NCBI RefSeq assembly: GCF_036924535.1
Contig: NZ_JAZHRT010000001.1
Span: forward strand, 9,228,501 to 9,292,500
Reading direction: 5' to 3'
DNA: 64,000 nucleotides
From: Bradyrhizobium sp. AZCC 2262
GTDB lineage: Bacteria; Pseudomonadota; Alphaproteobacteria; Rhizobiales; Xanthobacteraceae
Positions 1 to 64,000 of the stretch are shown here, piece after piece; the first letter of the stretch is position 1, and each line of letters starts with the position of its first letter. A model generated the notes under the pieces. That model did not search any database. It saw only the letters and a program-made list of their open reading frames with translations, and was not told the DNA's origin. Both the position numbers and the translations under genes were made by a program.

Positions 1-1383
1 TGCGTCAATAGCGTTTCTGATGAGGTTCAGGAGTACTTGCTGAAGCTCCATGGGATCAAACTGCACATCAGGAAGGTTACCTTGAAACTCCACCGTGACC
101 GATACGTGGTTGAGTTGGAGGTCGTGGCTTAGCAATCTTAGTGTAAGCTGCGCGGCTTCCTCGGCGTTTGCCTGCGCGCTTCGATGCATCGTCTTGGTTG
201 TCATTTCACGAATGCTCTTGATCATCCCAGCAGCGCGATGGCTGTCGGCCTCTATGTCATTTAAGACGTCCTCCATGCCTTCTAGCTCGGGAGGGGCCGA
301 CCTCAGCTGGCTGAGGGCCGTGCTGGCATTAAGCGCGATGGCTCCGAGAGGCGTTCGCAGTTCGTGAGCGATGGCGCCTGTGACGGCTTCCAAGCTCAAG
401 AGCCGATTAGTCCGTTCGCGTCGCTGCAATGTCAACGAGTTGGCAAGGCGCGAATAGAGAACCATGGTTTCAATCAGCAATACCGTCAACAACATGCAAC
501 TGCCAACCAAGACAAAGCAACGGGCCGCGTACCAGCCCACAGAAAATCGTACCGAACTGCCAATGATCGCCACCAAGAAATTTGGGGAGTAAGCAAGCAA
601 AGTCAGCATCAGCCAAAGATCTAGAATTGTGCGATTGCGAAATAGCAGCACCGCCAGCGCAGTAGCGCACCAGAGCAAAAGCCCGACATTGACTTGATTG
701 CCAAGGGCCGTCTGGACCCTAACGTCAGCGAGATAGAAGCTCGGGAGAAGTTCCGTCTTCGTCGTCACGATCCAGGTCAGTCCAGCTATCACTACGATGG
801 TGCAGGCAATCGTGATTCCAATGGTCGCCATTGCCGATCTGCCCGGCCTTGCAACCACGGCTGCATCCTTGGTGAACGCGTAGACTAGGATCGCTGCCGG
901 AAATGTGGTGTGCCAAAGCACGTAGATCCAAGCTGGGCTGTTGGGGCCGTCGCCGATCAGACCGGCGGGCGCGTACCCACCCGGAAAAGCCAGCGTCTGC
1001 AGGAATGCGAAAGAACCGCTGCACATGTAACCGCTTGCAAGCGCGAGAAGAGCCCGCTGAGGCTGAATCGAATACTGAGCAAACAGAAGAGCAGCGGTGA
1101 TGAGATCGACGATTCCCAAGCAGGTCTGCAAGACCGGGATGAAGGCGTCAACCCGACCCAACTGGATGTTCGCGAACGGCGTGATCCCCGCCGCTGCAAC
1201 GGCAAGGAGGATGGCGACGCCGACCGCAACAGCCTTTTGCTGGGCGGTTGCAGGCAGGTTTGCAACAATCAACGGGAAATCTGGTGCGTCTTTTTGAAGA
1301 GAGTTTCGGACTGCCGCCGATTTCGCCCGCAGTCCCGCTTCTGCCGCGTCACCTGCAAGCCCCATGAACTGGCGCGGTCTCAT
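1..1383 (-). CDS. MASE4-type sensor histidine kinase (3' end beyond the window)
   Basis: The minus strand is open from an ATG at 1383 to the left edge, 461 codons, so the C-terminus is missing. The ATG has a GGGGAG ribosome site six bases upstream; another in-frame ATG at 1413 has none. The first ~250 residues hold about seven hydrophobic segments with motifs typical of MASE4 sensor domains (DLITAALLF, GYMCSGSFAFLQTLAFPGG, WHTTF). The phospho-acceptor H box AIAHELRTPLGAIALNA follows at about residue 340, and an N box (LQQVLLNLIRNAIDA) lies at the edge. No PAS or GAF domain is visible. The protein should be an inner-membrane kinase that phosphorylates an unseen response regulator. The group II intron lies about 110 bases upstream of its start. 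The ATP lid is outside the window. Confidence 0.85.
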   Translation of the reverse strand, partial: MRPRQFMGLAGDAAEAGLRAKSAAVRNSLQKDAPDFPLIVANLPATAQQKAVAVGVAILLAVAAAGITPFANIQLGRVDAFIPVLQTCLGIVDLITAALLFAQYSIQPQRALLALASGYMCSGSFAFLQTLAFPGGYAPAGLIGDGPNSPAWIYVLWHTTFPAAILVYAFTKDAAVVARPGRSAMATIGITIACTIVVIAGLTWIVTTKTELLPSFYLADVRVQTALGNQVNVGLLLWCATALAVLLFRNRTILDLWLMLTLLAYSPNFLVAIIGSSVRFSVGWYAARCFVLVGSCMLLTVLLIETMVLYSRLANSLTLQRRERTNRLLSLEAVTGAIAHELRTPLGAIALNASTALSQLRSAPPELEGMEDVLNDIEADSHRAAGMIKSIREMTTKTMHRSAQANAEEAAQLTLRLLSHDLQLNHVSVTVEFQGNLPDVQFDPMELQQVLLNLIRNAIDA

Positions 1384-1991
1384 GCCTGCTCCCCAACTAT
1401 CACGAGGCAACATCGTAACTCGTTAAAGCTCGGATTTGGAAGGCTGCAGGGGTTACAACGAAGACCACTTTTACGATTACCGATGTCCGTACCGGGTGTG
1501 CGCCGTGAAAAGGCGGCGCTTTCCAGTGGGTGCAAGCCCCACCCGGCAACCGCTCCAGCCGGAAGCAATCGGAGCAGTCATGGAGGCAACGAAGTGGCTG
1601 AAGCCTTCGATTAGCGTGTCACGAATTGGTGACAGCGCGAGTGTGCAGGCCGTAACGCGAGTGAACGCTGAGCAATCCTCGAAAAGGACAATGCGCAGGC
1701 CGACCCGACAACCCTTTCGGGGAAGGCTGATACGGCTGGGTGAAGCAGAGCGAAAAGTACGCCCAGCCGCTGCGCCGGGGTAGTGGCGACAGCATGTACA
1801 CAAGGAAAGCGTACGCAACACGGGAAGCCCCATGGCGTGGTCAGCGATGACCAACCGAACGCCCGCGAGGGACAGGTCGGACGCCATGGGGTGGCGGAGA
1901 GGTTCGTAGTACCGCTGAAGCCGGGTAATGCCGGTGGAGGGAAGGGGCCTCAGTTCAAGACAGACGCAACAAGTGGTGAGGGATTTGGAGA

Positions 1992-3323
1992 TTGGGCAAC
2001 CTATCAACTCCGAAAACTGTTCAGAAACTGCAGAAGGCGTTGCACGCGAAAGCGAAGGCAGAAGCCGGGTATCGCTTCTACGCCCTGTACGACAAGATCA
2101 GCCGCGAGGACATCCTGGCGCATGCCTATGCCCAGTGCCGCTCCAACAAGGGCGCACCAGGGGTGGACGGCCAGAACTTCGCGGACGTCGAGGCGTATGG
2201 GGTGCGGCGGTGGCTTGGCGAACTGGCGCTTGCACTCAGGGAGGAGAGCTACCGACCGGACCCCATCAGAAGAGTGTTCATACCGAAGGCCAACGGCAAA
2301 CTCAGGCCGCTGGGCATCTCGACCGTGCGGGATCGGGTCTGCATGACAGCAGCAATGCTGGTGCTGGAACCGATCTTCGAAGCCGACCTTCCACCAGAAC
2401 AATACGCGTACCGTCCCGGGCGAAACGCCCAGCAGGCGGTGATCGAGGTGGAAGGGCTGCTGTTCCGAGGCCATCCGGAAGTCGTTGACGCCGACCTCGC
2501 GGACTACTTCGGGAGCATCCCCCATGCCGAACTCCTAAAGTCGGTAGCGCGCCGAATTGTTGATCGGCGTGTGCTGCATCTAATCAAGATGTGGCTGGAG
2601 TGCCCCGTGGAAGAAACCGACGATCGAGGCCGGAAGACACGCACGACCGAGGCTCGGGACTGTCGGCGCGGTATCCCGCAAGGCTCACCCATCTCACCAC
2701 TATTGGCGAATCTTTACATGCGCCGGTTTGTGCTGGGCTGGAAGAAGCTCGGGCTGGAGCACCGCCTCGGCACGCGCATCGTGAATTACGCCGACGACCT
2801 CGTGATCCTGTGCCGGAAAAGCACCGCCGATGAGGCGTTGCAGCGACTGCGCGAGATCATGGGCAGGTTGAAGCTCACGGTGAACGAGGAGAAGACACGA
2901 ATCTGCAAGGTGCCGGAAGGCGAGTTCGACTTCCTGGGATACACGTTTGGGCGGATGTACTCGGCGAGAACCGGAAAGGCCCGCCTGGGCCAACGGCCAT
3001 CAAAGAAAAGCATCAGGCACATGGTCGAGAAGGTCCATGTCCTGACCGACCGAACGGGTACCTGGCAAGAGACCACGGAGTTGGTGGATCGGTTGAACCG
3101 CGCGCTACGCGGATGGGCCAACTACTTCAGCGTTGGCACTGTTAACATAGCGTATCGGGCGATCGACAATTACACCGCTGTGCGGTTGCGCCGGTGGTTG
3201 CGCATCAAGCACAAGGTCAGGCGACGCAAGGGCGGGACCTATCCACTCTCGCATCTCTACGGGCACTTCGGGCTCGTACGCCTAAGCCGGCTTGGGCACG
3301 ACGTGTCGTGGGTGAAGGCGTGA
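1992..3323 (+). CDS. ltrA: Group II intron reverse transcriptase/maturase
   Basis: 443 codons from a TTG start, with a GAGGGA stretch about nine bases upstream. Reverse transcriptase blocks appear in order: KGAPGVDG (53-60), [14 protein letters not shown] (97-109), YAYRPGR (138-144), [16 protein letters not shown] (228-243), YADD catalytic box (266-269) and FDFLGYTF. A maturase X region follows ([13 protein letters not shown]), with a C-terminal basic segment. No HNH endonuclease domain is present after the basic end, so the intron probably uses an endonuclease-independent route. It splices the intron RNA and copies it into DNA. All catalytic motifs look intact. Confidence 0.93.
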
Positions 3324-3335
3324 AGTCTTGTCCGA

Positions 3336-3368
3336 GAGCCGGATGCGGGAGATCTGCCTGTCCGGTTC
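3336..3368 (+). ncRNA. Group II intron domain V hairpin
   Basis: A 33-nt hairpin begins GAGCCGGATGCGGG and closes with CCTGTCCGGTTC. It is the most conserved catalytic element of group II introns, placed as expected just after the maturase stop. Confidence 0.75.
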
Positions 3369-3482
3369 GATGAGCGGGATGTGGAAACGGAGTCACGGCT
3401 GAACTACTAAGGCACCGCCAGACGAAAGAGGCGGCAACAGATATGTTCTACCTAAAGCCACCGCGCCCACATCTCGACTCTA

Positions 3483-3577
3483 CCAAACTCAGACCTCGGC
3501 CCACATCTGAGCTTGGTCCGTTCATCACCTCAACAACGGACACTCGGCGACTACTGCGGCATGTCCGAAAAGTACCC
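3483..3577. repeat. Dispersed ~100-bp repeat, copy A
   Basis: The most diverged of six related intergenic copies. The right half keeps ACGGACA, then CGGCATGTCCGAAAAGTAC. It lies between the group II intron and the 3' end of the PQQ dehydrogenase gene. Confidence 0.5.
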
Positions 3578-3635
3578 AAGAGGCGACGTGGACGCAGTAT
3601 CACGATTGCCGGCGCCAATTCCGAGACTTCGTTTG

Positions 3636-5474
3636 TCAAGGATTGCCGACCTCGAATGCCAGCAGAACGTTGCCGGGCAGACCGCCCCATTGCGAGTAGC
3701 CAGAATTGACGTACAGCATGCCATTGACGACGATCGGCCCGGGTCCGTCCATGGCACCACCATGGGCCAAAACGCCATTCACCGTGGTGTAGTCGCGCGC
3801 GGTGTCGATCTCCCAAAGCAGCCGTGCGTCGTCGGTCGCATAGGCGCGCAAATAGCCGCTGACCCCGCCCGAGAAGACGACACCGGGAATGAGGGTGATC
3901 GCTGCGGAGAGGGCAGGGCTGCACTGGCTGCGGTCGCCGCATGCAACCGGCGCCACCTGAAACGCGATTTTCCCGGTCGCAAGATCCAGTGCGAACAGGC
4001 CTCCACCTTCGTTTGAATCAAGACGCCTCGTGCCGTCGCGAAGAAACCGCACGTCCGAGTTGGCGACATAGATTCGGTCCTGGTCCGCGGCGGAGCCCCA
4101 CTCGGTCCCTCCCAACGGGCCACCCTTGCCGATCCGCGTCTGCCACAGGATCTTGCCCTCTTGGTCGGGATCCAGCGCATGGACCACGCCGGATTTCTGG
4201 CCAATGACCAGCTCGCGTTGTCCGTTGCGTAAGCTCACCAAGATGGGCGATTGGCCAAAGTCGTGATCGGGGCCGCGGTCTTCCGGACAATTGGTCTGGT
4301 CGGTGCCTAAACAGGCAACGACGAAGCTGTCCATTGGCGTGGCCTGCTGATGCCAAATCATCCGGCCGGTCGCAAGATCAAACGCGAGGATGGCATCGCT
4401 GGTGTCTGTTGCCGGGTCGGAATAGCTGTTCGAAGTCGCGACATAGAGCGCCTTGCGCTGAACATCGATCGTCGGTGCGGACCATACCGACGCTCCGGCC
4501 GGACCAAAGAGCTGGGTTCCGATGGCATTCGACTTTGTGGGATGCGGCGCTTCGGGGATGGTATAGGCCTTCCAGATCTGCGCGCCGGTCTCGGCTTTCA
4601 GCGCGACGACGCTGCCGCGAAACGTGCAGCATTGGTAGGTGGGGCGAGACCCCGTGACCTCCTCGATCGATGAAACCCCCACATAGACAACGCCGGAATA
4701 GACGGTTGGTGAACCAGTGACTCGGGCCGCTGGATGATCGTCGACCTTGCTCTTCCAGATCAGTGCGCCCGTCATCGCATTTACGGCGTAGACGTTGGCG
4801 CGCACATCGCCAAAGAAGATGGCAAACTGATCGTTATCCAGCGGAGCAAAACTGATGGCGGTTCGGACCGCCGCCTCGGTTGGAAGCGCCCATCGGGTGC
4901 ATCCGCTTTTTGCGTCAAGGGCGCGCACCTTGCTGTCGCCGCCACCAACAAACAGCAAGCCGCCAACAACGGTTGGCTGAGCGTTGGCGTTGGTTGTGAG
5001 GGGAAATCCGAACGCCCATTTCAGACGCAGTCGGGAGACCTGGTCCGGAGCAATGCCAGCCATCGCGGCCAGTTGAAACCGGCTGTTGTTGAGATCCGCG
5101 CCCCAGCCGTTCCACTGCGGCCCGTCGATCGCTTGCGGAAAGCCGGCCTCGTTCTGCGCGCATTGCCCACTCTTGTCGGCCGTCGCATGCGGGGCTTCCG
5201 CGACCTTTCCGGTGACGAGTGAGGCAATGGCCGTCCGCTCGTCATTGGTCAGCCCTTGTGCGAAGGATGCCATCGTGCCCGTGGTGATCGCGCTCAGAAC
5301 CTCATCGAACGACTTTGACTTCAGCACGGTGCGGCTCGGCGCACGAATGTCCTTGTTGCTGCTGTCGTGACACTGCACGCAGCGTTGGGCATAGAGGGCC
5401 GCGCCGGTCTGCTGCGCTGCCGCCGGGAAGCAAAACCAGATCAACAGGACGACTGTCGCGGCGTGTATTTTCAT
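3636..5474 (-). CDS. Cytochrome c-PQQ quinoprotein dehydrogenase, PVA dehydrogenase-like
   Basis: 612 residues. A cleavable signal (1-20, ending AAAQ) precedes a short c-type cytochrome domain with haem motif CVQCH at 32-36. The remainder is a PQQ beta-propeller: repeats of the type LFVGGGDSKVRALDAKSG, ALIWKSKVDD and LFALDLATGKIAFQ, and an adjacent cysteine pair (YQCCTFRG). The domain order resembles polyvinyl alcohol dehydrogenase-like quinoproteins. The role would be periplasmic oxidation of an alcohol, with electrons passed through the attached haem to the respiratory chain. The actual substrate is not evident. It stands alone, with no PQQ synthesis gene nearby. Confidence 0.85.
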   Translation of the reverse strand: MKIHAATVVLLIWFCFPAAAQQTGAALYAQRCVQCHDSSNKDIRAPSRTVLKSKSFDEVLSAITTGTMASFAQGLTNDERTAIASLVTGKVAEAPHATADKSGQCAQNEAGFPQAIDGPQWNGWGADLNNSRFQLAAMAGIAPDQVSRLRLKWAFGFPLTTNANAQPTVVGGLLFVGGGDSKVRALDAKSGCTRWALPTEAAVRTAISFAPLDNDQFAIFFGDVRANVYAVNAMTGALIWKSKVDDHPAARVTGSPTVYSGVVYVGVSSIEEVTGSRPTYQCCTFRGSVVALKAETGAQIWKAYTIPEAPHPTKSNAIGTQLFGPAGASVWSAPTIDVQRKALYVATSNSYSDPATDTSDAILAFDLATGRMIWHQQATPMDSFVVACLGTDQTNCPEDRGPDHDFGQSPILVSLRNGQRELVIGQKSGVVHALDPDQEGKILWQTRIGKGGPLGGTEWGSAADQDRIYVANSDVRFLRDGTRRLDSNEGGGLFALDLATGKIAFQVAPVACGDRSQCSPALSAAITLIPGVVFSGGVSGYLRAYATDDARLLWEIDTARDYTTVNGVLAHGGAMDGPGPIVVNGMLYVNSGYSQWGGLPGNVLLAFEVGNP

Positions 5475-5621
5475 CGTCTTTCACCGGCATTGATTTTGCG
5501 ATGAGAAGGGCAGTTGCAGCGTAGCACAACCGGAATGGTTGCCAACGTGCCTGATTCAACAAACAGATGCCGCGCCCAGAGCGGGTTTATCGCGAGGATT
5601 CGCGGGTCGGATATCCGCATC

Positions 5622-5721
5622 GGGTCATTTGCGTCGGTTTGGCGGCGCATCGACGACTTCCGCTCTACCCCTAAGAACAGACATCGTCACTGCCCGTCGG
5701 CATGTCTCAAAGGTGCCAATA
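5622..5721. repeat. Dispersed ~100-bp repeat, copy B
   Basis: Begins GGGTCATTT and ends CGGCATGTCTCAAAGGTGCC, matching copies C and D. It occupies the middle of the 515-base gap 5475-5989; I see no convincing gene in the rest of that gap. Confidence 0.7.
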
Positions 5722-5989
5722 ACTGAAGTCACGGACGCAATCGCCGAGCAATTCCGGAAGTGCTGTTTTGCTAAGGTCGTCGATAAAAATCTGAGCGTGC
5801 CATCGACCCGGCAGTCCATTCAGAGATGTGACGATTGGATTCGAGAAGTTTCCCAATCCTGCCAAACCCGACATGGCTGAACGATGTGGAGAAACATCTG
5901 TCGCGCAGGTTTTCCAATCCATCAAGCACCTCGCGCCTCGAGATTTTTAGATGATGTCAGCCCTCGGCCGCAATGAACGAAGGGTCGCT

Positions 5990-7023
5990 TTAGCGGTCAG
6001 TCTCGGCAACACCATCCAATGCTTCTGAGGATGCAAGAGTCTGCCGGGAGCAAGATGCTGCCTCGGGCTTGGTAGCCAGCACCGTGTTGTACGGGTTGCC
6101 GAAGACAAATACCTTCGAAGTGCGCCAAATAATTCGCTCCAATTCCACGAATGTCCGCATCTTTAGCCGGTACTTCCACAACACCAAGTGTTGAATGAAG
6201 TTCCACGTGAGGCCCCAGGCCCAGAATGGCAGTCGCCGATAACGGATCGCCTCGAAGCCCAGTCTGCGCATCTTGTAGACGAGAAGATTGGCGCCGACAA
6301 AATTGTAGCGCCAGTTGTCGAAGAAGACGGTGACGCTGAGGTAATCCTCCTTACGCCGACAATGATCCAACGACCCTGGTGAGCGGATTAGCAGGCTTCC
6401 TCCCGGCTTGAGCATCTGCCAGCAGCGCACCAGCCAAGCGTCCAAGTTTTTGGTGTAGCCGATCGATTCGAGCGCATAGATGGCGTCAAAACTCTCACTC
6501 GGGAGATCGAGGCTGTCGAAGTCGGTGACGATCACCTGTCCGCGCCCACCCAGTTTTGCAAATTTTCGCCGGCAGATGTCCGCCTGTACGGATGAATTGG
6601 TCACGCACACAATTTCGATATCTCGTCGGCTGGCGAGGTAGTAGGCCGCCGCGCCAGATCCGCACCCGAGATCCAACACCCGCATCCCTTCCTTCGGCTT
6701 CAAAAGAACGTATTCGGCTTCGTAGGGACGCGAAAACGCGAAGCGGGGAAAAACGCACGTGCTGTAGTTCGCTTGCTCGTCGCGATACGCGCCGAACACG
6801 TCATCGTATGTACGCTTCTCGTCGTCGTGCTTGAGAAAGTCGCTCGGCTGCGGTGTCCACTCGATAGTTGGCGTTGCTCGAATTGATTCAATTCGTGGCC
6901 GATCTTGCTCGCGTCCTTCGGTTGAGTCACCAAGAGAAAAAGTACGTAATGAAAAATGTTGTATGCTACGAACAACGCGATGACGATCGCCGCGACCAAC
7001 TGAAGCGCCAGAACAATGTCCAA
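5990..7023 (-). CDS. SAM-dependent methyltransferase with N-terminal membrane anchor, probably frameshifted
   Basis: The catalytic part (from about 6850 down to 5990) carries the SAM-binding motif VLDLGCGSG, an acidic TDFDSLDLP and a post-motif LKPGGSLLIRSPG, as in class I small-molecule or lipid methyltransferases. In a different frame, a TTG at 7023 with an AGGAG ribosome site encodes a convincing transmembrane start (LVAAIVIALFVAYNIFHYVL) followed by KDASKIGHELNQFEQ. The catalytic frame stays open to 7063, but its first ~65 residues are arginine/serine-rich and look non-coding. The simplest reading is one gene starting at 7023 with a one-base frame change near 6850-6900. Substrate unknown. 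Confidence 0.65.
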
Positions 7024-7180
7024 GGGTACTCCTGTAACCTCTGAAAGCGCTGGAGATTCTCACCTCAATGACGAGCCCCGGTCAAGCAGAACCGTGCGTT
7101 CTTATGCGATTTTATCCTCTCCGACGGGATCGACGAGCCGGCGACGAAAAATCGACCATTGACGCGATCATGAGTTACGT

Positions 7181-7243
7181 GACACCCCAATCCTAGACTG
7201 CAAGTCTAGAGGCCGCCTTGTAGTTCTGCCCGGATGGGGTGTC
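7181..7243. other. Two-stem inverted-repeat structure
   Basis: GACACCCCA at 7181 pairs with TGGGGTGTC ending at 7243. Inside lies a second perfect 7-bp stem (CTAGACT 7193-7199 with AGTCTAG 7203-7209). It lies in the gap 7024-7297 between the DinB-like gene stop and the methyltransferase start, both on the minus strand. A terminator or a structured leader are both possible; there is no clear T tract. Nothing else is seen in this gap. Confidence 0.45.
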
Positions 7244-7297
7244 TACGGTCTCTTGCCGGTTATCGCCGTCGGAGTTCGCAGGAAGGCGAGGCAACCG

Positions 7298-7927
7298 CTA
7301 GGGCGAATCCCTTTGCGAGCGCGCCTTCGGACCACGGCGGTCATCGTGCACTTTATCTCTCTCGCAATCTGCTGGGTTGCTGGCAATTAGTTTTTCGAGG
7401 TTTGGCGCTGCGCCGCCTTTTTGAAAGGCCAACAAGTCCAACGACGGCGGCTCACCACCAGTAAGGATGGAGAGACAGGCATGCGCTTGGCCGCGATGAT
7501 GAGTTTGATGATTGAATAGATGCAGCAGAATATCCGCGAGAACCTGTGACTGTGGCATTCCGGATGTGGTTCTGTAACTGTGAAGACCTCTCAGTGCTGT
7601 TTCATCGTACTTTCCGGTGACCTCGACCATCCGATTGTCTTCTGCGATACGAGCCTTGGTTAGTTCGATGCGGTCTTCATACAAGATTGCATTAAGATCG
7701 TTTGGAAGGTCGCCTTCACCGGTCAATCGTTTCAACCAAAGCCTGTCGGTCAGCAGTAGATGATTCGGTGTTCCGTGGAGGCTACCGAAGTAGACACCGG
7801 TGTGAAGGCGGTATGACAGTTCTGATAGGTCAAGAGCTGCCGCGTAAAGTCGGGCGTTAGCCCAACGGTTGTAAGCAGCAAGCAGTTTGAAGTGCTCTTG
7901 GGTGATCATGCTGTTACGAGCCGACAC
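7298..7927 (-). CDS. DinB family protein
   Basis: 209 residues from a GTG at 7927; an ATG at 7909 (reading MITQEHFKLLAAYNRWAN) is an equally good start. The four-helix DinB/YfiT pattern is visible: an N-terminal AYNRWAN helix, TPNHLLLTDRLWLKRL with the first metal histidine, and HLFNHQTHHRGQAHACL with the other histidines. The family holds a divalent metal through three histidines and includes thiol-dependent transferases, but most members have unknown substrates. The last ~25 residues are charged and do not resemble the family, so the stop may have drifted. It is monocistronic. Confidence 0.85.
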   Translation of the reverse strand: MSARNSMITQEHFKLLAAYNRWANARLYAAALDLSELSYRLHTGVYFGSLHGTPNHLLLTDRLWLKRLTGEGDLPNDLNAILYEDRIELTKARIAEDNRMVEVTGKYDETALRGLHSYRTTSGMPQSQVLADILLHLFNHQTHHRGQAHACLSILTGGEPPSLDLLAFQKGGAAPNLEKLIASNPADCERDKVHDDRRGPKARSQRDSP

Positions 7928-8149
7928 GACCTGAAGAAATAAGAAGAAGCCGAGAAAAAGGTTCCGACCTCGTCCCTTTCAGTTTCGCGAGTGCCCCGTT
8001 TTGCTCTGGCCAGCCGTACGAGAACGGCCCAAGCGCCAATCGGGGAATGCACGTGTCCGTGTCCCCCAAACGGATCTTGGTTCATGGCGTGTCAGCCACC
8101 GGACAGACTGGGGGGACAGAAGAAGCAAAGCCTCGCGGAATTCCGGAAC

Positions 8150-8250
8150 GGGTCAAACTGAGAAGAACTCAGTGTGGGCAAATGTCTTCCGAGTTACCCC
8201 TGAAAGCGGACATCGCTCAATGCAGTCGGCATGTCTCAAAAGTGCCATAA
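8150..8250. repeat. Dispersed ~100-bp repeat, copy C
   Basis: Starts GGGTCAAACTGAGAAGAACTC and ends CGGCATGTCTCAAAAGTGCC; the closest relative is copy D. It lies in the gap 7928-8411 upstream of the DinB-like gene. I find no coding sequence in the rest of that gap. Confidence 0.75.
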
Positions 8251-8411
8251 GCAGACTCGCAGCGACCTCTCTGCGGTCAACAATGGACCAAACGACCTCG
8301 CAGAGTTCGGGCTAGCCCACATGCATCTTTGTAGAAACGACGACAGTCTCGCGAGATTGTTCCAGGAGCACACCTCTTTAAGCATCTCGCGTTCGAGGTC
8401 TTCGGCGACCG

Positions 8412-9662
8412 CTATTCCAATTGCATGCGGGCGCCTTTGCCACCATTGAGCAACCGTCTCAGGTGAAAGCCAGCCAACGCATCGTCGGCATGCAGGCCGA
8501 CAAGCGCTGCGAAGGCCGGCATCGCCGCCGCGTCTCCGGCTTTCAGCTTGGCGAAGGCAGCGCAGTATTGCGTTGTCGCAGGTTCTTGAAAAATTGCTAC
8601 CGACAGTGGTTCATAAGCCCTAAGCGGTTCGCTGCGGCCGCGCAGCACCAGATCGCCGACCGGCCGTCCCTTGAAATTCTCGGTGCCTTCGGCGACCGTG
8701 GCACTGACGCAAATGCGCGTGCCCAGAAATTTGTTGGCGGCCTCCAGCCGCGCCGCGATGTTGATGGTGTCGCCATAGGCGGTGTAATCGAAAAACCGGC
8801 TGCCGCCGAAATTGCCGACCAGCGCAGGACCCGCGTGTACGCCGATCCGGGTCGCGCCGAAATCTACCCCTTGCGCTTTCCAGCGTTCGCGAAACGCCTG
8901 TGCCCAGATATCGAGATCGTGCGCGCAATCGATCGCGCGGGTGGCGTAATCGGGCTGGTCGCCGGGCGCGTTGAACAGAATCTGGATCGCGTCGCCGATG
9001 ATCTTTGCGACCGTCCCTTCATGCGCGAACACGACGTCGGTCATGCCGCCGACATACTCGCCGAGCAATGTCCCCAGCACCTCTGGTACGGCGATTTCCA
9101 CCAGCGACGTAAAACCGGTGATGTCGGTGAAAATCACTGCGACTTCGCGGCGGTGTACTTCCATGCCGTTACTGTCGCCAACGGCCGCAAGGCGGCTCGC
9201 GATCTGCGGCGAAAAATACCGCGAGAGCGAGGCTTGCGCCCGCTCGGCCTCGGCCTGGCGGTGTCGCGCGTCGCGCATCATATCGACATGGCGGATCGTC
9301 TTGTCGATGGTCAGTTCGAGATCGCCGAAATCGATCGGCTTGGTCAGAAAATCGAATGCGCCGCAATTCATCGCGGTGCGGATATTGCTCATATCGCCAT
9401 AGGCCGACACAATGATGGTCGATTTTTTCTCGTCGGCCTCCTGTAGCTTTTGCAGCAGCGAGAGGCCGTCCATCCTGGGCATGTTGATGTCGGACACCAC
9501 CATGTCGACATGGGGATGATCCACGATCGCCTGCAGCGCTTCGATGCCGTCATGGGCGAACACGAATGCAACCTTACCCTCGCGGATCTGCTTGCGGAAT
9601 TTCTGCAGCACCAGCGCCTCAAGATCGGGCTCGTCGTCGACGACAAGGATGGTAGCGGTCAT
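8412..9662 (-). CDS. Response regulator with class III adenylate/guanylate cyclase output
   Basis: 416 residues. The receiver domain (1-125) has DD at 9-10, phospho-acceptor D58 in VVSDINMP and K108 in LTKPID. A helical linker ending [13 protein letters not shown] leads to a class III cyclase domain (172-310) with metal aspartates D180 (FTDITGF) and D224 (IIGDAIQ), K220, and transition-state N301 and R305 in [12 protein letters not shown], so it should be active. Phosphorylation by the upstream kinase would control cyclic nucleotide synthesis. Its start overlaps the preceding receiver gene by four bases (ATGA), the last step of a four-gene operon. Confidence 0.93.
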
Positions 9663-10048
9663 GCCGCCTGCCCCAGCCTGGTATCGATCTCGTGCCGCAG
9701 CACTGCGAAATCTATCGGTTTTGTCAAAAGAGCAACGGCGCCCTGCTCAACCGCCTTACGCCGTGTTTCCGTATCGCCATAGGCCGTTATCATGATGACA
9801 GGAACGTCCGGCCGCTCTGCGCGTACTTTCGGCAGCATTTCCAGCCCGCTCATGCCGGGCATGTTGATGTCGGAGAGGATCAGGACAAGTGGGGGGTCTG
9901 CGACGCTGGCGGCGCGGGCCAGGGCCGCCTGGGCGGACATGGCAAATTCCATCGTAAACCGCCCAAATTTGATGTCGCGCCGGAACTGCTGACGAAACAG
10001 GGCTTCGACGTCGGGCTCGTCATCAACTACGAGGATGTAAGCGCTCAA
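9659..10048 (-). CDS. Single-domain response regulator
   Basis: 129 residues made only of a receiver domain: acidic pair in VVDDEPDVEA, phospho-acceptor in LILSDINMPGMSG, switch threonine in MITAYGD and lysine in LLTKPIDF. It shares the TKPIDF and SDINMP signatures with the neighbouring receiver-cyclase, which suggests duplication and a shared kinase. It overlaps by four bases both the kinase upstream and the receiver-cyclase downstream. It could act as a phosphate sink, a phosphotransfer intermediate or a partner-protein switch. Confidence 0.93.
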   Translation of the reverse strand: MSAYILVVDDEPDVEALFRQQFRRDIKFGRFTMEFAMSAQAALARAASVADPPLVLILSDINMPGMSGLEMLPKVRAERPDVPVIMITAYGDTETRRKAVEQGAVALLTKPIDFAVLRHEIDTRLGQAA

Positions 10049-11589
10049 CTCGCGCCTCCAGTACTGGCTTTAGCCACCGCTGCTCGCGGCAATGTAATAA
10101 TAAATTCGGTAAACGCGCCAGGTTCAGTTACGACGTCGATCTTGCCGCCATGCAGTTTTACCACAATGTCGTGGCTCATCGATAGGCCAAGCCCGGTTCC
10201 CTCGCCGGCCGGCTTGGTGGTGAAGAACGGGTCGAACATTTTTTCCTTCACCTCTAGCGGAATGCCGGTTCCGTTATCGCGAATCCGTATTTCTACTTTG
10301 TTGCCAAGGCTTTTTGTCGTCGCGCTCAGGGTCGGCTCGAACGCCTCGTCGCCGGCCTGCTTTCGCTTGGTGGCGGCGTAAAATCCGTTGGAGATCAAAT
10401 TGAGAAAAACCCGCGTGATTTCCTGCGGGAAGACGTCGATCAAGCCTGCGGTGGGATCAAAGTCTCGCCGCAGCGTGATGTTGAAGCCGGACTTTTCCGC
10501 GCGCGCGCCGTGATAGGCGAGATTGAGGCTTTCCTCGACGATAGCGTTGATATCCGCTTGACGTTGTTCGCCCAAGCCTTCGCGCGAATGCAAGAGCATG
10601 TTCTTGACGATCGAGTCGGCCCGCCTGCCGTGTTGCACTACCTTTTCCAGATTGCCCTTCAGCATATGGGTGAGCTCGTCGATCTCTTCGCGCATCTTAT
10701 CGTCGAGCGCGGCGGGCATCAGTACGTCATTGAGCTCGTCGATCAGTTCCGACGACAGCGCGGAGAAATTATTGATGAAATTAAGCGGGTTCTTGATTTC
10801 GTGGGCGATGCCGGCGGTGAGTTGGCCTAGCGAGGCAAGCTTTTCGGTTTGGATGAGCCGATCCTGCGCAGCGCGCAATTCTTCCAGCGAGCGCGAGAGC
10901 TCCCGCGTTCGTTCTCGGACCTTCTCTTCGAGAGACTGCCGCTCCCATTCGAGCGCCTGGTAGAAGCTTGCGTTGTTGATCGCGGTAGAGGCTTGGCTTA
11001 CTAGGTTGGCTAGCCCGAGTAGGGCCTCACCGTCTTGGATAACCCGCGACTGATAAGGCGCTCGCCCCGCTGTATTTCCCGCGACTAGCAAGCGAATTGG
11101 GTTCTTCGGTTCTCCGCCGAACGGCAAGATGACGTACTCGTCCATACCGATGGGCCGTCGCAGCGAGGTCAGCTCGCTGCGACGGCAATCGGGCAAACAC
11201 AGCACCCGATCAACGCCGGCATAAAGTGGTGCGAGCGCCAATGAGGCTGTGGGTAGTACCAGCCTAGCAACGCTGGCACTCTCGGCATCGTCATAGTATC
11301 CATCCATCGTCTCAATGGAGAAGATGTTCGAGCCGGGTTGCTTAAGAAGAAAGATGCAGCGCTCGAAATTGAGTTCGTATAAAACGAATTGGGCGGCCAG
11401 CTGCAGGATCGTAGTAAGGTCGACGGTTGTGTTGAACTTCTTACCAAGCTCGTAGAGCTGGCGATATGCTTTCATCTGGCCGTCGAGATGCTCTTGGATT
11501 TCGTAGAGCTGACTCTCGGTTGTCACCAGGCGCTTGACCTCATCCGAGAGGCGCTGGTTTTCGACTCGAAGCCGATCAATCTCACTCAC
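10045..11589 (-). CDS. GAF-domain cytosolic sensor histidine kinase
   Basis: 514 residues with no membrane segment. An N-terminal coiled coil (1-45) is followed by a GAF-like domain (about 50-205, starting KKFNTTVDLTTILQLAAQFV), a second coiled coil (212-250), the H box with H263 (GIAHEIKNPLNFINNF), the N box at 392-405 and G boxes DNGTGIP and GEGTGLGLS with the F box DPFFTTK. The H box and long linker resemble kinases related to HWE-free cyanobacterial and proteobacterial GAF kinases. It lies 55 bases downstream of the FIST gene and overlaps the response regulator, so it probably relays a cytosolic or FIST-derived signal to the two receivers. Confidence 0.93.
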   Translation of the reverse strand: MSEIDRLRVENQRLSDEVKRLVTTESQLYEIQEHLDGQMKAYRQLYELGKKFNTTVDLTTILQLAAQFVLYELNFERCIFLLKQPGSNIFSIETMDGYYDDAESASVARLVLPTASLALAPLYAGVDRVLCLPDCRRSELTSLRRPIGMDEYVILPFGGEPKNPIRLLVAGNTAGRAPYQSRVIQDGEALLGLANLVSQASTAINNASFYQALEWERQSLEEKVRERTRELSRSLEELRAAQDRLIQTEKLASLGQLTAGIAHEIKNPLNFINNFSALSSELIDELNDVLMPAALDDKMREEIDELTHMLKGNLEKVVQHGRRADSIVKNMLLHSREGLGEQRQADINAIVEESLNLAYHGARAEKSGFNITLRRDFDPTAGLIDVFPQEITRVFLNLISNGFYAATKRKQAGDEAFEPTLSATTKSLGNKVEIRIRDNGTGIPLEVKEKMFDPFFTTKPAGEGTGLGLSMSHDIVVKLHGGKIDVVTEPGAFTEFIITLPRAAVAKASTGGAS

Positions 11590-11644
11590 GCCACCGGCCT
11601 TTCCATGAAGTGCGGAAGTATGGCGGTGCTGGACATCTGCTAAC

Positions 11645-12832
11645 TCAGTATACTGCTAGCACTACGGCGGTATAGTTGTGGAAATAGTCATGCCCTCCTA
11701 TCGGACCGATCTCTCCATACGTGTACAGACCTATCCATGGCACGGTGGGCCCAATTTTTTGCTGAAGCGTTTCCAGCATTTGGCTTTTTTGCTGGTCGCG
11801 GAACACGGCTTTCCCGCGTCCTATGCAGTCGAACTGAAACACCATCTTCGGCGCGTTATTACCTAATGTTGACTTGATTTCTTCGCCAATGCGTTCGACG
11901 CCGGCCGATATTTTTTGGTGGTCGCGTCGGCTCATCCAGACGCTCGTACCCTCTTCAACTTCGGTCGGAATTGTGATTGACCCTGCCTTGTCATCTTTTG
12001 TCGGCATGAAGCGGATCAAATAGTCGTCGTAGCCCTTGATCTGTTCGGGCGCTTTGAATGCCATGCAGAGACTGAGGACCGCCTTGCTCCAATTATCGAT
12101 CTCATCACCGACGAGATATTCCTTTAGGACTTCGAGAACTGGCATACCATCAATCTCGTAGATGACGTTGCCGGAGCAGCGAGTCACCTTACGTTCGCCG
12201 CCGATGGGGAGGCAGCCGTGGTTAACCGACCACGCAAGCCGAGCTGATCCCGACAGCAGAATGCAGGCGACACCGTCGGATGTGATCTGATCGTCGCAAT
12301 ATTGATAAGTTCGTTTAAACTCCATGTTATCGGCCGACGTACCCCCAAACAAAGGCAGATGACGATCAAGCCGCAATTCACTCGTGAGGCCTGCAGCGAA
12401 ACGGTCAAAATTCAGGGTCAACCCGTCGCCGAGCATAATCAGCCCAAGCGTGTCAGGCTGCACCTCGCAAGCCAAGTTCTGGGCGATGGTCCTTCCCGCG
12501 GCTTCTGAATCGGCCTTGAGGCCGGAGGCGATTGTGTTCTTGAAATTCAATTCGTCGGAGCTGATGGTCATCACCGCTACTGAGAAGTTCGACTCGTCGG
12601 TTTCGGCACCTGCGATGATTCCCCCGCCAGACCCGCCGGCGAGTGGGGCGCCACCGGTGGCGGCGCGAACGGCGTCTAATAGAGCGCGCTGTTCGTATCC
12701 TACAGAGGCAAACATAAAAACGAAGTCGGGCCGGTCGATCCCAGCGGCCGCCAACGCTCTCTCGGCAGCCTCGCGCCCGGCTGTCTTCGGGTTGCGATGA
12801 TGGCTCATCCCAACCCCAGAATTCGTGCCCAT
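11645..12832 (-). CDS. FIST N/C domain sensory protein
   Basis: 395 residues. The start at 12832 has an AGGAGG ribosome site seven bases upstream. Glycine-rich FIST signatures are present: LAGGSGGGIIAG, LIMLGDGLTLN, PLFGGTSADNMEF in the N-terminal half, and a FIST-C region with VFQFDCIGRGKAVF and GLYTYGEIGPIGG near the end. FIST proteins are intracellular ligand-sensing modules that commonly sit with kinases and cyclases, and a small-molecule ligand such as an amino acid has been proposed for the family. It is the first gene of the kinase/receiver/receiver-cyclase operon and probably supplies its input. Confidence 0.88.
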   Translation of the reverse strand: MGTNSGVGMSHHRNPKTAGREAAERALAAAGIDRPDFVFMFASVGYEQRALLDAVRAATGGAPLAGGSGGGIIAGAETDESNFSVAVMTISSDELNFKNTIASGLKADSEAAGRTIAQNLACEVQPDTLGLIMLGDGLTLNFDRFAAGLTSELRLDRHLPLFGGTSADNMEFKRTYQYCDDQITSDGVACILLSGSARLAWSVNHGCLPIGGERKVTRCSGNVIYEIDGMPVLEVLKEYLVGDEIDNWSKAVLSLCMAFKAPEQIKGYDDYLIRFMPTKDDKAGSITIPTEVEEGTSVWMSRRDHQKISAGVERIGEEIKSTLGNNAPKMVFQFDCIGRGKAVFRDQQKSQMLETLQQKIGPTVPWIGLYTYGEIGPIGGHDYFHNYTAVVLAVY

Positions 12833-13095
12833 CGGCGTGCCTCCTTACATTGGCGTCGACATTCAGATCGTCGAGCTGTGTTTGTCTCAGGTTACCTTTG
12901 CGCCTCCAGAACTACCAGCGATTCCTTGCAAAACGATCGGCCACCTTTCCACCGATTGCGGCCAACCGGAATGGATGCGATTTGCGCCTCAGGCCAAAAA
13001 ATCCGAGCTGGCCGCCAACGTCGCTCCAATCGCTGGCAAATCATACGACCCAGGCCGGCGATGCAAAATCGAGCCCACCGCGGAATGTCTGTTGT

Positions 13096-13196
13096 GGGTC
13101 AAAATGCGAAGAACTCACTACGAGCAGATGTTTTCCGCTTTGCCCCCGAACTCGGACATTGCTCGACGCAGTCCGCATGTCTCAAACGTGCCATTA
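13096..13196. repeat. Dispersed ~100-bp repeat, copy D
   Basis: Starts GGGTCAAAATGCGAAGAACTC and ends CCGCATGTCTCAAACGTGCC. It lies in the gap 12833-13272 between the FIST gene promoter side and the 3' end of the cyclase-TPR gene. The remaining ~260 bases show no gene I can support. Confidence 0.75.
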
Positions 13197-13272
13197 TCGG
13201 AAGTGAACTCGCCTTGTGCTGTGAAGGATCGACGATATCGGCTACGGAAGCCGCTGGCGATCGAACGGCGTT

Positions 13273-15081
13273 TCATTCTGGCATTCCGGCAAGTCGAAAC
13301 GCTTCAGCCAGTTTTGCCACGTCGGCATCTCGCCGAAATGGCTGTTTCAATCGAATTTCTGAAATTCGCTGCGCCGGATCCATTTCCATTACCTTTGAAC
13401 AAGCCTCTCTTGCTGCATCAATCTTTCCGGACAAAGCTAGACAAGCCATCGCAATCCTGTGACTTGTCAAATAATTTGGCCTTTCCCTCTTTGCTTTTTC
13501 TGCCCACATCGACGCCTCGTCATAGTTCCCAGCAAAAGAATGGCTGTAAGCCAGTCCATTAAATGCAATTGAAATTCTCGGGTCTAATGGGCTGAGGCGA
13601 ATTGCTTGATGGAAGTGTTCGTTGGCTCCTGCCTCGCCTAGATAAACCTGTGTAAATCCTCGCCAATACCAACCTTCCGCCAAGTTGGGGTCGAGATCAG
13701 TGGCCTTCTCTAAGTATGCGGCTCCCTCTTCTAGATAGCCTCCCGCGTACGCCAGGGCGAAGCCAGAAATTGCGAGCACAATGGGATCATCTTTGGCTTG
13801 GTCAATTGCTTTCCTCGCGAAGAGACAAGCTTGTAAGGCGTCAGATATGCGATCGGCGCTCCATCCGTTGACCTTTTGCTGCACATAGCAATGGGCCAAT
13901 TGTGCGAGGGGCGAGGCAAAATCAGGAGCGAGCTCGACGGCCTTAAGAAACAACTTGAGGCCTTGCTCATTCGCATCCTTCGAATATTTATAGAGGTAAG
14001 ATAATCCTTGCAGATAGTAATCGTATGCCTGAAGGTTCTCGGTGGGCTTTCGACGAGATCGTTCTATTTTTGCCTGCTCTAGTTTTGGCGAGATCGCTCC
14101 GACAACGCTTATCGTAATCCGATCCTGTAGATCGAACACGTTCTCAATTTTACCCTCAAATCGATCTGCCCAAATGTGAGCGCCGGTTACCGCATCGATC
14201 AATTGACCTGTTATTCGAATACGGTTGTTCGCCTTTCGAATACCTCCTTCAAGCACATAGCGAACTCCAAGCTCTCGTCCAGCTTGTTTTATATCGAAAG
14301 CCTTCCACTTGTAGGTGAAACTCGAATTTCGGGCGACCACGAAAAGCCAGCGGATACGAGAAAGGGCCGTAGTAATCTCCTCAACCATGCCGTCTGCGAA
14401 ATATTCCTGTTCGGGATCACCGCTCATGTTCTGGAACGGCAGTACGGCGATCGAAGGTTTGTCGGGTAGCGGGAGCGCCAGAGGTTGGCTCACGGCCGAA
14501 CCTGATGGTACTGCGGAAGGGGTTTGACCGGTCAGCCGAACCCGCCACGCCCGCATAGGCTCAGCAATATTCTTGAGGGGCTGCGGTCCCATATCATCAC
14601 AGGCAATCTCGACCTTGCCCCGGACCTGCCGGTAGGCATCATCGGAGACACAGACGCCCCCCGGCTCCGCAATTCCCTCCAACCGCACTGCGATATTGAC
14701 GCCGTCTCCAAAGATATCATTTTCATCGATGACGATGTCGCCGACGTGAATGCCGATACGAAATTCGAGCCGCTTGACCTGCGGTACACCGATATTTTGT
14801 TCGACCATGCCGCGTTGAATTTGGACGGCGCAGCGTACGGCATCGACGACGCTGCCGAACTCGACGAGAGCGCCGTCCCCGGTATTCTTGACGATGCGCC
14901 CGCGATGATCATTTATTCTGGGATCAAAAAGCGTCTTTCTAAGAGCTTTCAGTTGCGCCAGCGTGCCTTCTTCGTCGATCCCTATCAAGCGGCAAGAGCC
15001 CGCGACATCCGCCGCGAGAATTGCCGCCAGTCGCCGCTCTACGTGCTCGCTGCTCAAGGTGCACCCCGGGGTCGGGGACAT
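13273..15081 (-). CDS. Class III adenylate/guanylate cyclase with TolB-like and TPR domains
   Basis: 602 residues. The cyclase domain is N-terminal (14-175): D25 in AADVAG and D69 in NTGDG would bind metal, with K65, and N129 and R133 in GDGVNIAVRLE. The first metal-site segment reads DVAGSCRL where the family usually has D-x-x-G-Y-S-R. A TolB-like amino-terminal fold follows (SIAVLPFQNMSGDPEQEYFADGM), then tetratricopeptide-type helices to the end (VELAPDFASPLAQLAH, DLDPNLAEGWYWRGF). It is soluble, with no membrane segment. The protein resembles the cyclase at 23009-24775. Such proteins are abundant in Bradyrhizobium relatives and their inputs are mostly unknown. Confidence 0.9.
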   Translation of the reverse strand: MSPTPGCTLSSEHVERRLAAILAADVAGSCRLIGIDEEGTLAQLKALRKTLFDPRINDHRGRIVKNTGDGALVEFGSVVDAVRCAVQIQRGMVEQNIGVPQVKRLEFRIGIHVGDIVIDENDIFGDGVNIAVRLEGIAEPGGVCVSDDAYRQVRGKVEIACDDMGPQPLKNIAEPMRAWRVRLTGQTPSAVPSGSAVSQPLALPLPDKPSIAVLPFQNMSGDPEQEYFADGMVEEITTALSRIRWLFVVARNSSFTYKWKAFDIKQAGRELGVRYVLEGGIRKANNRIRITGQLIDAVTGAHIWADRFEGKIENVFDLQDRITISVVGAISPKLEQAKIERSRRKPTENLQAYDYYLQGLSYLYKYSKDANEQGLKLFLKAVELAPDFASPLAQLAHCYVQQKVNGWSADRISDALQACLFARKAIDQAKDDPIVLAISGFALAYAGGYLEEGAAYLEKATDLDPNLAEGWYWRGFTQVYLGEAGANEHFHQAIRLSPLDPRISIAFNGLAYSHSFAGNYDEASMWAEKAKRERPNYLTSHRIAMACLALSGKIDAAREACSKVMEMDPAQRISEIRLKQPFRRDADVAKLAEAFRLAGMPE

Positions 15082-15138
15082 TGAATGCTTATATAACAGA
15101 ATTGTGGGCCGATGTCAGGCTATGCCCATCTCCGAAAC

Positions 15139-15240
15139 GGGGTCAAACTCAGAAGTCCGGGCGCGCCACTGGGCAGTCCGCTTTAACCCTCAAGAACAGA
15201 CGTCGCCAGCCGGGCTTGTCTGGTCCGAAAAGTGCCGATA
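15139..15240. repeat. Dispersed ~100-bp repeat, copy E
   Basis: Starts GGGGTCAAACTCAGAAG and ends TGGTCCGAAAAGTGCCGATA. It lies in the gap 15082-15706 upstream of the cyclase-TPR gene. I see no supported gene in the remainder of that gap; a 64-codon minus-strand frame at 15410-15604 has no ribosome site or recognisable motif. Confidence 0.65.
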
Positions 15241-15706
15241 GTGTTGCAAAAGTCGAAAATCGGACAACCCTGAAAATCTCACGAACGTCGATCTTTGGAC
15301 TTCTCTGCTGCTGCGTCCCTTTTCAACGCCACTACGAAGGTCCGTGATCGATTTTGGATGAAACGATATGGTCCCTCACGTCGTCGCGCGCAAAACGCAT
15401 CAGCGGCTCTCAAAATTTTCGTTCGTCCCCCCAAAACGACTTTTGCAACAATATCTGCCAATAGGCGACATTGATCACCTCAGTCAGCGGGGATCGACGC
15501 ACTAATCCGATGGGGGAGTCGGCCATCTGGTAGAAGGACGACATAAAGACGATCGAGGGTAGCGCAGTTAAGAGATTTCTGCCGCTAACGACACGCGCGT
15601 TCAAAATCGATCACATCCGTCCAAGAACCGAATGCTGACCAGTTCAACGATGCCTGGAGGCCGCCACGCATTTTGGCCAAAACCACGGAAAACGTGAGAG
15701 ACGTCG

Positions 15707-16701
15707 ATGACAGACCCAGATCGTCACACTTTCGGTGCGCCGGCAACCAGGAGAATCCTGTTAGGAGGCGCCGCGGCGCTCGGCGGCGGACTTCTTGGTA
15801 TGATGCCAGCGAACTCGGAGCCGATTACACCAAAGGCCAAGCTCCCTCGCGCAACCGACGGAGACGGAAACATGAGTTTCATCAAGACCAAGGACGGCAC
15901 GGAGATTTTCTACAAGGACTGGGGCAAAGGTCAGCCTGTTGTGTTCAGCCACGGTTGGCCGCGTCGGCCGATGACTGGGACACGCAGATGCTGTTCTTCC
16001 TCAATAACGGCTATCGAGTGATCGCCCATGACCGCCGCGGCCATGGCCGCTCCAGCCAGGTCGCTGACGGCCACGACATGGATCATTACGCCGACGACCT
16101 TGCGGCGCTGACGGCGCATCTCGATCTGAAGAACGCCATCCACGTCGGTCATTCCACCGGCGGCGGCGAGGTGGTGCACTATCTGGCGCGGCACGGCGAG
16201 AGCCGCGTGGCAAAGGCGGTCCTCATCAGTGCGGTACCACCGCTGATGGTGAAGACGCCAGCAAATCCCGGTGGCCTACCCAAGGAAGTCTTTGACGGAC
16301 TTCAGGCGCAGGTTGCGACCAATCGCACGCAATTCTATCGCGACCTTCCGGCGGGTCCGTTCTATGGCTTTAACCGACCCGGCGCCAAGGTCTCGGAGGC
16401 CGTCATCCAGAATTGGTGGCGCCAGGGTATGATGGGCGGCGCCAAGGCGCATTACGATGGCATCGTCGCGTTCTCGCAGACCGACTTTACGGACGACCTC
16501 AAGAAGATCGCCGTGCCGGTCCTGGTGATGCATGGCGACGACGACCAGGTCGTTCCCTATGCCGACGCCGGGCCGCTATCGGCAAAGCTGCTGAAGAAAG
16601 GGACACTGAAGACCTACAAGGGCTTCCCGCACGGCATGCCCACCACGGAAGCGGCCACAATCAACGCCGATCTCCTGGAGTTTTTCCGCGCCGTCGGCTG
16701 A
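15707..16701 (+). pseudogene. Frameshifted alpha/beta hydrolase with Tat-type signal (chloroperoxidase/esterase family)
   Basis: Two frames join into one protein. From ATG 15707 the first frame gives a twin-arginine-like signal ([18 protein letters not shown]) and the hydrolase start ([26 protein letters not shown]). The second gives [29 protein letters not shown], nucleophile GHSTGGG, acid HGDDDQVVP and catalytic GFPHGMP. At 15961-15963 the sequence reads CCGCGTCGGCC where the family reads W-P-L-S-A (CCGCTGTCGGCC), so one base is missing. The family includes non-haem haloperoxidase-like hydrolases. A true deletion kills the gene; a sequencing error would restore it. An upstream frame from 15673 is out of phase with the signal peptide. 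Confidence 0.88.
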
Positions 16702-16788
16702 TTCTCTTCTCTTTGTTCGAGTGCGAGCCGGGAGATTGCGCCCGTAAACCGTCCAAAGAACAGGCGGCTGGGCCGCGAGTTCAGCTCA

Positions 16789-16885
16789 GGGTCAACAACA
16801 GTCCTCGCGGCCCCGGAGCGCCACTTCTGGTCTACCCCAATCAACGGACATCGCCAGACTGGCCGGCTTGTCCGTTTCGTGCCAG
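16789..16885. repeat. Dispersed ~100-bp repeat, copy F
   Basis: Contains GGGTCAACAACAG, then ACGGACATCGCC, and ends TTGTCCGTTTCGTGCCA. It lies in the gap 16702-17045 between the frameshifted hydrolase and the Bug gene; nothing else is seen there. Confidence 0.6.
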
Positions 16886-17045
16886 AAGCGGAAATTGTGC
16901 TCCTCCGCAAACAGACTATGTCGCTGTCACAGAAATAGTTGTGCAACGTATTGGGCCTTATCCCACCATTACCTCGGCTTCTCACAATTGGGCAACTGAT
17001 GTAAGCTCCGGCGAAATGGCAGTCGCTCGCATCTGAGAGCGTCAG

Positions 17046-18035
17046 ATGAAACTTCCCCGTAGACAATTTCTGTACCTGATCGCGGGCACTGCCGTGTTTC
17101 CGACCATCTCGCGCATCGCGAGGGCGCAAGCTTATCCGTCGCGGCCGATTCGGCTCGTTATCCCTTTTCCACCGGGTGGTGCATTCGACGCTGTCGGTCG
17201 CCCGTGGGCGGATAAGGTGAAGCCCCTGCTCGCTACGGTGGTGGTTGAAAACATGGGTGGCGGCGGCAGCTCGATAGGCGCTGCCGCCGTCGCACGCGCC
17301 CGGCCTGACGGCTACACGATCCTGCTCGGCGGGACGCAGACGCACGTCAACGAGGCTCTGCTCAAGAGCCGGCCACTCTATGACCCGGTCAAAGATCTAG
17401 ATCCCATTGCGGGCGTGGCCGCCAACGTTCTCTGCATCGCCGTGCATCACGCGGTGCCGGTTCAGACCCTGAACGAACTCATCGCATATGCGAAAGCCAA
17501 TCCTGGCAAGCTGTCCTACGGGCACTCCGGTGTCGGCTCGATCCAGCACCTGACCGGTGAGCTATTCAAATCCCTCACGGGAACGCCTGAGATCGTGCAG
17601 GTGCCGTATCGGGGCACTGGCCCGGTGATCACAGACCTCGTCGGCGGACAAATTCCGATGGGTACGCCAGGCGTAACCGGGCAGGTGATCGAACTCCATC
17701 GGTCCGGTAAGATGCGCGTTCTTGCTGTGACGAGTCCCACGCGCCTCGTCGCTGCGCCTGAACTTCCGACGGCGGCCGAACTTGGCTTCCCCGGCATGAC
17801 CGTTAGAGGCTCAATCGGACTGCTCGCACCGGCCGGAACCCCAGTTGGGATCATTGAACAAGTTGCGCAGGCAACGCGCACCGCGATCGCCGAACCGGCC
17901 TACCAGCAGCTGTTGATCGACGCAGGTATCGAACCCACTCTCGATTCAAACCCCGAAAAATTCCGGCGGTCCCTCGCTGCGGATGTTGCTCTCTGGGCAC
18001 CGATCGTCAAAGCGCTCGGGCTGAAGCTCGACTAA
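17046..18035 (+). CDS. Bug/TctC family tripartite tricarboxylate transporter binding protein
   Basis: 329 residues. The start MKLPRRQFLYLIAG resembles a Tat signal peptide, ending near ARAQA. Family motifs follow: YPSRPIRLVIPFPPGG, RPDGYTILLGGTQTHVNE, GVGSIQHLTGELFKSLTG and VPYRGTGPVITDLVGGQI. Bug proteins are periplasmic binders of small carboxylates. This one has no TctA or TctB gene beside it, so it is an orphan that may share a distant permease or serve in sensing. It is one of three Bug paralogues in the window. Confidence 0.92.
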   Translation: MKLPRRQFLYLIAGTAVFPTISRIARAQAYPSRPIRLVIPFPPGGAFDAVGRPWADKVKPLLATVVVENMGGGGSSIGAAAVARARPDGYTILLGGTQTHVNEALLKSRPLYDPVKDLDPIAGVAANVLCIAVHHAVPVQTLNELIAYAKANPGKLSYGHSGVGSIQHLTGELFKSLTGTPEIVQVPYRGTGPVITDLVGGQIPMGTPGVTGQVIELHRSGKMRVLAVTSPTRLVAAPELPTAAELGFPGMTVRGSIGLLAPAGTPVGIIEQVAQATRTAIAEPAYQQLLIDAGIEPTLDSNPEKFRRSLAADVALWAPIVKALGLKLD

Positions 18036-18393
18036 CCGTGGCTCAAATCTGCCGCTTCAGCATCGATGTCCGCTTCGGGTCTCGTGTGGACGGCGCCCTG
18101 GCAAGAACTTTCTGACGTTTCTGCAGCATTGGTCGGGTGCGGTCACGTGATGCCCTTCGTCGCCGGAATGCCAAAGCGCCAGGAGCCAGCCGGCCGGTCG
18201 CCGCCGGAAGTCGAACGTCTTCTTGTAAATAAGCGTCCAAGACCCCTCCATCACTTGGTAGATCAATGGCTTCGCTCGCCAATCGGCGTCGGGACCCCAC
18301 GCCGATTAACATCGCAGGGCGCGCTGTGCGTTGCCGCACGGGGCCGTTCCATCCAAACCCGAGTCCGGCTACAGAAAATGCGACGGCACTTCT
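18036..18393. other. Gap without a supported gene
   Basis: 358 bases between the convergent Bug gene and the terminase gene. Minus-strand frames exist (18043-18339, 18057-18266) but neither has a ribosome site or a family motif I recognise. It may hold decayed coding sequence at the edge of the phage remnant. Confidence 0.4.
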
Positions 18394-19767
18394 TCAGAAG
18401 CCTTCGTTATTCCCGAGCGCGATTGCGATCCCGTAACAGAACGTATCCAGAAGATCGTCTTCTCGTTTGTTGTCCTTGTCACCGATCCGAAAGCTTTCGA
18501 TCTGGTCGACCAAGTGATTGCGCGATTTACGCTTGTGAAGTGTGGTCTTATCGAAGGAGTAGTCAGTGTATTTGATGCTTCCCCGGTAGACGTAGCCAGA
18601 AACCGAGAGGGCTCGCTCGTCTTTGCCCATGGCAGTCAGTTTCGAATCAATGGCGGTTGCTCTCCATTGCCTGCGGATAGCCTGCTGTAACAGGATAGTT
18701 CCGGAGTTTTTGTCCTCAATCCATACCCCAAGCGAACCATTGCGGGCACCGCAGAGCCGTGACAATTCTTCCAACCGATCAAATACCATCGGTAGCCAAG
18801 TCTCCAGTAGGGCCCCTTCGATTTGAGCGATATCCCAGTCCAGGATCAGGAGAGGTGCACGCCTGCTGAGCCCGTCGAGTGCAAAGAACGTGACGGCGGT
18901 TGCATCATGATCTGTGCCGGTTTTCGATGCGGTGTCGATGACCGCAAACACGCCGTCGCAACTTGTGGGGGAGGGGACCGGCTGGCCGTTCTCCAGAAGT
19001 TTTTCGCGGCCAAAGAAGGCGACCCCGGCCCAATCGACGAATTCAGCAAGATATTCCTGTTGGTAGACCAGGGGGTCGTTGTCTCTGATCAGTTCAGCGA
19101 GAAAACGTTCCCGGCGTTCTGACCAAACCGCCAAGCTTTCGTCGGAGGCCGGTTTCGGAAGCAAAGGATTGTCCATCGTTGTTGCATGGAATTCTCCGAA
19201 TCCGTAGCTCGGGTCGGTGCAGATATTGTAGAAAAAATTGTCTGGATTCTTTCCGGCCGAATTCGAGCAGATCAGCACTTCGCCGCCATAGTCGAACAAA
19301 GTGGGCTTGATTGCTTTCTCCCAGATTTCCATCATGGAGCCATCGACCTTGTTGTCGCCGTTCTTGGTGAAGGCGGCTTCATCGATCACGACCCTTCTAT
19401 AGCGCCGGCTACGGCCGGCGATCTCGTTCCCTAAGGTCCAGAAGTCAAGACGTCCGCGATTTTTCAATCGAATAACAGAAGACCCCATTGAACCTGATTC
19501 CCAGAGCGGGCGGAGCATGCCCTTAATCTCCATGTAGGCTTCCGACCAGATCTTATGTTGGGGGGCGAGCCATGCGCATTCCCAGCCCTGCAAGAGACCT
19601 TGACCGATCCAGATCTTGGCAAATTCGGTCTTACCAAACCGCCGGCCGCATCGCAGTATCTTGTAGCGATGAGGTTTCAAGGCCCAGTAGGCCTTGATTT
19701 GTCCGGGATGCATTTTTCCCAGCGAGATCACGCTCTCCGTGTTATTTTTTTCAGATCTTGCACTCAT
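18394..19767 (-). CDS. Phage-type terminase large subunit
   Basis: 457 residues. An N-terminal ATPase has a Walker A-like CGRRFGKTEFAK, a Walker B RRVVIDEAAF and a coupling-motif-like LICSNSAGKNPD. The C-terminal RNase H-like nuclease has FAVIDTASKTGTDHDATAV, VWIEDKNSG and a closing acidic cluster REDDLLDTFCY. In phages this motor cuts and pumps DNA into heads. Two DUF5681 genes and a ParB-methylase gene lie upstream on the same strand, but no portal, capsid, tail, lysis or integrase gene is present, so the function here is uncertain. Confidence 0.88.
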   Translation of the reverse strand: MSARSEKNNTESVISLGKMHPGQIKAYWALKPHRYKILRCGRRFGKTEFAKIWIGQGLLQGWECAWLAPQHKIWSEAYMEIKGMLRPLWESGSMGSSVIRLKNRGRLDFWTLGNEIAGRSRRYRRVVIDEAAFTKNGDNKVDGSMMEIWEKAIKPTLFDYGGEVLICSNSAGKNPDNFFYNICTDPSYGFGEFHATTMDNPLLPKPASDESLAVWSERRERFLAELIRDNDPLVYQQEYLAEFVDWAGVAFFGREKLLENGQPVPSPTSCDGVFAVIDTASKTGTDHDATAVTFFALDGLSRRAPLLILDWDIAQIEGALLETWLPMVFDRLEELSRLCGARNGSLGVWIEDKNSGTILLQQAIRRQWRATAIDSKLTAMGKDERALSVSGYVYRGSIKYTDYSFDKTTLHKRKSRNHLVDQIESFRIGDKDNKREDDLLDTFCYGIAIALGNNEGF

Positions 19768-19841
19768 GACGGTATTGAAGCCTCATTCAATTCTGGGCCG
19801 AGAATTTTGATTGCAGGGCGAATTGCAGCCGGTCGCCGGGC

Positions 19842-20324
19842 TCATTCTTCCCGGGAAGCGTTCGGCGAGGATGAAGGTGAACCAGGCGGTTCAGTCGCGG
19901 GCGAGCCAGCCTCTTCTCCAGGGTCAGCTAGATCGATTTCGTTTTCTCGTGCGTGCGCGCGGGTTTTTTGCTCGCCGGTTTGACCTTCGAAATCGGGTAC
20001 CCAATCCTCTACGATAAATTTCTGAGACTTGGCGCCGCTGCTCTTGCTGGCCTTGGCGCGAAGCTTAAACAGTACTTCGGCGCTCCTTGCATCGCCTTCC
20101 AGTGCGCTATTCACCAGCTTCTTGAGCATCAACTCAAGCCGCGATGCTCGCTTCGCACGTCCGCCTTCGCGGTATGCGGTGAGGATATTTCGGAACTCGC
20201 TGATGATGTCGATGACAAGCTGGTCTTTACGACTTTTGGGAGGGCGACCTTTGGGATTACCCGAAACACCCTTTTTGAACCGAGAATGCTTGGGGGGATT
20301 CCCGCGGCCAGACTTTTTACTCAT
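19842..20324 (-). CDS. DUF5681 domain protein (terminase-associated)
   Basis: 160 residues. The N-terminus carries the DUF5681 signature FKKGVSGNPKGRPPKS, a short basic element common in genes next to large terminases. A helical middle (RLELMLKKLVNSALEGDARSAEVLFKL) follows and a low-complexity acidic, proline- and serine-rich tail. It could be the small terminase or its DNA-binding partner. It overlaps the next upstream gene by eight bases. A paralogue sits immediately upstream. Confidence 0.8.
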   Translation of the reverse strand: MSKKSGRGNPPKHSRFKKGVSGNPKGRPPKSRKDQLVIDIISEFRNILTAYREGGRAKRASRLELMLKKLVNSALEGDARSAEVLFKLRAKASKSSGAKSQKFIVEDWVPDFEGQTGEQKTRAHARENEIDLADPGEEAGSPATEPPGSPSSSPNASREE

Positions 20325-20700
20325 TGCCTGGGCTCGCGGCTATGGAGTGACCGGTGAAAGTCCTGGTGTAATCGCTGTCCGCGAAGGTGATCTTGACCGT
20401 TCTGTCCGCGACTTGGGGAGCAAGTTCCAGCCATCGAAGAAAGACAGCCCTGGCTCGGCGATCACCGGCGATCCCCTTGTTCCAAAGCTGCTCGAGAATG
20501 ACCTTCAGCACCGCAACCCGCTTGGATTCGCCGTTCACGGTAACCTTCACAGGTGTCAACAACAGCTTGTCGATCGTTTCGGCGACGTCGACCGAGCGAG
20601 ATGATAGGCCGCCCGGATTAGCGCTTTGCCCTTTTTTCCATTGGGTCGCCTTAGGTGGGCGTCCGCGCCCAATCTCGTAGTCCTTGGTGGAGCGGCTCAT
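20317..20700 (-). CDS. DUF5681 domain protein, second copy
   Basis: 127 residues with the DUF5681 element RGRPPKATQWKKGQSANPGG, then a helical region (VLKVILEQLWNKGIAGDRRARAVFLRWLE) aligned with the same region of the downstream paralogue. It overlaps the ParB-methylase gene by four bases and the downstream DUF5681 gene by eight, so the three are co-translated. Probable role: DNA recognition for the terminase; this is an inference from neighbourhood. Confidence 0.78.
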   Translation of the reverse strand: MSRSTKDYEIGRGRPPKATQWKKGQSANPGGLSSRSVDVAETIDKLLLTPVKVTVNGESKRVAVLKVILEQLWNKGIAGDRRARAVFLRWLELAPQVADRTVKITFADSDYTRTFTGHSIAASPGNE

Positions 20701-22043
20701 CGATCCGCTCCCCGGTCAGTTCCCGTCTGTGCAAAGGTCTTTCCATTAATGTCCTTGGCTTCCTGCTTGGTCAGTTGCTCCCATCGCTTGATTGCTGTGT
20801 CGACGTAACGTCCGTCGATTTCAATGGCGTGGCAGCGTCTGCCGGTGCGTTCCGCCGCCAGAATCGTCGTACCGCTGCCAAGGTAGGGATCGATCACGAT
20901 GTCGTTGCGCTGGGTGCAGTCGAGCATGGCGTCTGCAACCAGCGCGATTGGCTTCACCGTCGGGTGCGATTCCAGCTGTTTTTTAGGGCCGCTACGCGCG
21001 AAGCTGGTTGCCCCCGGAGCATTCCACACATTAGATCTGTTCCGGCCGAAGCGGCCGAGTTGAATGTTGTTGGTATGCGGGTCTTTTCCGCTCTTGAACA
21101 CGAAGACGAGCTCGTGGCGGGACCGGTAGAGCGACCCCATGCCACCGTTGGTTTTGGCCCAAACGCAAAGATTCAGGAGGTCCAGGTTGGCGGCGCGACC
21201 GGCCGCTAGGATTTCGGACATGTGGCGCCAATCCATGAAGCTATAGATCAACGCGCCGTCGCGGCAGTAGGCAATTATGTTCAGGAACGTCTGGTGCAGG
21301 AAATCTGAGAATTCGGCTTCGGACATTTCGCCACTGGCCATCGCGAACTCGCGATGTGTAGCCCTGCCGTTGCCGGACACATGTCCATTGATTCGAACGT
21401 TATACGGCGCGTCGGTGATGGCCGCGGAGGCCTTTTCGCCGTTTGAGAGGGCATCATAACTGGTCACATCCAACGCGTTGCCGCAGTATAGGCGGTGAGA
21501 ACCCATTAGCCAAAGATCGCCGGTCCTTGAAACGACAGGCCCGGTGGCCAATTCAAACTGGTCGTCGGCTTCTTCCAACGCAGTATCCAGCGATTGGATT
21601 CGCAAATCGATTTCCGGTGGCTCAAATCCGATCGCCTCGATGTCAAAGTCGAGCACAAGGTCGGACAATTCCTTCAGGTGGATCGCGAGTTTGGGGTCGT
21701 CCCACGTCGATCGATCCGTCAACTTGTTGTCGGCCAACAGGTACGCCTTGGCCTGGGTGGGCGTCAGGTGGTCAAGCAAGATAACTGGGACCTTGTCGAT
21801 GCCGAGCAGCATAGCCGCTTCATACCGGCCGTGGCCGGCAACAATTTTGTTGTTCTTGTCGACTAAGATCGGCGCATTGAAGCCGAATGCTTCGATGCTT
21901 CTGGCGATCGCCCTTATCTGCGCGCGGCCATGCTTGCGTGGATTGTGGGGGTCAGGGATCAGATCCCCTATCGCGACAGACAAGAGCTGCCGGCGCGCGG
22001 CCACATCGGTTGCGGTGGGGATTGAAGTGTTTAGCTTTGGCAT
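20697..22043 (-). CDS. ParB-like nuclease domain fused to DNA methyltransferase
   Basis: 448 residues. The N-terminal ParB/Srx-like domain (about 15-125) has DPHNPRKHGRAQIRAIARSI, the GHGRYEAAMLLG box and LADNKLTDRS. The C-terminal beta-class amino-methyltransferase has the catalytic DAPYNV tetrapeptide, a HPTVKP segment and SAM-binding DPYLGSGTTILAAERTGR. Fusions of this type are frequent on alphaproteobacterial prophages and probably methylate adenine or cytosine. It is the first gene of the remnant operon. There is no matching restriction gene. Confidence 0.88.
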   Translation of the reverse strand: MPKLNTSIPTATDVAARRQLLSVAIGDLIPDPHNPRKHGRAQIRAIARSIEAFGFNAPILVDKNNKIVAGHGRYEAAMLLGIDKVPVILLDHLTPTQAKAYLLADNKLTDRSTWDDPKLAIHLKELSDLVLDFDIEAIGFEPPEIDLRIQSLDTALEEADDQFELATGPVVSRTGDLWLMGSHRLYCGNALDVTSYDALSNGEKASAAITDAPYNVRINGHVSGNGRATHREFAMASGEMSEAEFSDFLHQTFLNIIAYCRDGALIYSFMDWRHMSEILAAGRAANLDLLNLCVWAKTNGGMGSLYRSRHELVFVFKSGKDPHTNNIQLGRFGRNRSNVWNAPGATSFARSGPKKQLESHPTVKPIALVADAMLDCTQRNDIVIDPYLGSGTTILAAERTGRRCHAIEIDGRYVDTAIKRWEQLTKQEAKDINGKTFAQTGTDRGADR

Positions 22044-22646
22044 ATCTTGCAGGACCTATATTGGCCTCTCCTTGTCGGAGAAGAGGCTCTGGATGATCGT
22101 CCCTGCAAGACGAATTCAATTTACGTCGGAAGGTGCGCTTCGAACAATATCCGCACGTGAGATATCAACAGTTGTTCGTTGTTACCCGCGCATTCAAATA
22201 GCTAGTTCGAATTCCTTGTTACCTCCTTCGAATGTTTTGGTGGTTGTCGCTTTACTACGGCGGCGATTGCTGTGCGCCTGACGAAGAAGATTTCATAAGG
22301 CCGGCAGATGCGGACTATCCGCAGATACTCACACGATCGAGCATCTAGCTAAGCCTCCTCACACAAGAACCTTGCGGGTGGACACATCGCGGGCAGGGCG
22401 TGGAAACGGACGCTTCGTGATATCCAGATTGGATTTCCCAGTTAGTGAAAATTCGATCCCTGTTATTCTATAACTTTACCCTGTTAATTGCGTTAGGGAA
22501 TTGTATCGAAAGCCCTTGCGGCGCAGCCACTTCTCCGATGTAAAAACTGCTTCGAAGGCCTAAAAATCGCAGAGATCCCTGTTAAATTCCCTGATAACAG
22601 GGAAGATTCAGTGGAGACTGGTTCGCATACGACTGGGCACACCACC
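22044..22646. promoter_or_regulatory. Regulatory gap upstream of the ParB-methylase gene with repeated CCCTGTTA 8-mers
   Basis: No gene is supported in this 600-base gap. CCCTGTTA occurs at 22458, 22479 and 22577 on the plus strand and inverted (TAACAGGG) at 22595, the last two forming a short hairpin. AGGGAA stretches lie alongside. Such clusters could be recombinase or regulator sites from the lost part of the phage element. Confidence 0.35.
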
Positions 22647-22983
22647 AGCCTTCGCTTGCTTCGCAAGCTACGGCTCGGCAAGCCGCACTCAGTCCTATCG
22701 TAGCGAAGCAAGCGAAGGCTGCCGCGCCGAAGCCACTTGGCGAAGGCGGGCTATCCGCCGCAAGCTACGGCTCGGCAAGCCGCACTCAGTCCTATCGTAG
22801 CGAAGCAAGCGAAGGCTGCCGCGCCGAAGCCACTTGGCGAAGGCGGGCTATCCGCCGCAAGCTACGGCTCGGCAAGCCGCACTCAGTCCTATCGTAGCGA
22901 AGCAAGCGAAGGCTGCCGCGCCGAAGCCACTTGGCGAAGGCGGGCTATATCTGCAAGCTACGGCTCGGCAAGCCACGAGAACG
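22647..22983. repeat. 97-bp tandem repeat, about 3.3 units
   Basis: Units begin with GCAAGCTACGGCTCGGCAAG at 22663, 22760, 22857 and 22953 (spacing 97, 97, 96). The full copies look identical; the last breaks off at CACGAGAACG. A 17-bp inverted repeat flanks the start of the first unit: left arm 22647-22663 (AGCCTTCGCTTGCTTCG), right arm 22704-22720; later units keep only the right arm. It lies between the packaging remnant and the second cyclase-TPR gene. Confidence 0.85.
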
Positions 22984-23008
22984 CAACCACTACGACTAAT
23001 CGCAAACC

Positions 23009-24775
23009 TCACACCGGCAATCCTGCCTTGAGCAGCCCGGCCTCATGGCGCCTGCGGTCAACCTCCTGCTTGTAGTGCTGGGTCGCGAGATAGGTGGCCA
23101 CCGAGAAACCCGGTTCAAGCTTCACGACCTCGGCGGAATGCGCCGCGGCCGCAAGGCCATTGCCCATCTGGGCGAAGATCGCGGCGAGGAAAGCGTGATG
23201 CGTGTAGTCGGGCCGTGTGATCCGCGCGAACGCCTCGGCGGCTTCGGCAAATTTCTCCGCGCAATAATACGCGCGACCGAGGTGGTTCCAGAAGCGTTCG
23301 GGGTGGTACGGGTTGAGACGCATCGCCTTCCTGATCCAGTCGATCCCCTCTTCCGGTCGCCCTAGCCAGGTCAGAAACTCGCCCTGCTGCACCACGACCA
23401 GGTCGTAATTGGGATTGAGCGCAAGTGCCCGCTCCTGATGGTAGGCCGCCCTTTCGTGATCGTCGCGCGTCAGGTTCACCGCGGCCAGGATGCGGTGAAC
23501 GTCGCTGTCATTGTCGTCGAGCGCCAGTGCGATCTGCAACTCGTCAGCCACCTTTTGGAAGGTGGCGTCGCGATCCGCGCACCATCCGTAGATCCAGGTC
23601 TGGCCCAGCACGCACGCCTTCCAGGCATGGGCGTGCGCGTAGTTCGGATCGAGCGCGATGGCGCGCGCGAGCAGGATTTGCGCCTCCGCGTTGTCCTCGC
23701 GCCGCGAGCGGTGGTGCAGGACTTTGGCGGCGAGCACGCACTCATAGGCCGCCATGTTGTCGGTTCGCTGGCGCTTCGCGCGTTCCTGCGTGGCCGCTTC
23801 GACGCGACCGGGAAGTGTGGCGACGATCGCGCCCGTCACCTCGTCCTGGATGGCGAAGATATCCTCGAGCTTGCGGTCGTAGCGTTCGGCCCAGACATGC
23901 CGGTCGGTTTGCGCGTCGATCAACTGCACGGTGACGCGGACGCGATCGCCGACCTTGCGCACGCTGCCCTCGAGGACATATTCGACGCCGAGCTCGCGCG
24001 CGACCTCCTGCACCTTCACCGCCTTGCCTTTGTGCACGAAGGTTGAGTTGCGCGAGATGATGAGCAGGTCGCGGAAGCGCGACAGTTCGGTGATGATGTC
24101 CTCGGTGAGGCCGTCGGCAAAGAATTCCTGTTCCGGATCGCCGCTCATGTTGACCAGCGGCAGCACGGCGATGGACGGTTTTCTGGTCGTGATTGTGGTT
24201 GCCGCGCCGTCCTTGCCGCTGACGTGCGCCTCGGCGGCATTCGGCTCGAGGCGGACCCGAAAGACATGGATCGGGCGGGTGATGTTTTTGACATTCTGCT
24301 CGCCGATATCCTCAAAGGCGATGTCGTCGAGCCGGTGGTTGACCTGATCGCGCACGGCGCCCGAGACGCAGATGCCACCGGGCTCGGCGAGCACCTCGAG
24401 ACGCGCCGCGACGTTGACGCCATCGCCGAAAATATCGTTGTCCTCGATGATCACGTCGCCCAGATTGATGCCGATGCGGAACTGGATCCACCGCGCCGGC
24501 AAAACATCGGCATTGCGCCGCGCCATTCGGCGCTGAACTTCGGCGGCGCACGTCACCGCGTCTACGACGCTGTGGAACTCCACCAGCATGCCGTCGCCGG
24601 TCGTCTTGATGATGCGGCCGTGGTTTTTGGCAATGGAGGGATCGATGAGCTCAAGGCGGTGGGTCTTGAGGCGTGCAAGTGTCCCTGCCTCGTCGACCTC
24701 CATCAGCCGGCTATAGCCGACCATGTCGGCGGCAAGGATCGCAGCAAGTCTTCGCTCGGGTCCGGGCGCTTCCAT
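23009..24775 (-). CDS. Class III adenylate/guanylate cyclase with TolB-like and TPR domains
   Basis: 588 residues from ATG 24775, which has a GAGG site; an open stretch to 24859 adds 28 residues that do not fit the family. The cyclase domain opens ERRLAAILAADMVGYSRLM with metal D17, then K57 and D61 (IIKTTGDGMLVEF) and FGDGVNVAARLE with N and R of the transition-state pair. A TolB-like segment follows (SIAVLPLVNMSGDPEQEFFADGLTEDI), then TPR helices (AIALDPNYAHAHAWKACVLG, ALALNPNYDLVVVQQGEFL). All catalytic residues are present, unlike the altered motif of the copy at 13273-15081. Input unknown. Confidence 0.92.
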   Translation of the reverse strand: MEAPGPERRLAAILAADMVGYSRLMEVDEAGTLARLKTHRLELIDPSIAKNHGRIIKTTGDGMLVEFHSVVDAVTCAAEVQRRMARRNADVLPARWIQFRIGINLGDVIIEDNDIFGDGVNVAARLEVLAEPGGICVSGAVRDQVNHRLDDIAFEDIGEQNVKNITRPIHVFRVRLEPNAAEAHVSGKDGAATTITTRKPSIAVLPLVNMSGDPEQEFFADGLTEDIITELSRFRDLLIISRNSTFVHKGKAVKVQEVARELGVEYVLEGSVRKVGDRVRVTVQLIDAQTDRHVWAERYDRKLEDIFAIQDEVTGAIVATLPGRVEAATQERAKRQRTDNMAAYECVLAAKVLHHRSRREDNAEAQILLARAIALDPNYAHAHAWKACVLGQTWIYGWCADRDATFQKVADELQIALALDDNDSDVHRILAAVNLTRDDHERAAYHQERALALNPNYDLVVVQQGEFLTWLGRPEEGIDWIRKAMRLNPYHPERFWNHLGRAYYCAEKFAEAAEAFARITRPDYTHHAFLAAIFAQMGNGLAAAAHSAEVVKLEPGFSVATYLATQHYKQEVDRRRHEAGLLKAGLPV

Positions 24776-24915
24776 TTTCCGCCTCGCTGACAAGTAGTCT
24801 AGCAGATTTGCCGCGCCGGCCAAGGTTGAGCGGCAGACGGTGGCCTTCTTGCGGTCCAATAACCTACCTTAAATTGCAGGTGATGAGCTCAAGATGGGTA
24901 GCTACTCGGCAGGCG

Positions 24916-25383
24916 CTAATTCGCCAGGGTATGGCTTATCCGCGTGACCACGCTGTCCCACTGGCGTTTTTCGGCGGCGGGATAATTGATCAGCACGCAG
25001 TTCAAGGTGTCGTTGCCGCGGTTGCAGCGGTTGTACCAGATGCGGTCGTTGCGAATGCTGGACACGACGAAGAAATCGGATGTGATCCGCTTGTAGACGA
25101 TGCCGGCAGGCGGTTGCATCTTGGCCAGGAATTTGGCCGGTGAATCGTTCTCGGGATTGGGAACGGACTGCACCGTCAGATCGGCGCGTCGGTCTTCGGT
25201 GAAAAACCGTCGCCCGGTTCCGCTCTCGGGCGCTCCGCCGTCGCTGGTGAAGATCGAGACCGGCATGTCGACGCTGGTCCCGGTGCTCGGGATCACGTAT
25301 CGCCGCCATTCGGCGTCGCCGGCTGAGGCGAGCGCCGGGATGAAGATCAAGACGCTGACGGCGAACAAGCGCGGCGCACGCAT
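24916..25383 (-). CDS. Secreted protein of unknown function
   Basis: 155 residues from ATG 25383, which starts a clear signal peptide (MRAPRLFAVSVLIFIPALASAGD); an upstream frame to 25422 is less likely. The mature part has aromatic and charged stretches (WRRYVIPSTGTSVDMPVSIF, IRNDRIWYNRCNRG, CVLINYPAAEKRQWDSVVTRI) with two or three cysteines. I do not recognise a named family. It probably acts in the periplasm. It sits alone between the cyclase and flavoprotein genes. Confidence 0.75.
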   Translation of the reverse strand: MRAPRLFAVSVLIFIPALASAGDAEWRRYVIPSTGTSVDMPVSIFTSDGGAPESGTGRRFFTEDRRADLTVQSVPNPENDSPAKFLAKMQPPAGIVYKRITSDFFVVSSIRNDRIWYNRCNRGNDTLNCVLINYPAAEKRQWDSVVTRISHTLAN

Positions 25384-25449
25384 AAAACGATCTCCGGTTC
25401 GATGCGAGACAATCGAATCCATCGAGGTTCGTTCCCGCTCCGGACATTT

Positions 25450-27186
25450 CTAGGGCGCAGCTTTTTCGCTGATATGCGTTCCCGCGATATACCCAAACGT
25501 CAGTGCCGGCCCCAGCGTGATCCCGGCGCCGGGATAGTTGCCGCCCATGATGCTCGCCATATCGTTGCCGGCGGCGTAGAGGCCCGCGATCGGCTGGCCG
25601 TGTTCGTCGAGCGCGCGGGCGTGTTCGTCGGTCCTGATGCCGGCATAGGTGCCGAGATCGCCGATCACCATCTTGATCGCATAAAACGGTCCGTCCTTGA
25701 TCGGCGCGACGCAGGGGTTCGGGCCATGCAGCGCATCGCCCTGGTAGCGGTTATAGGCGCGCGATCCCTTGCCGAATGAAGGATCGCGCCCTTCCGCGGC
25801 CGAGGCGTTGAATTCGGCGATCGTTGCTTCCAGCCCTTGTCGATCGATGCCGGTGCGGTCGGCGAGTTCGGCCAGCGTCGTGCCGCGCTTGAGATAACCG
25901 GTCGCAAGATGATGGCGCAGCGGCATCGGAAACGGCGGCACGCATCCGAGGCCGTATTTTCTGAGCGCGCGGTGATCGCACAGCAGGAACGCCGTGATCT
26001 CCTCGCCGGGTTTTGCCGCCTTCACCATCTCCTGCACGAAGTCATGATAGGAGTTGCCTTCATTGGCAAAGCGCTTGCCGTCGCGCGTGACAGCAATGAC
26101 TCCGGGTTTGGCGCGGTCGATGAAATGCGGCATCACGCCCTTGCTGCCGTCCTTGCGTTCGGTGATCGAGACCGGCACCCAGGCCGCGGCATTCGGCAAA
26201 TTGTCCTCGATACGGCCACCTGCGGCCTCCGCCAGGCGCAGTCCGTCGCCGGTGTTGCCGACAGGGCCTGGCGAGAAATGCTCGGCGCCGCTGGGCGCGT
26301 GCGGGAACATGGCCTTGCGCCTTGCGACATCGTGCGGAAAGCCGCCGCAGGCCAGCACGACGCCGCGCTTGGCATTGACGCGGATCAGCTTGCCATGGCG
26401 TTCGACGACCGCGCCGCGCACAGCGCCGTCCTCGACGACCAGTTCGTGCACCGGCGATGACAGCCACAGCGGTATCTTCAGGTCAAACGCCGATTTCGCC
26501 AGACGTCCCGCGAGCGCATTGCCGTTGGTTAGCGTCATGCCACGGCCGTTACGCATCACGTCCATCGCATGCTTCGAGAGGCGCTTCGCCACATAGATTG
26601 CCGAGGTCAGCGATTTGGTCGCGCGCATGAAATGGACGATGTCCTTGCCCGATCCAAGCATCATGCCGAACACCGTGAGTTCGGGGAGGGGACTGCCGAT
26701 ATCGTTGATATGCTCGCCCAGTTCGCGGCCATCGAACGGCCGAGCCACCATCGAGCGGCCGCCCTGCGCACCGCCCGGGGCTTCCGCATGATAGTCAGGA
26801 AAAGTCAGCGGCATGTCGAAGCGCACCGCCGTCTTGGTCGTGAAGAAGTCGACGGCGTCGGGACCTGCGGTAAGAAACGCATCGACGCGCGCGGCATCAA
26901 AACTGTTGCCGGCCTCATGCCGCAGATAGGTCTTCGCCTGCTCCGGGCTTTCCTCGATACCCCAGGCCTTCGCCAGAGATGTGCCGGGAATCCAGAGCCA
27001 GCCGCCGGAGCGTGCGCTGGTGCCGCCGAAGCGCGGCTCCTTCTCGACGATCAGGACATTGAGGCCGTGATGCCCCGCGGTCACCGCCGCCGACAGGCCG
27101 GCGCATCCCGAGCCGACCACCAGCGCATCGCATTCGTAAGTTTCTTGTTCGCTACCCGCCACGCGATCCGCCTCGGTTTGTGCCAT
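25450..27186 (-). CDS. FAD-dependent oxidoreductase of the fumarate reductase/3-ketosteroid dehydrogenase type
   Basis: 578 residues. The FAD-binding Rossmann motif (VVGSGCAGLSAAVTAG) is followed by IVEKEPRFGGTSARSGGWLWIPG, and the C-terminus has GLYAAGNDMASIMGGNYPGAGITLGPALTFGYIAG, a pattern shared by 3-oxosteroid 1-dehydrogenases and related FAD-binding_2 flavoproteins. It would introduce or reduce a carbon-carbon double bond; whether the substrate is a steroid cannot be told. It stands alone, although the catabolic cluster begins about 900 bases downstream. Soluble, no signal peptide. Confidence 0.88.
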   Translation of the reverse strand: MAQTEADRVAGSEQETYECDALVVGSGCAGLSAAVTAGHHGLNVLIVEKEPRFGGTSARSGGWLWIPGTSLAKAWGIEESPEQAKTYLRHEAGNSFDAARVDAFLTAGPDAVDFFTTKTAVRFDMPLTFPDYHAEAPGGAQGGRSMVARPFDGRELGEHINDIGSPLPELTVFGMMLGSGKDIVHFMRATKSLTSAIYVAKRLSKHAMDVMRNGRGMTLTNGNALAGRLAKSAFDLKIPLWLSSPVHELVVEDGAVRGAVVERHGKLIRVNAKRGVVLACGGFPHDVARRKAMFPHAPSGAEHFSPGPVGNTGDGLRLAEAAGGRIEDNLPNAAAWVPVSITERKDGSKGVMPHFIDRAKPGVIAVTRDGKRFANEGNSYHDFVQEMVKAAKPGEEITAFLLCDHRALRKYGLGCVPPFPMPLRHHLATGYLKRGTTLAELADRTGIDRQGLEATIAEFNASAAEGRDPSFGKGSRAYNRYQGDALHGPNPCVAPIKDGPFYAIKMVIGDLGTYAGIRTDEHARALDEHGQPIAGLYAAGNDMASIMGGNYPGAGITLGPALTFGYIAGTHISEKAAP

Positions 27187-27233
27187 GGGCGGACATTTGG
27201 ATAGGGATCGACTGGTCTGTCAATCGCGCGGGT

Positions 27234-27424
27234 TTCTTCCCTTCTCCCCTTGTGGGAGAAGGTGGATCGCTGACGCGAAGCGGCAGCGAGACGGATGAGG
27301 GGTCTGTCTCCGCGGAGAGAACCCCTCATCCGGCGCCATAGCCGATGCGAAGCATCGGCGTTCTAAGAGACGGCGGCCATAGGCCGCCTACGCCACCTTC
27401 TCCCACAAGGGGAGAAGGAAAGAA
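27234..27424. repeat. REP-like composite palindrome
   Basis: Outer arms CTTCTCCCCTTGTGGGAG (27241) and the reverse complement ending near 27418, with an inner pair around GGATGAGGGG and CCCCTCATCC. It fills most of the gap 27187-27461. Confidence 0.8.
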
Positions 27425-27461
27425 GCAGCGCGTCGTGACGCGTGCGCCAACTCCCGCGCGC

Positions 27462-27953
27462 TCAATTCCCCGTCTCGAACGAACACGTCGCGCCGCCGCC
27501 GGCCTTCTGCCTGATCTCGGCCGGATCCAGCGTGCAAGTGAGCTTCGAGAGACTTTCCAGCATCGATCCGGCGGCGCCGTCGGCGGCAATGCCGGCCATG
27601 GCTTCGGTCGCAAAGATTTCGCTGGCACGGCGTCCGGTGATGGTTTGCTTGACGCCCTTGAAGGTCAGTTCACAGGAGCGCGCGGTGATGTCGACATTGC
27701 TGACCCGGCAGACGATGTTGTCCGCGGTGACCGAAATCTTCTTGGCGTAGCGCACGCCGCTCTGTCCGACGAAAAATGCCGAGACGGCTTCGCGTTCATC
27801 CGCGGTCAGCAGCGGCGAATACAGCGCCACGACGCCGGCCAGCGCCAAGGCTGCCGGTCCGTTGGCTGTCGCCGGGGCGGCCGATGCGGTGGACACCGTT
27901 GCGGTGAAAAGCGAGATGGCGAGAACGGCCAGCCTGCCGGATTTCATTTGCAT
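27462..27953 (-). CDS. Secreted protein of unknown function
   Basis: 163 residues, with an alternative start at the third residue. A signal peptide (LAVLAISLFTATVSTASAAPA) is followed by an alanine-rich segment and a domain with four cysteines (IVCRVSNVDITARSCELTF, LTCTLDPAEIRQKAGGGATCSFE), which may form two disulphides in the periplasm. No family is recognised. No operon partner: the GntR gene starts 100 bases away and reads the same way. Confidence 0.72.
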   Translation of the reverse strand: MQMKSGRLAVLAISLFTATVSTASAAPATANGPAALALAGVVALYSPLLTADEREAVSAFFVGQSGVRYAKKISVTADNIVCRVSNVDITARSCELTFKGVKQTITGRRASEIFATEAMAGIAADGAAGSMLESLSKLTCTLDPAEIRQKAGGGATCSFETGN

Positions 27954-28053
27954 TTCGTTCCCCCAGTTCGGCCGCGCGCCTGCCTGTCTCTTCTTGCGCG
28001 GTCATTTGGATCGGGTTCGATTCGTCTGTCAATCGTGCCGCTGGCGGTCCGCG

Positions 28054-28809
28054 CTAAACCTTCGGCCGCAGCGAGCGCTGCATGTCCATGGTGTAGGTGT
28101 ACCGTCCCTCGGGATGCGTGGTGACAGTGACCTCGAACAGTTCTTCACGCAGGCCGTAATAACGTCGCACCATCGTCAGTGCGGGCGAACCGGGCTTGAC
28201 CCCGAGCGCCTTGGCGAGATTCGCCGGCATGCCGCGCGCGAAGACTTCGAGTTGCGCATATTCGATGGTCTCGCCGAACATTTTTGCGATCTGCTCATGC
28301 ACCGGCGCCCGGCCGTGATCGCGCCGCTTCACGACGCCGGCAAATTTCCGCAACACGTAGATTTCCACCCAGCCCAGTGGAGCCGCGAATTCATCGGAGC
28401 GCCGGATCGCCTCGATCAGGAACCAGTGCTTGCCCGGTTCGCATTTCAGGAGTGCGGCGAGGTTGCGGTCGGCGACGATTTCGCTGGAGCGCACCACCTG
28501 GCGATAGGTTTCGTTGGAATATCGCAGCCACTCGTTCAGCGACTTGACGCTGTGCGTGAACAACACCGGCGGCTCGGCCGCGATCACGACCGAGCCGAGC
28601 CCCGCCCGCCGCACGATCAGGCCCTGCTCGGTAATGATCCGCAGCGCCTCGCGCACGGTCTGACGGCTGGCGCCAAACCGCGCCATCAATTCGGTCTCGG
28701 TCGGCAGCAGTTCGCCGACCGGCGTGGAGCCGAGCCGGATTTCCTTCTGCAGCTCGGCGGCGATATCGCGATATCGCGTCGATTTGCGCTGTTCCTTCCT
28801 AGCGGCCAT
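28054..28809 (-). CDS. GntR family (HutC-type) transcriptional regulator
   Basis: 251 residues from ATG 28809; a TTG at 28821 is also in frame. The winged-helix domain has TETELMARFGASRQTVREALRIITEQGLIVRRAGLGSVV; the C-terminal half is a UTRA ligand domain (RPVHEQI-like APVHEQIAKMFGETIEYAQLEVFARGM and ALTMVRRYYG). Such repressors release DNA when they bind a pathway metabolite. It overlaps the Gfo/Idh/MocA gene by 11 bases and is the last gene of the leftward operon, so it probably regulates that operon and the divergent one. Confidence 0.9.
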   Translation of the reverse strand: MAARKEQRKSTRYRDIAAELQKEIRLGSTPVGELLPTETELMARFGASRQTVREALRIITEQGLIVRRAGLGSVVIAAEPPVLFTHSVKSLNEWLRYSNETYRQVVRSSEIVADRNLAALLKCEPGKHWFLIEAIRRSDEFAAPLGWVEIYVLRKFAGVVKRRDHGRAPVHEQIAKMFGETIEYAQLEVFARGMPANLAKALGVKPGSPALTMVRRYYGLREELFEVTVTTHPEGRYTYTMDMQRSLRPKV

Positions 28810-29785
28810 GCTGACCGTCAAGACACTGCACCGGCATGCCTGAAATCATCGACTGCAGCGCCGCCTCGAACGCCGACAAGGTCGCCAGCACTTCGGCTTC
28901 CCGCACCGGGAACGGGTTCTCGTTCTCGATGCTGCCTGCGAAAGCGTCGAGCTCGGCACGCAGCACGTCTGTCGCGGGGTAGGTGAGCCGTTGCGGCGCA
29001 GCACCGCTCTTTCGCAGCATCATTGTCGTTTCATCCAGCACCTCGGCGGAGCCTTTCGTCCCGAACAGGTGAACGCGCCAGTAAAACGGCGTGGCGCGGA
29101 CGGTGGCAAGGGTGCCGGTGACACCGTTGACAAAATCCAGAGCCACGACGGCCGTATCGATCGGCGGCGGACCGACCTCGCGCTGACGCAGCCGGGCATA
29201 GACCCGCTCCACCGGCCCCAGCATGCTGACGAAGGCGTCGAGCACATGCAGGCCGGCGCCGGTCAAACCGCCGCCGGGCGATTCCTCCGGCGACAACCGC
29301 CATCCGCTGGTGATCTTCTGGGAGTTTTCGTTGCTGTTGTGCCCCTCGACGTGGAGGATCGTCCCGAGCTGGCCGCTCGCGAATGTTTCATGCAACGCGC
29401 GTATCGATGGCCAGAAGCGCCGGTTATGGCCGACGGCGAGGATGACCCCGGCCGCGCGGCAGGCGCCGAACATCCGTGCGGCGTCCGCGCAAGTCAGCGC
29501 CAGCGGCTTCTCACAAAAAATCTGCTTTCGCGCCGCCGCGCAGGCGATCACCTGCGCCGGATGCAGCGAATGCGGCGTCGCGAGCAGGACCGCGCCGATC
29601 GTGTCGTCGGCGAGGACCGCATCGAGATCGGCGGTCAAGCCGAGATCATGCCGGGCACAAAATTCCTTTGCCGCTGTCACGTCAGGCTCGACGGCGCGAA
29701 CGATTTTCAGCTGTGGGTGATCAGCGGCGGCTTCGACCAGCTTGCGGCCCCAGCGGCCGAGACCGGCAATGGCGGCGCGGATCAT
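28799..29785 (-). CDS. Gfo/Idh/MocA family oxidoreductase
   Basis: 328 residues. The N-terminal Rossmann fold starts AAIAGLGRWGRKLVEAA and includes the family motif EKPLALTCADAARM. The C-terminal sheet domain has GGGLTGAGLHVLDAF. Members reduce or oxidise hydroxyl or keto groups on sugars and related acids using NAD(P). It overlaps the dehydrogenase gene upstream by four bases and the GntR gene downstream, so expression is linked. Substrate unknown, presumably shared with the pathway of the divergent operon. Confidence 0.9.
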   Translation of the reverse strand: MIRAAIAGLGRWGRKLVEAAADHPQLKIVRAVEPDVTAAKEFCARHDLGLTADLDAVLADDTIGAVLLATPHSLHPAQVIACAAARKQIFCEKPLALTCADAARMFGACRAAGVILAVGHNRRFWPSIRALHETFASGQLGTILHVEGHNSNENSQKITSGWRLSPEESPGGGLTGAGLHVLDAFVSMLGPVERVYARLRQREVGPPPIDTAVVALDFVNGVTGTLATVRATPFYWRVHLFGTKGSAEVLDETTMMLRKSGAAPQRLTYPATDVLRAELDAFAGSIENENPFPVREAEVLATLSAFEAALQSMISGMPVQCLDGQHGR

Positions 29786-30675
29786 CGCAAAACCTCCGGT
29801 GAGGCGGGCGGCCGCCGGATTGCCTCGATGACCGCGGCGCTGTCGCGGTCAGGTCCCTCGAGTGCGATCGCCGTGCGCAAAAGTTCGGCCTGAATGGTGG
29901 TGAGTGGGAGATGCATGCCGCATCGCCCCGCTTGCTCGATGATCAACTCGGCATCCTTCAATGTCTGCGCGATATGTGACTGCGGCCGATAATCCCGCGT
30001 CAACATCTTCTCGCCCTTGGTGTCCATGACGCGGGAATAGGCGGCCGATTGCCGCGCCGCCGCCAGGAATGCGTGTCCATCGAGCCCCAGGCGTTCGGCA
30101 AACGCTAGTCCCTCGGCCAACGCTGCGCGGTTGTTCTGCAGGATCAGATTGATCGCGAGCTTGGCCCGGCTGGCATCGCCGATCGCGCCGAAGCGCAGGC
30201 TGCGCGGGCAGAGAATATTCAGGAGTCCGCCGACCTGGTCGAGGACGGCGTCGTCGCCGGCCAGCAGTGCCGTGGCGGTGCCGTTTAGCACTTCGATGCT
30301 GGTGCCGGATATCGGCGCCTCCAGCAGCGGAAGGCCGGCGCGTGATGCGCGCTCGGCAATCCCGATGATCTCGCCGGGTCCGCAGGTCGTGATGCAGATC
30401 ACGACCGGCCGTGCGGCACCCGCGCCATCATCGATTTCACCGAACAGCGCCTCGACCTGTTCGCCGCTATAGACGGCGACGATGATCGTTCGAGAACACG
30501 CGGCGAGTTCGCGCACTGATGTCGCCACCCTGCCGCCGGTGGCTTTGAACATCCCGCATCTGAACGGGTCGATATCAAAGCCGACCAGGGGTATCTTCGC
30601 ATCGACCAGCCGCGCGGACAGCGCGAAGCCCATCAGGCCCAGTCCGACGATCCCGACCGGCGTATCCGCTGTCAT
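29782..30675 (-). CDS. 3-hydroxyisobutyrate dehydrogenase-like NAD(P)-dependent oxidoreductase
   Basis: 297 residues. The N-terminal NAD-binding motif is GIVGLGLMGFALSARLV, followed by the beta-hydroxyacid dehydrogenase substrate loop LEAPISGTSIEVLNGTATALLAGD and a KLAINLILQNNRAALAEGL helix that positions the catalytic lysine. It should oxidise a beta-hydroxy acid or reduce the corresponding semialdehyde. It overlaps the Gfo/Idh/MocA gene by four bases and lies 21 bases downstream of the Bug gene. Confidence 0.9.
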   Translation of the reverse strand: MTADTPVGIVGLGLMGFALSARLVDAKIPLVGFDIDPFRCGMFKATGGRVATSVRELAACSRTIIVAVYSGEQVEALFGEIDDGAGAARPVVICITTCGPGEIIGIAERASRAGLPLLEAPISGTSIEVLNGTATALLAGDDAVLDQVGGLLNILCPRSLRFGAIGDASRAKLAINLILQNNRAALAEGLAFAERLGLDGHAFLAAARQSAAYSRVMDTKGEKMLTRDYRPQSHIAQTLKDAELIIEQAGRCGMHLPLTTIQAELLRTAIALEGPDRDSAAVIEAIRRPPASPEVLR

Positions 30676-30696
30676 GATGCGACCGCCATGGCGCGA

Positions 30697-31659
30697 CTAT
30701 TTGGCTTCAATGCCGGCGGCCTTGGCATCCGCCGTCCACCGCGTGATTTCGCTGCGGATGAAGGCGCCAAATTCGGCCGGTGGCATCGGGGAGACGACCA
30801 TGCCGAGGCTCGCAAGCCTTTCCCGCACGGCCGGCGTCGACAGGATTTTCTCGGTGACGGTGTAGAGCCGGTTGACGATCGGCTCCGGCGTGTTCGCGGG
30901 CGCCAGCAGCCCGTACCAGATCGTGGCCTCGAAGCCCGGCATGGCCTCGGCGAGCGCGGGCAGGTCCGGGGTCAGTTCGTTTCGCTTCGGCGAGGTCACG
31001 CCGATGCCGCGCAGCGTGCCGCCCTGCATTTGCGGGATCGCGACCGAAAAATCCGCAAACGCGAGATCGATCACGCCCGAGATCACGTCGGTGACCGCCA
31101 GCGGCACGCCGCGATACGACGCCGAGGTGATCGTCATGCCGCCTCGGCTTTGCAGTTGCGCATTCGATATCTGCGACGCGCCGGAGCCGTAGCCGGCTGT
31201 CATGTTCGGGTGGGCTTTTGCGTATTCCATGAATTGCTTGAGATCCTTGGCCGGGAAGTCCGGTTTCACCAGCAGCACCATCGCGGTCGTGATGGTGCGG
31301 ATGATCGGCGCAAAATCCCTGGCGGGATCGTAGGGCAGATTTTTCAGCATCGCGACGTTGCTGGCCTGCGTCGTGTTGGTTCCCATCAGCAGGGTGTAAC
31401 CGTCAGGCGCACTGCGCGCGACCTCTTGCGCGCCGAGACTGCCGAGCGCGCCGCTGCGGTTCTCGATCACGACCGTCTGTCCCAGCTCTTCCTGCAGGCG
31501 CTGGCCGATCAGGCGCGCGACCTGATCGGGACCGGCGCCGGCGGGAAACGGCACGATGATCTTGATCTGCCGCGTCGGATAGTCGTCGGCGGCCTTCGCG
31601 AGCGGCCCCGCAAGTCCGAGCAGGACCAGACCGGCGAGAACGTGGAATCGCAGCTTCAT
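30697..31659 (-). CDS. Bug/TctC family binding protein
   Basis: 320 residues from ATG 31659, which has GGAGG upstream and begins a signal peptide (MKLRFHVLAGLVLLGLAG to AKAADD); frames extending to 31815 add unrelated residues. Typical motifs: YPTRQIKIIVPFPAGAGPDQVARLIG, SAPDGYTLLMGTNTTQASNVAM, YGSGASQISNAQL. It is the first gene of the leftward operon, next to the divergent operator region, and so probably brings in the pathway substrate. No permease genes accompany it. Confidence 0.93.
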   Translation of the reverse strand: MKLRFHVLAGLVLLGLAGPLAKAADDYPTRQIKIIVPFPAGAGPDQVARLIGQRLQEELGQTVVIENRSGALGSLGAQEVARSAPDGYTLLMGTNTTQASNVAMLKNLPYDPARDFAPIIRTITTAMVLLVKPDFPAKDLKQFMEYAKAHPNMTAGYGSGASQISNAQLQSRGGMTITSASYRGVPLAVTDVISGVIDLAFADFSVAIPQMQGGTLRGIGVTSPKRNELTPDLPALAEAMPGFEATIWYGLLAPANTPEPIVNRLYTVTEKILSTPAVRERLASLGMVVSPMPPAEFGAFIRSEITRWTADAKAAGIEAK

Positions 31660-31712
31660 CCTGTTTCCTCCAGCCATGGTCAGCGAAATCTCTTCACGGA
31701 TTTCTGAGCTGG

Positions 31713-31804
31713 ATTTATACGGACAAATGGCTAAGCTGTGCAAGATATGTGGCACAAAATTGCTATTTGGTCGATTGGGCCGCTCTTTAAATGACCGTAT
31801 AAAT
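31713..31804. promoter_or_regulatory. Divergent promoter region with 12-bp inverted repeat
   Basis: ATTTATACGGAC (31713-31724) and GACCGTATAAAT (31793-31804) are inverted copies with one mismatch, 68 bases apart, in the 182-base gap between the Bug gene and the divergent decarboxylase gene. The core TATACGG/CCGTATA is a plausible half-site arrangement for the GntR regulator; one site would face each promoter. Confidence 0.5.
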
Positions 31805-31841
31805 AAAGTCACCAAGCCAACGCCGCGCGGAGGAGCTCGAA

Positions 31842-32237
31842 TTGGACACCAGCGAACTGTACGCGCGAGGCCTGCGCCGGCGCAAAAAGCTGTTCGGCGA
31901 GGCCGATGTGGCCGAACGCATGGCAGCAGCAGGCGAATTCGGGGCGCCGCTGCAGAACATCATCAATGCCTATGTCTATGGCGACGTCTGGGAGCGGCCG
32001 GCCCTCACCGACGCGATGCGCAGCCTGGTGATGCTCGGCATGATGGCTGCCAGCAGCAAGCCTGCCGAATTCCGCGTCCACGCCAAGGGTGCGCTGGCGA
32101 ACGGCTGCACGGCCGCGCAGGTTCAGGATGTCCTGCTGCTGGTGGCGATGTATTGCGGCGTGCCGGCCGCGATCGAGCCGACGCGTATCGCCGCTGAAAT
32201 CTTCGGCGAAGTTGCCGACCCTGCAGCGAAGTCGTAG
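31842..32237 (+). CDS. Carboxymuconolactone decarboxylase family protein
   Basis: 131 residues from a TTG start preceded by GGAGGAG six bases away. The sequence matches gamma-carboxymuconolactone decarboxylase (PcaC) more than AhpD: RRKKLFGEADVAER, SLVMLGMMAA, HAKGALANGCTAAQVQDVLLLVAMYCGVPAAIEPTR, with the histidine of the PcaC active site (H-A-K-G-A-L). It lacks the CxxC pair of peroxidase-type members. It would decarboxylate or isomerise a lactone or oxo-acid intermediate. First gene of the rightward operon. Confidence 0.88.
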   Translation: MDTSELYARGLRRRKKLFGEADVAERMAAAGEFGAPLQNIINAYVYGDVWERPALTDAMRSLVMLGMMAASSKPAEFRVHAKGALANGCTAAQVQDVLLLVAMYCGVPAAIEPTRIAAEIFGEVADPAAKS

Positions 32238-32384
32238 GCGGACGGCTGTACCGGATATGATTCCTGCAGACCCGCTATGCTGCGCTGCTAAACGGCCGCC
32301 AAACCCTTGCGCCGGAGGGTTATCGGCGGCACATTTGCGCGCGCGACGCCAAGATCGCCGAAACGAAAAGCCTGAGGAAGCTCC

Positions 32385-33446
32385 ATGGCGGCCACGCGGA
32401 TCGACTGCGATATTCATCCCGCGGTGGGCGGAACCCGCACCACGCTGCTGCCCTATCTCGACGACCACTGGAAAGAGCAGGTGGTCAGCCGCGCCATCGA
32501 CGGCCTCGATCTCAACTCCTATCCGCCCAACATGCCGTTCTCGGGGCGCGCCGATTGGCGGCCGGCCAAGGGCAAGCCCGGCTGCGAGCTTGCGATGGTG
32601 CAGCGCGGCGCGTTCGACCAGCTCGGTTCGAGCCATGCGATCTGCAACGTCGTCTACGGCGCGCAGGCGGTGTTCGATTCCTACATGGCGGCCGGCTTCT
32701 GCAAGGCGATCAACGACTGGATCGCGGCCGAATGGTTGTCGAAGGATTCTCGGCTGAGCGCCTCGATCGTGGTGCCGATGCAGGCGCCTGATCTGGCCGT
32801 CGAAGAAATCGAGCGGCGCGCCGCTGACAATCGCTTCGTCTCCGTCCTCGTGCTGGCGCAGGGCGACAGCCTGCTCGGCAAGCGGCACTTCTGGCCGGTC
32901 TGGCAGGCAGCCGAAAAGCACAAGCTGCCGGTCGCGATCCACGCCGGCAGCGCCTATCGCGGCGCGCCGAGTTCGATCGGCTGGCCGTCCTATCGCTACG
33001 AATATTATCTCGCCGAAGCGCAGGCGTTCCAGGCGCAGATTTTGAGCCTGGTCTATGAAGGCGTGTTCGGTAAATTTCCCGGGCTGAAAGTCGTGCTGAT
33101 GGAATCGGGCGTGAGCTGGCTGCCGGCCTTCATGTGGCGCGCCAACAAGACCTGGCGCGGCGTCCGCGTCGAGGTGCCCTGGGTCGAGCGCGAGCCGGCT
33201 TCGATCATCCGCGACCATATCCGCGTCACCATGCAGCCGTTCGACGGTCCGCCCGATGCCGCAGGCGTTGCCGACGTCATCGAGCAGATCGGCTCCGACA
33301 AGATGTTCCTGTTTGCGTCGGACTATCCGCACTGGCAGTTCGACGGCGACGACCCGGTGCCGCCGCATCTGCCTGCCAGCATTGTCTCGCGCATGTGCGC
33401 CGATAATCCGCTTGAAACCTTCCCGCGGCTGAAGCTCGCGGCTTGA
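32385..33446 (+). CDS. Amidohydrolase family protein, ACMSD-like
   Basis: 353 residues. The metal motif IDCDIHPAVGG opens the TIM-barrel; other expected ligands are VAIHAGSAYRG and the terminal FASDYPHWQFDGDD. This set is typical of the amidohydrolase_2 group that includes 2-amino-3-carboxymuconate semialdehyde decarboxylase and related non-oxidative decarboxylases and hydrolases. It lies 147 bases after the decarboxylase-like gene and 24 bases before a paralogue. Confidence 0.9.
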   Translation: MAATRIDCDIHPAVGGTRTTLLPYLDDHWKEQVVSRAIDGLDLNSYPPNMPFSGRADWRPAKGKPGCELAMVQRGAFDQLGSSHAICNVVYGAQAVFDSYMAAGFCKAINDWIAAEWLSKDSRLSASIVVPMQAPDLAVEEIERRAADNRFVSVLVLAQGDSLLGKRHFWPVWQAAEKHKLPVAIHAGSAYRGAPSSIGWPSYRYEYYLAEAQAFQAQILSLVYEGVFGKFPGLKVVLMESGVSWLPAFMWRANKTWRGVRVEVPWVEREPASIIRDHIRVTMQPFDGPPDAAGVADVIEQIGSDKMFLFASDYPHWQFDGDDPVPPHLPASIVSRMCADNPLETFPRLKLAA

Positions 33447-33470
33447 GCCAGAATACACAAGGAGGATCGC

Positions 33471-34583
33471 ATGAGTGATGTCATCGACCGCCCCATCCTC
33501 GCCGAGGAAGCCGCCGCCAAAAGCCGCCTGCGTATCATCGATTGCGACGTGCATCCGAGTATCCACGCGCATTCCGATATCGAACAGTTCATGCCGAAGC
33601 GCTGGCAGGAGCATCTTCGCACCTATGGCAGCCATCTGCGCACGCCCTATATCGGCACCACGCCGTATCCGCGCTCTTCGCCGTTGATCGCGCGCCGCGA
33701 TGCCTGGCCGCCGACCGGCGGGCCTCCGGGCTCCGATCTTGATTTCATGCGCAAGCAGCATCTCGATCCGCTCGATATCGAGTATGGCATTCTGCAGGTG
33801 CTCGATCTCTTTATCTTCTCGCAGCAGAATCTTGAGTTCGGCGCCGCGATCCAGCGCGCCATCAACGACTGGCAGCTCGCGTTCTGGTCCGACCGCGATC
33901 CGCGATTGAAGGCCTCCATCCTCGCCGGTCAGGACGACACGCAGCTTGCGATCGCCGAGATCGAGCGCTGCGCGAAAATCGGCCGCTATGTCCAGATCAA
34001 TGTCTGCCCGCGCGCCAACGAGCCGCTCGGCCGCCGGCGCTACTGGCCGATCTACGCACGCGCGCAGGAGCTCGGCCTGCCGCTCGGCATTCATGTCGGC
34101 GGCTATGGCGGGCACGCGCCGACCGGCGGCGGCTGGCCGTCTTATTATGCCGAGGAGCACCAGTCGAACGCGCACACCATGGCGGCGCAGCTCACCAGCC
34201 TCGTGCTCGAAGGCGTTCCCGAACGCTTCCCGAACCTCAAGATTATTTTCATCGAGGGCGGTTTCGGCTGGATCCCGTCGGCGACGTGGCGGATGGATCG
34301 GCATTTCGAGGCCTTCCGCAGCGAGGTGCCGCATCTCAAGCGCAGGCCATCGGAGTATGTGAAGGAGCATTTCTGGTTCACGACGCAGCCGATCGACGAG
34401 CCAGATGAAGGCAAGCATCTGCGCTCGCTGATCGAATGGGTCGGCGTCGACCGCCTGCTGTTCTCGTCGGACTATCCGCACTGGGATTTCGACGATCCGC
34501 GCTACGCCTTCAGGACGCCGCTGACCGAGACCGAACGCCGCAAGATCTTTAACGGCAACGCGCGCGCGCTCTACAAGCTCTGA
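33471..34583 (+). CDS. Amidohydrolase family protein, ACMSD-like, second copy
   Basis: 370 residues with RIIDCDVHPSIHAHSDIEQF, LGIHVGGYGGHAP and FSSDYPHWDFDDPRYAF. The architecture matches the preceding gene, so the two probably arose by duplication and may form a heteromeric enzyme or catalyse successive steps. An AGGAGG-like site lies ahead of the ATG. Eighteen bases separate it from the Rieske gene. Confidence 0.9.
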   Translation: MSDVIDRPILAEEAAAKSRLRIIDCDVHPSIHAHSDIEQFMPKRWQEHLRTYGSHLRTPYIGTTPYPRSSPLIARRDAWPPTGGPPGSDLDFMRKQHLDPLDIEYGILQVLDLFIFSQQNLEFGAAIQRAINDWQLAFWSDRDPRLKASILAGQDDTQLAIAEIERCAKIGRYVQINVCPRANEPLGRRRYWPIYARAQELGLPLGIHVGGYGGHAPTGGGWPSYYAEEHQSNAHTMAAQLTSLVLEGVPERFPNLKIIFIEGGFGWIPSATWRMDRHFEAFRSEVPHLKRRPSEYVKEHFWFTTQPIDEPDEGKHLRSLIEWVGVDRLLFSSDYPHWDFDDPRYAFRTPLTETERRKIFNGNARALYKL

Positions 34584-34600
34584 TCGGCGACAAGGAAAAC

Positions 34601-35014
34601 ATGACCCGGCACATCGTCGCCCGCACCTCGGACATCCCGCCCGGCGGCAACAAGGTTTTCGGCGTCGACGGCCGCGACATCGTCGTGTTCCACGTCAACG
34701 GCGAGTTCTTCGCGCTGCTCAATCGCTGCCCGCATGCGGGTGCGCCGCTGGAGAAGGCCGCCTGCGTCGCGCGACTGACCTCGCCGGAGCCGGGCGTCTA
34801 CGAACGTTCGCGCGTCGGCGAGTTGTTGCGCTGCGCGTGGCACGGCTGGGAATTCGACATGCGCAATGGGCAATCCTGGTTCGATCCGAAGCGGGTGAAG
34901 ATCCGCTCTTATCCGGTCTCGGTCGAGAGCGGCGAGGTGTTGCAGAAGGGGCCGTATGTGGCGGAAACCTTCCCGGTTCATGTCGAAGACAGCTACGTCA
35001 TCATCGAGACTTAG
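34601..35014 (+). CDS. Rieske [2Fe-2S] ferredoxin-like protein
   Basis: 137 residues with the cluster ligands CPHAG (Cys and His) and CAWHGWEFD, the spacing of Rieske ferredoxins and oxygenase N-terminal domains. No oxygenase catalytic domain follows, so it should act as an electron carrier for an aromatic-ring oxygenase or with one of the neighbouring enzymes. Its last 21 bases before the stop are duplicated at 36341, and the stop now present (TAG 35012-35014) belongs to an inserted segment; the original TGA lies at 36363-36365. The final residues Y-V-I-I-E-T are unchanged either way. Confidence 0.9.
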   Translation: MTRHIVARTSDIPPGGNKVFGVDGRDIVVFHVNGEFFALLNRCPHAGAPLEKAACVARLTSPEPGVYERSRVGELLRCAWHGWEFDMRNGQSWFDPKRVKIRSYPVSVESGEVLQKGPYVAETFPVHVEDSYVIIET

Positions 35015-36361
35015 CTGTAACGCCTGTCCGGCGCGATTCTGTCCCGCCGAAGTTATGGATGACGATCTTACTCCTCATCCCCAGCCAAAATTTGGTGTGT
35101 AACTCTATAAAATCACGAGATTCTAGATCGCTTAGAGCCCCAAGAGCGTATGATTGTATTGGGTCAATACTGCAGTGATAAGTTGAATATTGATACTATA
35201 ATACGAACTTGATTCTCAAGTTGGCGAGCTTCCCACATGGCGGTCAAGAAAGTATTTTTCGCGTATCCTTCAAGTCAAACGGAAGTGATGCAGGCCGCTA
35301 AAGGCGCGGGACGTCTGGTTGCAAGTCGAGGTAACGAAATCTATTTGCGTCTTTGGGTCGAGAACGATATCGCCGGCCGACCACTTACTGATCCGATTTT
35401 CCAAGAGATTCATCAATGCGATATTCTGTTTGCAGACGTCACAACCGTAAATTTTAATGTGACGTTCGAGATCGGATACGCGATTGGCCTCGGAAAACGT
35501 GTCCACATTACCCGCAACACGAATTTCCGCCGAGAAGTGGAGCTAATTGATAAAATTGGCGTATTCGACACCCTAGGGTTCGAGCCATATTCCAATGAGG
35601 AAGACCTAGCGAGGATGATACTTGACGCCAATAGTGATGGGGCGATCAGGTTAAGTTCCGTACTAAATGTTAAAGCGCCAATCTATGTGTTGAACACGCC
35701 GACTACGGGTCAAGCAATGTTGGCGATTGTTTCGCGCATTAAGAAAGCTCGACTCGGTTTCAGGAGTTTCTTTCCACAAGAAGAGCCGCGTCTATCCGCC
35801 ATCAAGGCGGTGGATGACGTTTCTGCCTCGTTGGGCGTGGTCGTTCCGTTGCTATCTAAAGACTTTGCTGACGCTGACATTCATAATATGCGCGCCGCGT
35901 TTGTTGCGGGCGTCGCTCTTGCTATGGCGAAAGCCACAGTTATCCTTCAGCCATCAAACGGTCCTGCCCCGCTTGATGTTCGCGATCTTGTTAAGACTTA
36001 TGCTCGGTCGGAAGACATAGCTGATCAAATAGGTGAATTGGCCCTCGACGTTACGGAGAGACTGCAAGCGGTCGAACCTCTACCAATTCCTACAGGTAAT
36101 TTCCTAGCGCAGCTTTCCCTAGGCGACCCTATTGCCGAGAACGAATTTCAAACTTTGGGAAAGTATTTCTTGCGGACTGATGAATTCGGTCGAGCCTCGC
36201 GGGGTGAGGTCAATATAGTATTAGGGCGCAAAGGGGCCGGCAAAACTGCCTTGTTTTCTCAATTGCGTAACGAAAAGAGAGAAAATTCACAAAACATCGT
36301 CGTTGACCTGAAGCCTGAGGGATATCAGCCTCATCAGGCTCAGCTACGTCATCATCGAGAC
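34990..36361. mobile_element. Insert flanked by 21-bp direct repeats at the Rieske gene 3' end
   Basis: The 21 bases at 34990-35010 recur exactly at 36341-36361; the next bases differ (TTAGC against GTGAGG). Reading through the right copy gives S-Y-V-I-I-E-T then TGA, the same end as the Rieske protein. The segment between is visibly AT-richer than both flanks and holds one truncated gene, no integrase and no inverted ends. It therefore looks like an integrated element reduced by deletion, or a foreign fragment captured at a staggered break. Confidence 0.8.
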
Positions 36362-36439
36362 GTGAGGCGCCGGCGCCAGCCTGTCCTGATACGAAGATAT
36401 CCTCTCATTTTGATCTCACGCAAAGGAGCCATTCCATGA
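35237..36439 (+). pseudogene. TIR/nucleoside deoxyribosyltransferase-like protein with P-loop, C-terminally truncated
   Basis: The first ~365 residues are a coherent protein. An N-terminal Rossmann-like domain has KVFFAYPSSQ and DVTTVNFNVTFEIGYAIGLGKRV, the E-containing strand-helix of nucleoside 2-deoxyribosyltransferase/TIR-like folds. A second similar domain has LGVVVPLLS and FVAGVALAMAKATVIL. Then comes a linker and a Walker A, VLGRKGAGKTALFSQL, followed by VVDLKPEGYQ, resembling large P-loop ATPases of the Sll1717 type. After Q the frame crosses the right 21-bp repeat and continues 35 arginine-rich residues that are out-of-frame host DNA. The ATPase core and everything after are lost. 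Intact relatives often sit in anti-phage islands. AT-rich upstream region 35015-35236. Confidence 0.75.
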
Positions 36440-37410
36440 CGCACGCCATTCGCTTCCACAAAACAGGCGGTCCCGAAGTTCTGGTCTGGGAAGAGGTCGC
36501 GGTCGGAAAACCCGGTCCGGGCGAGGCACGCATCCGCCACACCGCGGTCGGGCTGAACTTCGTCGACATCTACAATCGTTCAGGACTTTATCCGGCTCAG
36601 TTGCCGAGTGGCCTCGGGGGCGAGGCGGCCGGCGTGGTCGAGGAAGTTGGTTCCGGCGTCACCGATCTGAAGCCCGGCGATCGCATTTGCTATGGCAGCG
36701 CGCCGATCGGCGCCTATGCCGAAGCGCGGTTGATCCCGGCCGATCGGCTGCTCAAGCTGCCTGATGGCGTCGACGACAAGACCGCGGCGGCGATGATGCT
36801 GAAAGGCCTGACGACGCAATACCTGATCCGCCAGGTCTATCGGGTCAAGGCGGGAGACACGATCCTGCTGCACGCCGCGGCCGGCGGCGTCGGCCTGATC
36901 CTCAGCCAATGGGCCAAGCATCTTGGCGCCACCGTCATCGGTACCGTCGGCAGCGACGAGAAGGCAAAGCTCGCCAAGGCCCATGGCTGCGCCCACACCA
37001 TCGTTTACACGCGCGAGGATTTCGCCAAACGCGTCGATGAGATCACCGGCGGCAAGAAGGTGCCCGTCGTGTACGATTCCGTCGGCAAGGACACGTTCCT
37101 GAAATCGCTGGACTGCCTGGCTCCAACCGGCGTCGCCGCGCTGTTCGGGGCATCCTCCGGCGCGGTCGATCCGCTCAACCTCGGCCTGCTGGCGCAGAAG
37201 GGATCGCTGTTCGTCACGCGGCCGACGCTCAACACCTATGCCGCCAAGCGGGACAACCTCGTCGCCATGGCGAACGAACTGTTCGATGTCGTGAAATCAG
37301 GCGCGGTCAAGATCGAGGTGCATCAGACCTATCCGCTGAAGGACGCGGCGAAGGCGCATGCCGATCTCGCCGCGCGCAAGACCACGGGCTCGACGGTTCT
37401 AACCGTGTGA
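36436..37410 (+). CDS. qor: Quinone oxidoreductase (zinc-free medium-chain dehydrogenase family)
   Basis: 324 residues. Typical QOR features: MTHAIRFHKTGGPEVLVWEEV, GLNFVDIYNRSGLY, GGEAAGVVEEVG, AAAGGVGLILSQWAKHLGATVIGTVG with the NADPH-binding AxxGxxG, and no zinc cysteine cluster. It would reduce quinones with NADPH. Before the insertion at 34990-36361 its start would have been 71 bases after the Rieske stop, so it was probably the last gene of the same operon; its ribosome site AAAGGAG at 36421 lies in host sequence. Confidence 0.93.
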   Translation: MTHAIRFHKTGGPEVLVWEEVAVGKPGPGEARIRHTAVGLNFVDIYNRSGLYPAQLPSGLGGEAAGVVEEVGSGVTDLKPGDRICYGSAPIGAYAEARLIPADRLLKLPDGVDDKTAAAMMLKGLTTQYLIRQVYRVKAGDTILLHAAAGGVGLILSQWAKHLGATVIGTVGSDEKAKLAKAHGCAHTIVYTREDFAKRVDEITGGKKVPVVYDSVGKDTFLKSLDCLAPTGVAALFGASSGAVDPLNLGLLAQKGSLFVTRPTLNTYAAKRDNLVAMANELFDVVKSGAVKIEVHQTYPLKDAAKAHADLAARKTTGSTVLTV

Positions 37411-37521
37411 CCGCCTTGCAGGGCGCGAACGCGCCCAGGAGAACGGTCGTGTCGCTCGCAAAATGGTAACCTCAGCGCGAGGCCGCGCCGAGGTCACCTG
37501 ACGATATCAGCCGATGCGCGA

Positions 37522-38052
37522 TCAACCGCAGACCTGAACGGGCTGGTGCCGCCAGCCATGGCTGGTGTGCACGCGTCGCTGCACCACGTAGCAGCCGCCG
37601 CCATCGTCGTAATCGGCGTAGGGATCGTAGGTATAGTCGTTATAGTCGTCATAGTAGTCGTACGGATAGAAGCCGTAGCCTAGCCCAGAACCGAATGCGA
37701 AGCGGTTTCCGAAGCGGCCGTGGAATCCCCGGCCGTAACCACCATTGTGGAATCCGCCTGCGAAGCCGCCGCCATGAAAGCCGCCTCCACGGAAACCACC
37801 GCCAGCAAAGCCGCCGCCGTGGAAGCCGCCGCCACCAAAACCGCCGCCGTGGAAGCCACCGCCGCCAAAGCCGCCGCCGTGGAAGCCGCCGCCGCCAAAG
37901 CCACCGCCATGGCCGCCTCCGCCGCCAAAGCCGCCGCCACCGCCGTGGCCGCCTCCGCCTCCACCTCCACCGCCGCGCGCCAACGCCATCGTTGGCGAAA
38001 CCAGACCCAGGGCGGCAACCGCCAACAACGCGATCAAACTCTTGCGCACCAT
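37522..38052 (-). CDS. Secreted glycine/histidine/phenylalanine repeat protein
   Basis: 176 residues from ATG 38052, with GGAGAG five bases upstream. A signal peptide (MVRKSLIALLAVAALGLVSPTMALA) leads to a low-complexity region of tandem HGGGFGGGGF-type units, then a tyrosine/aspartate-rich segment (DYYDDYNDYTYDPYADYDDGGGC) and a tail CYVVQRRVHTSHGWRHQPVQVCG with cysteines that could pair. The family is common in rhizobia and its role is unknown; metal or surface binding is speculation. Monocistronic. Confidence 0.82.
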   Translation of the reverse strand: MVRKSLIALLAVAALGLVSPTMALARGGGGGGGGGHGGGGGFGGGGGHGGGFGGGGFHGGGFGGGGFHGGGFGGGGFHGGGFAGGGFRGGGFHGGGFAGGFHNGGYGRGFHGRFGNRFAFGSGLGYGFYPYDYYDDYNDYTYDPYADYDDGGGCYVVQRRVHTSHGWRHQPVQVCG

Positions 38053-38224
38053 AATCACTCTCCGTCAGATCTCGCTCCCAACCGCGATACTTCTGACGTG
38101 GCGATCGTTTTTGAAATCGCTATTGCGATCGACGCGTTTGCCGCTCAACTGTTCGCGATGCCCGGCTAAAAGAAAATTTAAACATCGGCGATCCGATGTT
38201 ACGCCTGTAACAGCATTGCCGCGA

Positions 38225-38833
38225 TCATGCAGCCTTTGCCGTCAGCCCATCGATCATCGCGCCGACGATGATGGCGATTTCCTTGCGCAGTTCGATCACC
38301 GGCACCGCGATCAGTTTCTGCTCGAGGCCGAGCAACACCATGCCGTGAGCGGCAGAGAACAGACTGCGCGCCGTCACGCCGAGTTCGGCCGGTGATCGGT
38401 TTGGAAACAGCGCGGCGAGCGGACGATAGATATGGCGGAACAGATCCATCTGTTCACTGATCGCCCAATCCGGAACGGGTTTGCCCGGCGCCATCCGGTG
38501 TTCGAACAGCGCGCGCCACAGTTCGAGATTTTCGGCGGCGAATTCGCAATAGGACACTGCAATTCGAACCAGCGTTTCCCGCGGCAAAGCCGGGCCGTTG
38601 CTTTCCGCTGCGGTGAGGGCGGCGTCCAGCCTGGAAAGCGTCCGCGAGCCCACCCGCAGGATCAGTTCGTCCATATCCTCGACGAGATTGTAGACCGCGC
38701 CGTTGGCGACGCCGATTTCCCGCGCCAACTCCCGCGTCTTCAGGCCGGCCAATCCGCCCGCGGAGATGCTTCGCTCCGCCGCGAGGATCAGTTCTTCGCG
38801 AAATTTTGCTCGTCTTTCCAGTGCTTTAGACAT
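38225..38833 (-). CDS. TetR family transcriptional regulator
   Basis: 202 residues. The helix-turn-helix is GLAGLKTRELAREIGVANGAVYNLVEDMDELILRV. The C-terminal domain carries the TetR_C_33-like WRALFEHRMAPGKPVPDW segment. It diverges from pspA across a 105-base gap with three palindromic sites, so it probably represses both itself and the pspA operon. Ligand unknown. Confidence 0.92.
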   Translation of the reverse strand: MSKALERRAKFREELILAAERSISAGGLAGLKTRELAREIGVANGAVYNLVEDMDELILRVGSRTLSRLDAALTAAESNGPALPRETLVRIAVSYCEFAAENLELWRALFEHRMAPGKPVPDWAISEQMDLFRHIYRPLAALFPNRSPAELGVTARSLFSAAHGMVLLGLEQKLIAVPVIELRKEIAIIVGAMIDGLTAKAA

Positions 38834-38847
38834 TATTTACCAATTTC

Positions 38848-38921
38848 TTGAGCGATGCTCAAAATGATTCTTGAGCAACGCTCATGTTGGTGCTACAAAC
38901 TGATTCATGAGCAACGCTCAT
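38848..38921. promoter_or_regulatory. Three palindromic operators between tetR and pspA
   Basis: TTGAGCGATGCTCAA (38848-38862), TTGAGCAACGCTCAT (38871-38885) and ATGAGCAACGCTCAT (38907-38921) share the palindrome TGAGC-N5-GCTCA, with centre spacing 23 and 36. They overlap the divergent promoter space of both genes. Confidence 0.85.
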
Positions 38922-38938
38922 AACACAGGGAGCTACCA

Positions 38939-39634
38939 ATGTTCAAAACTGTTTTGACGCTCTTCCGGGGCAGTGTAGCTGCCGCGGGGGAAGAACTGGA
39001 AGACCGCTCGGCGCTTCTCATTCTCGACCAGCAGATGCGCGATGCGGCCGCGGCCGTCGAACGCTCCAAGCGCACGCTGGCGCTGGCGATCGCAGGCGAC
39101 CAGCAGGAAGGCCGCCGTCTCGACGCCACCAACGCCCGGATCGCCGATCTCGAAGTCCGCGCCACCGCAGCGCTTGATGGTGGCCGGGAAGATCTCGCCC
39201 GCGAGGCGGCACAGTCGATCGCCAACCTCGAGGCGGACCGCGATGCCGCGATGACCGCGCGAACCCTGTTCGCGTCCGAAATCGCGCGGCTCAAGCGCCA
39301 CGTTTCCAATGCCGAGGCACGGATCACCGAACTCGATCGCGGCCGTCGCATCGCCCGCGCCTCGGAAGCGGTACGCGCGCTTCGCAGGGGCGGCATCGAA
39401 GCCGCGCGTCCCTACGAATCCACGCTGCCGGAAGCGGAGAACACGCTGAAGCGGTTGCGCGAACGGCAGATCGAGGCCCAGGCCGCGGCCGACGCCCTGA
39501 TCGAACTCGATGCCGCCAGCGGGCCGCAGGCGACTGCCGAGAAACTCGCCGAACAGGGCTTTGGCCCCCGGCTGAAATCAACCGCGGACGACGTGCTCGC
39601 GCGGCTGAACGCCAAACGCACGCAAGCTGCCTGA
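38939..39634 (+). CDS. pspA: PspA/IM30 family envelope-stress protein
   Basis: 231 residues, nearly all alpha-helical. The N-terminus MFKTVLTLFRGSVAAAGEELEDRSALLILDQQMRDA has the amphipathic helix and the conserved DQQMRDA segment of PspA/IM30 proteins; long heptad-rich helices follow. PspA binds damaged membranes and maintains proton-motive force. It is the first gene of the operon controlled by the adjacent TetR regulator rather than by a PspF-type activator, which is absent here. Confidence 0.88.
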   Translation: MFKTVLTLFRGSVAAAGEELEDRSALLILDQQMRDAAAAVERSKRTLALAIAGDQQEGRRLDATNARIADLEVRATAALDGGREDLAREAAQSIANLEADRDAAMTARTLFASEIARLKRHVSNAEARITELDRGRRIARASEAVRALRRGGIEAARPYESTLPEAENTLKRLRERQIEAQAAADALIELDAASGPQATAEKLAEQGFGPRLKSTADDVLARLNAKRTQAA

Positions 39635-39678
39635 AACTGAACTCGATCGATTAAACCCATATCAAACAGGAGATTGTC

Positions 39679-39954
39679 ATGAACCAGAACGTCCAACCCC
39701 ACAGCGGTGCCTGGGTTACCTTCACCTATGTTTCGTTTTCCGCCTCCGCCTTCATGGTCGCCGTCGGCGTGTTCTTCCTGCCGCTCGATCTCTGGATCAA
39801 GGGCTATCTCGCGATGGGCATCGTCATGCTCGTCCAGTCCTGCGTCACCCTGACCAAGACCGTGCGCGACATGCACGAGAGCGGCAAGATGGTGAACCGC
39901 ATCGAAGACGCCAAGGCCGAGCGGTTGCTGATGGAAGTTTCCAAGGCTGCCTGA
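39679..39954 (+). CDS. YiaA/YiaB family inner-membrane protein, copy 1
   Basis: 91 residues with two transmembrane segments (WVTFTYVSFSASAFMVAVGVFFLPL and KGYLAMGIVMLVQSCVTLTKTV) and a cytosolic helical tail (RIEDAKAERLLMEVSKAA). A YiaA/YiaB domain covers the membrane part. It follows pspA by 44 bases with an AGGAG site. YiaA-type proteins often accompany pspA in proteobacteria; exact function unknown. Confidence 0.88.
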   Translation: MNQNVQPHSGAWVTFTYVSFSASAFMVAVGVFFLPLDLWIKGYLAMGIVMLVQSCVTLTKTVRDMHESGKMVNRIEDAKAERLLMEVSKAA

Positions 39955-39956
39955 TT

Positions 39957-40025
39957 TCCAAGGCCGCGTAACCTGTGACGCGGCGCTGGCGAAGGCGGAC
40001 GGCGGATGTTTCGGCATCCGCCGTC
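39957..40025 (+). repeat. Hairpin repeat after yiaA copy 1
   Basis: CCAAGGCCGCGTAACCTGTG precedes an 11-bp perfect stem-loop (GACGGCGGATG 39998-40008, GCATCCGCCGTC to 40025). The same element recurs at 40557-40622 and 41174-41242. No T tract follows, so it is either a processing/stabilising structure or a weak terminator. Confidence 0.75.
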
Positions 40026-40122
40026 GGTCGGCGGCCATCGCTCCCGATTCGCGGGCCGGCATGATCCAGAAATCACTGCAATCCAGCTCGCGACGGAAGA
40101 TTCAAAGGAAGGATCGACTTCA

Positions 40123-40542
40123 ATGAAACGAACCGTGATGTTTCTTCTGCTGGGGCCCTCGCTGGTCGCGCTTGCGGTGTGGATGGTTGCCGTTGCCATC
40201 GCGGGTCGGATCGACGACGCTTTCGTTGCATTATGCGCAACGGCGTCCTTTCTGCTCACCTTGCCTGTATCGGCGATCACCGGGCTCGCGGACGGATATC
40301 TTGCGTCGGCCTTGCCGGCGCCCTTGAGGGCACCCCTGACCGCAGCGATCGGCATGACCGGTGCTGTCAGCCTGGTTCTGGCCCTTTTCACGATGATTTT
40401 CTCACCGACAGTGCCGCCTGAGGTCATGACTGGAGCACTCTGCGCGGGCTTGTTCTTGCTGCTGCCGATGGCCTTGTGTTCGCTCTTGTCGAACGACGAT
40501 GGCAACCGGCGACGGCATTTGATTGAACCGGCCTGCGCGTGA
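40123..40542 (+). CDS. Integral membrane protein of unknown function
   Basis: 139 residues from ATG 40123 with a GGAAGGA site about nine bases upstream; frames further upstream add unlikely sequence. Four hydrophobic segments are visible (FLLLGPSLVALAVWMVAVAIAG, LCATASFLLTLPVSAITGL, AAIGMTGAVSLVLALFTMIF, GALCAGLFLLLPMALCSLL). The MKRTVMFLLLGP start resembles DUF5413-type proteins, but I cannot confirm it. It belongs to the pspA operon by position. Confidence 0.75.
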   Translation: MKRTVMFLLLGPSLVALAVWMVAVAIAGRIDDAFVALCATASFLLTLPVSAITGLADGYLASALPAPLRAPLTAAIGMTGAVSLVLALFTMIFSPTVPPEVMTGALCAGLFLLLPMALCSLLSNDDGNRRRHLIEPACA

Positions 40543-40556
40543 GGATGGGACGCGAG

Positions 40557-40622
40557 GGCCGCGTAACCTGTGACGCGCGGCGCCAGCGAGCGCGGACGGC
40601 GGATGTCTCAGCATCCGCCGTC
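40557..40622 (+). repeat. Hairpin repeat after the membrane-protein gene
   Basis: GGCCGCGTAACCTGTGACGCG followed by the stem GACGGCGGATG and CATCCGCCGTC (40595-40622). Second of three copies. The rest of the gap to 40896 holds a ~90-base block (40740-40830) that is repeated at 41280-41370 before the next gene. Confidence 0.75.
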
Positions 40623-40896
40623 TGGGGCACTCAGCACGGGCGCTTGTTCGTTGCTCTCGCACAACTATCGGAGCTAGGGGGCCGATCCGGCATCCGTCGT
40701 TTCCTGTCGTGAATCATTTGGCATCGCCGCTCAATGTATCGTTTACCCTGTCACAACCTGAAGGTGATCGACTCATAGCTCCTTAACTGGCGCGGGCGCA
40801 AAAGTGCGGCTGAGGGTTGCGGCGTGGCTTCGTAAAACGCATGCAGTCGTCTGAAACCGATATTTCATCGCATAATCTCATTAGCAGGATGGCGCC

Positions 40897-41172
40897 GTGA
40901 ATCAGAATTCCCCGCATCACAGCAATGCCTGGGTCACCTTTACCTACGGATCGTTCGGCGCCTCGGCCTTCCTGGTCGCAATTGGCGTCTACTTTCTCCC
41001 GGTTGACCTCTGGATCAAGGGTTATCTCGCGATGGGCATCGTGATGCTCATTCAGTCCTGCGTCACCCTGACCAAGACGGTTCGAGACGTGCATGAGAGC
41101 AGCCGCTTTGTGAACCGCATCGAGGATGCCAAGGCCGAACGGCTGCTGATGGAAGTTTCCAAGGCTTCGTAG
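40897..41172 (+). CDS. YiaA/YiaB family inner-membrane protein, copy 2
   Basis: 91 residues from a GTG start. Same length as copy 1 and near-identical in the C-terminal half (IEDAKAERLLMEVSKAS), with WVTFTYGSFGASAFLVAIGVYFLPVDL in the first membrane segment. It is a recent tandem duplicate of the gene at 39679, together with its downstream hairpin, separated by the four-helix membrane gene. Such paralogues may form mixed oligomers. Confidence 0.88.
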   Translation: MNQNSPHHSNAWVTFTYGSFGASAFLVAIGVYFLPVDLWIKGYLAMGIVMLIQSCVTLTKTVRDVHESSRFVNRIEDAKAERLLMEVSKAS

Positions 41173-41173
41173 T

Positions 41174-41242
41174 TTCCAAGGCTTCGTAACCTGTGGCGAG
41201 GTCGTGGCAAAGGTGGGCGGCGGATGCTTCGGCGTCCGCCGT
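41174..41242 (+). repeat. Hairpin repeat after yiaA copy 2
   Basis: TTCCAAGGCTTCGTAACCTG, then a GGCGGCGGATGC stem closed by GCGTCCGCCG (41217-41242). Third copy, more diverged, with the CCAAGGC start shared with the copy after yiaA 1. Confidence 0.7.
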
Positions 41243-41369
41243 TTGCCTGCCTCGTAGAATGTTTGACCTCACCAACACATCGTTTACCTTCGTGCCACCG
41301 TAAGGTGTCGCACTCATGGCTCCTTAACGGGCCCGGCGCACAAATCCGGACCGAGTGCGGGCAAATGGC

Positions 41370-42419
41370 ATGGCGTTTATCTCGAGCGGCAATTCGGCGA
41401 TCCGTCGTGTTTTGGGGCAGGTTCGCTCCGCGGCCGGACGTTTGGGCGGCTATGGCGTGTTCTGGCTGAAGGCGCTGCGCCAGCCGACCATCGATCTCAC
41501 CCTGCGCACCCATACCGGCCTGATCACGCGCATTGTCGAAACTCCCGGGCTGTCGCTTTCCAAGGCCGAACTCGGCGAACTGGTGTCGCAATTGCGCGTC
41601 GTGGCCGCCAAAACGCTGCCTGAGGAAAGCCTCACCTACGGCATTTTCTCCGGCGATCGCGAAAGGTTGTCACGCGCCATCGTCACGCTGATCTCCGAGG
41701 AAGCGACCGCGCGGCCGATCGCTTTCAACGCGCTGTCGGTGATGGATGTCGAACTCGACGGGGAACCTGCGGAGGTCACCCATCTCGGTCTTGTGATGGT
41801 CGATCCCGACGAGCGCGGGCGAGGACTGTCCTGGGTCCTCTACGGCCTGACGGCGCTGGTTCTCTTTGTCCGTGACGGGCTGCGTCCGAAATGGATCTCG
41901 AACGTCACCCAGGTGCCGTCAGTCGTCGGCATGGTCAGCCAGACCTTTTCGGATGTCTTTCCGTCGCCGCATCCGGACGCACGCCAGAGCTTTGCGCATC
42001 TGCAACTGGCGCGCGGCATCATGTTACGTCACCGTGCCGTGTTCGGCGTGGGTGAGGAAGCCGGCTTCGATGAAGCGCGGTTTGTCATCACCAGTGCCTA
42101 TACCGGCGGATCGGACGCGCTGAAGAAAACCTTCGAAGCCGCGCCAAAACATCGCGACGAGCAATACAACGCGTTTTGCGCGCGGGAGCTTGACTACGCC
42201 AGGGGCGACGACGTCCTGCAGCTCGGCCGCATCGATCTCGCGGGCGCGCGCCGCTATCTCCTGAGCGAAGTGCCCTCCGGTTCGTTGCCGGCACTGCTCG
42301 CAACCGGCACCGCGCTGGCCCTGCAGCGGATGGTGCTTCCTGCCGTTCACTGGATGGACGATACGCGGCCCTGCGGCATCTTGCGGCCGCGGGCGCCGGC
42401 AAATGGAGCCGGCCCATGA
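41370..42419 (+). CDS. Hypothetical protein with acetyltransferase-like motif
   Basis: 349 residues from ATG 41370; a GTG at 41355 is also in frame. Residues around LGLVMVDPDERGRGLSWVLYGLTALVLF contain an R-G-R-G turn like the acetyl-CoA loop of GNAT enzymes, followed by a hydrophobic helix. The rest is not recognised (FNALSVMDVELDGEPAEVTHLG, KKTFEAAPKHRDEQYNAFCARELDY). No signal peptide. Its stop overlaps the next start by four bases, so the two proteins are co-translated and probably interact. Confidence 0.72.
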   Translation: MAFISSGNSAIRRVLGQVRSAAGRLGGYGVFWLKALRQPTIDLTLRTHTGLITRIVETPGLSLSKAELGELVSQLRVVAAKTLPEESLTYGIFSGDRERLSRAIVTLISEEATARPIAFNALSVMDVELDGEPAEVTHLGLVMVDPDERGRGLSWVLYGLTALVLFVRDGLRPKWISNVTQVPSVVGMVSQTFSDVFPSPHPDARQSFAHLQLARGIMLRHRAVFGVGEEAGFDEARFVITSAYTGGSDALKKTFEAAPKHRDEQYNAFCARELDYARGDDVLQLGRIDLAGARRYLLSEVPSGSLPALLATGTALALQRMVLPAVHWMDDTRPCGILRPRAPANGAGP

Positions 42420-43615
42420 CGCCGGGGATGATCGCCGATTCCATCGTCAACCTGTGCGGCGCGATTGGCCTTGGCGTCGCCATGGCCACGCTGTACCGGC
42501 GTGATCCCAGGAGCCCGCTGACCCGTCGCCTGTTGGTGGCGCTTGGCATCATCGCGTCGCTGTTCCTGGTACGCGGCGTCGCGTGGTGGAGCGGCAGCGG
42601 GGTGCTTGACAACCTGTCGATGATCCCGGCCGGGCTGGTCCCACTTGGTGCCTTGATCGTCACCGAAGGGATTTTGCGGCGTCATGCCCCGCGCCTGGCC
42701 AAAATAACGATTCTGGCCGGCGGCATCGCGCTCGGTCTCGCCGGCGCTGTTGGATCGGAGCGCTTTGCTGCGCCCTATGCCATCCTGCTTGTGCTTTTCC
42801 AGCTCGGCGGCTTTGCCATCTGCGCCTGGCTGCTGGCGACGCGCGACCGGACCACACTGTTGGCGTCCGAGAATCGCAGCATCGGGCGCCTCGCCGTCGG
42901 CGCCGTCCTCGTCATTCCCTTCATCGTCACCGATTTCAGGGTGCTGATGCCGGATATTCCGGTCAGGCTGGGGGCGTTGGGGGCACTGCTCGTCGTCACC
43001 GCGATCCTGATCGCGGAACGCGGCGCGGAGACGCAGCGTCAGGCGCTGATGATGACGGCGCTGCGGCTCTCGAGTTCGGCGCTTCTCGGTATTGCCGCGG
43101 CGTTTGTCGCGCCGGATGTCGACGCGGCGCAGGTCATGCGATTTAGCGCGATTGCGATCGCGGGCGTTCTCACCATCGGGTTGGCGGTGGACGCGCTGCG
43201 CGCCCACTTCGAATCGCAGGTGCCGGGCGTTCTCAACTCCGTCGCGGCGTCGCCGGCCAGAACCCGCGACGCGCTGATCGCGGAACTCGCGCGTCATCCG
43301 ATTTTCGAGAGCGCCAGGCGCTATCGCGAGAGCGAGCTCTCGACGTACGATCCGTCCCTGCTGCGTGATTTCCTGTCGGGCGTGCGGGTGCTGCGTCGCC
43401 CCGATGCGCCATGGGGGCTGACATTGTCAGATCCGGCCGTTGAGCGCGTCGCGTCGCTGCTGGCCGCCAACAGCGCGACGCATCTCATCGTTCTGTCGCA
43501 TGATCCGATCGACGTCATCGCGCTTGCGGTTCCCGTGATTTCGGCCGATCCGGCCACGGAAACGGCGCTGGCCCTGGTGCGGCGCCTGCTGGCGCTGACG
43601 CCGGAGACCGTCTGA
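42416..43615 (+). CDS. Polytopic membrane protein of unknown function
   Basis: 399 residues. About eight hydrophobic helices span residues 1-265 (LCGAIGLGVAMATLY, LLVALGIIASLFLVRGVAWW, AIAGVLTIGLAVDAL), then a soluble C-terminal domain (YRESELSTYDPSLLRDFLSGVRVLR, ATHLIVLSHDPIDVIALAVPVI). The 7TM-like start plus soluble tail suggests a sensor, but no catalytic domain is recognised. Linked by ATGA overlap to the preceding gene and last in the pspA operon. Confidence 0.78.
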   Translation: MTPGMIADSIVNLCGAIGLGVAMATLYRRDPRSPLTRRLLVALGIIASLFLVRGVAWWSGSGVLDNLSMIPAGLVPLGALIVTEGILRRHAPRLAKITILAGGIALGLAGAVGSERFAAPYAILLVLFQLGGFAICAWLLATRDRTTLLASENRSIGRLAVGAVLVIPFIVTDFRVLMPDIPVRLGALGALLVVTAILIAERGAETQRQALMMTALRLSSSALLGIAAAFVAPDVDAAQVMRFSAIAIAGVLTIGLAVDALRAHFESQVPGVLNSVAASPARTRDALIAELARHPIFESARRYRESELSTYDPSLLRDFLSGVRVLRRPDAPWGLTLSDPAVERVASLLAANSATHLIVLSHDPIDVIALAVPVISADPATETALALVRRLLALTPETV

Positions 43616-43714
43616 CATTCTCCATCACGTGATTTTTCACGCCCGCCCGACTTACGAAATGCATCGTGATTGTGATAAGACCGCCGCCGTAGCGGTTCAT
43701 GACGGGGCAGGCCG

Positions 43715-43921
43715 ATGTCGAAGCAAGCGATGCGCGAGGAGGCCGAGCGCCTGATCCGCGAGACGATGGAAAAGAAGGCCCTCGTCGTCAAACAGGGCAA
43801 CACCCGGATCGAGGCGGTCTGCGGCAAATGCGGCGCGCCGAACCGCGTTCAGGCGGAAAAGGGCGCAACCCGCGTCAAGTACGTCTGCAAGCAATGCGGC
43901 GACAAGCAGGTGACGCTGTAG
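43715..43921 (+). CDS. Small zinc-ribbon protein
   Basis: 68 residues with two CxxC pairs (VCGKCGAP and VCKQCGDK) that should bind one zinc, after a charged N-terminal helix (KQAMREEAERLIRETMEKKAL). Too small to be more than a DNA/RNA- or protein-binding ribbon. It lies 99 bases after the membrane-protein gene and may have its own promoter. Confidence 0.78.
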   Translation: MSKQAMREEAERLIRETMEKKALVVKQGNTRIEAVCGKCGAPNRVQAEKGATRVKYVCKQCGDKQVTL

Positions 43922-43934
43922 GCGTTCGCGGTTT

Positions 43935-44022
43935 GTAGGGTGGGCAAAGCGAAGCGTGCCCACCATTCTTTGCGGCGTTCGCGATGGTGGGCACGGCGCA
44001 AGCGCGCCTTTGGCCACCCTAC
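43935..44022. repeat. REP-like palindrome
   Basis: GTAGGGTGGGCAAAGCG at the left and TTTGGCCACCCTAC at the right, with inner CGTGCCCACCATT and ATGGTGGGCACGG pairing. It fills the gap between convergent genes. Confidence 0.8.
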
Positions 44023-44025
44023 GAA

Positions 44026-44877
44026 CTACGAGCCCTTCACGAACTTCGCAAATGCCTCCGCATAGTCGGGATGCCAGCGCGACAGCGCGGGGCGATTTTC
44101 CGCAATGTCGCCGGCGGCCCACAGCATGCGCCGCTCGTCGAGCGGCCTCGGCACGTCATTGTCGGGGCAGAGGATGTAGAAATCGCCGGCCTCGATACGT
44201 GCGATCATGAAGTCGACGGTCTGCTCGGCCGTCCAGGCGCCCGGTGGCTTCTCGGTGCGGCCGCGCGCGGTCAGCGCGGTGAAGACGTGACCGGGGATCA
44301 TCAGATGCGCGCTGATCTTGCAACCCGGGATGTTGCGCAACTCGTGCTGCAGCGCCTCGGTCTGCGCTTTCACGCCGGCTTTCGAGACGTTGTAGGCGGG
44401 ATTGCCGGGCGGCGTCGTGATGCCCTGCTTGGAGCCGGTGTTGATGATGAGACCGGGCCGCCCGCGTTCGACCATGTGAGCGGCAAAGGCCTGCGTGCCG
44501 TGAATGACGCCCCACAAATTGACCGCGAGAATGCGCTGCCAGTTCTCCAGCGGGCCAAAACTGTTGCTGTCGGGGCCGATGCCGGCATTGTTCATCAGGA
44601 TATCGGTGCCGCCGAACCGCTTCTGCACGGCGGCTTCCAGGCCAGCCAGGTCGTCGAAGCGGCTGACGTCGACGGGAGCGGTCATGATATCGGCAACGCC
44701 GCCCTTCGCGACGGATGCCAGTTGGGTGGCCGCCTCGGCGAGCCGGTCAGCCCCGATGTCTGCAATGCAGACCTTCATCCCGATGGCGGCGAAATGTGTG
44801 GCGGCGGCAAGTCCGATGCCGGACGCGCCTCCGGTGATCACGGCGATGTTGCCGGGCGACATGGCTGGATGGGGCAT
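44026..44877 (-). CDS. Short-chain dehydrogenase/reductase
   Basis: 283 residues from ATG 44877, with GGAGGA seven bases upstream; the open frame to 44937 adds 20 doubtful residues. Rossmann motif VITGGASGIGLAAA, structural NNAG (LMNNAGIG), catalytic serine in INTGSKQG and the Y-x-x-x-K in AYNVSKAG identify a classical SDR. It would oxidise or reduce an alcohol or ketone with NAD(P). A divergent gap of 194 bases separates it from the aldehyde dehydrogenase gene, possibly a shared pathway. Confidence 0.93.
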   Translation of the reverse strand: MPHPAMSPGNIAVITGGASGIGLAAATHFAAIGMKVCIADIGADRLAEAATQLASVAKGGVADIMTAPVDVSRFDDLAGLEAAVQKRFGGTDILMNNAGIGPDSNSFGPLENWQRILAVNLWGVIHGTQAFAAHMVERGRPGLIINTGSKQGITTPPGNPAYNVSKAGVKAQTEALQHELRNIPGCKISAHLMIPGHVFTALTARGRTEKPPGAWTAEQTVDFMIARIEAGDFYILCPDNDVPRPLDERRMLWAAGDIAENRPALSRWHPDYAEAFAKFVKGS

Positions 44878-45071
44878 GGCTGTTCCTCCGAACAAATATC
44901 TGGCGCATTCAGTATTGCATACTTGCATGCGGACCATGCACGTACCAGCATGGGAGCCCTTCGCTTCCGGGCGTTCTCAACGGGCCGATTAGCTTTACGA
45001 TTCCGCTCAATCGCTATAAACGATGAAATATAGCGATCAACGATACTGACCGATATCAAGGGAGAGCAGAC

Positions 45072-46568
45072 ATGGCTGTCACACAGGCAATACCGATCAC
45101 GCGCCATCCTTATGCGGATGGTTCCTACAAGAAGATGCTGATCGACGGCCAATGGGTCGACGCCGCTTCCGGCAAGCGGTTCGAGACGCATAACCCGGCG
45201 ACCGGCGAGTTGCTCGCAACCGTCGCCGAGGGTGACGCCGAGGACATCAACCGCGCCGTGGCGGCGGCCCGTCGCGCTTTCGAAGGGCCATGGAGCAAGG
45301 TCAAGCCGTATGAGCGGCAGGGCCTTTTGTTGAAGCTTGCCGATCTCGTCGAGAAGAACTTTGAGGAGCTGTCGCAGCTCGACACCGTCGACATGGGTGC
45401 GCCGATCAGCCGTACCCGCGGCAACAAACTGCGCGTGCTCGGCATGCTCCGCTATTACGCCGGGCAGGCGACGGCGCTGCACGGTGAAACCATCGAGAAC
45501 TCGCTGCCGGGCGAGATATTCTCCTACACGCTGAAGGAGCCGATCGGCGTTGTTGGCGCGATCATTCCCTGGAACGGTCCGCTCGGCGCCAGCGTCTGGA
45601 AAATCGGTCCGGCGATCGCGACCGGCTGCACAGTGGTGCTGAAGCCGGCCGAGGAAGCGCCGCTGACCTCGCTCCGGCTGGCCGAGCTATGCATGGAAGC
45701 GGGTATCCCGCCCGGCGTCATCAACGTCGTGCCCGGCTTTGGCGAGACCGCGGGCGCCGCGCTGGCCGCGCATCCCGATGTCGATAAAGTCGCGTTCACC
45801 GGCTCGCACATCACGGGACAGTCGATCATCCGTGCCTCCGCCGGCAACCTGAAGCGCGTTTCGCTTGAGCTTGGCGGCAAATCGCCGGACATCGTGTTCG
45901 CCGATGCCGATCTCGATGCGGCGGTGCCGGGGGCCGCGATGGCCGTGTTCGCCAATTCCGGGCAGATCTGCAGCGCCGGCACCCGGCTCTTTGTCGAGAG
46001 CAAGATCTATGACGAGTTCGTCGGCCGCGTCGCGGAATTCAGCAAGAAGCTGCAGGTCGGCAATGGCCTCGATCCGAACACTCAGATCGGGCCGCTGGTG
46101 TCGAAGGATCAGCTCGAGCGCGTCTCCGGCTATCTCGACATCGGCCAGAAGGAAGGCGCCAAGGCGCTGGCCGGCGGCGCGCGATTGACCGAGGGCGCGC
46201 TGTCGAAGGGCTATTTCGTGCCGCCGACGGTGTTCGCCAATGTCCAGGACAATATGCGGATCGCGCAAGAGGAAATCTTCGGCCCCGTCATCTCGGCGAT
46301 CTCATTCAAGGATTCCGACGAACTGATCAAGCGTGCCAATGCCACGACCTTTGGCCTCGGCAGCGGCGTCTGGACCACCAATGTCAGCAAGGCACACCAG
46401 GTCGCAAAGGCGCTGCGCGCCGGTTCGGTCTGGGTGAACTGCTATCAGGCGATGGACCCGGCGGTGCCGTTCGGCGGCTACAAGATGAGCGGCTATGGCC
46501 GCGAGTCCGGCAAGCAGCATGTCGAGGAGTATCTCAACGTCAAGGCGGTCTGGGTCAAGACGGCCTGA
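45072..46568 (+). CDS. Aldehyde dehydrogenase family protein
   Basis: 498 residues. NAD-binding FTGSHITGQ, general base E in LELGGKSPDIVFADAD, catalytic cysteine in NSGQICSAGTR and the EEIFGPVISAI and VPFGGYKMSGYGRE signatures show a complete ALDH of the betaine/phenylacetaldehyde type. It converts an aldehyde to its acid. GGAGA precedes the ATG. Together with the divergent SDR it could carry an alcohol to an acid. Confidence 0.94.
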   Translation: MAVTQAIPITRHPYADGSYKKMLIDGQWVDAASGKRFETHNPATGELLATVAEGDAEDINRAVAAARRAFEGPWSKVKPYERQGLLLKLADLVEKNFEELSQLDTVDMGAPISRTRGNKLRVLGMLRYYAGQATALHGETIENSLPGEIFSYTLKEPIGVVGAIIPWNGPLGASVWKIGPAIATGCTVVLKPAEEAPLTSLRLAELCMEAGIPPGVINVVPGFGETAGAALAAHPDVDKVAFTGSHITGQSIIRASAGNLKRVSLELGGKSPDIVFADADLDAAVPGAAMAVFANSGQICSAGTRLFVESKIYDEFVGRVAEFSKKLQVGNGLDPNTQIGPLVSKDQLERVSGYLDIGQKEGAKALAGGARLTEGALSKGYFVPPTVFANVQDNMRIAQEEIFGPVISAISFKDSDELIKRANATTFGLGSGVWTTNVSKAHQVAKALRAGSVWVNCYQAMDPAVPFGGYKMSGYGRESGKQHVEEYLNVKAVWVKTA

Positions 46569-46636
46569 GACGCTCCCCGATCAGTGAAAACATGGCAGCG
46601 GCGGCTTCGGCCGCCGCTGTCCGTTTACGGGGTCGT

Positions 46637-47041
46637 TTATCGGCTGGCGGCCTTCTTTGGCCGCCCGATGTCCTTGCGAAGCGCCTCGAGCTCCTTGCGC
46701 GCGGCGCTGGCAGCATTGCGTTCGATCTTGCGGTAGCGCGCGATCAACGAGGTGCCGAACGGCGTCAGGACCGCGCCGCCGCCATTCTTGCCGCCAGTCT
46801 GCCGTGCCACCGCGGCCTGGCGGCAGATTCGGTTGATCTCGTCGACCAGATCCCAGGCGCGCTTGTAGGACATGTCCATCGCGCGGCCGGCCGCCGAGAT
46901 CGAGCCGCAGGCCTCGATATTCTCCAGCAACTGGATCTTGCCCGGTCCGATCCGGCCATCGTCCGTCAGATCGATCCGGACGCTCAGGGAAGGCAGTGAT
47001 CTGGCGCTCGATTTCGGCATGGACGACTTGCTCTCTTGCAT
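46637..47041 (-). CDS. ModE-type winged-helix regulator without molybdate domain
   Basis: 134 residues from ATG 47041; a GTG at 47044 is adjacent. The ModE N-terminal helix-turn-helix is clear: GPGKIQLLENIEACGSISAAGRAMDMSYKRAWDLVDEINR and TGGKNGGGAVLTPFG. The molybdate-binding TOBE/MopI half of ModE is absent, so it may respond to another ligand or work as a plain DNA-binding protein. It diverges from the old yellow enzyme gene across an 85-base gap and may control it. Confidence 0.88.
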   Translation of the reverse strand: MQESKSSMPKSSARSLPSLSVRIDLTDDGRIGPGKIQLLENIEACGSISAAGRAMDMSYKRAWDLVDEINRICRQAAVARQTGGKNGGGAVLTPFGTSLIARYRKIERNAASAARKELEALRKDIGRPKKAASR

Positions 47042-47126
47042 CACGTGGCGAGATTGCCACCGGAGCCTTTTACGAACAAGCTGAAGCGGTTACATATCCG
47101 TATCAACACGGGGTTCTGGAATAGAC

Positions 47127-48251
47127 ATGAATTATCCATCGTTGTTTTCGCCGCTCAAGGTCGGGCCCTACCAGCTCAAGCACCGTCTCGCATTGGCGCC
47201 GTTGACGCGCATGCGGGCGGCGAAGCCTTCTCTCGCGCCGCGGCCGTTAAACGCGGAATATTACGCCCAGCGCGCGACGCCGGGCGGATTGCTGATCGCC
47301 GAAGCCTCGCCGGTGACGGAGACGGGCTTCGGCAGCCCCGGCGTGCCCGGCATCTATACCGAGCAGCAGATCGCGGGCTGGCGCGAGGTGGTCGACGCCG
47401 CTCACGCCAGAGGCGGAATCATTTTTCTGCAGCTCTGGCATGTCGGACGCGTCTCGCATTCCTCGTTCCAGCCCGGTGGCGTGTTGCCGGTCGCGCCGTC
47501 GGCAGTGCCGATTGCGGAGCTGAAAACCGGGACCGCCGACGGCAAGGCGGTGCCTTACGAGACACCGCGCGCGCTTGAGACGTCGGAAATTCCTTTGGTG
47601 GTCGACGCCTATCGGAAGGCGGCGAAGAACGCGCTTGCGGCCGGCTTCGACGGTGTCGAGATACATGGCGCCAACGGCTATTTGATCGAGCAGTTCCTGC
47701 AGTCGCACACCAATTTGCGCACCGACCAGTATGGCGGCTCGATCTCGAACCGCGTGCGCTTCCTGATGGAAGTGACGCAGGCCGTGGTCGAGGTCTGGGG
47801 CGCGGATCGCGTCGGCGTGCGGCTGTCACCCTATGGGGTCGCCAATGGCAGCGGCGAGCCGGACCCGATGCCGCTCTACACGTACGCGATTGATCAGCTC
47901 AACCCGCTTGGCCTGGCCTATCTGCACTTCATCGAGCCGCGCTCCTCCGGTGCCGGCCGCGCCGAGGTCAACCATCAGAACGTGCCCTCGGCGATGGTGC
48001 TGTTTCGCCCGATCTGGAAGGGCGTCCTGATCACCGCCGGCGGCTTCACCGGCGAGGCGGCGGATGCCGCGATCCGGGATGGCCATGCCGACGCGGTCGC
48101 GTTTGGCCGCATCTTCATTTCCAATCCGGACCTGCCGCGCCGCCTGCAACGCGGCTTCCCGCTGACGCCCTACAACCGCGCGACGTTCTATGGCGGCGAT
48201 GTGGCGGGTTATACGGATTATCCGGAGCACAACGAGCTGGAGCAGGCGTAA
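47127..48251 (+). CDS. nemA: Old yellow enzyme family alkene reductase (N-ethylmaleimide reductase type)
   Basis: 374 residues. LFSPLKVGPYQLKHRLALAPLTRMRA begins the FMN-binding barrel; the catalytic pocket has HGANGYLIEQFLQSHTNLRTDQYGGSISNR, and near the end AVAFGRIFISNPDLP. This is the class I OYE layout: FMN-bound NAD(P)H-dependent reduction of activated double bonds and nitro-compounds. The divergent ModE-like gene is the likely regulator. Confidence 0.93.
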   Translation: MNYPSLFSPLKVGPYQLKHRLALAPLTRMRAAKPSLAPRPLNAEYYAQRATPGGLLIAEASPVTETGFGSPGVPGIYTEQQIAGWREVVDAAHARGGIIFLQLWHVGRVSHSSFQPGGVLPVAPSAVPIAELKTGTADGKAVPYETPRALETSEIPLVVDAYRKAAKNALAAGFDGVEIHGANGYLIEQFLQSHTNLRTDQYGGSISNRVRFLMEVTQAVVEVWGADRVGVRLSPYGVANGSGEPDPMPLYTYAIDQLNPLGLAYLHFIEPRSSGAGRAEVNHQNVPSAMVLFRPIWKGVLITAGGFTGEAADAAIRDGHADAVAFGRIFISNPDLPRRLQRGFPLTPYNRATFYGGDVAGYTDYPEHNELEQA

Positions 48252-48258
48252 ACAGATC

Positions 48259-48336
48259 GTAGCCCGGATGAGCGCAGCGACATCCGGGACCGGTATCAGC
48301 AGCGTTCCCGGATGTCGCTGCGCTCATCCGGACTAC
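48259..48336. repeat. REP-like palindrome, GTAGCCCGG family
   Basis: GTAGCCCGGATGAGCGCAGCG at the left and its inverse ending GCGCTCATCCGGACTAC at the right. Same family as 55059-55127. Confidence 0.85.
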
Positions 48337-48347
48337 AAGGGCTCGCC

Positions 48348-48881
48348 ATGTTTCCGGAAGAGGAATCCGAAAAGAAGAAAACCAAAGCCGTCGCGCTCGG
48401 CAAGCCCGCCGCCGGCCAGTGCCTGTGCGGCAAGGTCGCCTTCGAGATCGATGTGCCGGCGCGCTGGGCCTGGCACGATCATTCGCGGGCGAGCCGCCGC
48501 GCGCACGGCGCGGCCTATGCGACCTATGTCGGAAGCTGGCGCAAGCGTTTTCGTATCACCAAGGGCAAGACCAGCCTTGCACGGTACGAAGACGAGGCGA
48601 CTAAAACCGTGCGCAGCTTCTGTTCGAACTGCGGCACGCCGATCGCCTATGAACGTCCGCGCTCGCCGCATATGGTCAACATCCCCCGCGCGCTGTTTTC
48701 GGGCCGCACCGGGCGGCAACCGCTCTATCACATCGCGATCGAGGAATTGCAGGAATGGGCCTACACTGGCGAACCGCTGGTGCCGCTGAAGGGCTATCCC
48801 GGCGTGGTCTGGCAGCGTTCGAAAAAGAAGAAGCGTGCGAGCGACGATCCTTTCAGCCTCGGCCGCGCAGGGCAGCCATGA
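48348..48881 (+). CDS. GFA family (glutathione-dependent formaldehyde-activating enzyme-like) protein
   Basis: 177 residues from ATG 48348; the frame open from 48312 lies in the REP palindrome. Zinc-binding cysteines appear in GQCLCGKVAFEID and FCSNCGTPIAYERP, the CENP-V/GFA pattern. The fold binds zinc and sometimes glutathione, but most members have no proven activity. The lysine-rich ends (KKKTKAVALG, RSKKKKRASD) are unusual and suggest nucleic-acid or protein contacts. Confidence 0.87.
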   Translation: MFPEEESEKKKTKAVALGKPAAGQCLCGKVAFEIDVPARWAWHDHSRASRRAHGAAYATYVGSWRKRFRITKGKTSLARYEDEATKTVRSFCSNCGTPIAYERPRSPHMVNIPRALFSGRTGRQPLYHIAIEELQEWAYTGEPLVPLKGYPGVVWQRSKKKKRASDDPFSLGRAGQP

Positions 48882-48963
48882 CCTGCCTCCATTGCGTGCG
48901 TCGTTCAAGTTTGATCATGTGCCTTTATCTCGCGGGTGAACGAACCGGCGGGCAGGAGGGGAC

Positions 48964-50629
48964 ATGAAAAACAAGATCACCGGGCGCTCCGCATTCCTTG
49001 CACTGCTGAAAGACGAGGGCATCACGCATCTGTTCGGCAATCCCGGCACTACCGAGCTGCCGATCATGCACGCGCTGAAGGACCACCCCGATCTCACCTA
49101 TGTGATGGCGATGCAGGAGAGCCTGGTTGTCGCCATGGCCGACGGCTTCAGCCGCGCCTCTGGCAAGCTCGTCGCCTGCAACGTCCATGTCGCGCCCGGC
49201 CTCGGCAATGCGATGGGTTCGCTCTATAACGCCAGCTTCACCGGCACGCCCTTGATCCTGACGGCCGGCCAGCAGGAGCAGGGCCACGGCCTGACGGAGC
49301 CGGTGCTCTACGGCCCGCTGGTGCAGATGGCGGCGCCGCTGGTGAAGTGGGCTGTGGAAGTAACGCGGCTGGAGGACCTGCCGCGCATCGTGCGCCGCGC
49401 CGCCAAGATCGCGACCACGCCGCCGACCGGGCCGATATTCATCTCTCTGCCGGGCGATATCCTCAATGCCGAGGCCGGCATCGAACTCGGCCGCTCGACC
49501 CGGGTCGATACCCGCGTCAAACCATCGGACGACTCGCTGCAGGCGCTGGCCGCGCGCATCCTGAAAGCCGAGCGTCCCGTGATCATCGTCGGCGATGAGA
49601 TCGTCAAGAGCGACGCGTTGCGGGAGGCCGCTCAACTGGCGGAAACGCTGGGCTGTCCGGCGTATCAGTCTTCGACGCCCTATGGCGCGCACTTCCTGTC
49701 CGAAAGCCCGTGCTTCATGGGCGCGCTGGCGCGCATCCAGAAAATCGCCCGCGACACACTTTCGCCCTACGATCTCATCATCGCGCTCGGCGGCGATCCC
49801 CTGCGGATGTCGGTCTACAGCGAGACCGACCCGTTGCCCGACGGGCTTTCGATCGTGCAGATCGGGCTGGTCGATCACGATCTCGCCAGGAATTACGGCG
49901 TCGACATCGCGCTCAAGGCCGATGTGCGGGAGACGCTACGCGCGCTGGTGCCGGCGCTGAAGGCGTCGGGCGGCGGGCGCGCTCGAGCTGCGCGCCAAGC
50001 AGGGATTGGCGGCGGTGGCGTCGAAAAACTGGGCGGCCAGGCGGAAGCCACTGGTCGAACAGATATCAAAACACGCCAGCACCTCGCCGATCGATCCGGA
50101 TTGGCTGGCGTTGCAGGTGGTCGAGGCGATGCCCGAAAATGCGATCCTGGTCGACGAGGGACTGACGTCATCGCGGCAGATGATCGCGCTGCGGCCGCAT
50201 CGCGACCGCTATGGCTATCACGCGCTGGCTTCGGGCGGCATCGGCTGGGGACTGCCGGCGTCCGTCGGCGTCAGTCTCGCCAATCCACAGCGGCCAGTCG
50301 TGTGCTACTCGGGCGACGGCAGTTCGATGTATTCGATCCAGTCGCTATGGACGGCGGCCAACCACAAACTGCCGCTGACATTCGTGATCGTCAACAATGG
50401 CGGCTACCGCATCATCAAGCAGCGGCTGCTCGCCTTCCACGGCGACGAGAATTATGTCGGCATGGATTTCATCGATCCGCCGGTGGATTTTACGGGCGTG
50501 GCAAAATCGTTTGGGCTTGAGGCGACACGGGTCACCGATCCCACGCAGTTGAAGTCGGTATTGTCATCCGCCTTCAGCCGCCCGGGCGCCAAGCTGATCG
50601 AAGTGGTCGTGAGCAATTCGGTGAACTGA
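48964..50629 (+). pseudogene. Thiamine diphosphate enzyme, benzoylformate decarboxylase-like, frameshifted
   Basis: Two frames cover one TPP enzyme. Frame 1 (48964 to about 49975) gives GITHLFGNPGTTELPIMHAL, catalytic glutamate in AMQESLVVAMADG, and the central domain. Frame 2 (about 49982-50629) continues LELRAKQGLAAVASKNW, then the TPP motif SGDGSSMYS with INPUT-type VIVNNGGYRIIKQ. The switch lies in a GC-only tract (GGCGGCGGGCGCGC, around 49968-49982), so a one-base sequencing error or a real mutation are both possible. The family decarboxylates 2-keto acids; the N-terminal motifs are closest to benzoylformate decarboxylase. Lies upstream of a mandelate racemase-family gene. Confidence 0.87.
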
Positions 50630-50642
50630 GCCGATCTATCCC

Positions 50643-50746
50643 CGTCATCCTGAGGTGCGAGCGGAGCGAGCCTCGAAGGGTGAACGGCCACCGTCCGGGC
50701 CGTCGCCCTTCGAGACGGCCGCGTTGCGTCCTCCTCAGGGTGACGG
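50643..50746. repeat. REP-like palindrome
   Basis: CGTCATCCTGAGG pairs with CCTCAGGGTGACGG; inner CTCGAAGGGTGAACGGCC and GGCCGTCGCCCTTCGAG also pair. It fills the gap between the TPP enzyme and the mandelate racemase-family gene. Confidence 0.82.
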
Positions 50747-50814
50747 AGTAACGAAGATACGCGTCGCAGCGCGTCCGCCGACAAGTTCCGCGAAGCAAGA
50801 GCGAGAACCAACGC

Positions 50815-51948
50815 ATGATCATCACGGGTGTCCGCACGCACGTTCTCGAAGCCAGGCTTTCGCAACCCTTTGCCTACTCCCGTGCCTGGTACGACACCCG
50901 CACCGCCATGGTGGTCGAGATCGAAACCGATGTAGGCCTGATCGGCTGGGGCGAATGCTATGGACCCGCGCGGATGACCGCTGCCGTCGTCCAGAGCGTG
51001 GCGCCGTGGCTGATTGGCGAGGACCCGCTGCGAACGGACTATTTGTGGCAGATGATCTATACGTGCTTGCGCGATCACGGCCAGAAGGGCGTCGTCATCG
51101 AGGGCCTGAGCGGGATCGACATCGCGCTTTGGGACATCAAGGGAAAGCATTTTGGCGTTCCGGCGCACCGCCTGCTCGGCGGTCCGCTTCGCACCGAGGT
51201 GCAGGCCTACGCGACGGGACTTTACCGGCGTAAATCCGGCGATCCGCTCCGCTATCTCGCCGAGGAAGCGGCAGGCTATGTCGCGGAAGGTTTTGCGGCC
51301 GTGAAGCTGAAGGTCGGCTTCGGCGTGGATGAGGATGCTGCGGTGACGCGCGCCGTGCGCGAGGCGATCGGGCCGGACGTCGCACTCATGGTTGATGCCA
51401 ATCACGCCTATGACGCCGTCGCCGCGATCCGGCTCGGCCGGATGATCGAGCCATATGACATCGGATGGTTCGAGGAGCCGGTGCCGCCGGAGGATGTGGC
51501 AGGCTATCGCGCGGTGAAGGCTGCGCTATCGATCCCGGTCGCGGGTGGAGAATGCGAGTTCACGCGGTTCGGTTTCCGGGACCTGCTGGTGTCGCGGGCG
51601 ATCGACATCATCCAGCCCGACACGTGCGCGGCGGGCGGGCTGTCCGAATGCAAGAAGATCGCCGACATGGCCGAGGCGTTCGGCGTCCGCTACAATCCGC
51701 ATGTCTGGGGCACCGGCATCGCGATCGCGGCGTCCCTGCAACTGCTGGCCGTTCTGCCGGCCCACACGCCGGTCTCGCTCGCACCGCTCCAGCCGATGCT
51801 GGAGTTCGATCGGACCGAACATCCCATTCGACAATCGCTCCTGGTTCAGCCGATCGAACACTCCGGCGGCATCGTTCGTGTGCCGGATGGTCCCGGCCTC
51901 GGCATCGAGGTCGACCGGGATGCGCTGGCGCGGTTTTCGGTTCGATAG
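50815..51948 (+). CDS. Mandelate racemase/muconate lactonizing enzyme family protein
   Basis: 377 residues. The enolase-superfamily set is complete: the KxK base (AVKLKVGFG), metal ligands D in MVDANHAYD, E in WFEEPVPP and E in AGGECEFTRFG, and a histidine in YNPHVWGTGI. The histidine/KxK arrangement matches the mandelate racemase subgroup, which performs proton abstraction alpha to a carboxylate; dehydratase activity on sugar acids is equally possible. The neighbouring benzoylformate decarboxylase-like gene makes a mandelate-type substrate attractive, but no mandelate dehydrogenase is beside them. Confidence 0.9.
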   Translation: MIITGVRTHVLEARLSQPFAYSRAWYDTRTAMVVEIETDVGLIGWGECYGPARMTAAVVQSVAPWLIGEDPLRTDYLWQMIYTCLRDHGQKGVVIEGLSGIDIALWDIKGKHFGVPAHRLLGGPLRTEVQAYATGLYRRKSGDPLRYLAEEAAGYVAEGFAAVKLKVGFGVDEDAAVTRAVREAIGPDVALMVDANHAYDAVAAIRLGRMIEPYDIGWFEEPVPPEDVAGYRAVKAALSIPVAGGECEFTRFGFRDLLVSRAIDIIQPDTCAAGGLSECKKIADMAEAFGVRYNPHVWGTGIAIAASLQLLAVLPAHTPVSLAPLQPMLEFDRTEHPIRQSLLVQPIEHSGGIVRVPDGPGLGIEVDRDALARFSVR

Positions 51949-51971
51949 GGGCGTTCGTCGCAACTGCCAAA

Positions 51972-52072
51972 CCCTCATGGTGAGGAGGCGCGTGAGCGCC
52001 GTCTCGAACCATGCGGCCCCGCTGGTGGCATTCATCCTTCGAGACGCGCTTTGCGCTCCTCAGGATGAGGTC
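51972..52072. repeat. REP-like palindrome
   Basis: CCTCATGGTGAGGAGGCGCG at the left pairs with GCGCTCCTCAGGATGAGG at the right. It lies between convergent genes. Confidence 0.8.
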
Positions 52073-52080
52073 TGGCATCG

Positions 52081-53469
52081 TTATTCGGCGGCTCTTGCTG
52101 CTGCATGCGGCCGATAACTTGCTCCCGGATGCCCTTCCGCTAACCGCGCGCGCCCGGCACCGAACAGTTTTTCGCGCAACGTCCCTGGTACATATTCGCT
52201 CTTGTACCGCCCCCGCTTCGTCAGCTCAGGCACCAGCATGTCGGCGATGTCCTCGAAATCGCCGGGCGAGGTGGCGAACGCGACGTTGAGGCCGTCGACA
52301 TCGGTCTGCTCGAACCAGGCCTCGATATCGTCGGCGACCTTCTCGGGCGTGCCGACAACGACGGGGCCGGCGCCGCCGATGCCGACATGCTCGACGACCT
52401 CGCGCACGGTCCAGACCCGGTCCGGATCGGCACGTGTGACGTTATCAAGCGCGGTTCGGCCGGCGTCGTTCTGGACGTGGCGCACCTGCTGGTCGAGGTC
52501 GTAGGTCGAGAAATCGACGCCGGTCCAGCCCGACATCAGCGCCAGCGCGCCCTCGGGCGCGATGTGCGCGCGATAGTCGGCGTATTTTGCTTTGGCCTCG
52601 GCCTCGGTGCCGCCGAGAATGATCGTCATCATGGAGAACATCAGGATCTCGGCCGGATTGCGCCCGATTTCCTTTGCTTGAGCGCGGATCGCCGCCACGC
52701 GCGGGCCGATGATCTTGGCCGACGGGCCCGACATGAACACGCATTCGGCGTGCTGGGCGGCGAATTGCCGTCCGCGCGGCGAGGTGCCGGCCTGATACAG
52801 CACTGGCGTCCGCTGCGGCGACGGCTCGCTCAGATGGATCGCATTGAGCCGGTAGTTGCTTCCCTCGTGCTCAATGCGGTGCACCTTCGATGGATCGGCG
52901 AAAATGCCGCGCGCACGGTCGCGGAGCACGGCGCCGTCCTCCCAGCTTCCTTCCCAGAGCTTGTAGACCAGCTCCATATATTCATCCGCGATCTCGTAGC
53001 GGTCGTCATGCGCGGTCTGCTTGTCCTTGCCGGCGCCGCGCGCGGCAGAGTCGAGATAGCCGGTCACCACGTTCCAGCCGACCCGGCCTTCGGTCAAATG
53101 ATCGAGCGTCGACATCCGTCGGGCAAACGGGTAGGGCGGCTCGAAGGAGAGATTGCTGGTGACGCCAAAACCGAGATTTTGCGTCACCGCCGCCATCGCC
53201 GGGATCAGCATCAGCGGCTCGTTTGCCGGCGTCTGCGCGGCGTTGCGCAGCGCGGCGTCCGGGCTATCGCCGAACACGTCGTAGACGCCGAGCACATCGG
53301 CGAGAAACAGCCCGTCGAACCGGCCGCGCTCCAGCACCCTTGCCAGATCGAGCCAATAAGGCAGGCGGTTGTAGCCCAGCGTGCGGTCGCGCGGATGGGT
53401 CCAGAGCCCCGGCGATTGATGCGCCACGCAGTTCATGGCGAAGGCGTTGAGCCGGATTTGTTTTGTCAT
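52081..53469 (-). CDS. LLM-class flavin monooxygenase (NtaA/SnaA/DszA type)
   Basis: 462 residues. The family start is clear (LNAFAMNCVAHQSPGLWTHPRD, FDGLFLADVLGVYDVF), followed by LDHLTEGRVGWNVVTGYL and the ALY-like region VLYQAGTSPRGRQFAAQHAE. These FMNH2-dependent monooxygenases oxidise chelators, sulphur compounds and amines, using a separate flavin reductase that is not visible here. It reads toward the mandelate racemase-family gene. Confidence 0.93.
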   Translation of the reverse strand: MTKQIRLNAFAMNCVAHQSPGLWTHPRDRTLGYNRLPYWLDLARVLERGRFDGLFLADVLGVYDVFGDSPDAALRNAAQTPANEPLMLIPAMAAVTQNLGFGVTSNLSFEPPYPFARRMSTLDHLTEGRVGWNVVTGYLDSAARGAGKDKQTAHDDRYEIADEYMELVYKLWEGSWEDGAVLRDRARGIFADPSKVHRIEHEGSNYRLNAIHLSEPSPQRTPVLYQAGTSPRGRQFAAQHAECVFMSGPSAKIIGPRVAAIRAQAKEIGRNPAEILMFSMMTIILGGTEAEAKAKYADYRAHIAPEGALALMSGWTGVDFSTYDLDQQVRHVQNDAGRTALDNVTRADPDRVWTVREVVEHVGIGGAGPVVVGTPEKVADDIEAWFEQTDVDGLNVAFATSPGDFEDIADMLVPELTKRGRYKSEYVPGTLREKLFGAGRARLAEGHPGASYRPHAAARAAE

Positions 53470-53655
53470 GACGCGAACCTCGGTGCGTGCAGGGTTCCCT
53501 GCGCGTTCGCCCGGTTAGACGCCGGGCTGTTGCCTGAAATTGTTGCATCCTCGCCGCTTTTAGCAAGGCCTCATTCGGCAGGCCATGCCACTTCCAGCGG
53601 GCGGATTATCCCGATAGGTTGCGCTCCACAAAATTGGCGAACAAGGAAAAGAAAT

Positions 53656-55041
53656 ATGGCTGATAGAGCCGACGCGATTGCGCGGGTACGTGAGCATCTG
53701 AATTCCGGCGCGTTTCTCGCCGAGCTCGGCCGCAGGGTCGGTTATCGGACCGAAAGCCAGAATCCCGGCAGCGGCGAGGCGTTGCGCGCCTATCTCGTCG
53801 ACGATCTCCAGCCCGCCTTTGCCGCGCTCGACTTCTCCACCCGCCTGATCGAATCGCCGAGCGGCAGGGGTCCGTACCTGCTGGCGGATTATCGCGAGGA
53901 TGCCTCGCTGCCGACCGTGCTCACCTATGGCCATGGCGATGTCGTCGACGGCATGGAGGGCGAATGGCGCGACAATCTCGACCCCTGGAAAACCACGACC
54001 AAAGGCGAACGCGTCTATGGCCGCGGCACCGCCGACAACAAGGGCCAGCACAGCATCAATCTCGCGGCCTTGCGCGCGGTGCGCGAGACCCGCGGCGGCA
54101 AGCTCGGCTTCAACGCCAAATTCATCATCGAGACCGGCGAGGAGATCGGTTCGCCTGACCTGCGGCAGGTGTGCGAATCCCATCGCGAGGAATTGAAGGC
54201 GGATCTGTTCCTGGCATCCGACGGACCGCGGCTTTCTGCCGACCGGCCTACCATCTTCCTCGGCTGCCGCGGCGGCAACCGCATCCATCTCGATGTCAAT
54301 CTGCGCGAGGGCGGAAACCATTCGGGCAATTGGGGCGGCGTGCTCGCCAACCCCGCGACGATTCTTTGCAACGCCATCGCGAGCCTCGTCGACGGCAAGG
54401 GGCGGATGAAGCTCGATGCGCTCAAGCCGCCGCGGATATCGAACGCCGTCCGCGCGGCGCTCGCCGACGTGAAGATCGAGCCGACCGCGGACGAGCCGGC
54501 GCTGGCGGCGGACTGGGGCGAGGAGGGACTAACGCCGGCAGAGCGGCTGTTCGCGTGGAATACGCTGGAAGTGCTGGCCATGTCGTCAGGCAATGTCGAG
54601 AAGCCGGCCAACGCCATTCCCGGACGCGCCAACGCCGTGCTGCAGCTCCGCTTCGTCGTCGGGACCAAATATGAAGAGGTTATCGACGCCGTGCGCGCGC
54701 ATTTGCATGGCAACGGCTTTTCGATGGTGGAGGTCAGCGGCACGCAGCGTTTTGCGGCCTCGCGCACCGATGTCGACAGTCCGTGGGTGAACTGGACTGC
54801 GGAATCGATCCTGAAGACCACCGGCAAGGCGCCGGCGATCCTGCCGAATTTCGGCGGCTCGCTGCCCAATGACGTGTTCGCCGAAGGACTCGGGCTGCCG
54901 ACGATCTGGGTGCCGCATTCCTATCCCGGCTGCTCGCAGCACGCGCCGGACGAACACATTCTTCTGCCGGTGACGGAAGAGGCGCTCGCGATCATGGCGG
55001 GGCTGTTCTGGGATCTCGGCGAGAAGAAGCGGGCGTTGTAG
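53656..55041 (+). CDS. M20 family metallopeptidase (dipeptidase type)
   Basis: 461 residues from ATG 53656; an open frame far upstream lies antisense to the monooxygenase gene and is not coding. Metal-site motifs: TYGHGDVVDG, YGRGTADNKGQHSINL, IIETGEEIGSPDL and a C-terminal HAPDEHILL. A dimerisation insertion is present. M20 enzymes cleave peptides or deacylate amino acids using two zincs. No operon partner; downstream gene reads the other way across a REP. Confidence 0.92.
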   Translation: MADRADAIARVREHLNSGAFLAELGRRVGYRTESQNPGSGEALRAYLVDDLQPAFAALDFSTRLIESPSGRGPYLLADYREDASLPTVLTYGHGDVVDGMEGEWRDNLDPWKTTTKGERVYGRGTADNKGQHSINLAALRAVRETRGGKLGFNAKFIIETGEEIGSPDLRQVCESHREELKADLFLASDGPRLSADRPTIFLGCRGGNRIHLDVNLREGGNHSGNWGGVLANPATILCNAIASLVDGKGRMKLDALKPPRISNAVRAALADVKIEPTADEPALAADWGEEGLTPAERLFAWNTLEVLAMSSGNVEKPANAIPGRANAVLQLRFVVGTKYEEVIDAVRAHLHGNGFSMVEVSGTQRFAASRTDVDSPWVNWTAESILKTTGKAPAILPNFGGSLPNDVFAEGLGLPTIWVPHSYPGCSQHAPDEHILLPVTEEALAIMAGLFWDLGEKKRAL

Positions 55042-55058
55042 CTACTGGGTGATAAGTC

Positions 55059-55127
55059 GTAGCCCGGGTGAGCGCAGCGATACCCGGGAACAGTTTCCCC
55101 GCATGTCGCTACGCTCATGCGGGCTAC
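55059..55127. repeat. REP-like palindrome, GTAGCCCGG family
   Basis: GTAGCCCGGGTGAGCGCAGCG at the left and CGCTACGCTCATGCGGGCTAC at the right; same family as 48259-48336. It separates convergent genes. Confidence 0.85.
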
Positions 55128-55137
55128 AGGAGGGAGC

Positions 55138-56646
55138 TCACGCCCCTTCATCCAGTGCGACCATCTCGCGCTTCTTGCGCAGTGCCGGCAGCAGCGGGCC
55201 GATCAGAAGCATGAACGCCAATGCGAGACAGGCGGCCGAAATCGGCCGCTCGACAAAGGTCATCAGATCGCCTTGCGACAGGATCAGCGACTTGCGCAGA
55301 TTGTTCTCCAGCATCGGCCCCAGCACGAAGGCCAGCACCAGCGGCGCCGGCTCGTAGCCGAGCTTGCGCATGAAATAGCCGATAATGCCGAATGCGATCA
55401 TCACGTAGACGTCGAACACGTTGTTGCTGGAGCAATAGACGCCGATGATGGTGAACAGGATGATCAAGGGGAACAGGATGTTGTAGGGCAATTTCAGCAG
55501 CTGCACCCACATCCCGATCATCGGCAGATTGAGCACCAGCAGCATCAGATTGCCGATATACATGCTGGCAACGATGCCCCAGAACAGTCCCGGGTTCTGC
55601 GTGATCATCAGCGGACCGGGCTGCAGCCCGTGAATGACGAAAGCGCCGAGCAACAGCGCCATCACCACATTCGGCGGAATGCCGAGCGTCATGAGCGGAA
55701 TGAAGGCGCCGCCGGCCGCGGCATTGTTGGCGGCTTCGGGCCCCGCCACGCCTTCGATCGCGCCGTTGCCGAAGCGCTCCGGTGTCTTGGACAGCCGCTT
55801 CTCCAGCGCATAGGACGCGAACGACGAGATCACCGCACCGCCGCCGGGCAGGATGCCGAGGAAAAACCCAAGGATCGTTCCGCGCGTCATCGGGCCGGCA
55901 CTGGCTTTCCAGTCCTCTTTGCTTGGAAGCAGGTGCGTGATCTTCGTGTTGATGATGTCGCGTTTGATGACCTGCTCCGTGTTGAGCAGCACTTCGGCTA
56001 TGCCGAACAGGCCCATGACCACGGGGACGAGGCCGATCCCGTCGATCAGCTCCACCCGGCCGAAAGTCAGGCGCGGCTGCGCGGTGATGCTGTCGAGCCC
56101 GACCACGCCGAGTACGACGCCGATGCAGGCCATCAACAGCGCCTTTGCCATCGAGCCCTGTGTCAGGAAGGTCAGGACGACAAGGCCGAGCACCATCAGG
56201 CTGAAATATTCGGCCGGTCCGAACGCGATCGCGACGCTGGCGAGCTTGGGCGCCACCAGCATCAGCGCGACCAGCGCGAAGGTGCCGGCGAAGAACGAGC
56301 CGAATGCGGAGATGCCGAGCGCAGGTCCGGCACGGCCCTGCTTGGCCATCTGGTGACCGTCGATACAGGTGACGACGGAAGCGGCTTCGCCGGGAATGTT
56401 GACCAGGATAGAGGTGGTCGAGCCGCCATACATCGAGCCGTAATAGATGCCGGCCATCATGATGATGCCGGATTCCGGCGTTCCCGACAGCGTGATCGGC
56501 AGCAAGAGCGACATCGCCGAGATCGGGCCGATGCCCGGCAGCACGCCGACCAGTGTGCCGATGAACACGCCGATGAAGCAGTAGACCAGATTGACGGGTT
56601 GAAGGGCGACGCCGAAGCCATGGGCGACATTGATGAGTGTGTCCAT
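55138..56646 (-). CDS. tctA: Tripartite tricarboxylate transporter large permease
   Basis: 502 residues with about eleven transmembrane helices. TctA signatures are present: [42 protein letters not shown] and [25 protein letters not shown]. It moves the carboxylate, powered by an ion gradient, with TctB and a Bug-type binding protein. It is 8 bases downstream of tctB. The three genes read C-B-A on the minus strand, the usual operon order. Confidence 0.95.
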
Positions 56647-56653
56647 GGTGCGA

Positions 56654-57139
56654 TCAGCCGATTTCGAAGATGCCGGAGGGCAACTGGATCAGGAGCAGGC
56701 GTTTGAGAACCCACCACATGCCGAGCGGAACGAGTACTGCAATCGGAACGGCCAGCGGCCAGCGCACCGGGTCGACCACGCGCAACAGCAGCAGCATCAG
56801 CGGAATCGATGACAGCAGAAAGCCGAGCGGGTTGAGGGCGAAGGAAAAAGCGATGAGGCAGACGATCACCAGCAGCGGCTTGGTCCAGCGCGTGTCCACC
56901 CAGCGCGAGCCAAAGGTCGGTCCGCCCTCGGTCAATGCCCCGAGGGTGATCGAGGCGGCGAACAGGCACATCAGGATGCCGGTGTAGAACAGCACGAACC
57001 CGGAGCCGGGATCGTTGATGGTGCCGAGCTTGAGCTTGAGCCCGGACCAGATCACGAAGCCGCCGAGCCCCAACCCGATCAAACCGCCCCACAGTTCGGA
57101 ATTGTTGGGGCGGAATTTGACGTTGGTGTCATTGTTCAT
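56654..57139 (-). CDS. tctB: Tripartite tricarboxylate transporter small permease
   Basis: 161 residues, four predicted membrane helices (LWGGLIGLGLGGFVIW, GSGFVLFYTGILMCLFAASITLGAL, PLLVIVCLIAFSFAL, WPLAVPIAVLVPLGMWW), with the glycine-rich N-terminal helix typical of TctB. It partners the large permease 8 bases downstream. The binding-protein gene is 188 bases upstream, separated by a REP. Confidence 0.88.
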   Translation of the reverse strand: MNNDTNVKFRPNNSELWGGLIGLGLGGFVIWSGLKLKLGTINDPGSGFVLFYTGILMCLFAASITLGALTEGGPTFGSRWVDTRWTKPLLVIVCLIAFSFALNPLGFLLSSIPLMLLLLRVVDPVRWPLAVPIAVLVPLGMWWVLKRLLLIQLPSGIFEIG

Positions 57140-57198
57140 GTGTGATGCTTTCGGATGTCGCCCGTCTTATCGTGACGATTAGGGCTTGCGTCTGTATT

Positions 57199-57289
57199 CC
57201 GTCATTGCGAGCGAAGCGAAGCAATCCATCGTCGCCGAGCGTGCGGAGAGTGTGGATTGCTTCGTCGCTGTCGCTCCTCGCAATGACGG
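57199..57289. repeat. REP-like palindrome
   Basis: CCGTCATTGCGAGCGAAGCG and GGATTGCTTCGTC..CGCAATGACGG form the arms. It lies inside the tctC-tctB spacer and may tune relative expression. Confidence 0.82.
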
Positions 57290-57327
57290 GGGGATGGCTG
57301 CAGGATGTAGCCAGCGCTCCGGGGGCT

Positions 57328-58308
57328 TTAGTTGGTCTTCTTCGCCAGCCCGAGCCTGTCGATCACCTTGCGCTCGGATTCGGTTACTTCGACGACGAAC
57401 TTCTTGTAGTCTTCCGTGTTCTTGTAGTTCGGCACCATGTCGAATTTGGCGAGCGTGGCAATCACGGCGGGATCGTCCAGCGCCTTCTTGAAGGCGTCGT
57501 GCAACCTGGCGACGATTTTCGGGTCCATGCCCTTCGGGCCGGCGAGGCCGAATGGCGAGTCATAGACCATGGGATAGCCGAGCTCCTTCAGCGTCGGCAC
57601 GTCGGGGAAGTTTGGCGAGCGGGCCGAGGTCCACACCATCAGGAGACGCAACTTGCCGGCGTCAACCAACGGCCGCCAGCCGGTCGAGTCCGCCTGCAGC
57701 ATGGTGTGCTGGCCGAGCACCGCGGCATTGGTTTCCGCACCACCCTTGAACGGCACCTGCGTCAGCTTGATGCCGGCCATGCCTGCGATCTGCTCCATGC
57801 CGATATGCAGCGACGTGCCGGCGCCCGGTGTCGCATAGGTCACCTTGCCGGGATTCTGTTTGGCGTAATCGATCACGTCCTGCCAGGTCTTGAATCGCGA
57901 CTCGGCGCTGGTGGTGACGCCGAACGTGTAGCCGGTGAGATGAACGATGTAGGTGAAGTCCTTGTCCGGATTCCACGACACCTCCTGCATCAGCGGCAGG
58001 CGGAACACGGTGATCGGAATTTGCGCGATGGTGTAGCCATCCGGCTTGGCCGCAGCCGCCATGGTGGCCGGGCCGACCGTGCCGCCGCCACCGGCCTTGT
58101 TATCGATGGCGATCGGCTGACCGAGCAGTTTTGAGGCGCTTTCGGCGATCGCCCGCATCGAGATGTCGGTGGAGCCGCCCGCCGGCCACGGAACGATCAG
58201 CGTGATCGGCTTGGTGGGATATTCCTGGGCGCCGGCGGCTGCTGAAATCAGCATGCCGACGGCTGCGACGGCGATCGTCAAGCGGCTACGTCGAAACATT
58301 TCAAACAC
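57328..58308 (-). CDS. tctC: Tripartite tricarboxylate transporter binding protein (Bug family)
   Basis: 326 residues. Signal peptide MFEMFRRSRLTIAVAAVGMLISAAAGAQE, then YPTKPITLIVPWPAGGSTDISMRAIAE, KPDGYTIAQIPITVFRLPLMQ and the ligand loop TPGAGTSLHIGMEQIAG. It is the only Bug paralogue in the window beside its own TctAB permease. The exact carboxylate is unknown. Confidence 0.93.
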   Translation of the reverse strand: MFEMFRRSRLTIAVAAVGMLISAAAGAQEYPTKPITLIVPWPAGGSTDISMRAIAESASKLLGQPIAIDNKAGGGGTVGPATMAAAAKPDGYTIAQIPITVFRLPLMQEVSWNPDKDFTYIVHLTGYTFGVTTSAESRFKTWQDVIDYAKQNPGKVTYATPGAGTSLHIGMEQIAGMAGIKLTQVPFKGGAETNAAVLGQHTMLQADSTGWRPLVDAGKLRLLMVWTSARSPNFPDVPTLKELGYPMVYDSPFGLAGPKGMDPKIVARLHDAFKKALDDPAVIATLAKFDMVPNYKNTEDYKKFVVEVTESERKVIDRLGLAKKTN

Positions 58309-58643
58309 TCCCCTGCGGCCTCATTGATGAGGAGGCGCGCTTATTTTTTTCCTGGGATCAATCTTCTCTGAAATCGCCTGAGAAGAAAAGCCTATAGCCC
58401 GCCGAGGCCAGCGCCGCGGCCGCTGCAATCGGCTGGAAACGCCGAGTGCGACAATTGGTCTACTGTGGCATCCCGAGGCACGGAATTTGACGGGTGGGGC
58501 TCAAGCCGAAGCAATAATCAAGGTAAGCTGAAGGTCACGGTGTCTTGCGACATCAGGTTGTTCTTGCCATCATATTCCTGCCGGAAGAACCGGTTCCTTT
58601 TCCCTGCCGATGGCGGCATTGCAGGAAGCCCCGCCTGGAGCCC
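58309..58643. other. Divergent promoter gap
   Basis: 335 bases between the divergent tctC and the SCP2-like gene. No gene or repeat is supported; an AT-rich stretch near 58340 may hold the tctC promoter. Confidence 0.4.
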
Positions 58644-59060
58644 ATGATTTCAGCTTCGAACGCAACCGACGCCGCTGTCATTGAGGCGTTCGCCGGAATT
58701 GCTGCGCTACTCGACCAGACGCCGGCGCTGATCCAGCGCGGCCGGTTCCTCGATTGCGATTGCCTGCTCGGCCCCGCGAGCCGCGCCTTTCATGCCTCGA
58801 TCCGGCAGGGGCGGATCGTCGACCTGACACCGTCGCCGGTCCTGATGCTGTCCTGGCGATTTTCCTATCGCGCCTCGGTTGCGGCGTGGGCGGAGTATTG
58901 GCAGCCCGCACCGCGCCCGGGCTTCCATGACCTGCTGGCCTTAACCAAGCGCGGGGAGGCGGTGCTGGAGGGTGACCTGCATCCATTCATGACGCATCTG
59001 CAGTACTTCAAGGATGTGCTGGCGCTGCCCCGCCGCCATTTCGCAACGGCCGTGTCATGA
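58644..59060 (+). CDS. Small protein, possibly SCP2-like
   Basis: 138 residues from ATG 58644 with GGAG just upstream. The middle (RIVDLTPSPVLMLSWRFSYRASVAAWAEYW) and end (GFHDLLALTKRGEAVLEGDLHPFMTHLQYFKDVLALPR) resemble the sterol carrier-type fold, in which a hydrophobic cavity binds lipids or acyl compounds; this is a moderate-confidence impression. Its stop overlaps the hydrolase start (ATGA), so the two are translated together and probably share a substrate. Confidence 0.68.
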   Translation: MISASNATDAAVIEAFAGIAALLDQTPALIQRGRFLDCDCLLGPASRAFHASIRQGRIVDLTPSPVLMLSWRFSYRASVAAWAEYWQPAPRPGFHDLLALTKRGEAVLEGDLHPFMTHLQYFKDVLALPRRHFATAVS

Positions 59061-59935
59061 ACGGCGTGATAGAACCGATCGTCGGTCGCTATGTGCATGT
59101 TGACATCGACGGCGAGATGTACCGCATCTATTTCGAGGAAAGCGGCACGGGCATTCCGCTGGTCTGCCTGCACACCGCCGGCTCCGATGGAAGGCAATGG
59201 CGGCATCTGCTTGCCGACGAGGAGTTTGCGAAGAACTTCCGCATGATTGCCTTCGACATGCCCTGGCACGGCAAATCGAATCCGCCGGCAAGCTGGGATG
59301 GCACAGAGTATCAACTCACGACCGCGCGCTACACGCAGACGATCCGCGCCTTCTGCAAGGCGCTGAAGCTGGACAGGCCGGTGGTGATGGGCTGCTCGAT
59401 CGGCGGCCGCATCGTTCTCAATCTCGCGATCGATCATGCCGCCGAATTCCGCGCCCTCATCGGATTGGAGGCCGCGGACTTCCAGGCGCCGTGGTACGAC
59501 ACGTCATGGTTGAACCGGCCCGACGTCCACGGCGGGGAAGTCTGCGCCGCGCTGGTATCCGGCCTGATTGCGCCGCAAAGCCCGGATAATTCCCGAATTG
59601 AGACATTGTGGGCTTACAAGCAGGGCGGACCGGGCGTGTTCAAGGGCGACCTGTATTTCTATCGGGTCGACGGCGATCTACGGGGACGAGTGGAGAAGAT
59701 CGATACTAAAGTATGCCCGCTCTTTTTGCTCACCGGCGAGTATGATTTCTCCTGCACGCCGGAAGATACTAAACGGACCGCTGCCGCTATCGGGGGCGCC
59801 AGTGTCACCATCATGGAGCAGCTCGGCCATTTTCCGATGAGTGAAAATCCCGAACAGTTTCGTCGCTACATTTCGCCGGTCCTCGACCAGGTCCTGGCTG
59901 CCGAAACGGGTGCAGACCGAAGCGGCCGTCGGTAG
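59057..59935 (+). CDS. Alpha/beta hydrolase
   Basis: 292 residues. HG-type oxyanion segment CLHTAGSDGRQWRHL, nucleophile in VMGCSIGGRIVLN, acid in LLTGEYDFSCTP and catalytic histidine in EQLGHFPMSENPEQF complete the triad. Substrate unknown; the co-translated small partner may deliver it. No signal peptide, so cytosolic. Confidence 0.9.
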   Translation: MNGVIEPIVGRYVHVDIDGEMYRIYFEESGTGIPLVCLHTAGSDGRQWRHLLADEEFAKNFRMIAFDMPWHGKSNPPASWDGTEYQLTTARYTQTIRAFCKALKLDRPVVMGCSIGGRIVLNLAIDHAAEFRALIGLEAADFQAPWYDTSWLNRPDVHGGEVCAALVSGLIAPQSPDNSRIETLWAYKQGGPGVFKGDLYFYRVDGDLRGRVEKIDTKVCPLFLLTGEYDFSCTPEDTKRTAAAIGGASVTIMEQLGHFPMSENPEQFRRYISPVLDQVLAAETGADRSGRR

Positions 59936-60018
59936 GCAAGCGATCGTATGAATAGCCAGCGGCCACCAGATATGTTTTGGTCCGAATTATGCAGGTATAG
60001 TGCCGCGCCAGAGCGGTC

Positions 60019-60108
60019 ATGAAAAGACAGGTTCGAATTTTGCCGGCGAAACTATCCGGCAAACTACTTCGTAAGCTACCTGGCAAGTCGCTAGGTTTGG
60101 GTCGATGA
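60019..60108 (+). CDS. Possible small basic peptide
   Basis: A 29-codon frame starts at ATG 60019 in the 206-base gap before the amino acid transporter: repeated K-L-S-G-K-L-L-R-K-L-P-G-K units make a strongly cationic, amphipathic peptide. No good ribosome site is visible and the length is short, so it could be chance. It ends 33 bases before the transporter start. Confidence 0.25.
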   Translation: MKRQVRILPAKLSGKLLRKLPGKSLGLGR

Positions 60109-60141
60109 GCAATCATCTGTAGCGTTTAAAGGAGAAGTTAC

Positions 60142-61053
60142 GTGAAACATCGTCAGACTATCGGCTATCTGCTCGCCGTCACGCTCTGTGCCGGACCGGC
60201 GACGGCGCAGGAGCTCACCGGGACGCTGAAGAACATCAAGGAGACCGGCGCGATCACGCTCGGCTTCCGCGATTCGTCCATTCCGTTCTCCTATCTCGAC
60301 GACAACCAGAAGCCGGTCGGCTACGCCATGGACATCTGCTACAAGATCGTCGATGCCGTGAAGAAGGAGCTCAAGCTCGACAAGCTCGAGGTCAAGCTCA
60401 ATCCGGTGACGTCGTCGACCCGCATTCCGTTGCTCGCCAACGGCACCATCGATCTCGAATGCGGCTCGACCACGAACAACACCGAGCGCCAGAAGCAGAT
60501 CGCCTACACCAACACCCACTTCCTGACCGCGAGCCGCTACGTCACCAAGAAGGCGGGCAAGATCAATTCGATCGACGACCTCAAGGGCAAGTCGGTGGTC
60601 TCCACCGCCGGCACCACCAACATCAAGCAGCTCACCGAAGCCAACGCGGCGCGCAGCCTCAACATCAACATCATCCCGGCCAAGGATCATGCGGAAGCGT
60701 TCCTGATGGTCGAGACCGACCGCGCGGTGGCCTTCGTGATGGACGACATCCTGCTGGCGAGCCTGGTCGCCGGCTCGAAAGCGCCGGATGATTATGTGCT
60801 CTCCAAGGACGCGTTCTCCAAACCCGAGCCCTACGGCATCATGCTGCGCAAGGACGATCCGGCCTTCAAGAAGGTGGTCGATGCCGCGACCGCGGCGCTC
60901 TACACCGGCGGCGAAGGCCAGAAGATCTACGACAAGTGGTTCACGCAGAAGATCCCGCCGAAGAACCTGAATCTCAACGTTCCGATCAGCTCCGAACTCA
61001 AGAACGAGTTCGCCAAGCCGTCGGACTCGCCGGATCCGGATTCGTACAAGTAA
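60142..61053 (+). CDS. gltI: Amino acid ABC transporter substrate-binding protein (glutamate/aspartate type)
   Basis: 303 residues from a GTG with AAAGGAGA upstream. Signal peptide to ATAQE, then GFRDSSIPFSYLDDNQKPVGYAMDIC, the family-3 solute-binding motif, and LECGSTTNNTERQKQIAYTNTHF. It resembles GltI-type glutamate/aspartate binders. First gene of a four-gene ABC operon. Confidence 0.92.
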   Translation: MKHRQTIGYLLAVTLCAGPATAQELTGTLKNIKETGAITLGFRDSSIPFSYLDDNQKPVGYAMDICYKIVDAVKKELKLDKLEVKLNPVTSSTRIPLLANGTIDLECGSTTNNTERQKQIAYTNTHFLTASRYVTKKAGKINSIDDLKGKSVVSTAGTTNIKQLTEANAARSLNINIIPAKDHAEAFLMVETDRAVAFVMDDILLASLVAGSKAPDDYVLSKDAFSKPEPYGIMLRKDDPAFKKVVDAATAALYTGGEGQKIYDKWFTQKIPPKNLNLNVPISSELKNEFAKPSDSPDPDSYK

Positions 61054-61131
61054 TCGTTTCCACGCCCATGCAATGGCCCGGTCATTGCATGGGCGTGCTG
61101 TATGTGGCGACACGGTGGATGGTAGGGGCCC

Positions 61132-61863
61132 GTGAACTATAACTGGAATTGGCACATCTTCTTCGAGCCGAACCCGGCCGGGACCGGCACCTATCTCGAC
61201 ATGCTGGTGTCGGGATTGCTGCTGACCATCAAGACGGCGCTGCTGGCCTGGGTCATCGCACTGATATTCGGGACGATCGTCGGTATCCTGCGGAGCCTGC
61301 CGTCGAAGACGGCGTCCTGGATCGGCTTTTGCTACGTCGAATTCTTCCGCAACATGCCGCTATTGGTGCAGCTCTTTCTCTGGTTCTTCGTGTTGCCGGA
61401 ACTGCTGCCGCGTGGCGCAGGGCTGTGGCTGAAGCAGCTTCCCAATGCGCCATTCTGGACGGCGGCGATCGGAGTGGGGTTGTTCATGTCGGCGCGTGTC
61501 GCCGTGCAACTGGCGGCAGGTATCGCTTCGCTGCCGCGCGGGCAGAAGAATGCCGCGACCGCGCTCGGCCTGACCACGGCGCAGGGCTATCGCTATATAC
61601 TGCTGCCGATGGCGTTCCGCATCATCATGCCGCCGCTCACTTCCGAATTCCTCAATACCGTGAAGAATACTTCCGTCGCGATCACCATCGGCCTGATCGA
61701 GCTGACCGGCCAGGCGCGCGCGATGCAGGAATTCTCGTTCCAGGTGTTCGAGGCCTTCACCGCCGCGACCGTGATGTATCTCGCGATCAACATCATCGTC
61801 GTCACCGGCATGCGCTTCCTCGAACGCAGCCTGGCGATCCCCGGCTACATCACGGGGAAATGA
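61132..61863 (+). CDS. gltJ: Amino acid ABC transporter permease
   Basis: 243 residues from GTG 61132. Polytopic, with the ABC permease EAA loop (ATALGLTTAQGYRYILLPMAFRIIMPPL). The N-terminal stretch NYNWNWHIFFEPNPAG is typical of GltJ. Its stop overlaps the next permease start, giving a heterodimeric membrane channel. Confidence 0.92.
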   Translation: MNYNWNWHIFFEPNPAGTGTYLDMLVSGLLLTIKTALLAWVIALIFGTIVGILRSLPSKTASWIGFCYVEFFRNMPLLVQLFLWFFVLPELLPRGAGLWLKQLPNAPFWTAAIGVGLFMSARVAVQLAAGIASLPRGQKNAATALGLTTAQGYRYILLPMAFRIIMPPLTSEFLNTVKNTSVAITIGLIELTGQARAMQEFSFQVFEAFTAATVMYLAINIIVVTGMRFLERSLAIPGYITGK

Positions 61864-62558
61864 CGATGTTCGGCAATCTCGATTTCGACGTCATCCGCCG
61901 CTCGCTGCCTTATCTGTTCCTCGACGGCATGAGCTTTACGCTGATGCTGACCGGGCTGGCTGCGCTGGGTGGCCTGGTTTTCGGCACGCTGATCGCGCTG
62001 ATGCGGTTGTCGAGCTACAGGCTACTCGGCCGCATCGCCGGGCTCTATGTCGACTTCATGCGTTCGCTGCCGCTGGTGCTGGTGATCTTCTGGTTCTACT
62101 TCCTGGTCCCCTATATCGGGCAATGGTTGACCGGCGCGTCGCGGCCGATCCGCGTCGGCGCGTTCACCTCTACGCTTGTCACCTTCATCATGTTCGAGGC
62201 GGCGTATTTCTCCGAAATCATGCGCGCGGGCATCCAGTCGATCTCAAGGGGACAGCCCGCGGCGGCAAGCGCGCTTGGCCTGACCTATGCTCAGTCCATG
62301 CGCTACATCGTGCTGCCGCAGGCATTCCGCAACATGCTGCCGGTGCTGCTGACGCAGACCATCGTGCTGTTCCAGGACACTTCGCTGGTCTACGTGCTGT
62401 CGATCCCGGATTTCCTCGGCGCCGCCAGCAAGGTGGCGCAGCGCGACGGGCGGCTGGTCGAGATGTATCTGTTCGCCGCCGCGGTCTATTTCGTGATTTC
62501 CTGTTTCGCGTCCTATGGCGTCCGGCGCCTGCAGGCGCGCATTGCTATTGTTCGCTAG
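61860..62558 (+). CDS. gltK: Amino acid ABC transporter permease
   Basis: 232 residues from ATG 61860 (four-base ATGA overlap); ATG 61866 is an alternative. Membrane helices and the EAA loop (ASALGLTYAQSMRYIVLPQAFRNMLP) match GltK. With GltJ it forms the pore. Confidence 0.92.
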   Translation: MTMFGNLDFDVIRRSLPYLFLDGMSFTLMLTGLAALGGLVFGTLIALMRLSSYRLLGRIAGLYVDFMRSLPLVLVIFWFYFLVPYIGQWLTGASRPIRVGAFTSTLVTFIMFEAAYFSEIMRAGIQSISRGQPAAASALGLTYAQSMRYIVLPQAFRNMLPVLLTQTIVLFQDTSLVYVLSIPDFLGAASKVAQRDGRLVEMYLFAAAVYFVISCFASYGVRRLQARIAIVR

Positions 62559-62567
62559 CGAGGGCGT

Positions 62568-63299
62568 ATGATCGAAATCAGCCACGTCAATAAATGGTAC
62601 GGACCGACATTCCAGGTGTTGAAGGACTGCACCACCAGCGTCGCCAAGGGCGAAGTCGTGGTGGTGTGCGGCCCGTCGGGCTCGGGCAAGTCGACGCTGA
62701 TCAAATGCGTCAACGCGCTGGAGCCGTTCCAGGAAGGCCAGGTCATCCTCGACGGCATCAAGGTCAACGATCCCAAGACTGATTTGCCAAAGCTGCGCGC
62801 CCGCGTCGGAATGGTGTTCCAGCATTTCGAGCTGTTCCCGCATCTGCGGATCATCGAGAATCTGTGCCTGGCGCAGGAGAAGGTGCTGGGACGCTCGCAC
62901 GACGCAGCGATGGCCAAGGGCGAGAAACTGCTCGAGCGCGTCGGGTTGACGGTGCACGCGAACAAATACCCGGCCGAACTGTCCGGCGGGCAGCAGCAGC
63001 GCGTGGCGATTGCGCGCGCACTGGCGATGGACCCGATCGCGATGCTGTTCGACGAGCCGACCTCGGCGCTCGATCCCGAGATGATCAGCGAGGTGCTCGA
63101 CGTCATGGTCGATCTTGCCCATGAGGGCATGACGATGATGGTCGTCACCCACGAAATGGGTTTTGCCAGCAAGGTCGCCAATCGCGTGATCTTCATGGAC
63201 AAGGGCGAGATCGTCGAGGATGCGCTGAAAACCGATTTCTTCGGCAGTCCGCGCAGCGAGCGCGCGCAGAAATTCCTGTCGAAGATTCTGTCGCATTAA
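62568..63299 (+). CDS. gltL: Amino acid ABC transporter ATP-binding protein
   Basis: 243 residues. Walker [15 protein letters not shown] loop [17 protein letters not shown] signature [15 protein letters not shown], Walker [14 protein letters not shown] and the H loop VVTHEMGFA are all present. Nine bases separate it from gltK. The last gene of the operon; a REP follows. Confidence 0.95.
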
Positions 63300-63305
63300 C
63301 GCCCG

Positions 63306-63389
63306 CCGTCATTCCGGGGCGATGCGAAGCATCGAACCCGGAATCTCGAGATTCCGGGTTCGCCTCTTCGAGGCGCCCCGGAATGACGG
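63306..63389. repeat. REP-like palindrome after the gltL gene
   Basis: CCGTCATTCCGGGGCG at the left pairs with CGCCCCGGAATGACGG at the right, with inner ACCCGGAATCTCGAGATTCCGGGT. It may protect or end the transporter mRNA. Confidence 0.85.
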
Positions 63390-63464
63390 TCTGAAGCTGT
63401 CCACGTTAACAACTTGCGTATAGGAATGCCGCCACCGGCTTCGCTACCTCCAGGAGACTCTACT

Positions 63465-64000
63465 TTGGAACAAATCGCTTACGTCAATGGTTCGTTCGTG
63501 CCCATGGCTGACGCCAAGGTCTCGGTTCTCGACCGTGGATTCCTGTTTGCCGACGGCATCTATGAGGTTGCCGCCGTGCTGGACGGCAAATTGATCGACA
63601 ACGCCTCGCATCTGGCGCGGCTGGAGCGTTCGGTCGGTGAGATCCAGCTGGCGCTGCCGGAAACGATCGCGCGCATTGAGGAGATCCAGAAGGAGCTGGT
63701 CAAGCGCAACAATCTCGTCAATGGCATGGTCTATCTAGAAGTGACGCGTGGCGCCGATACCGGGCGCGACTTTGCGTTTCCCAAGGGCGTCAAGCCGACG
63801 CTGATCATGTTCACCTCGACCAAGGACATCGTCAATGCACCGTCGGCCAAGACCGGCATCAATGTGATCACGGTGCCTGATCTTCGCTGGACCCGGCGCG
63901 ACATCAAGAGCGTGGCGCTGTTGGCGCAGGTACTTGCAAAGCAGGCCGCGGCCGAGGCGGGCGCCGGCGAGGCCTGGATGATCGAGGACGGCAAGGTGAC
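63465..64000 (+). CDS. dat: D-amino acid aminotransferase, 3' end beyond the window
   Basis: About 178 codons are seen, from a TTG start with CAGGAG eight bases upstream. The sequence opens EQIAYVNGSFVPMADAKVSVLDRGFLFADGIYEV, the class IV PLP aminotransferase start, with the lysine in RDIKSVALLAQVLAK expected to bind PLP. D-alanine transaminase fits best; branched-chain transaminase is less likely given length of the opening. The protein is cut by the right edge. Confidence 0.9.
   Translation, partial: MEQIAYVNGSFVPMADAKVSVLDRGFLFADGIYEVAAVLDGKLIDNASHLARLERSVGEIQLALPETIARIEEIQKELVKRNNLVNGMVYLEVTRGADTGRDFAFPKGVKPTLIMFTSTKDIVNAPSAKTGINVITVPDLRWTRRDIKSVALLAQVLAKQAAAEAGAGEAWMIEDGKV

Follow-up and report, generated by a model that had tools for sequence, protein, structure and literature searches.

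A truncated ATPase gene between direct repeats at the Rieske gene end of Bradyrhizobium sp. AZCC 2262: a possible scar of illegitimate recombination

Genomic islands use the 3' ends of genes as targets for their integration. SGI1, for instance, integrates at the 3' end of trmE, as stated in an excerpt of one report (PMC8409611). With the islands located at the 3' ends of protein-coding genes, the insert described here shares the direct repeat of the gene end, the preserved gene product and the foreign composition; however, it differs from them in that no integrase was found, the cargo gene is cut and the relatives sampled exhibit no occupied site. A second set of described events comprises homology-facilitated illegitimate recombination (HFIR) and the capture of a circle by single crossover, which have in common with our locus a foreign fragment placed beside what may be host homology, one low-homology joint, a partial duplication of the target and the lack of a recombinase, although here we deal with a natural product found in one genome rather than with an experiment. 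In a study on E. coli (PMC3240628), recombinants with a partial target duplication of 109-950 bp (14 clones sequenced) are explained by the single crossover of a circular molecule, and HFIR occurred too. A displacement model for T6SS loci, in which old gene ends are left behind, is outlined in another paper (PMC5361080), and both papers describe HFIR as rare (PMC3240628, PMC5361080).

The window, i.e., the whole stretch of 64,000 nucleotides analyzed in this work, comes from Bradyrhizobium sp. AZCC 2262. As judged from the comparison with related sequences, what separates the Rieske gene from the quinone oxidoreductase gene (qor) is a 1.3-kb insertion of foreign DNA. The features of the region are the following.

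34601..35014 (+): Rieske [2Fe-2S] ferredoxin-type gene, intact, stop codon TAG (PF00355, E=1.4e-15; protein 93-94% identical to those of the best relatives)
34990..35010 (+): left 21-mer, which encodes the C-terminal end of the Rieske protein
35011..35064 (+): probably what is left of a host Rieske-qor spacer; its last bases, ATGACG, are the six with which qor opens in the window and in L079
35065..35236 (+): AT-rich DNA (40% GC) preceding the captured gene; a promoter-like site lies at 35175-35202
35237..36340 (+): 5' fragment (about 365 codons) of a deoxyribosyltransferase-like/Sll1717 P-loop ATPase gene, with a one-base frameshift near its end
36224..36247 (+): GRKGAGKT, the last recognizable part of the ATPase, conserved in a 13-row alignment with one position A/T
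36341..36361 (+): right 21-mer, the closing bases of a Rieske gene, directly adjoining the truncated gene
36362..36435 (+): right Rieske-qor spacer, of the typical kind, containing a ribosome-binding-type site and the TGA at 36363-36365; it matches L018 best, with a local score of 47
36436..37410 (+): qor, intact (PF00107/PF08240; 88.5% to L018)

The original prediction, made from the letters of this DNA, reported that 21 bases at the 3' end of the Rieske gene recur beyond the insert. This recurrence is exact: the 21-mer CAGCTACGTCATCATCGAGAC is found at 34990-35010 and at 36341-36361, with a start-to-start distance of 1351 bp, and the host genome (9,475,967 bp) harbors just these two exact copies, both at the Rieske-qor junction. 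The idea that the 21-mer is a common repeat was rejected on the basis of this count; allowing up to three mismatches adds two more 21-mer-like places in the genome, each with three mismatches. By simple arithmetic, the chance of finding an exact 21-bp repeat within 3.5 kb is about 1e-6, so that the repeat is unlikely to be accidental. The left copy reads ...VIIET and is followed by TAG, and the right one is followed by the TGA at 36363-36365, which looks like the original gene end, as had been suggested. The C-terminus of the Rieske protein is preserved by the 21-mers at 34990 and 36341, i.e., the repeat restores the gene end. No tRNA that might have served as the target of insertion lies within the window. 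The exact 21-mer is also present, as the lone copy anticipated for insert-free relatives, in 8 of the 80 relative loci described below (the best 80 of 148), and it can therefore be regarded as a conserved coding stretch. Thus, two alleles of the gene end could share the 21-mer without this being an att core, and could do so while their spacers differ.

A total of 148 stretches encode a relative of the Rieske protein; the best 80 were kept as loci, 76 of which belong to Bradyrhizobium, the other four being L006, L010, L036 and L067. A match to qor lies 46-73 bp after the Rieske gene in 14 of the 80 relatives, in agreement with the uninterrupted spacing of about 70 bases that had been expected, and 66 of the 80 lack an adjacent qor match. 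The insert DNA has no blastn match in any of the 80 loci and is absent from all the 19 distinct Rieske-qor spacers obtained after adding further genomes of the genus. The closest relative, L007 (Bradyrhizobium sp. SRL28), whose matched flanks are 89-93% identical, has neither the insert nor qor at this place. The view that the insert splits a catabolic operon is thus sustained as far as the insertion is concerned, since 14 of the 80 relatives are uninserted, but the operon itself is not general, as a qor match was found next to the Rieske gene in only those 14.

As for the neighborhood, the close relatives L005, L007, L008, L009, L011, L014, L020 and L021 have no Rieske-adjacent qor match, and L079 and others have one beside the Rieske gene. 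The stretch between the Rieske gene and a tetR-type gene is a variable, plastic spot, with different short inserts among relatives. On the minus strand of the window, a glycine-rich repetitive ORF of 178 aa (37522-38058; signal-like start by eye, no Pfam match) has a matching stretch in L014, there without qor; on the plus strand, a pair of similar ORFs of 91 aa each, spaced by about 1.2 kb (39679-39954 and 40897-41172), are apparent tandem paralogues, with paired matches also in several relatives. In the trees, constructed by a quick method, the right flank pairs the window with L007 (SH-aLRT 97) and next with L079 (98); the left-flank tree, from which L007 was left out because its match splits in two, and the qor tree do not resolve the position of the window. 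Neither the amidohydrolase-Rieske flank nor qor shows a visible change of ancestry.

The GC content is 64.3% in 32000-34989, 48.3% in 35011-36340 and 65.5% in 36436-38000. Hence, the insert is indeed AT-richer than its flanks (48.3% vs. 64-66% GC), as had been noticed, but the left change in composition sits near 35060 and not at 35011, with 58.3% GC in 35011-35058 and 40.1% in 35065-35236. The evidence for the promoter-like site is weak, because four such sites were found against a mean of 2.0 in shuffled sequences.

The frame opening at 35237, which as read extends to 36439, is the sole long frame of the insert; it is not a recombinase, and the remark that no recombinase is left is correct in this respect. 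Its full-length relatives measure 695-786 aa. Residues 56-96 resemble nucleoside 2-deoxyribosyltransferases (PF05014, 24.3 bits, under the cut-off of 28.8), and residues 295-367 match positions 1-70 of the 454 of NF047389 (P-loop ATPase Sll1717 family) with 65.1 bits, a score that does not reach the curated cut-off of 75 bits; the complete-ATPase homologues L088, P0034 and P0050 score 272-310 bits with the same model. The string GRKGAGKT at 36224..36247 is the Walker A motif. Compared with the Sll1717-family ATPases possessing an N-terminal deoxyribosyltransferase-like region, the fragment is 88% identical, over the part that it covers, to the nearest homologue listed and keeps Walker A, but it retains only the first 70 model positions, at a sub-cut-off score. 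No literature naming Sll1717 together with a P-loop ATPase was found.

The protein database yielded 290 matching proteins, the nearest of which, among the matches listed, are 88% and 85% identical. Within the genus, matches are present in 15 of 265 genomes, the window counted; the five best others are 34-45% identical, with frames of 737-786 aa. In the 13-row protein alignment, the sequences agree as far as ...DLKPEGYQ; from there the window departs, and most of the others go on into the ATPase. Several rows are themselves cut or frameshifted, and P0001, the nearest, stops a few residues beyond this point. At the DNA level, the alignment with two plasmid genes shows homology that reaches about 36342; about 18 bases before its end lies the one-base frameshift. 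Homology to the ATPase gene ends, that is, at the right repeat, just past Walker A and behind the frameshift; the insert is therefore a 5' gene fragment, and its right edge a joint inside the gene. At this joint, 2-3 bp of possible microhomology (CA/CAG) can be read by eye from the alignment. No other NF047389 match that might represent the remainder of the ATPase was found in the host genome, and the captured half-gene is probably dead. Close homologues that also end early are P0001 (376 aa, a few residues past the joint of the window) and P0020 (283 aa).

Concerning the source of the insert, a copy from elsewhere in the same genome was rejected, since neither a second copy of the insert nor another Sll1717 ATPase match was found in the host genome. 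Any match to the insert is limited to 29 of the 391 genomes of the family, mostly to the Rieske end only or to fewer than 45 bases; no donor was found among these 391 genomes, where the longest match outside the window spans 214 bases at 65% identity (G500). Plasmids gave two DNA matches at 64% and 14 records by protein; when the DNA preceding the plasmid genes from R. johnstonii and Mesorhizobium was compared with 35011-35256, it scored no better than shuffles. Six exact peptide patterns had no match in viral contigs.

Nine chosen genes were scanned as neighbors in four homologue regions, two of them from L190. Near complete-ATPase homologues we found HamA (L193:8882-9913, E=8.2e-64), a Schlafen AlbA_2 gene (L192:8237-9169) and a phage integrase gene (L191:4846-5469); these neighbors fit defense islands and suggest a possible defense role. 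The fragment itself has no clear defense match in PADLOC or NCBIfam, and at most weak ones to anti-phage systems (DS41_1_antiphage, 25 bits vs. a cut-off of 370); with PADLOC it gives a weak 19.9 bits to a TIR effector, and its homologues are likewise weak against defense models.

The short stretch following the left 21-mer (35011-35064) deserves separate attention. Its best match is the spacer of L079, with a local score of 32 that none of 1000 shuffles reached over the 19 spacers and a global score of 36, equalled by 1 of 2000 shuffles and by 4 of 2695 slices of real sequence; in a comparison that included more and longer sequences, 3 of 200 shuffles reached the local score. With the right spacer it shares a 31-column block with a local score of 28, which 5 of 2000 shuffles and none of 333 slices attained, and in the global comparison the right spacer is not among its five best matches. 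Averaged over the 19 spacers, its score does not exceed that of shuffled sequences, of which 32 in 300 reach it, and it scores at noise level with most genuine spacers other than L079, the genuine spacers scoring 38-125 against each other in the sampled pairs. The left spacer thus resembles that of L079 and not the others, and host homology on this side of the insert rests mainly on L079. On these comparisons, a second, diverged host spacer is probably present on the left, up to about 35064. The left copy would then carry a host-like spacer, so that the duplicated stretch may exceed 21 bp, having diverged outside its coding part, and the duplication might comprise the entire Rieske-qor junction, present as two versions that coincide only where the conserved coding sequence lies.

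On the whole, we suggest, giving it about an even chance, that the insert is the scar of an illegitimate recombination with foreign DNA, which left a partial duplication of the Rieske-qor junction and involved no dedicated recombinase. The parts that can be directly observed are the uninserted relatives, the foreign gene cut midway at the right edge and the partial second Rieske end located there. A fragment with the promoter region and the first half of a putative defense-type ATPase gene would have been joined into the junction, the left side likely running through the second, diverged host spacer to about the start codon of qor; with such a spacer, the host junction would be present twice, in two versions. 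The route might have been HFIR or a single crossover involving a ligated circle: the incoming DNA would have paired with host homology at one end, the other being joined inside the end of a Rieske gene through a microhomology of 2-3 bp at most. Both HFIR and the single-crossover integration of circularized fragments yield such an arrangement. The recombination is taken as illegitimate because the gene is cut exactly at the repeat, the microhomology does not exceed 2-3 bp and no recombinase was found; indeed, the right joint has little or no homology. The idea is also in agreement with the grouping of L079, the source of the left-spacer likeness, next to the window and L007 in the right-flank tree, and with the GC drop at about 35060. 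Against a capture with homology stand the two new joints needed, the failure to find a donor among the 391 family genomes, the lack of a visible ancestry switch, the dependence of the left-spacer match mainly on L079 and the rarity of HFIR according to both papers. As the Rieske protein remained whole and qor retained the spacer that precedes it, the insert was tolerated.

A different mechanism, which we regard as possible though rather unlikely, is end-joining, that is, repair of the Ku/LigD type: a break with 21-base staggered ends would have been filled in and ligated to a stray fragment, so that 21 bp of the target would be duplicated without any homology being involved. It would account for an exact 21-bp duplication enclosing a gene fragment, for the microhomology of 2-3 bp at most at the right joint and for a single long frame without a mobile-element gene. 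However, foreign DNA would be expected right after the left 21-mer, yet 35011-35064 is host-spacer-like and of intermediate GC, and the immediate TAG stop on the left would be a matter of luck (about 3 in 64 by arithmetic).

The original prediction had instead regarded the duplication of the gene end as the mark of site-specific integration. This claim was not supported, as the right boundary cuts a foreign gene midway, no recombinase was found and no islands were found in the relatives sampled. An element of this kind should end outside its genes, whereas here the right end cuts the ATPase gene, and one would not expect an att site to lie halfway through a cargo gene. The only long frame of the insert, the truncated ATPase, is neither an integrase nor an excisionase gene; of the 25 PF00589 matches in the genome, not one falls within the insert, and the closest, at 9199266, is about 64 kb off. 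Larger, integrase-bearing islands, which had been envisaged at this site, were not found in the loci sampled. When 25 integrase frames from this genome (its own tyrosine recombinases, 22 at the given frame length, the other three being maybe wrong frames) served as tblastn queries, no integrase was found downstream of the Rieske gene in 109 loci, namely 80 with flanks of at most 8 kb and 29 whose flanks measure about 1.5 kb, some probably from the same genomes; fragments appeared in L070 alone, at 3.2-3.4 kb, upstream of its Rieske gene. Moreover, a Pfam scan of one representative for each of 28 of the 31 clusters of downstream ORFs, some of them probably antisense frames, gave no recombinase family among the matches listed (to E=0.00047). 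The Rieske site is not seen to be occupied by islands elsewhere, with no insert match in the 80 relatives and no integrase in the 109 loci. Judging from these sequence data, the att reading of the repeats is probably wrong, and the repeat more probably represents an ordinary scar, a gene end that recombination has duplicated, than the mark of an integrase.

An unlikely variant would save the island by assuming that an integrase recognized the Rieske end, that the 21-mers are attL and attR, and that the integrase and half of the cargo gene, up to attR, were lost in a subsequent deletion. The direct repeat at a gene 3' end with the protein kept intact, the cargo possibly of defense type and the integrase gene near the complete-ATPase homologue of L191 speak for such a remnant; nevertheless, the deletion must have stopped precisely where the core begins on its left, no integrase was found behind the Rieske gene in the 109 loci screened with the 25 tyrosine recombinase frames (29 loci being short-flanked), and no recombinase family is listed for the 28 representative downstream ORFs.

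It is quite improbable that a tandem duplication of about 80-100 bp at the Rieske-qor junction preceded, in this lineage, the capture of a foreign fragment between the two copies and the decay of the left spacer. The 31-column block common to the two spacers would fit such a history, but 21 identical bases out of 21 beside an almost unalignable stretch do not speak of uniform decay, and the left spacer scores at least as well against L079 (32) as against the right spacer (28). Finally, there is very little chance that the 21-mer is the core of an as yet unseen integrase target in the conserved Rieske 3' end and the insert the trimmed remnant of a small undescribed island with a deoxyribosyltransferase-Sll1717 ATPase defense gene.

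Coming back to illegitimate recombination, a direct repeat of a gene end around AT-rich DNA, which invites an att reading, can instead flag a captured gene fragment, and a useful check in such cases is whether or not the repeat interrupts a foreign gene. On a small scale, the locus documents in nature how half a gene enters a chromosome between conserved genes.
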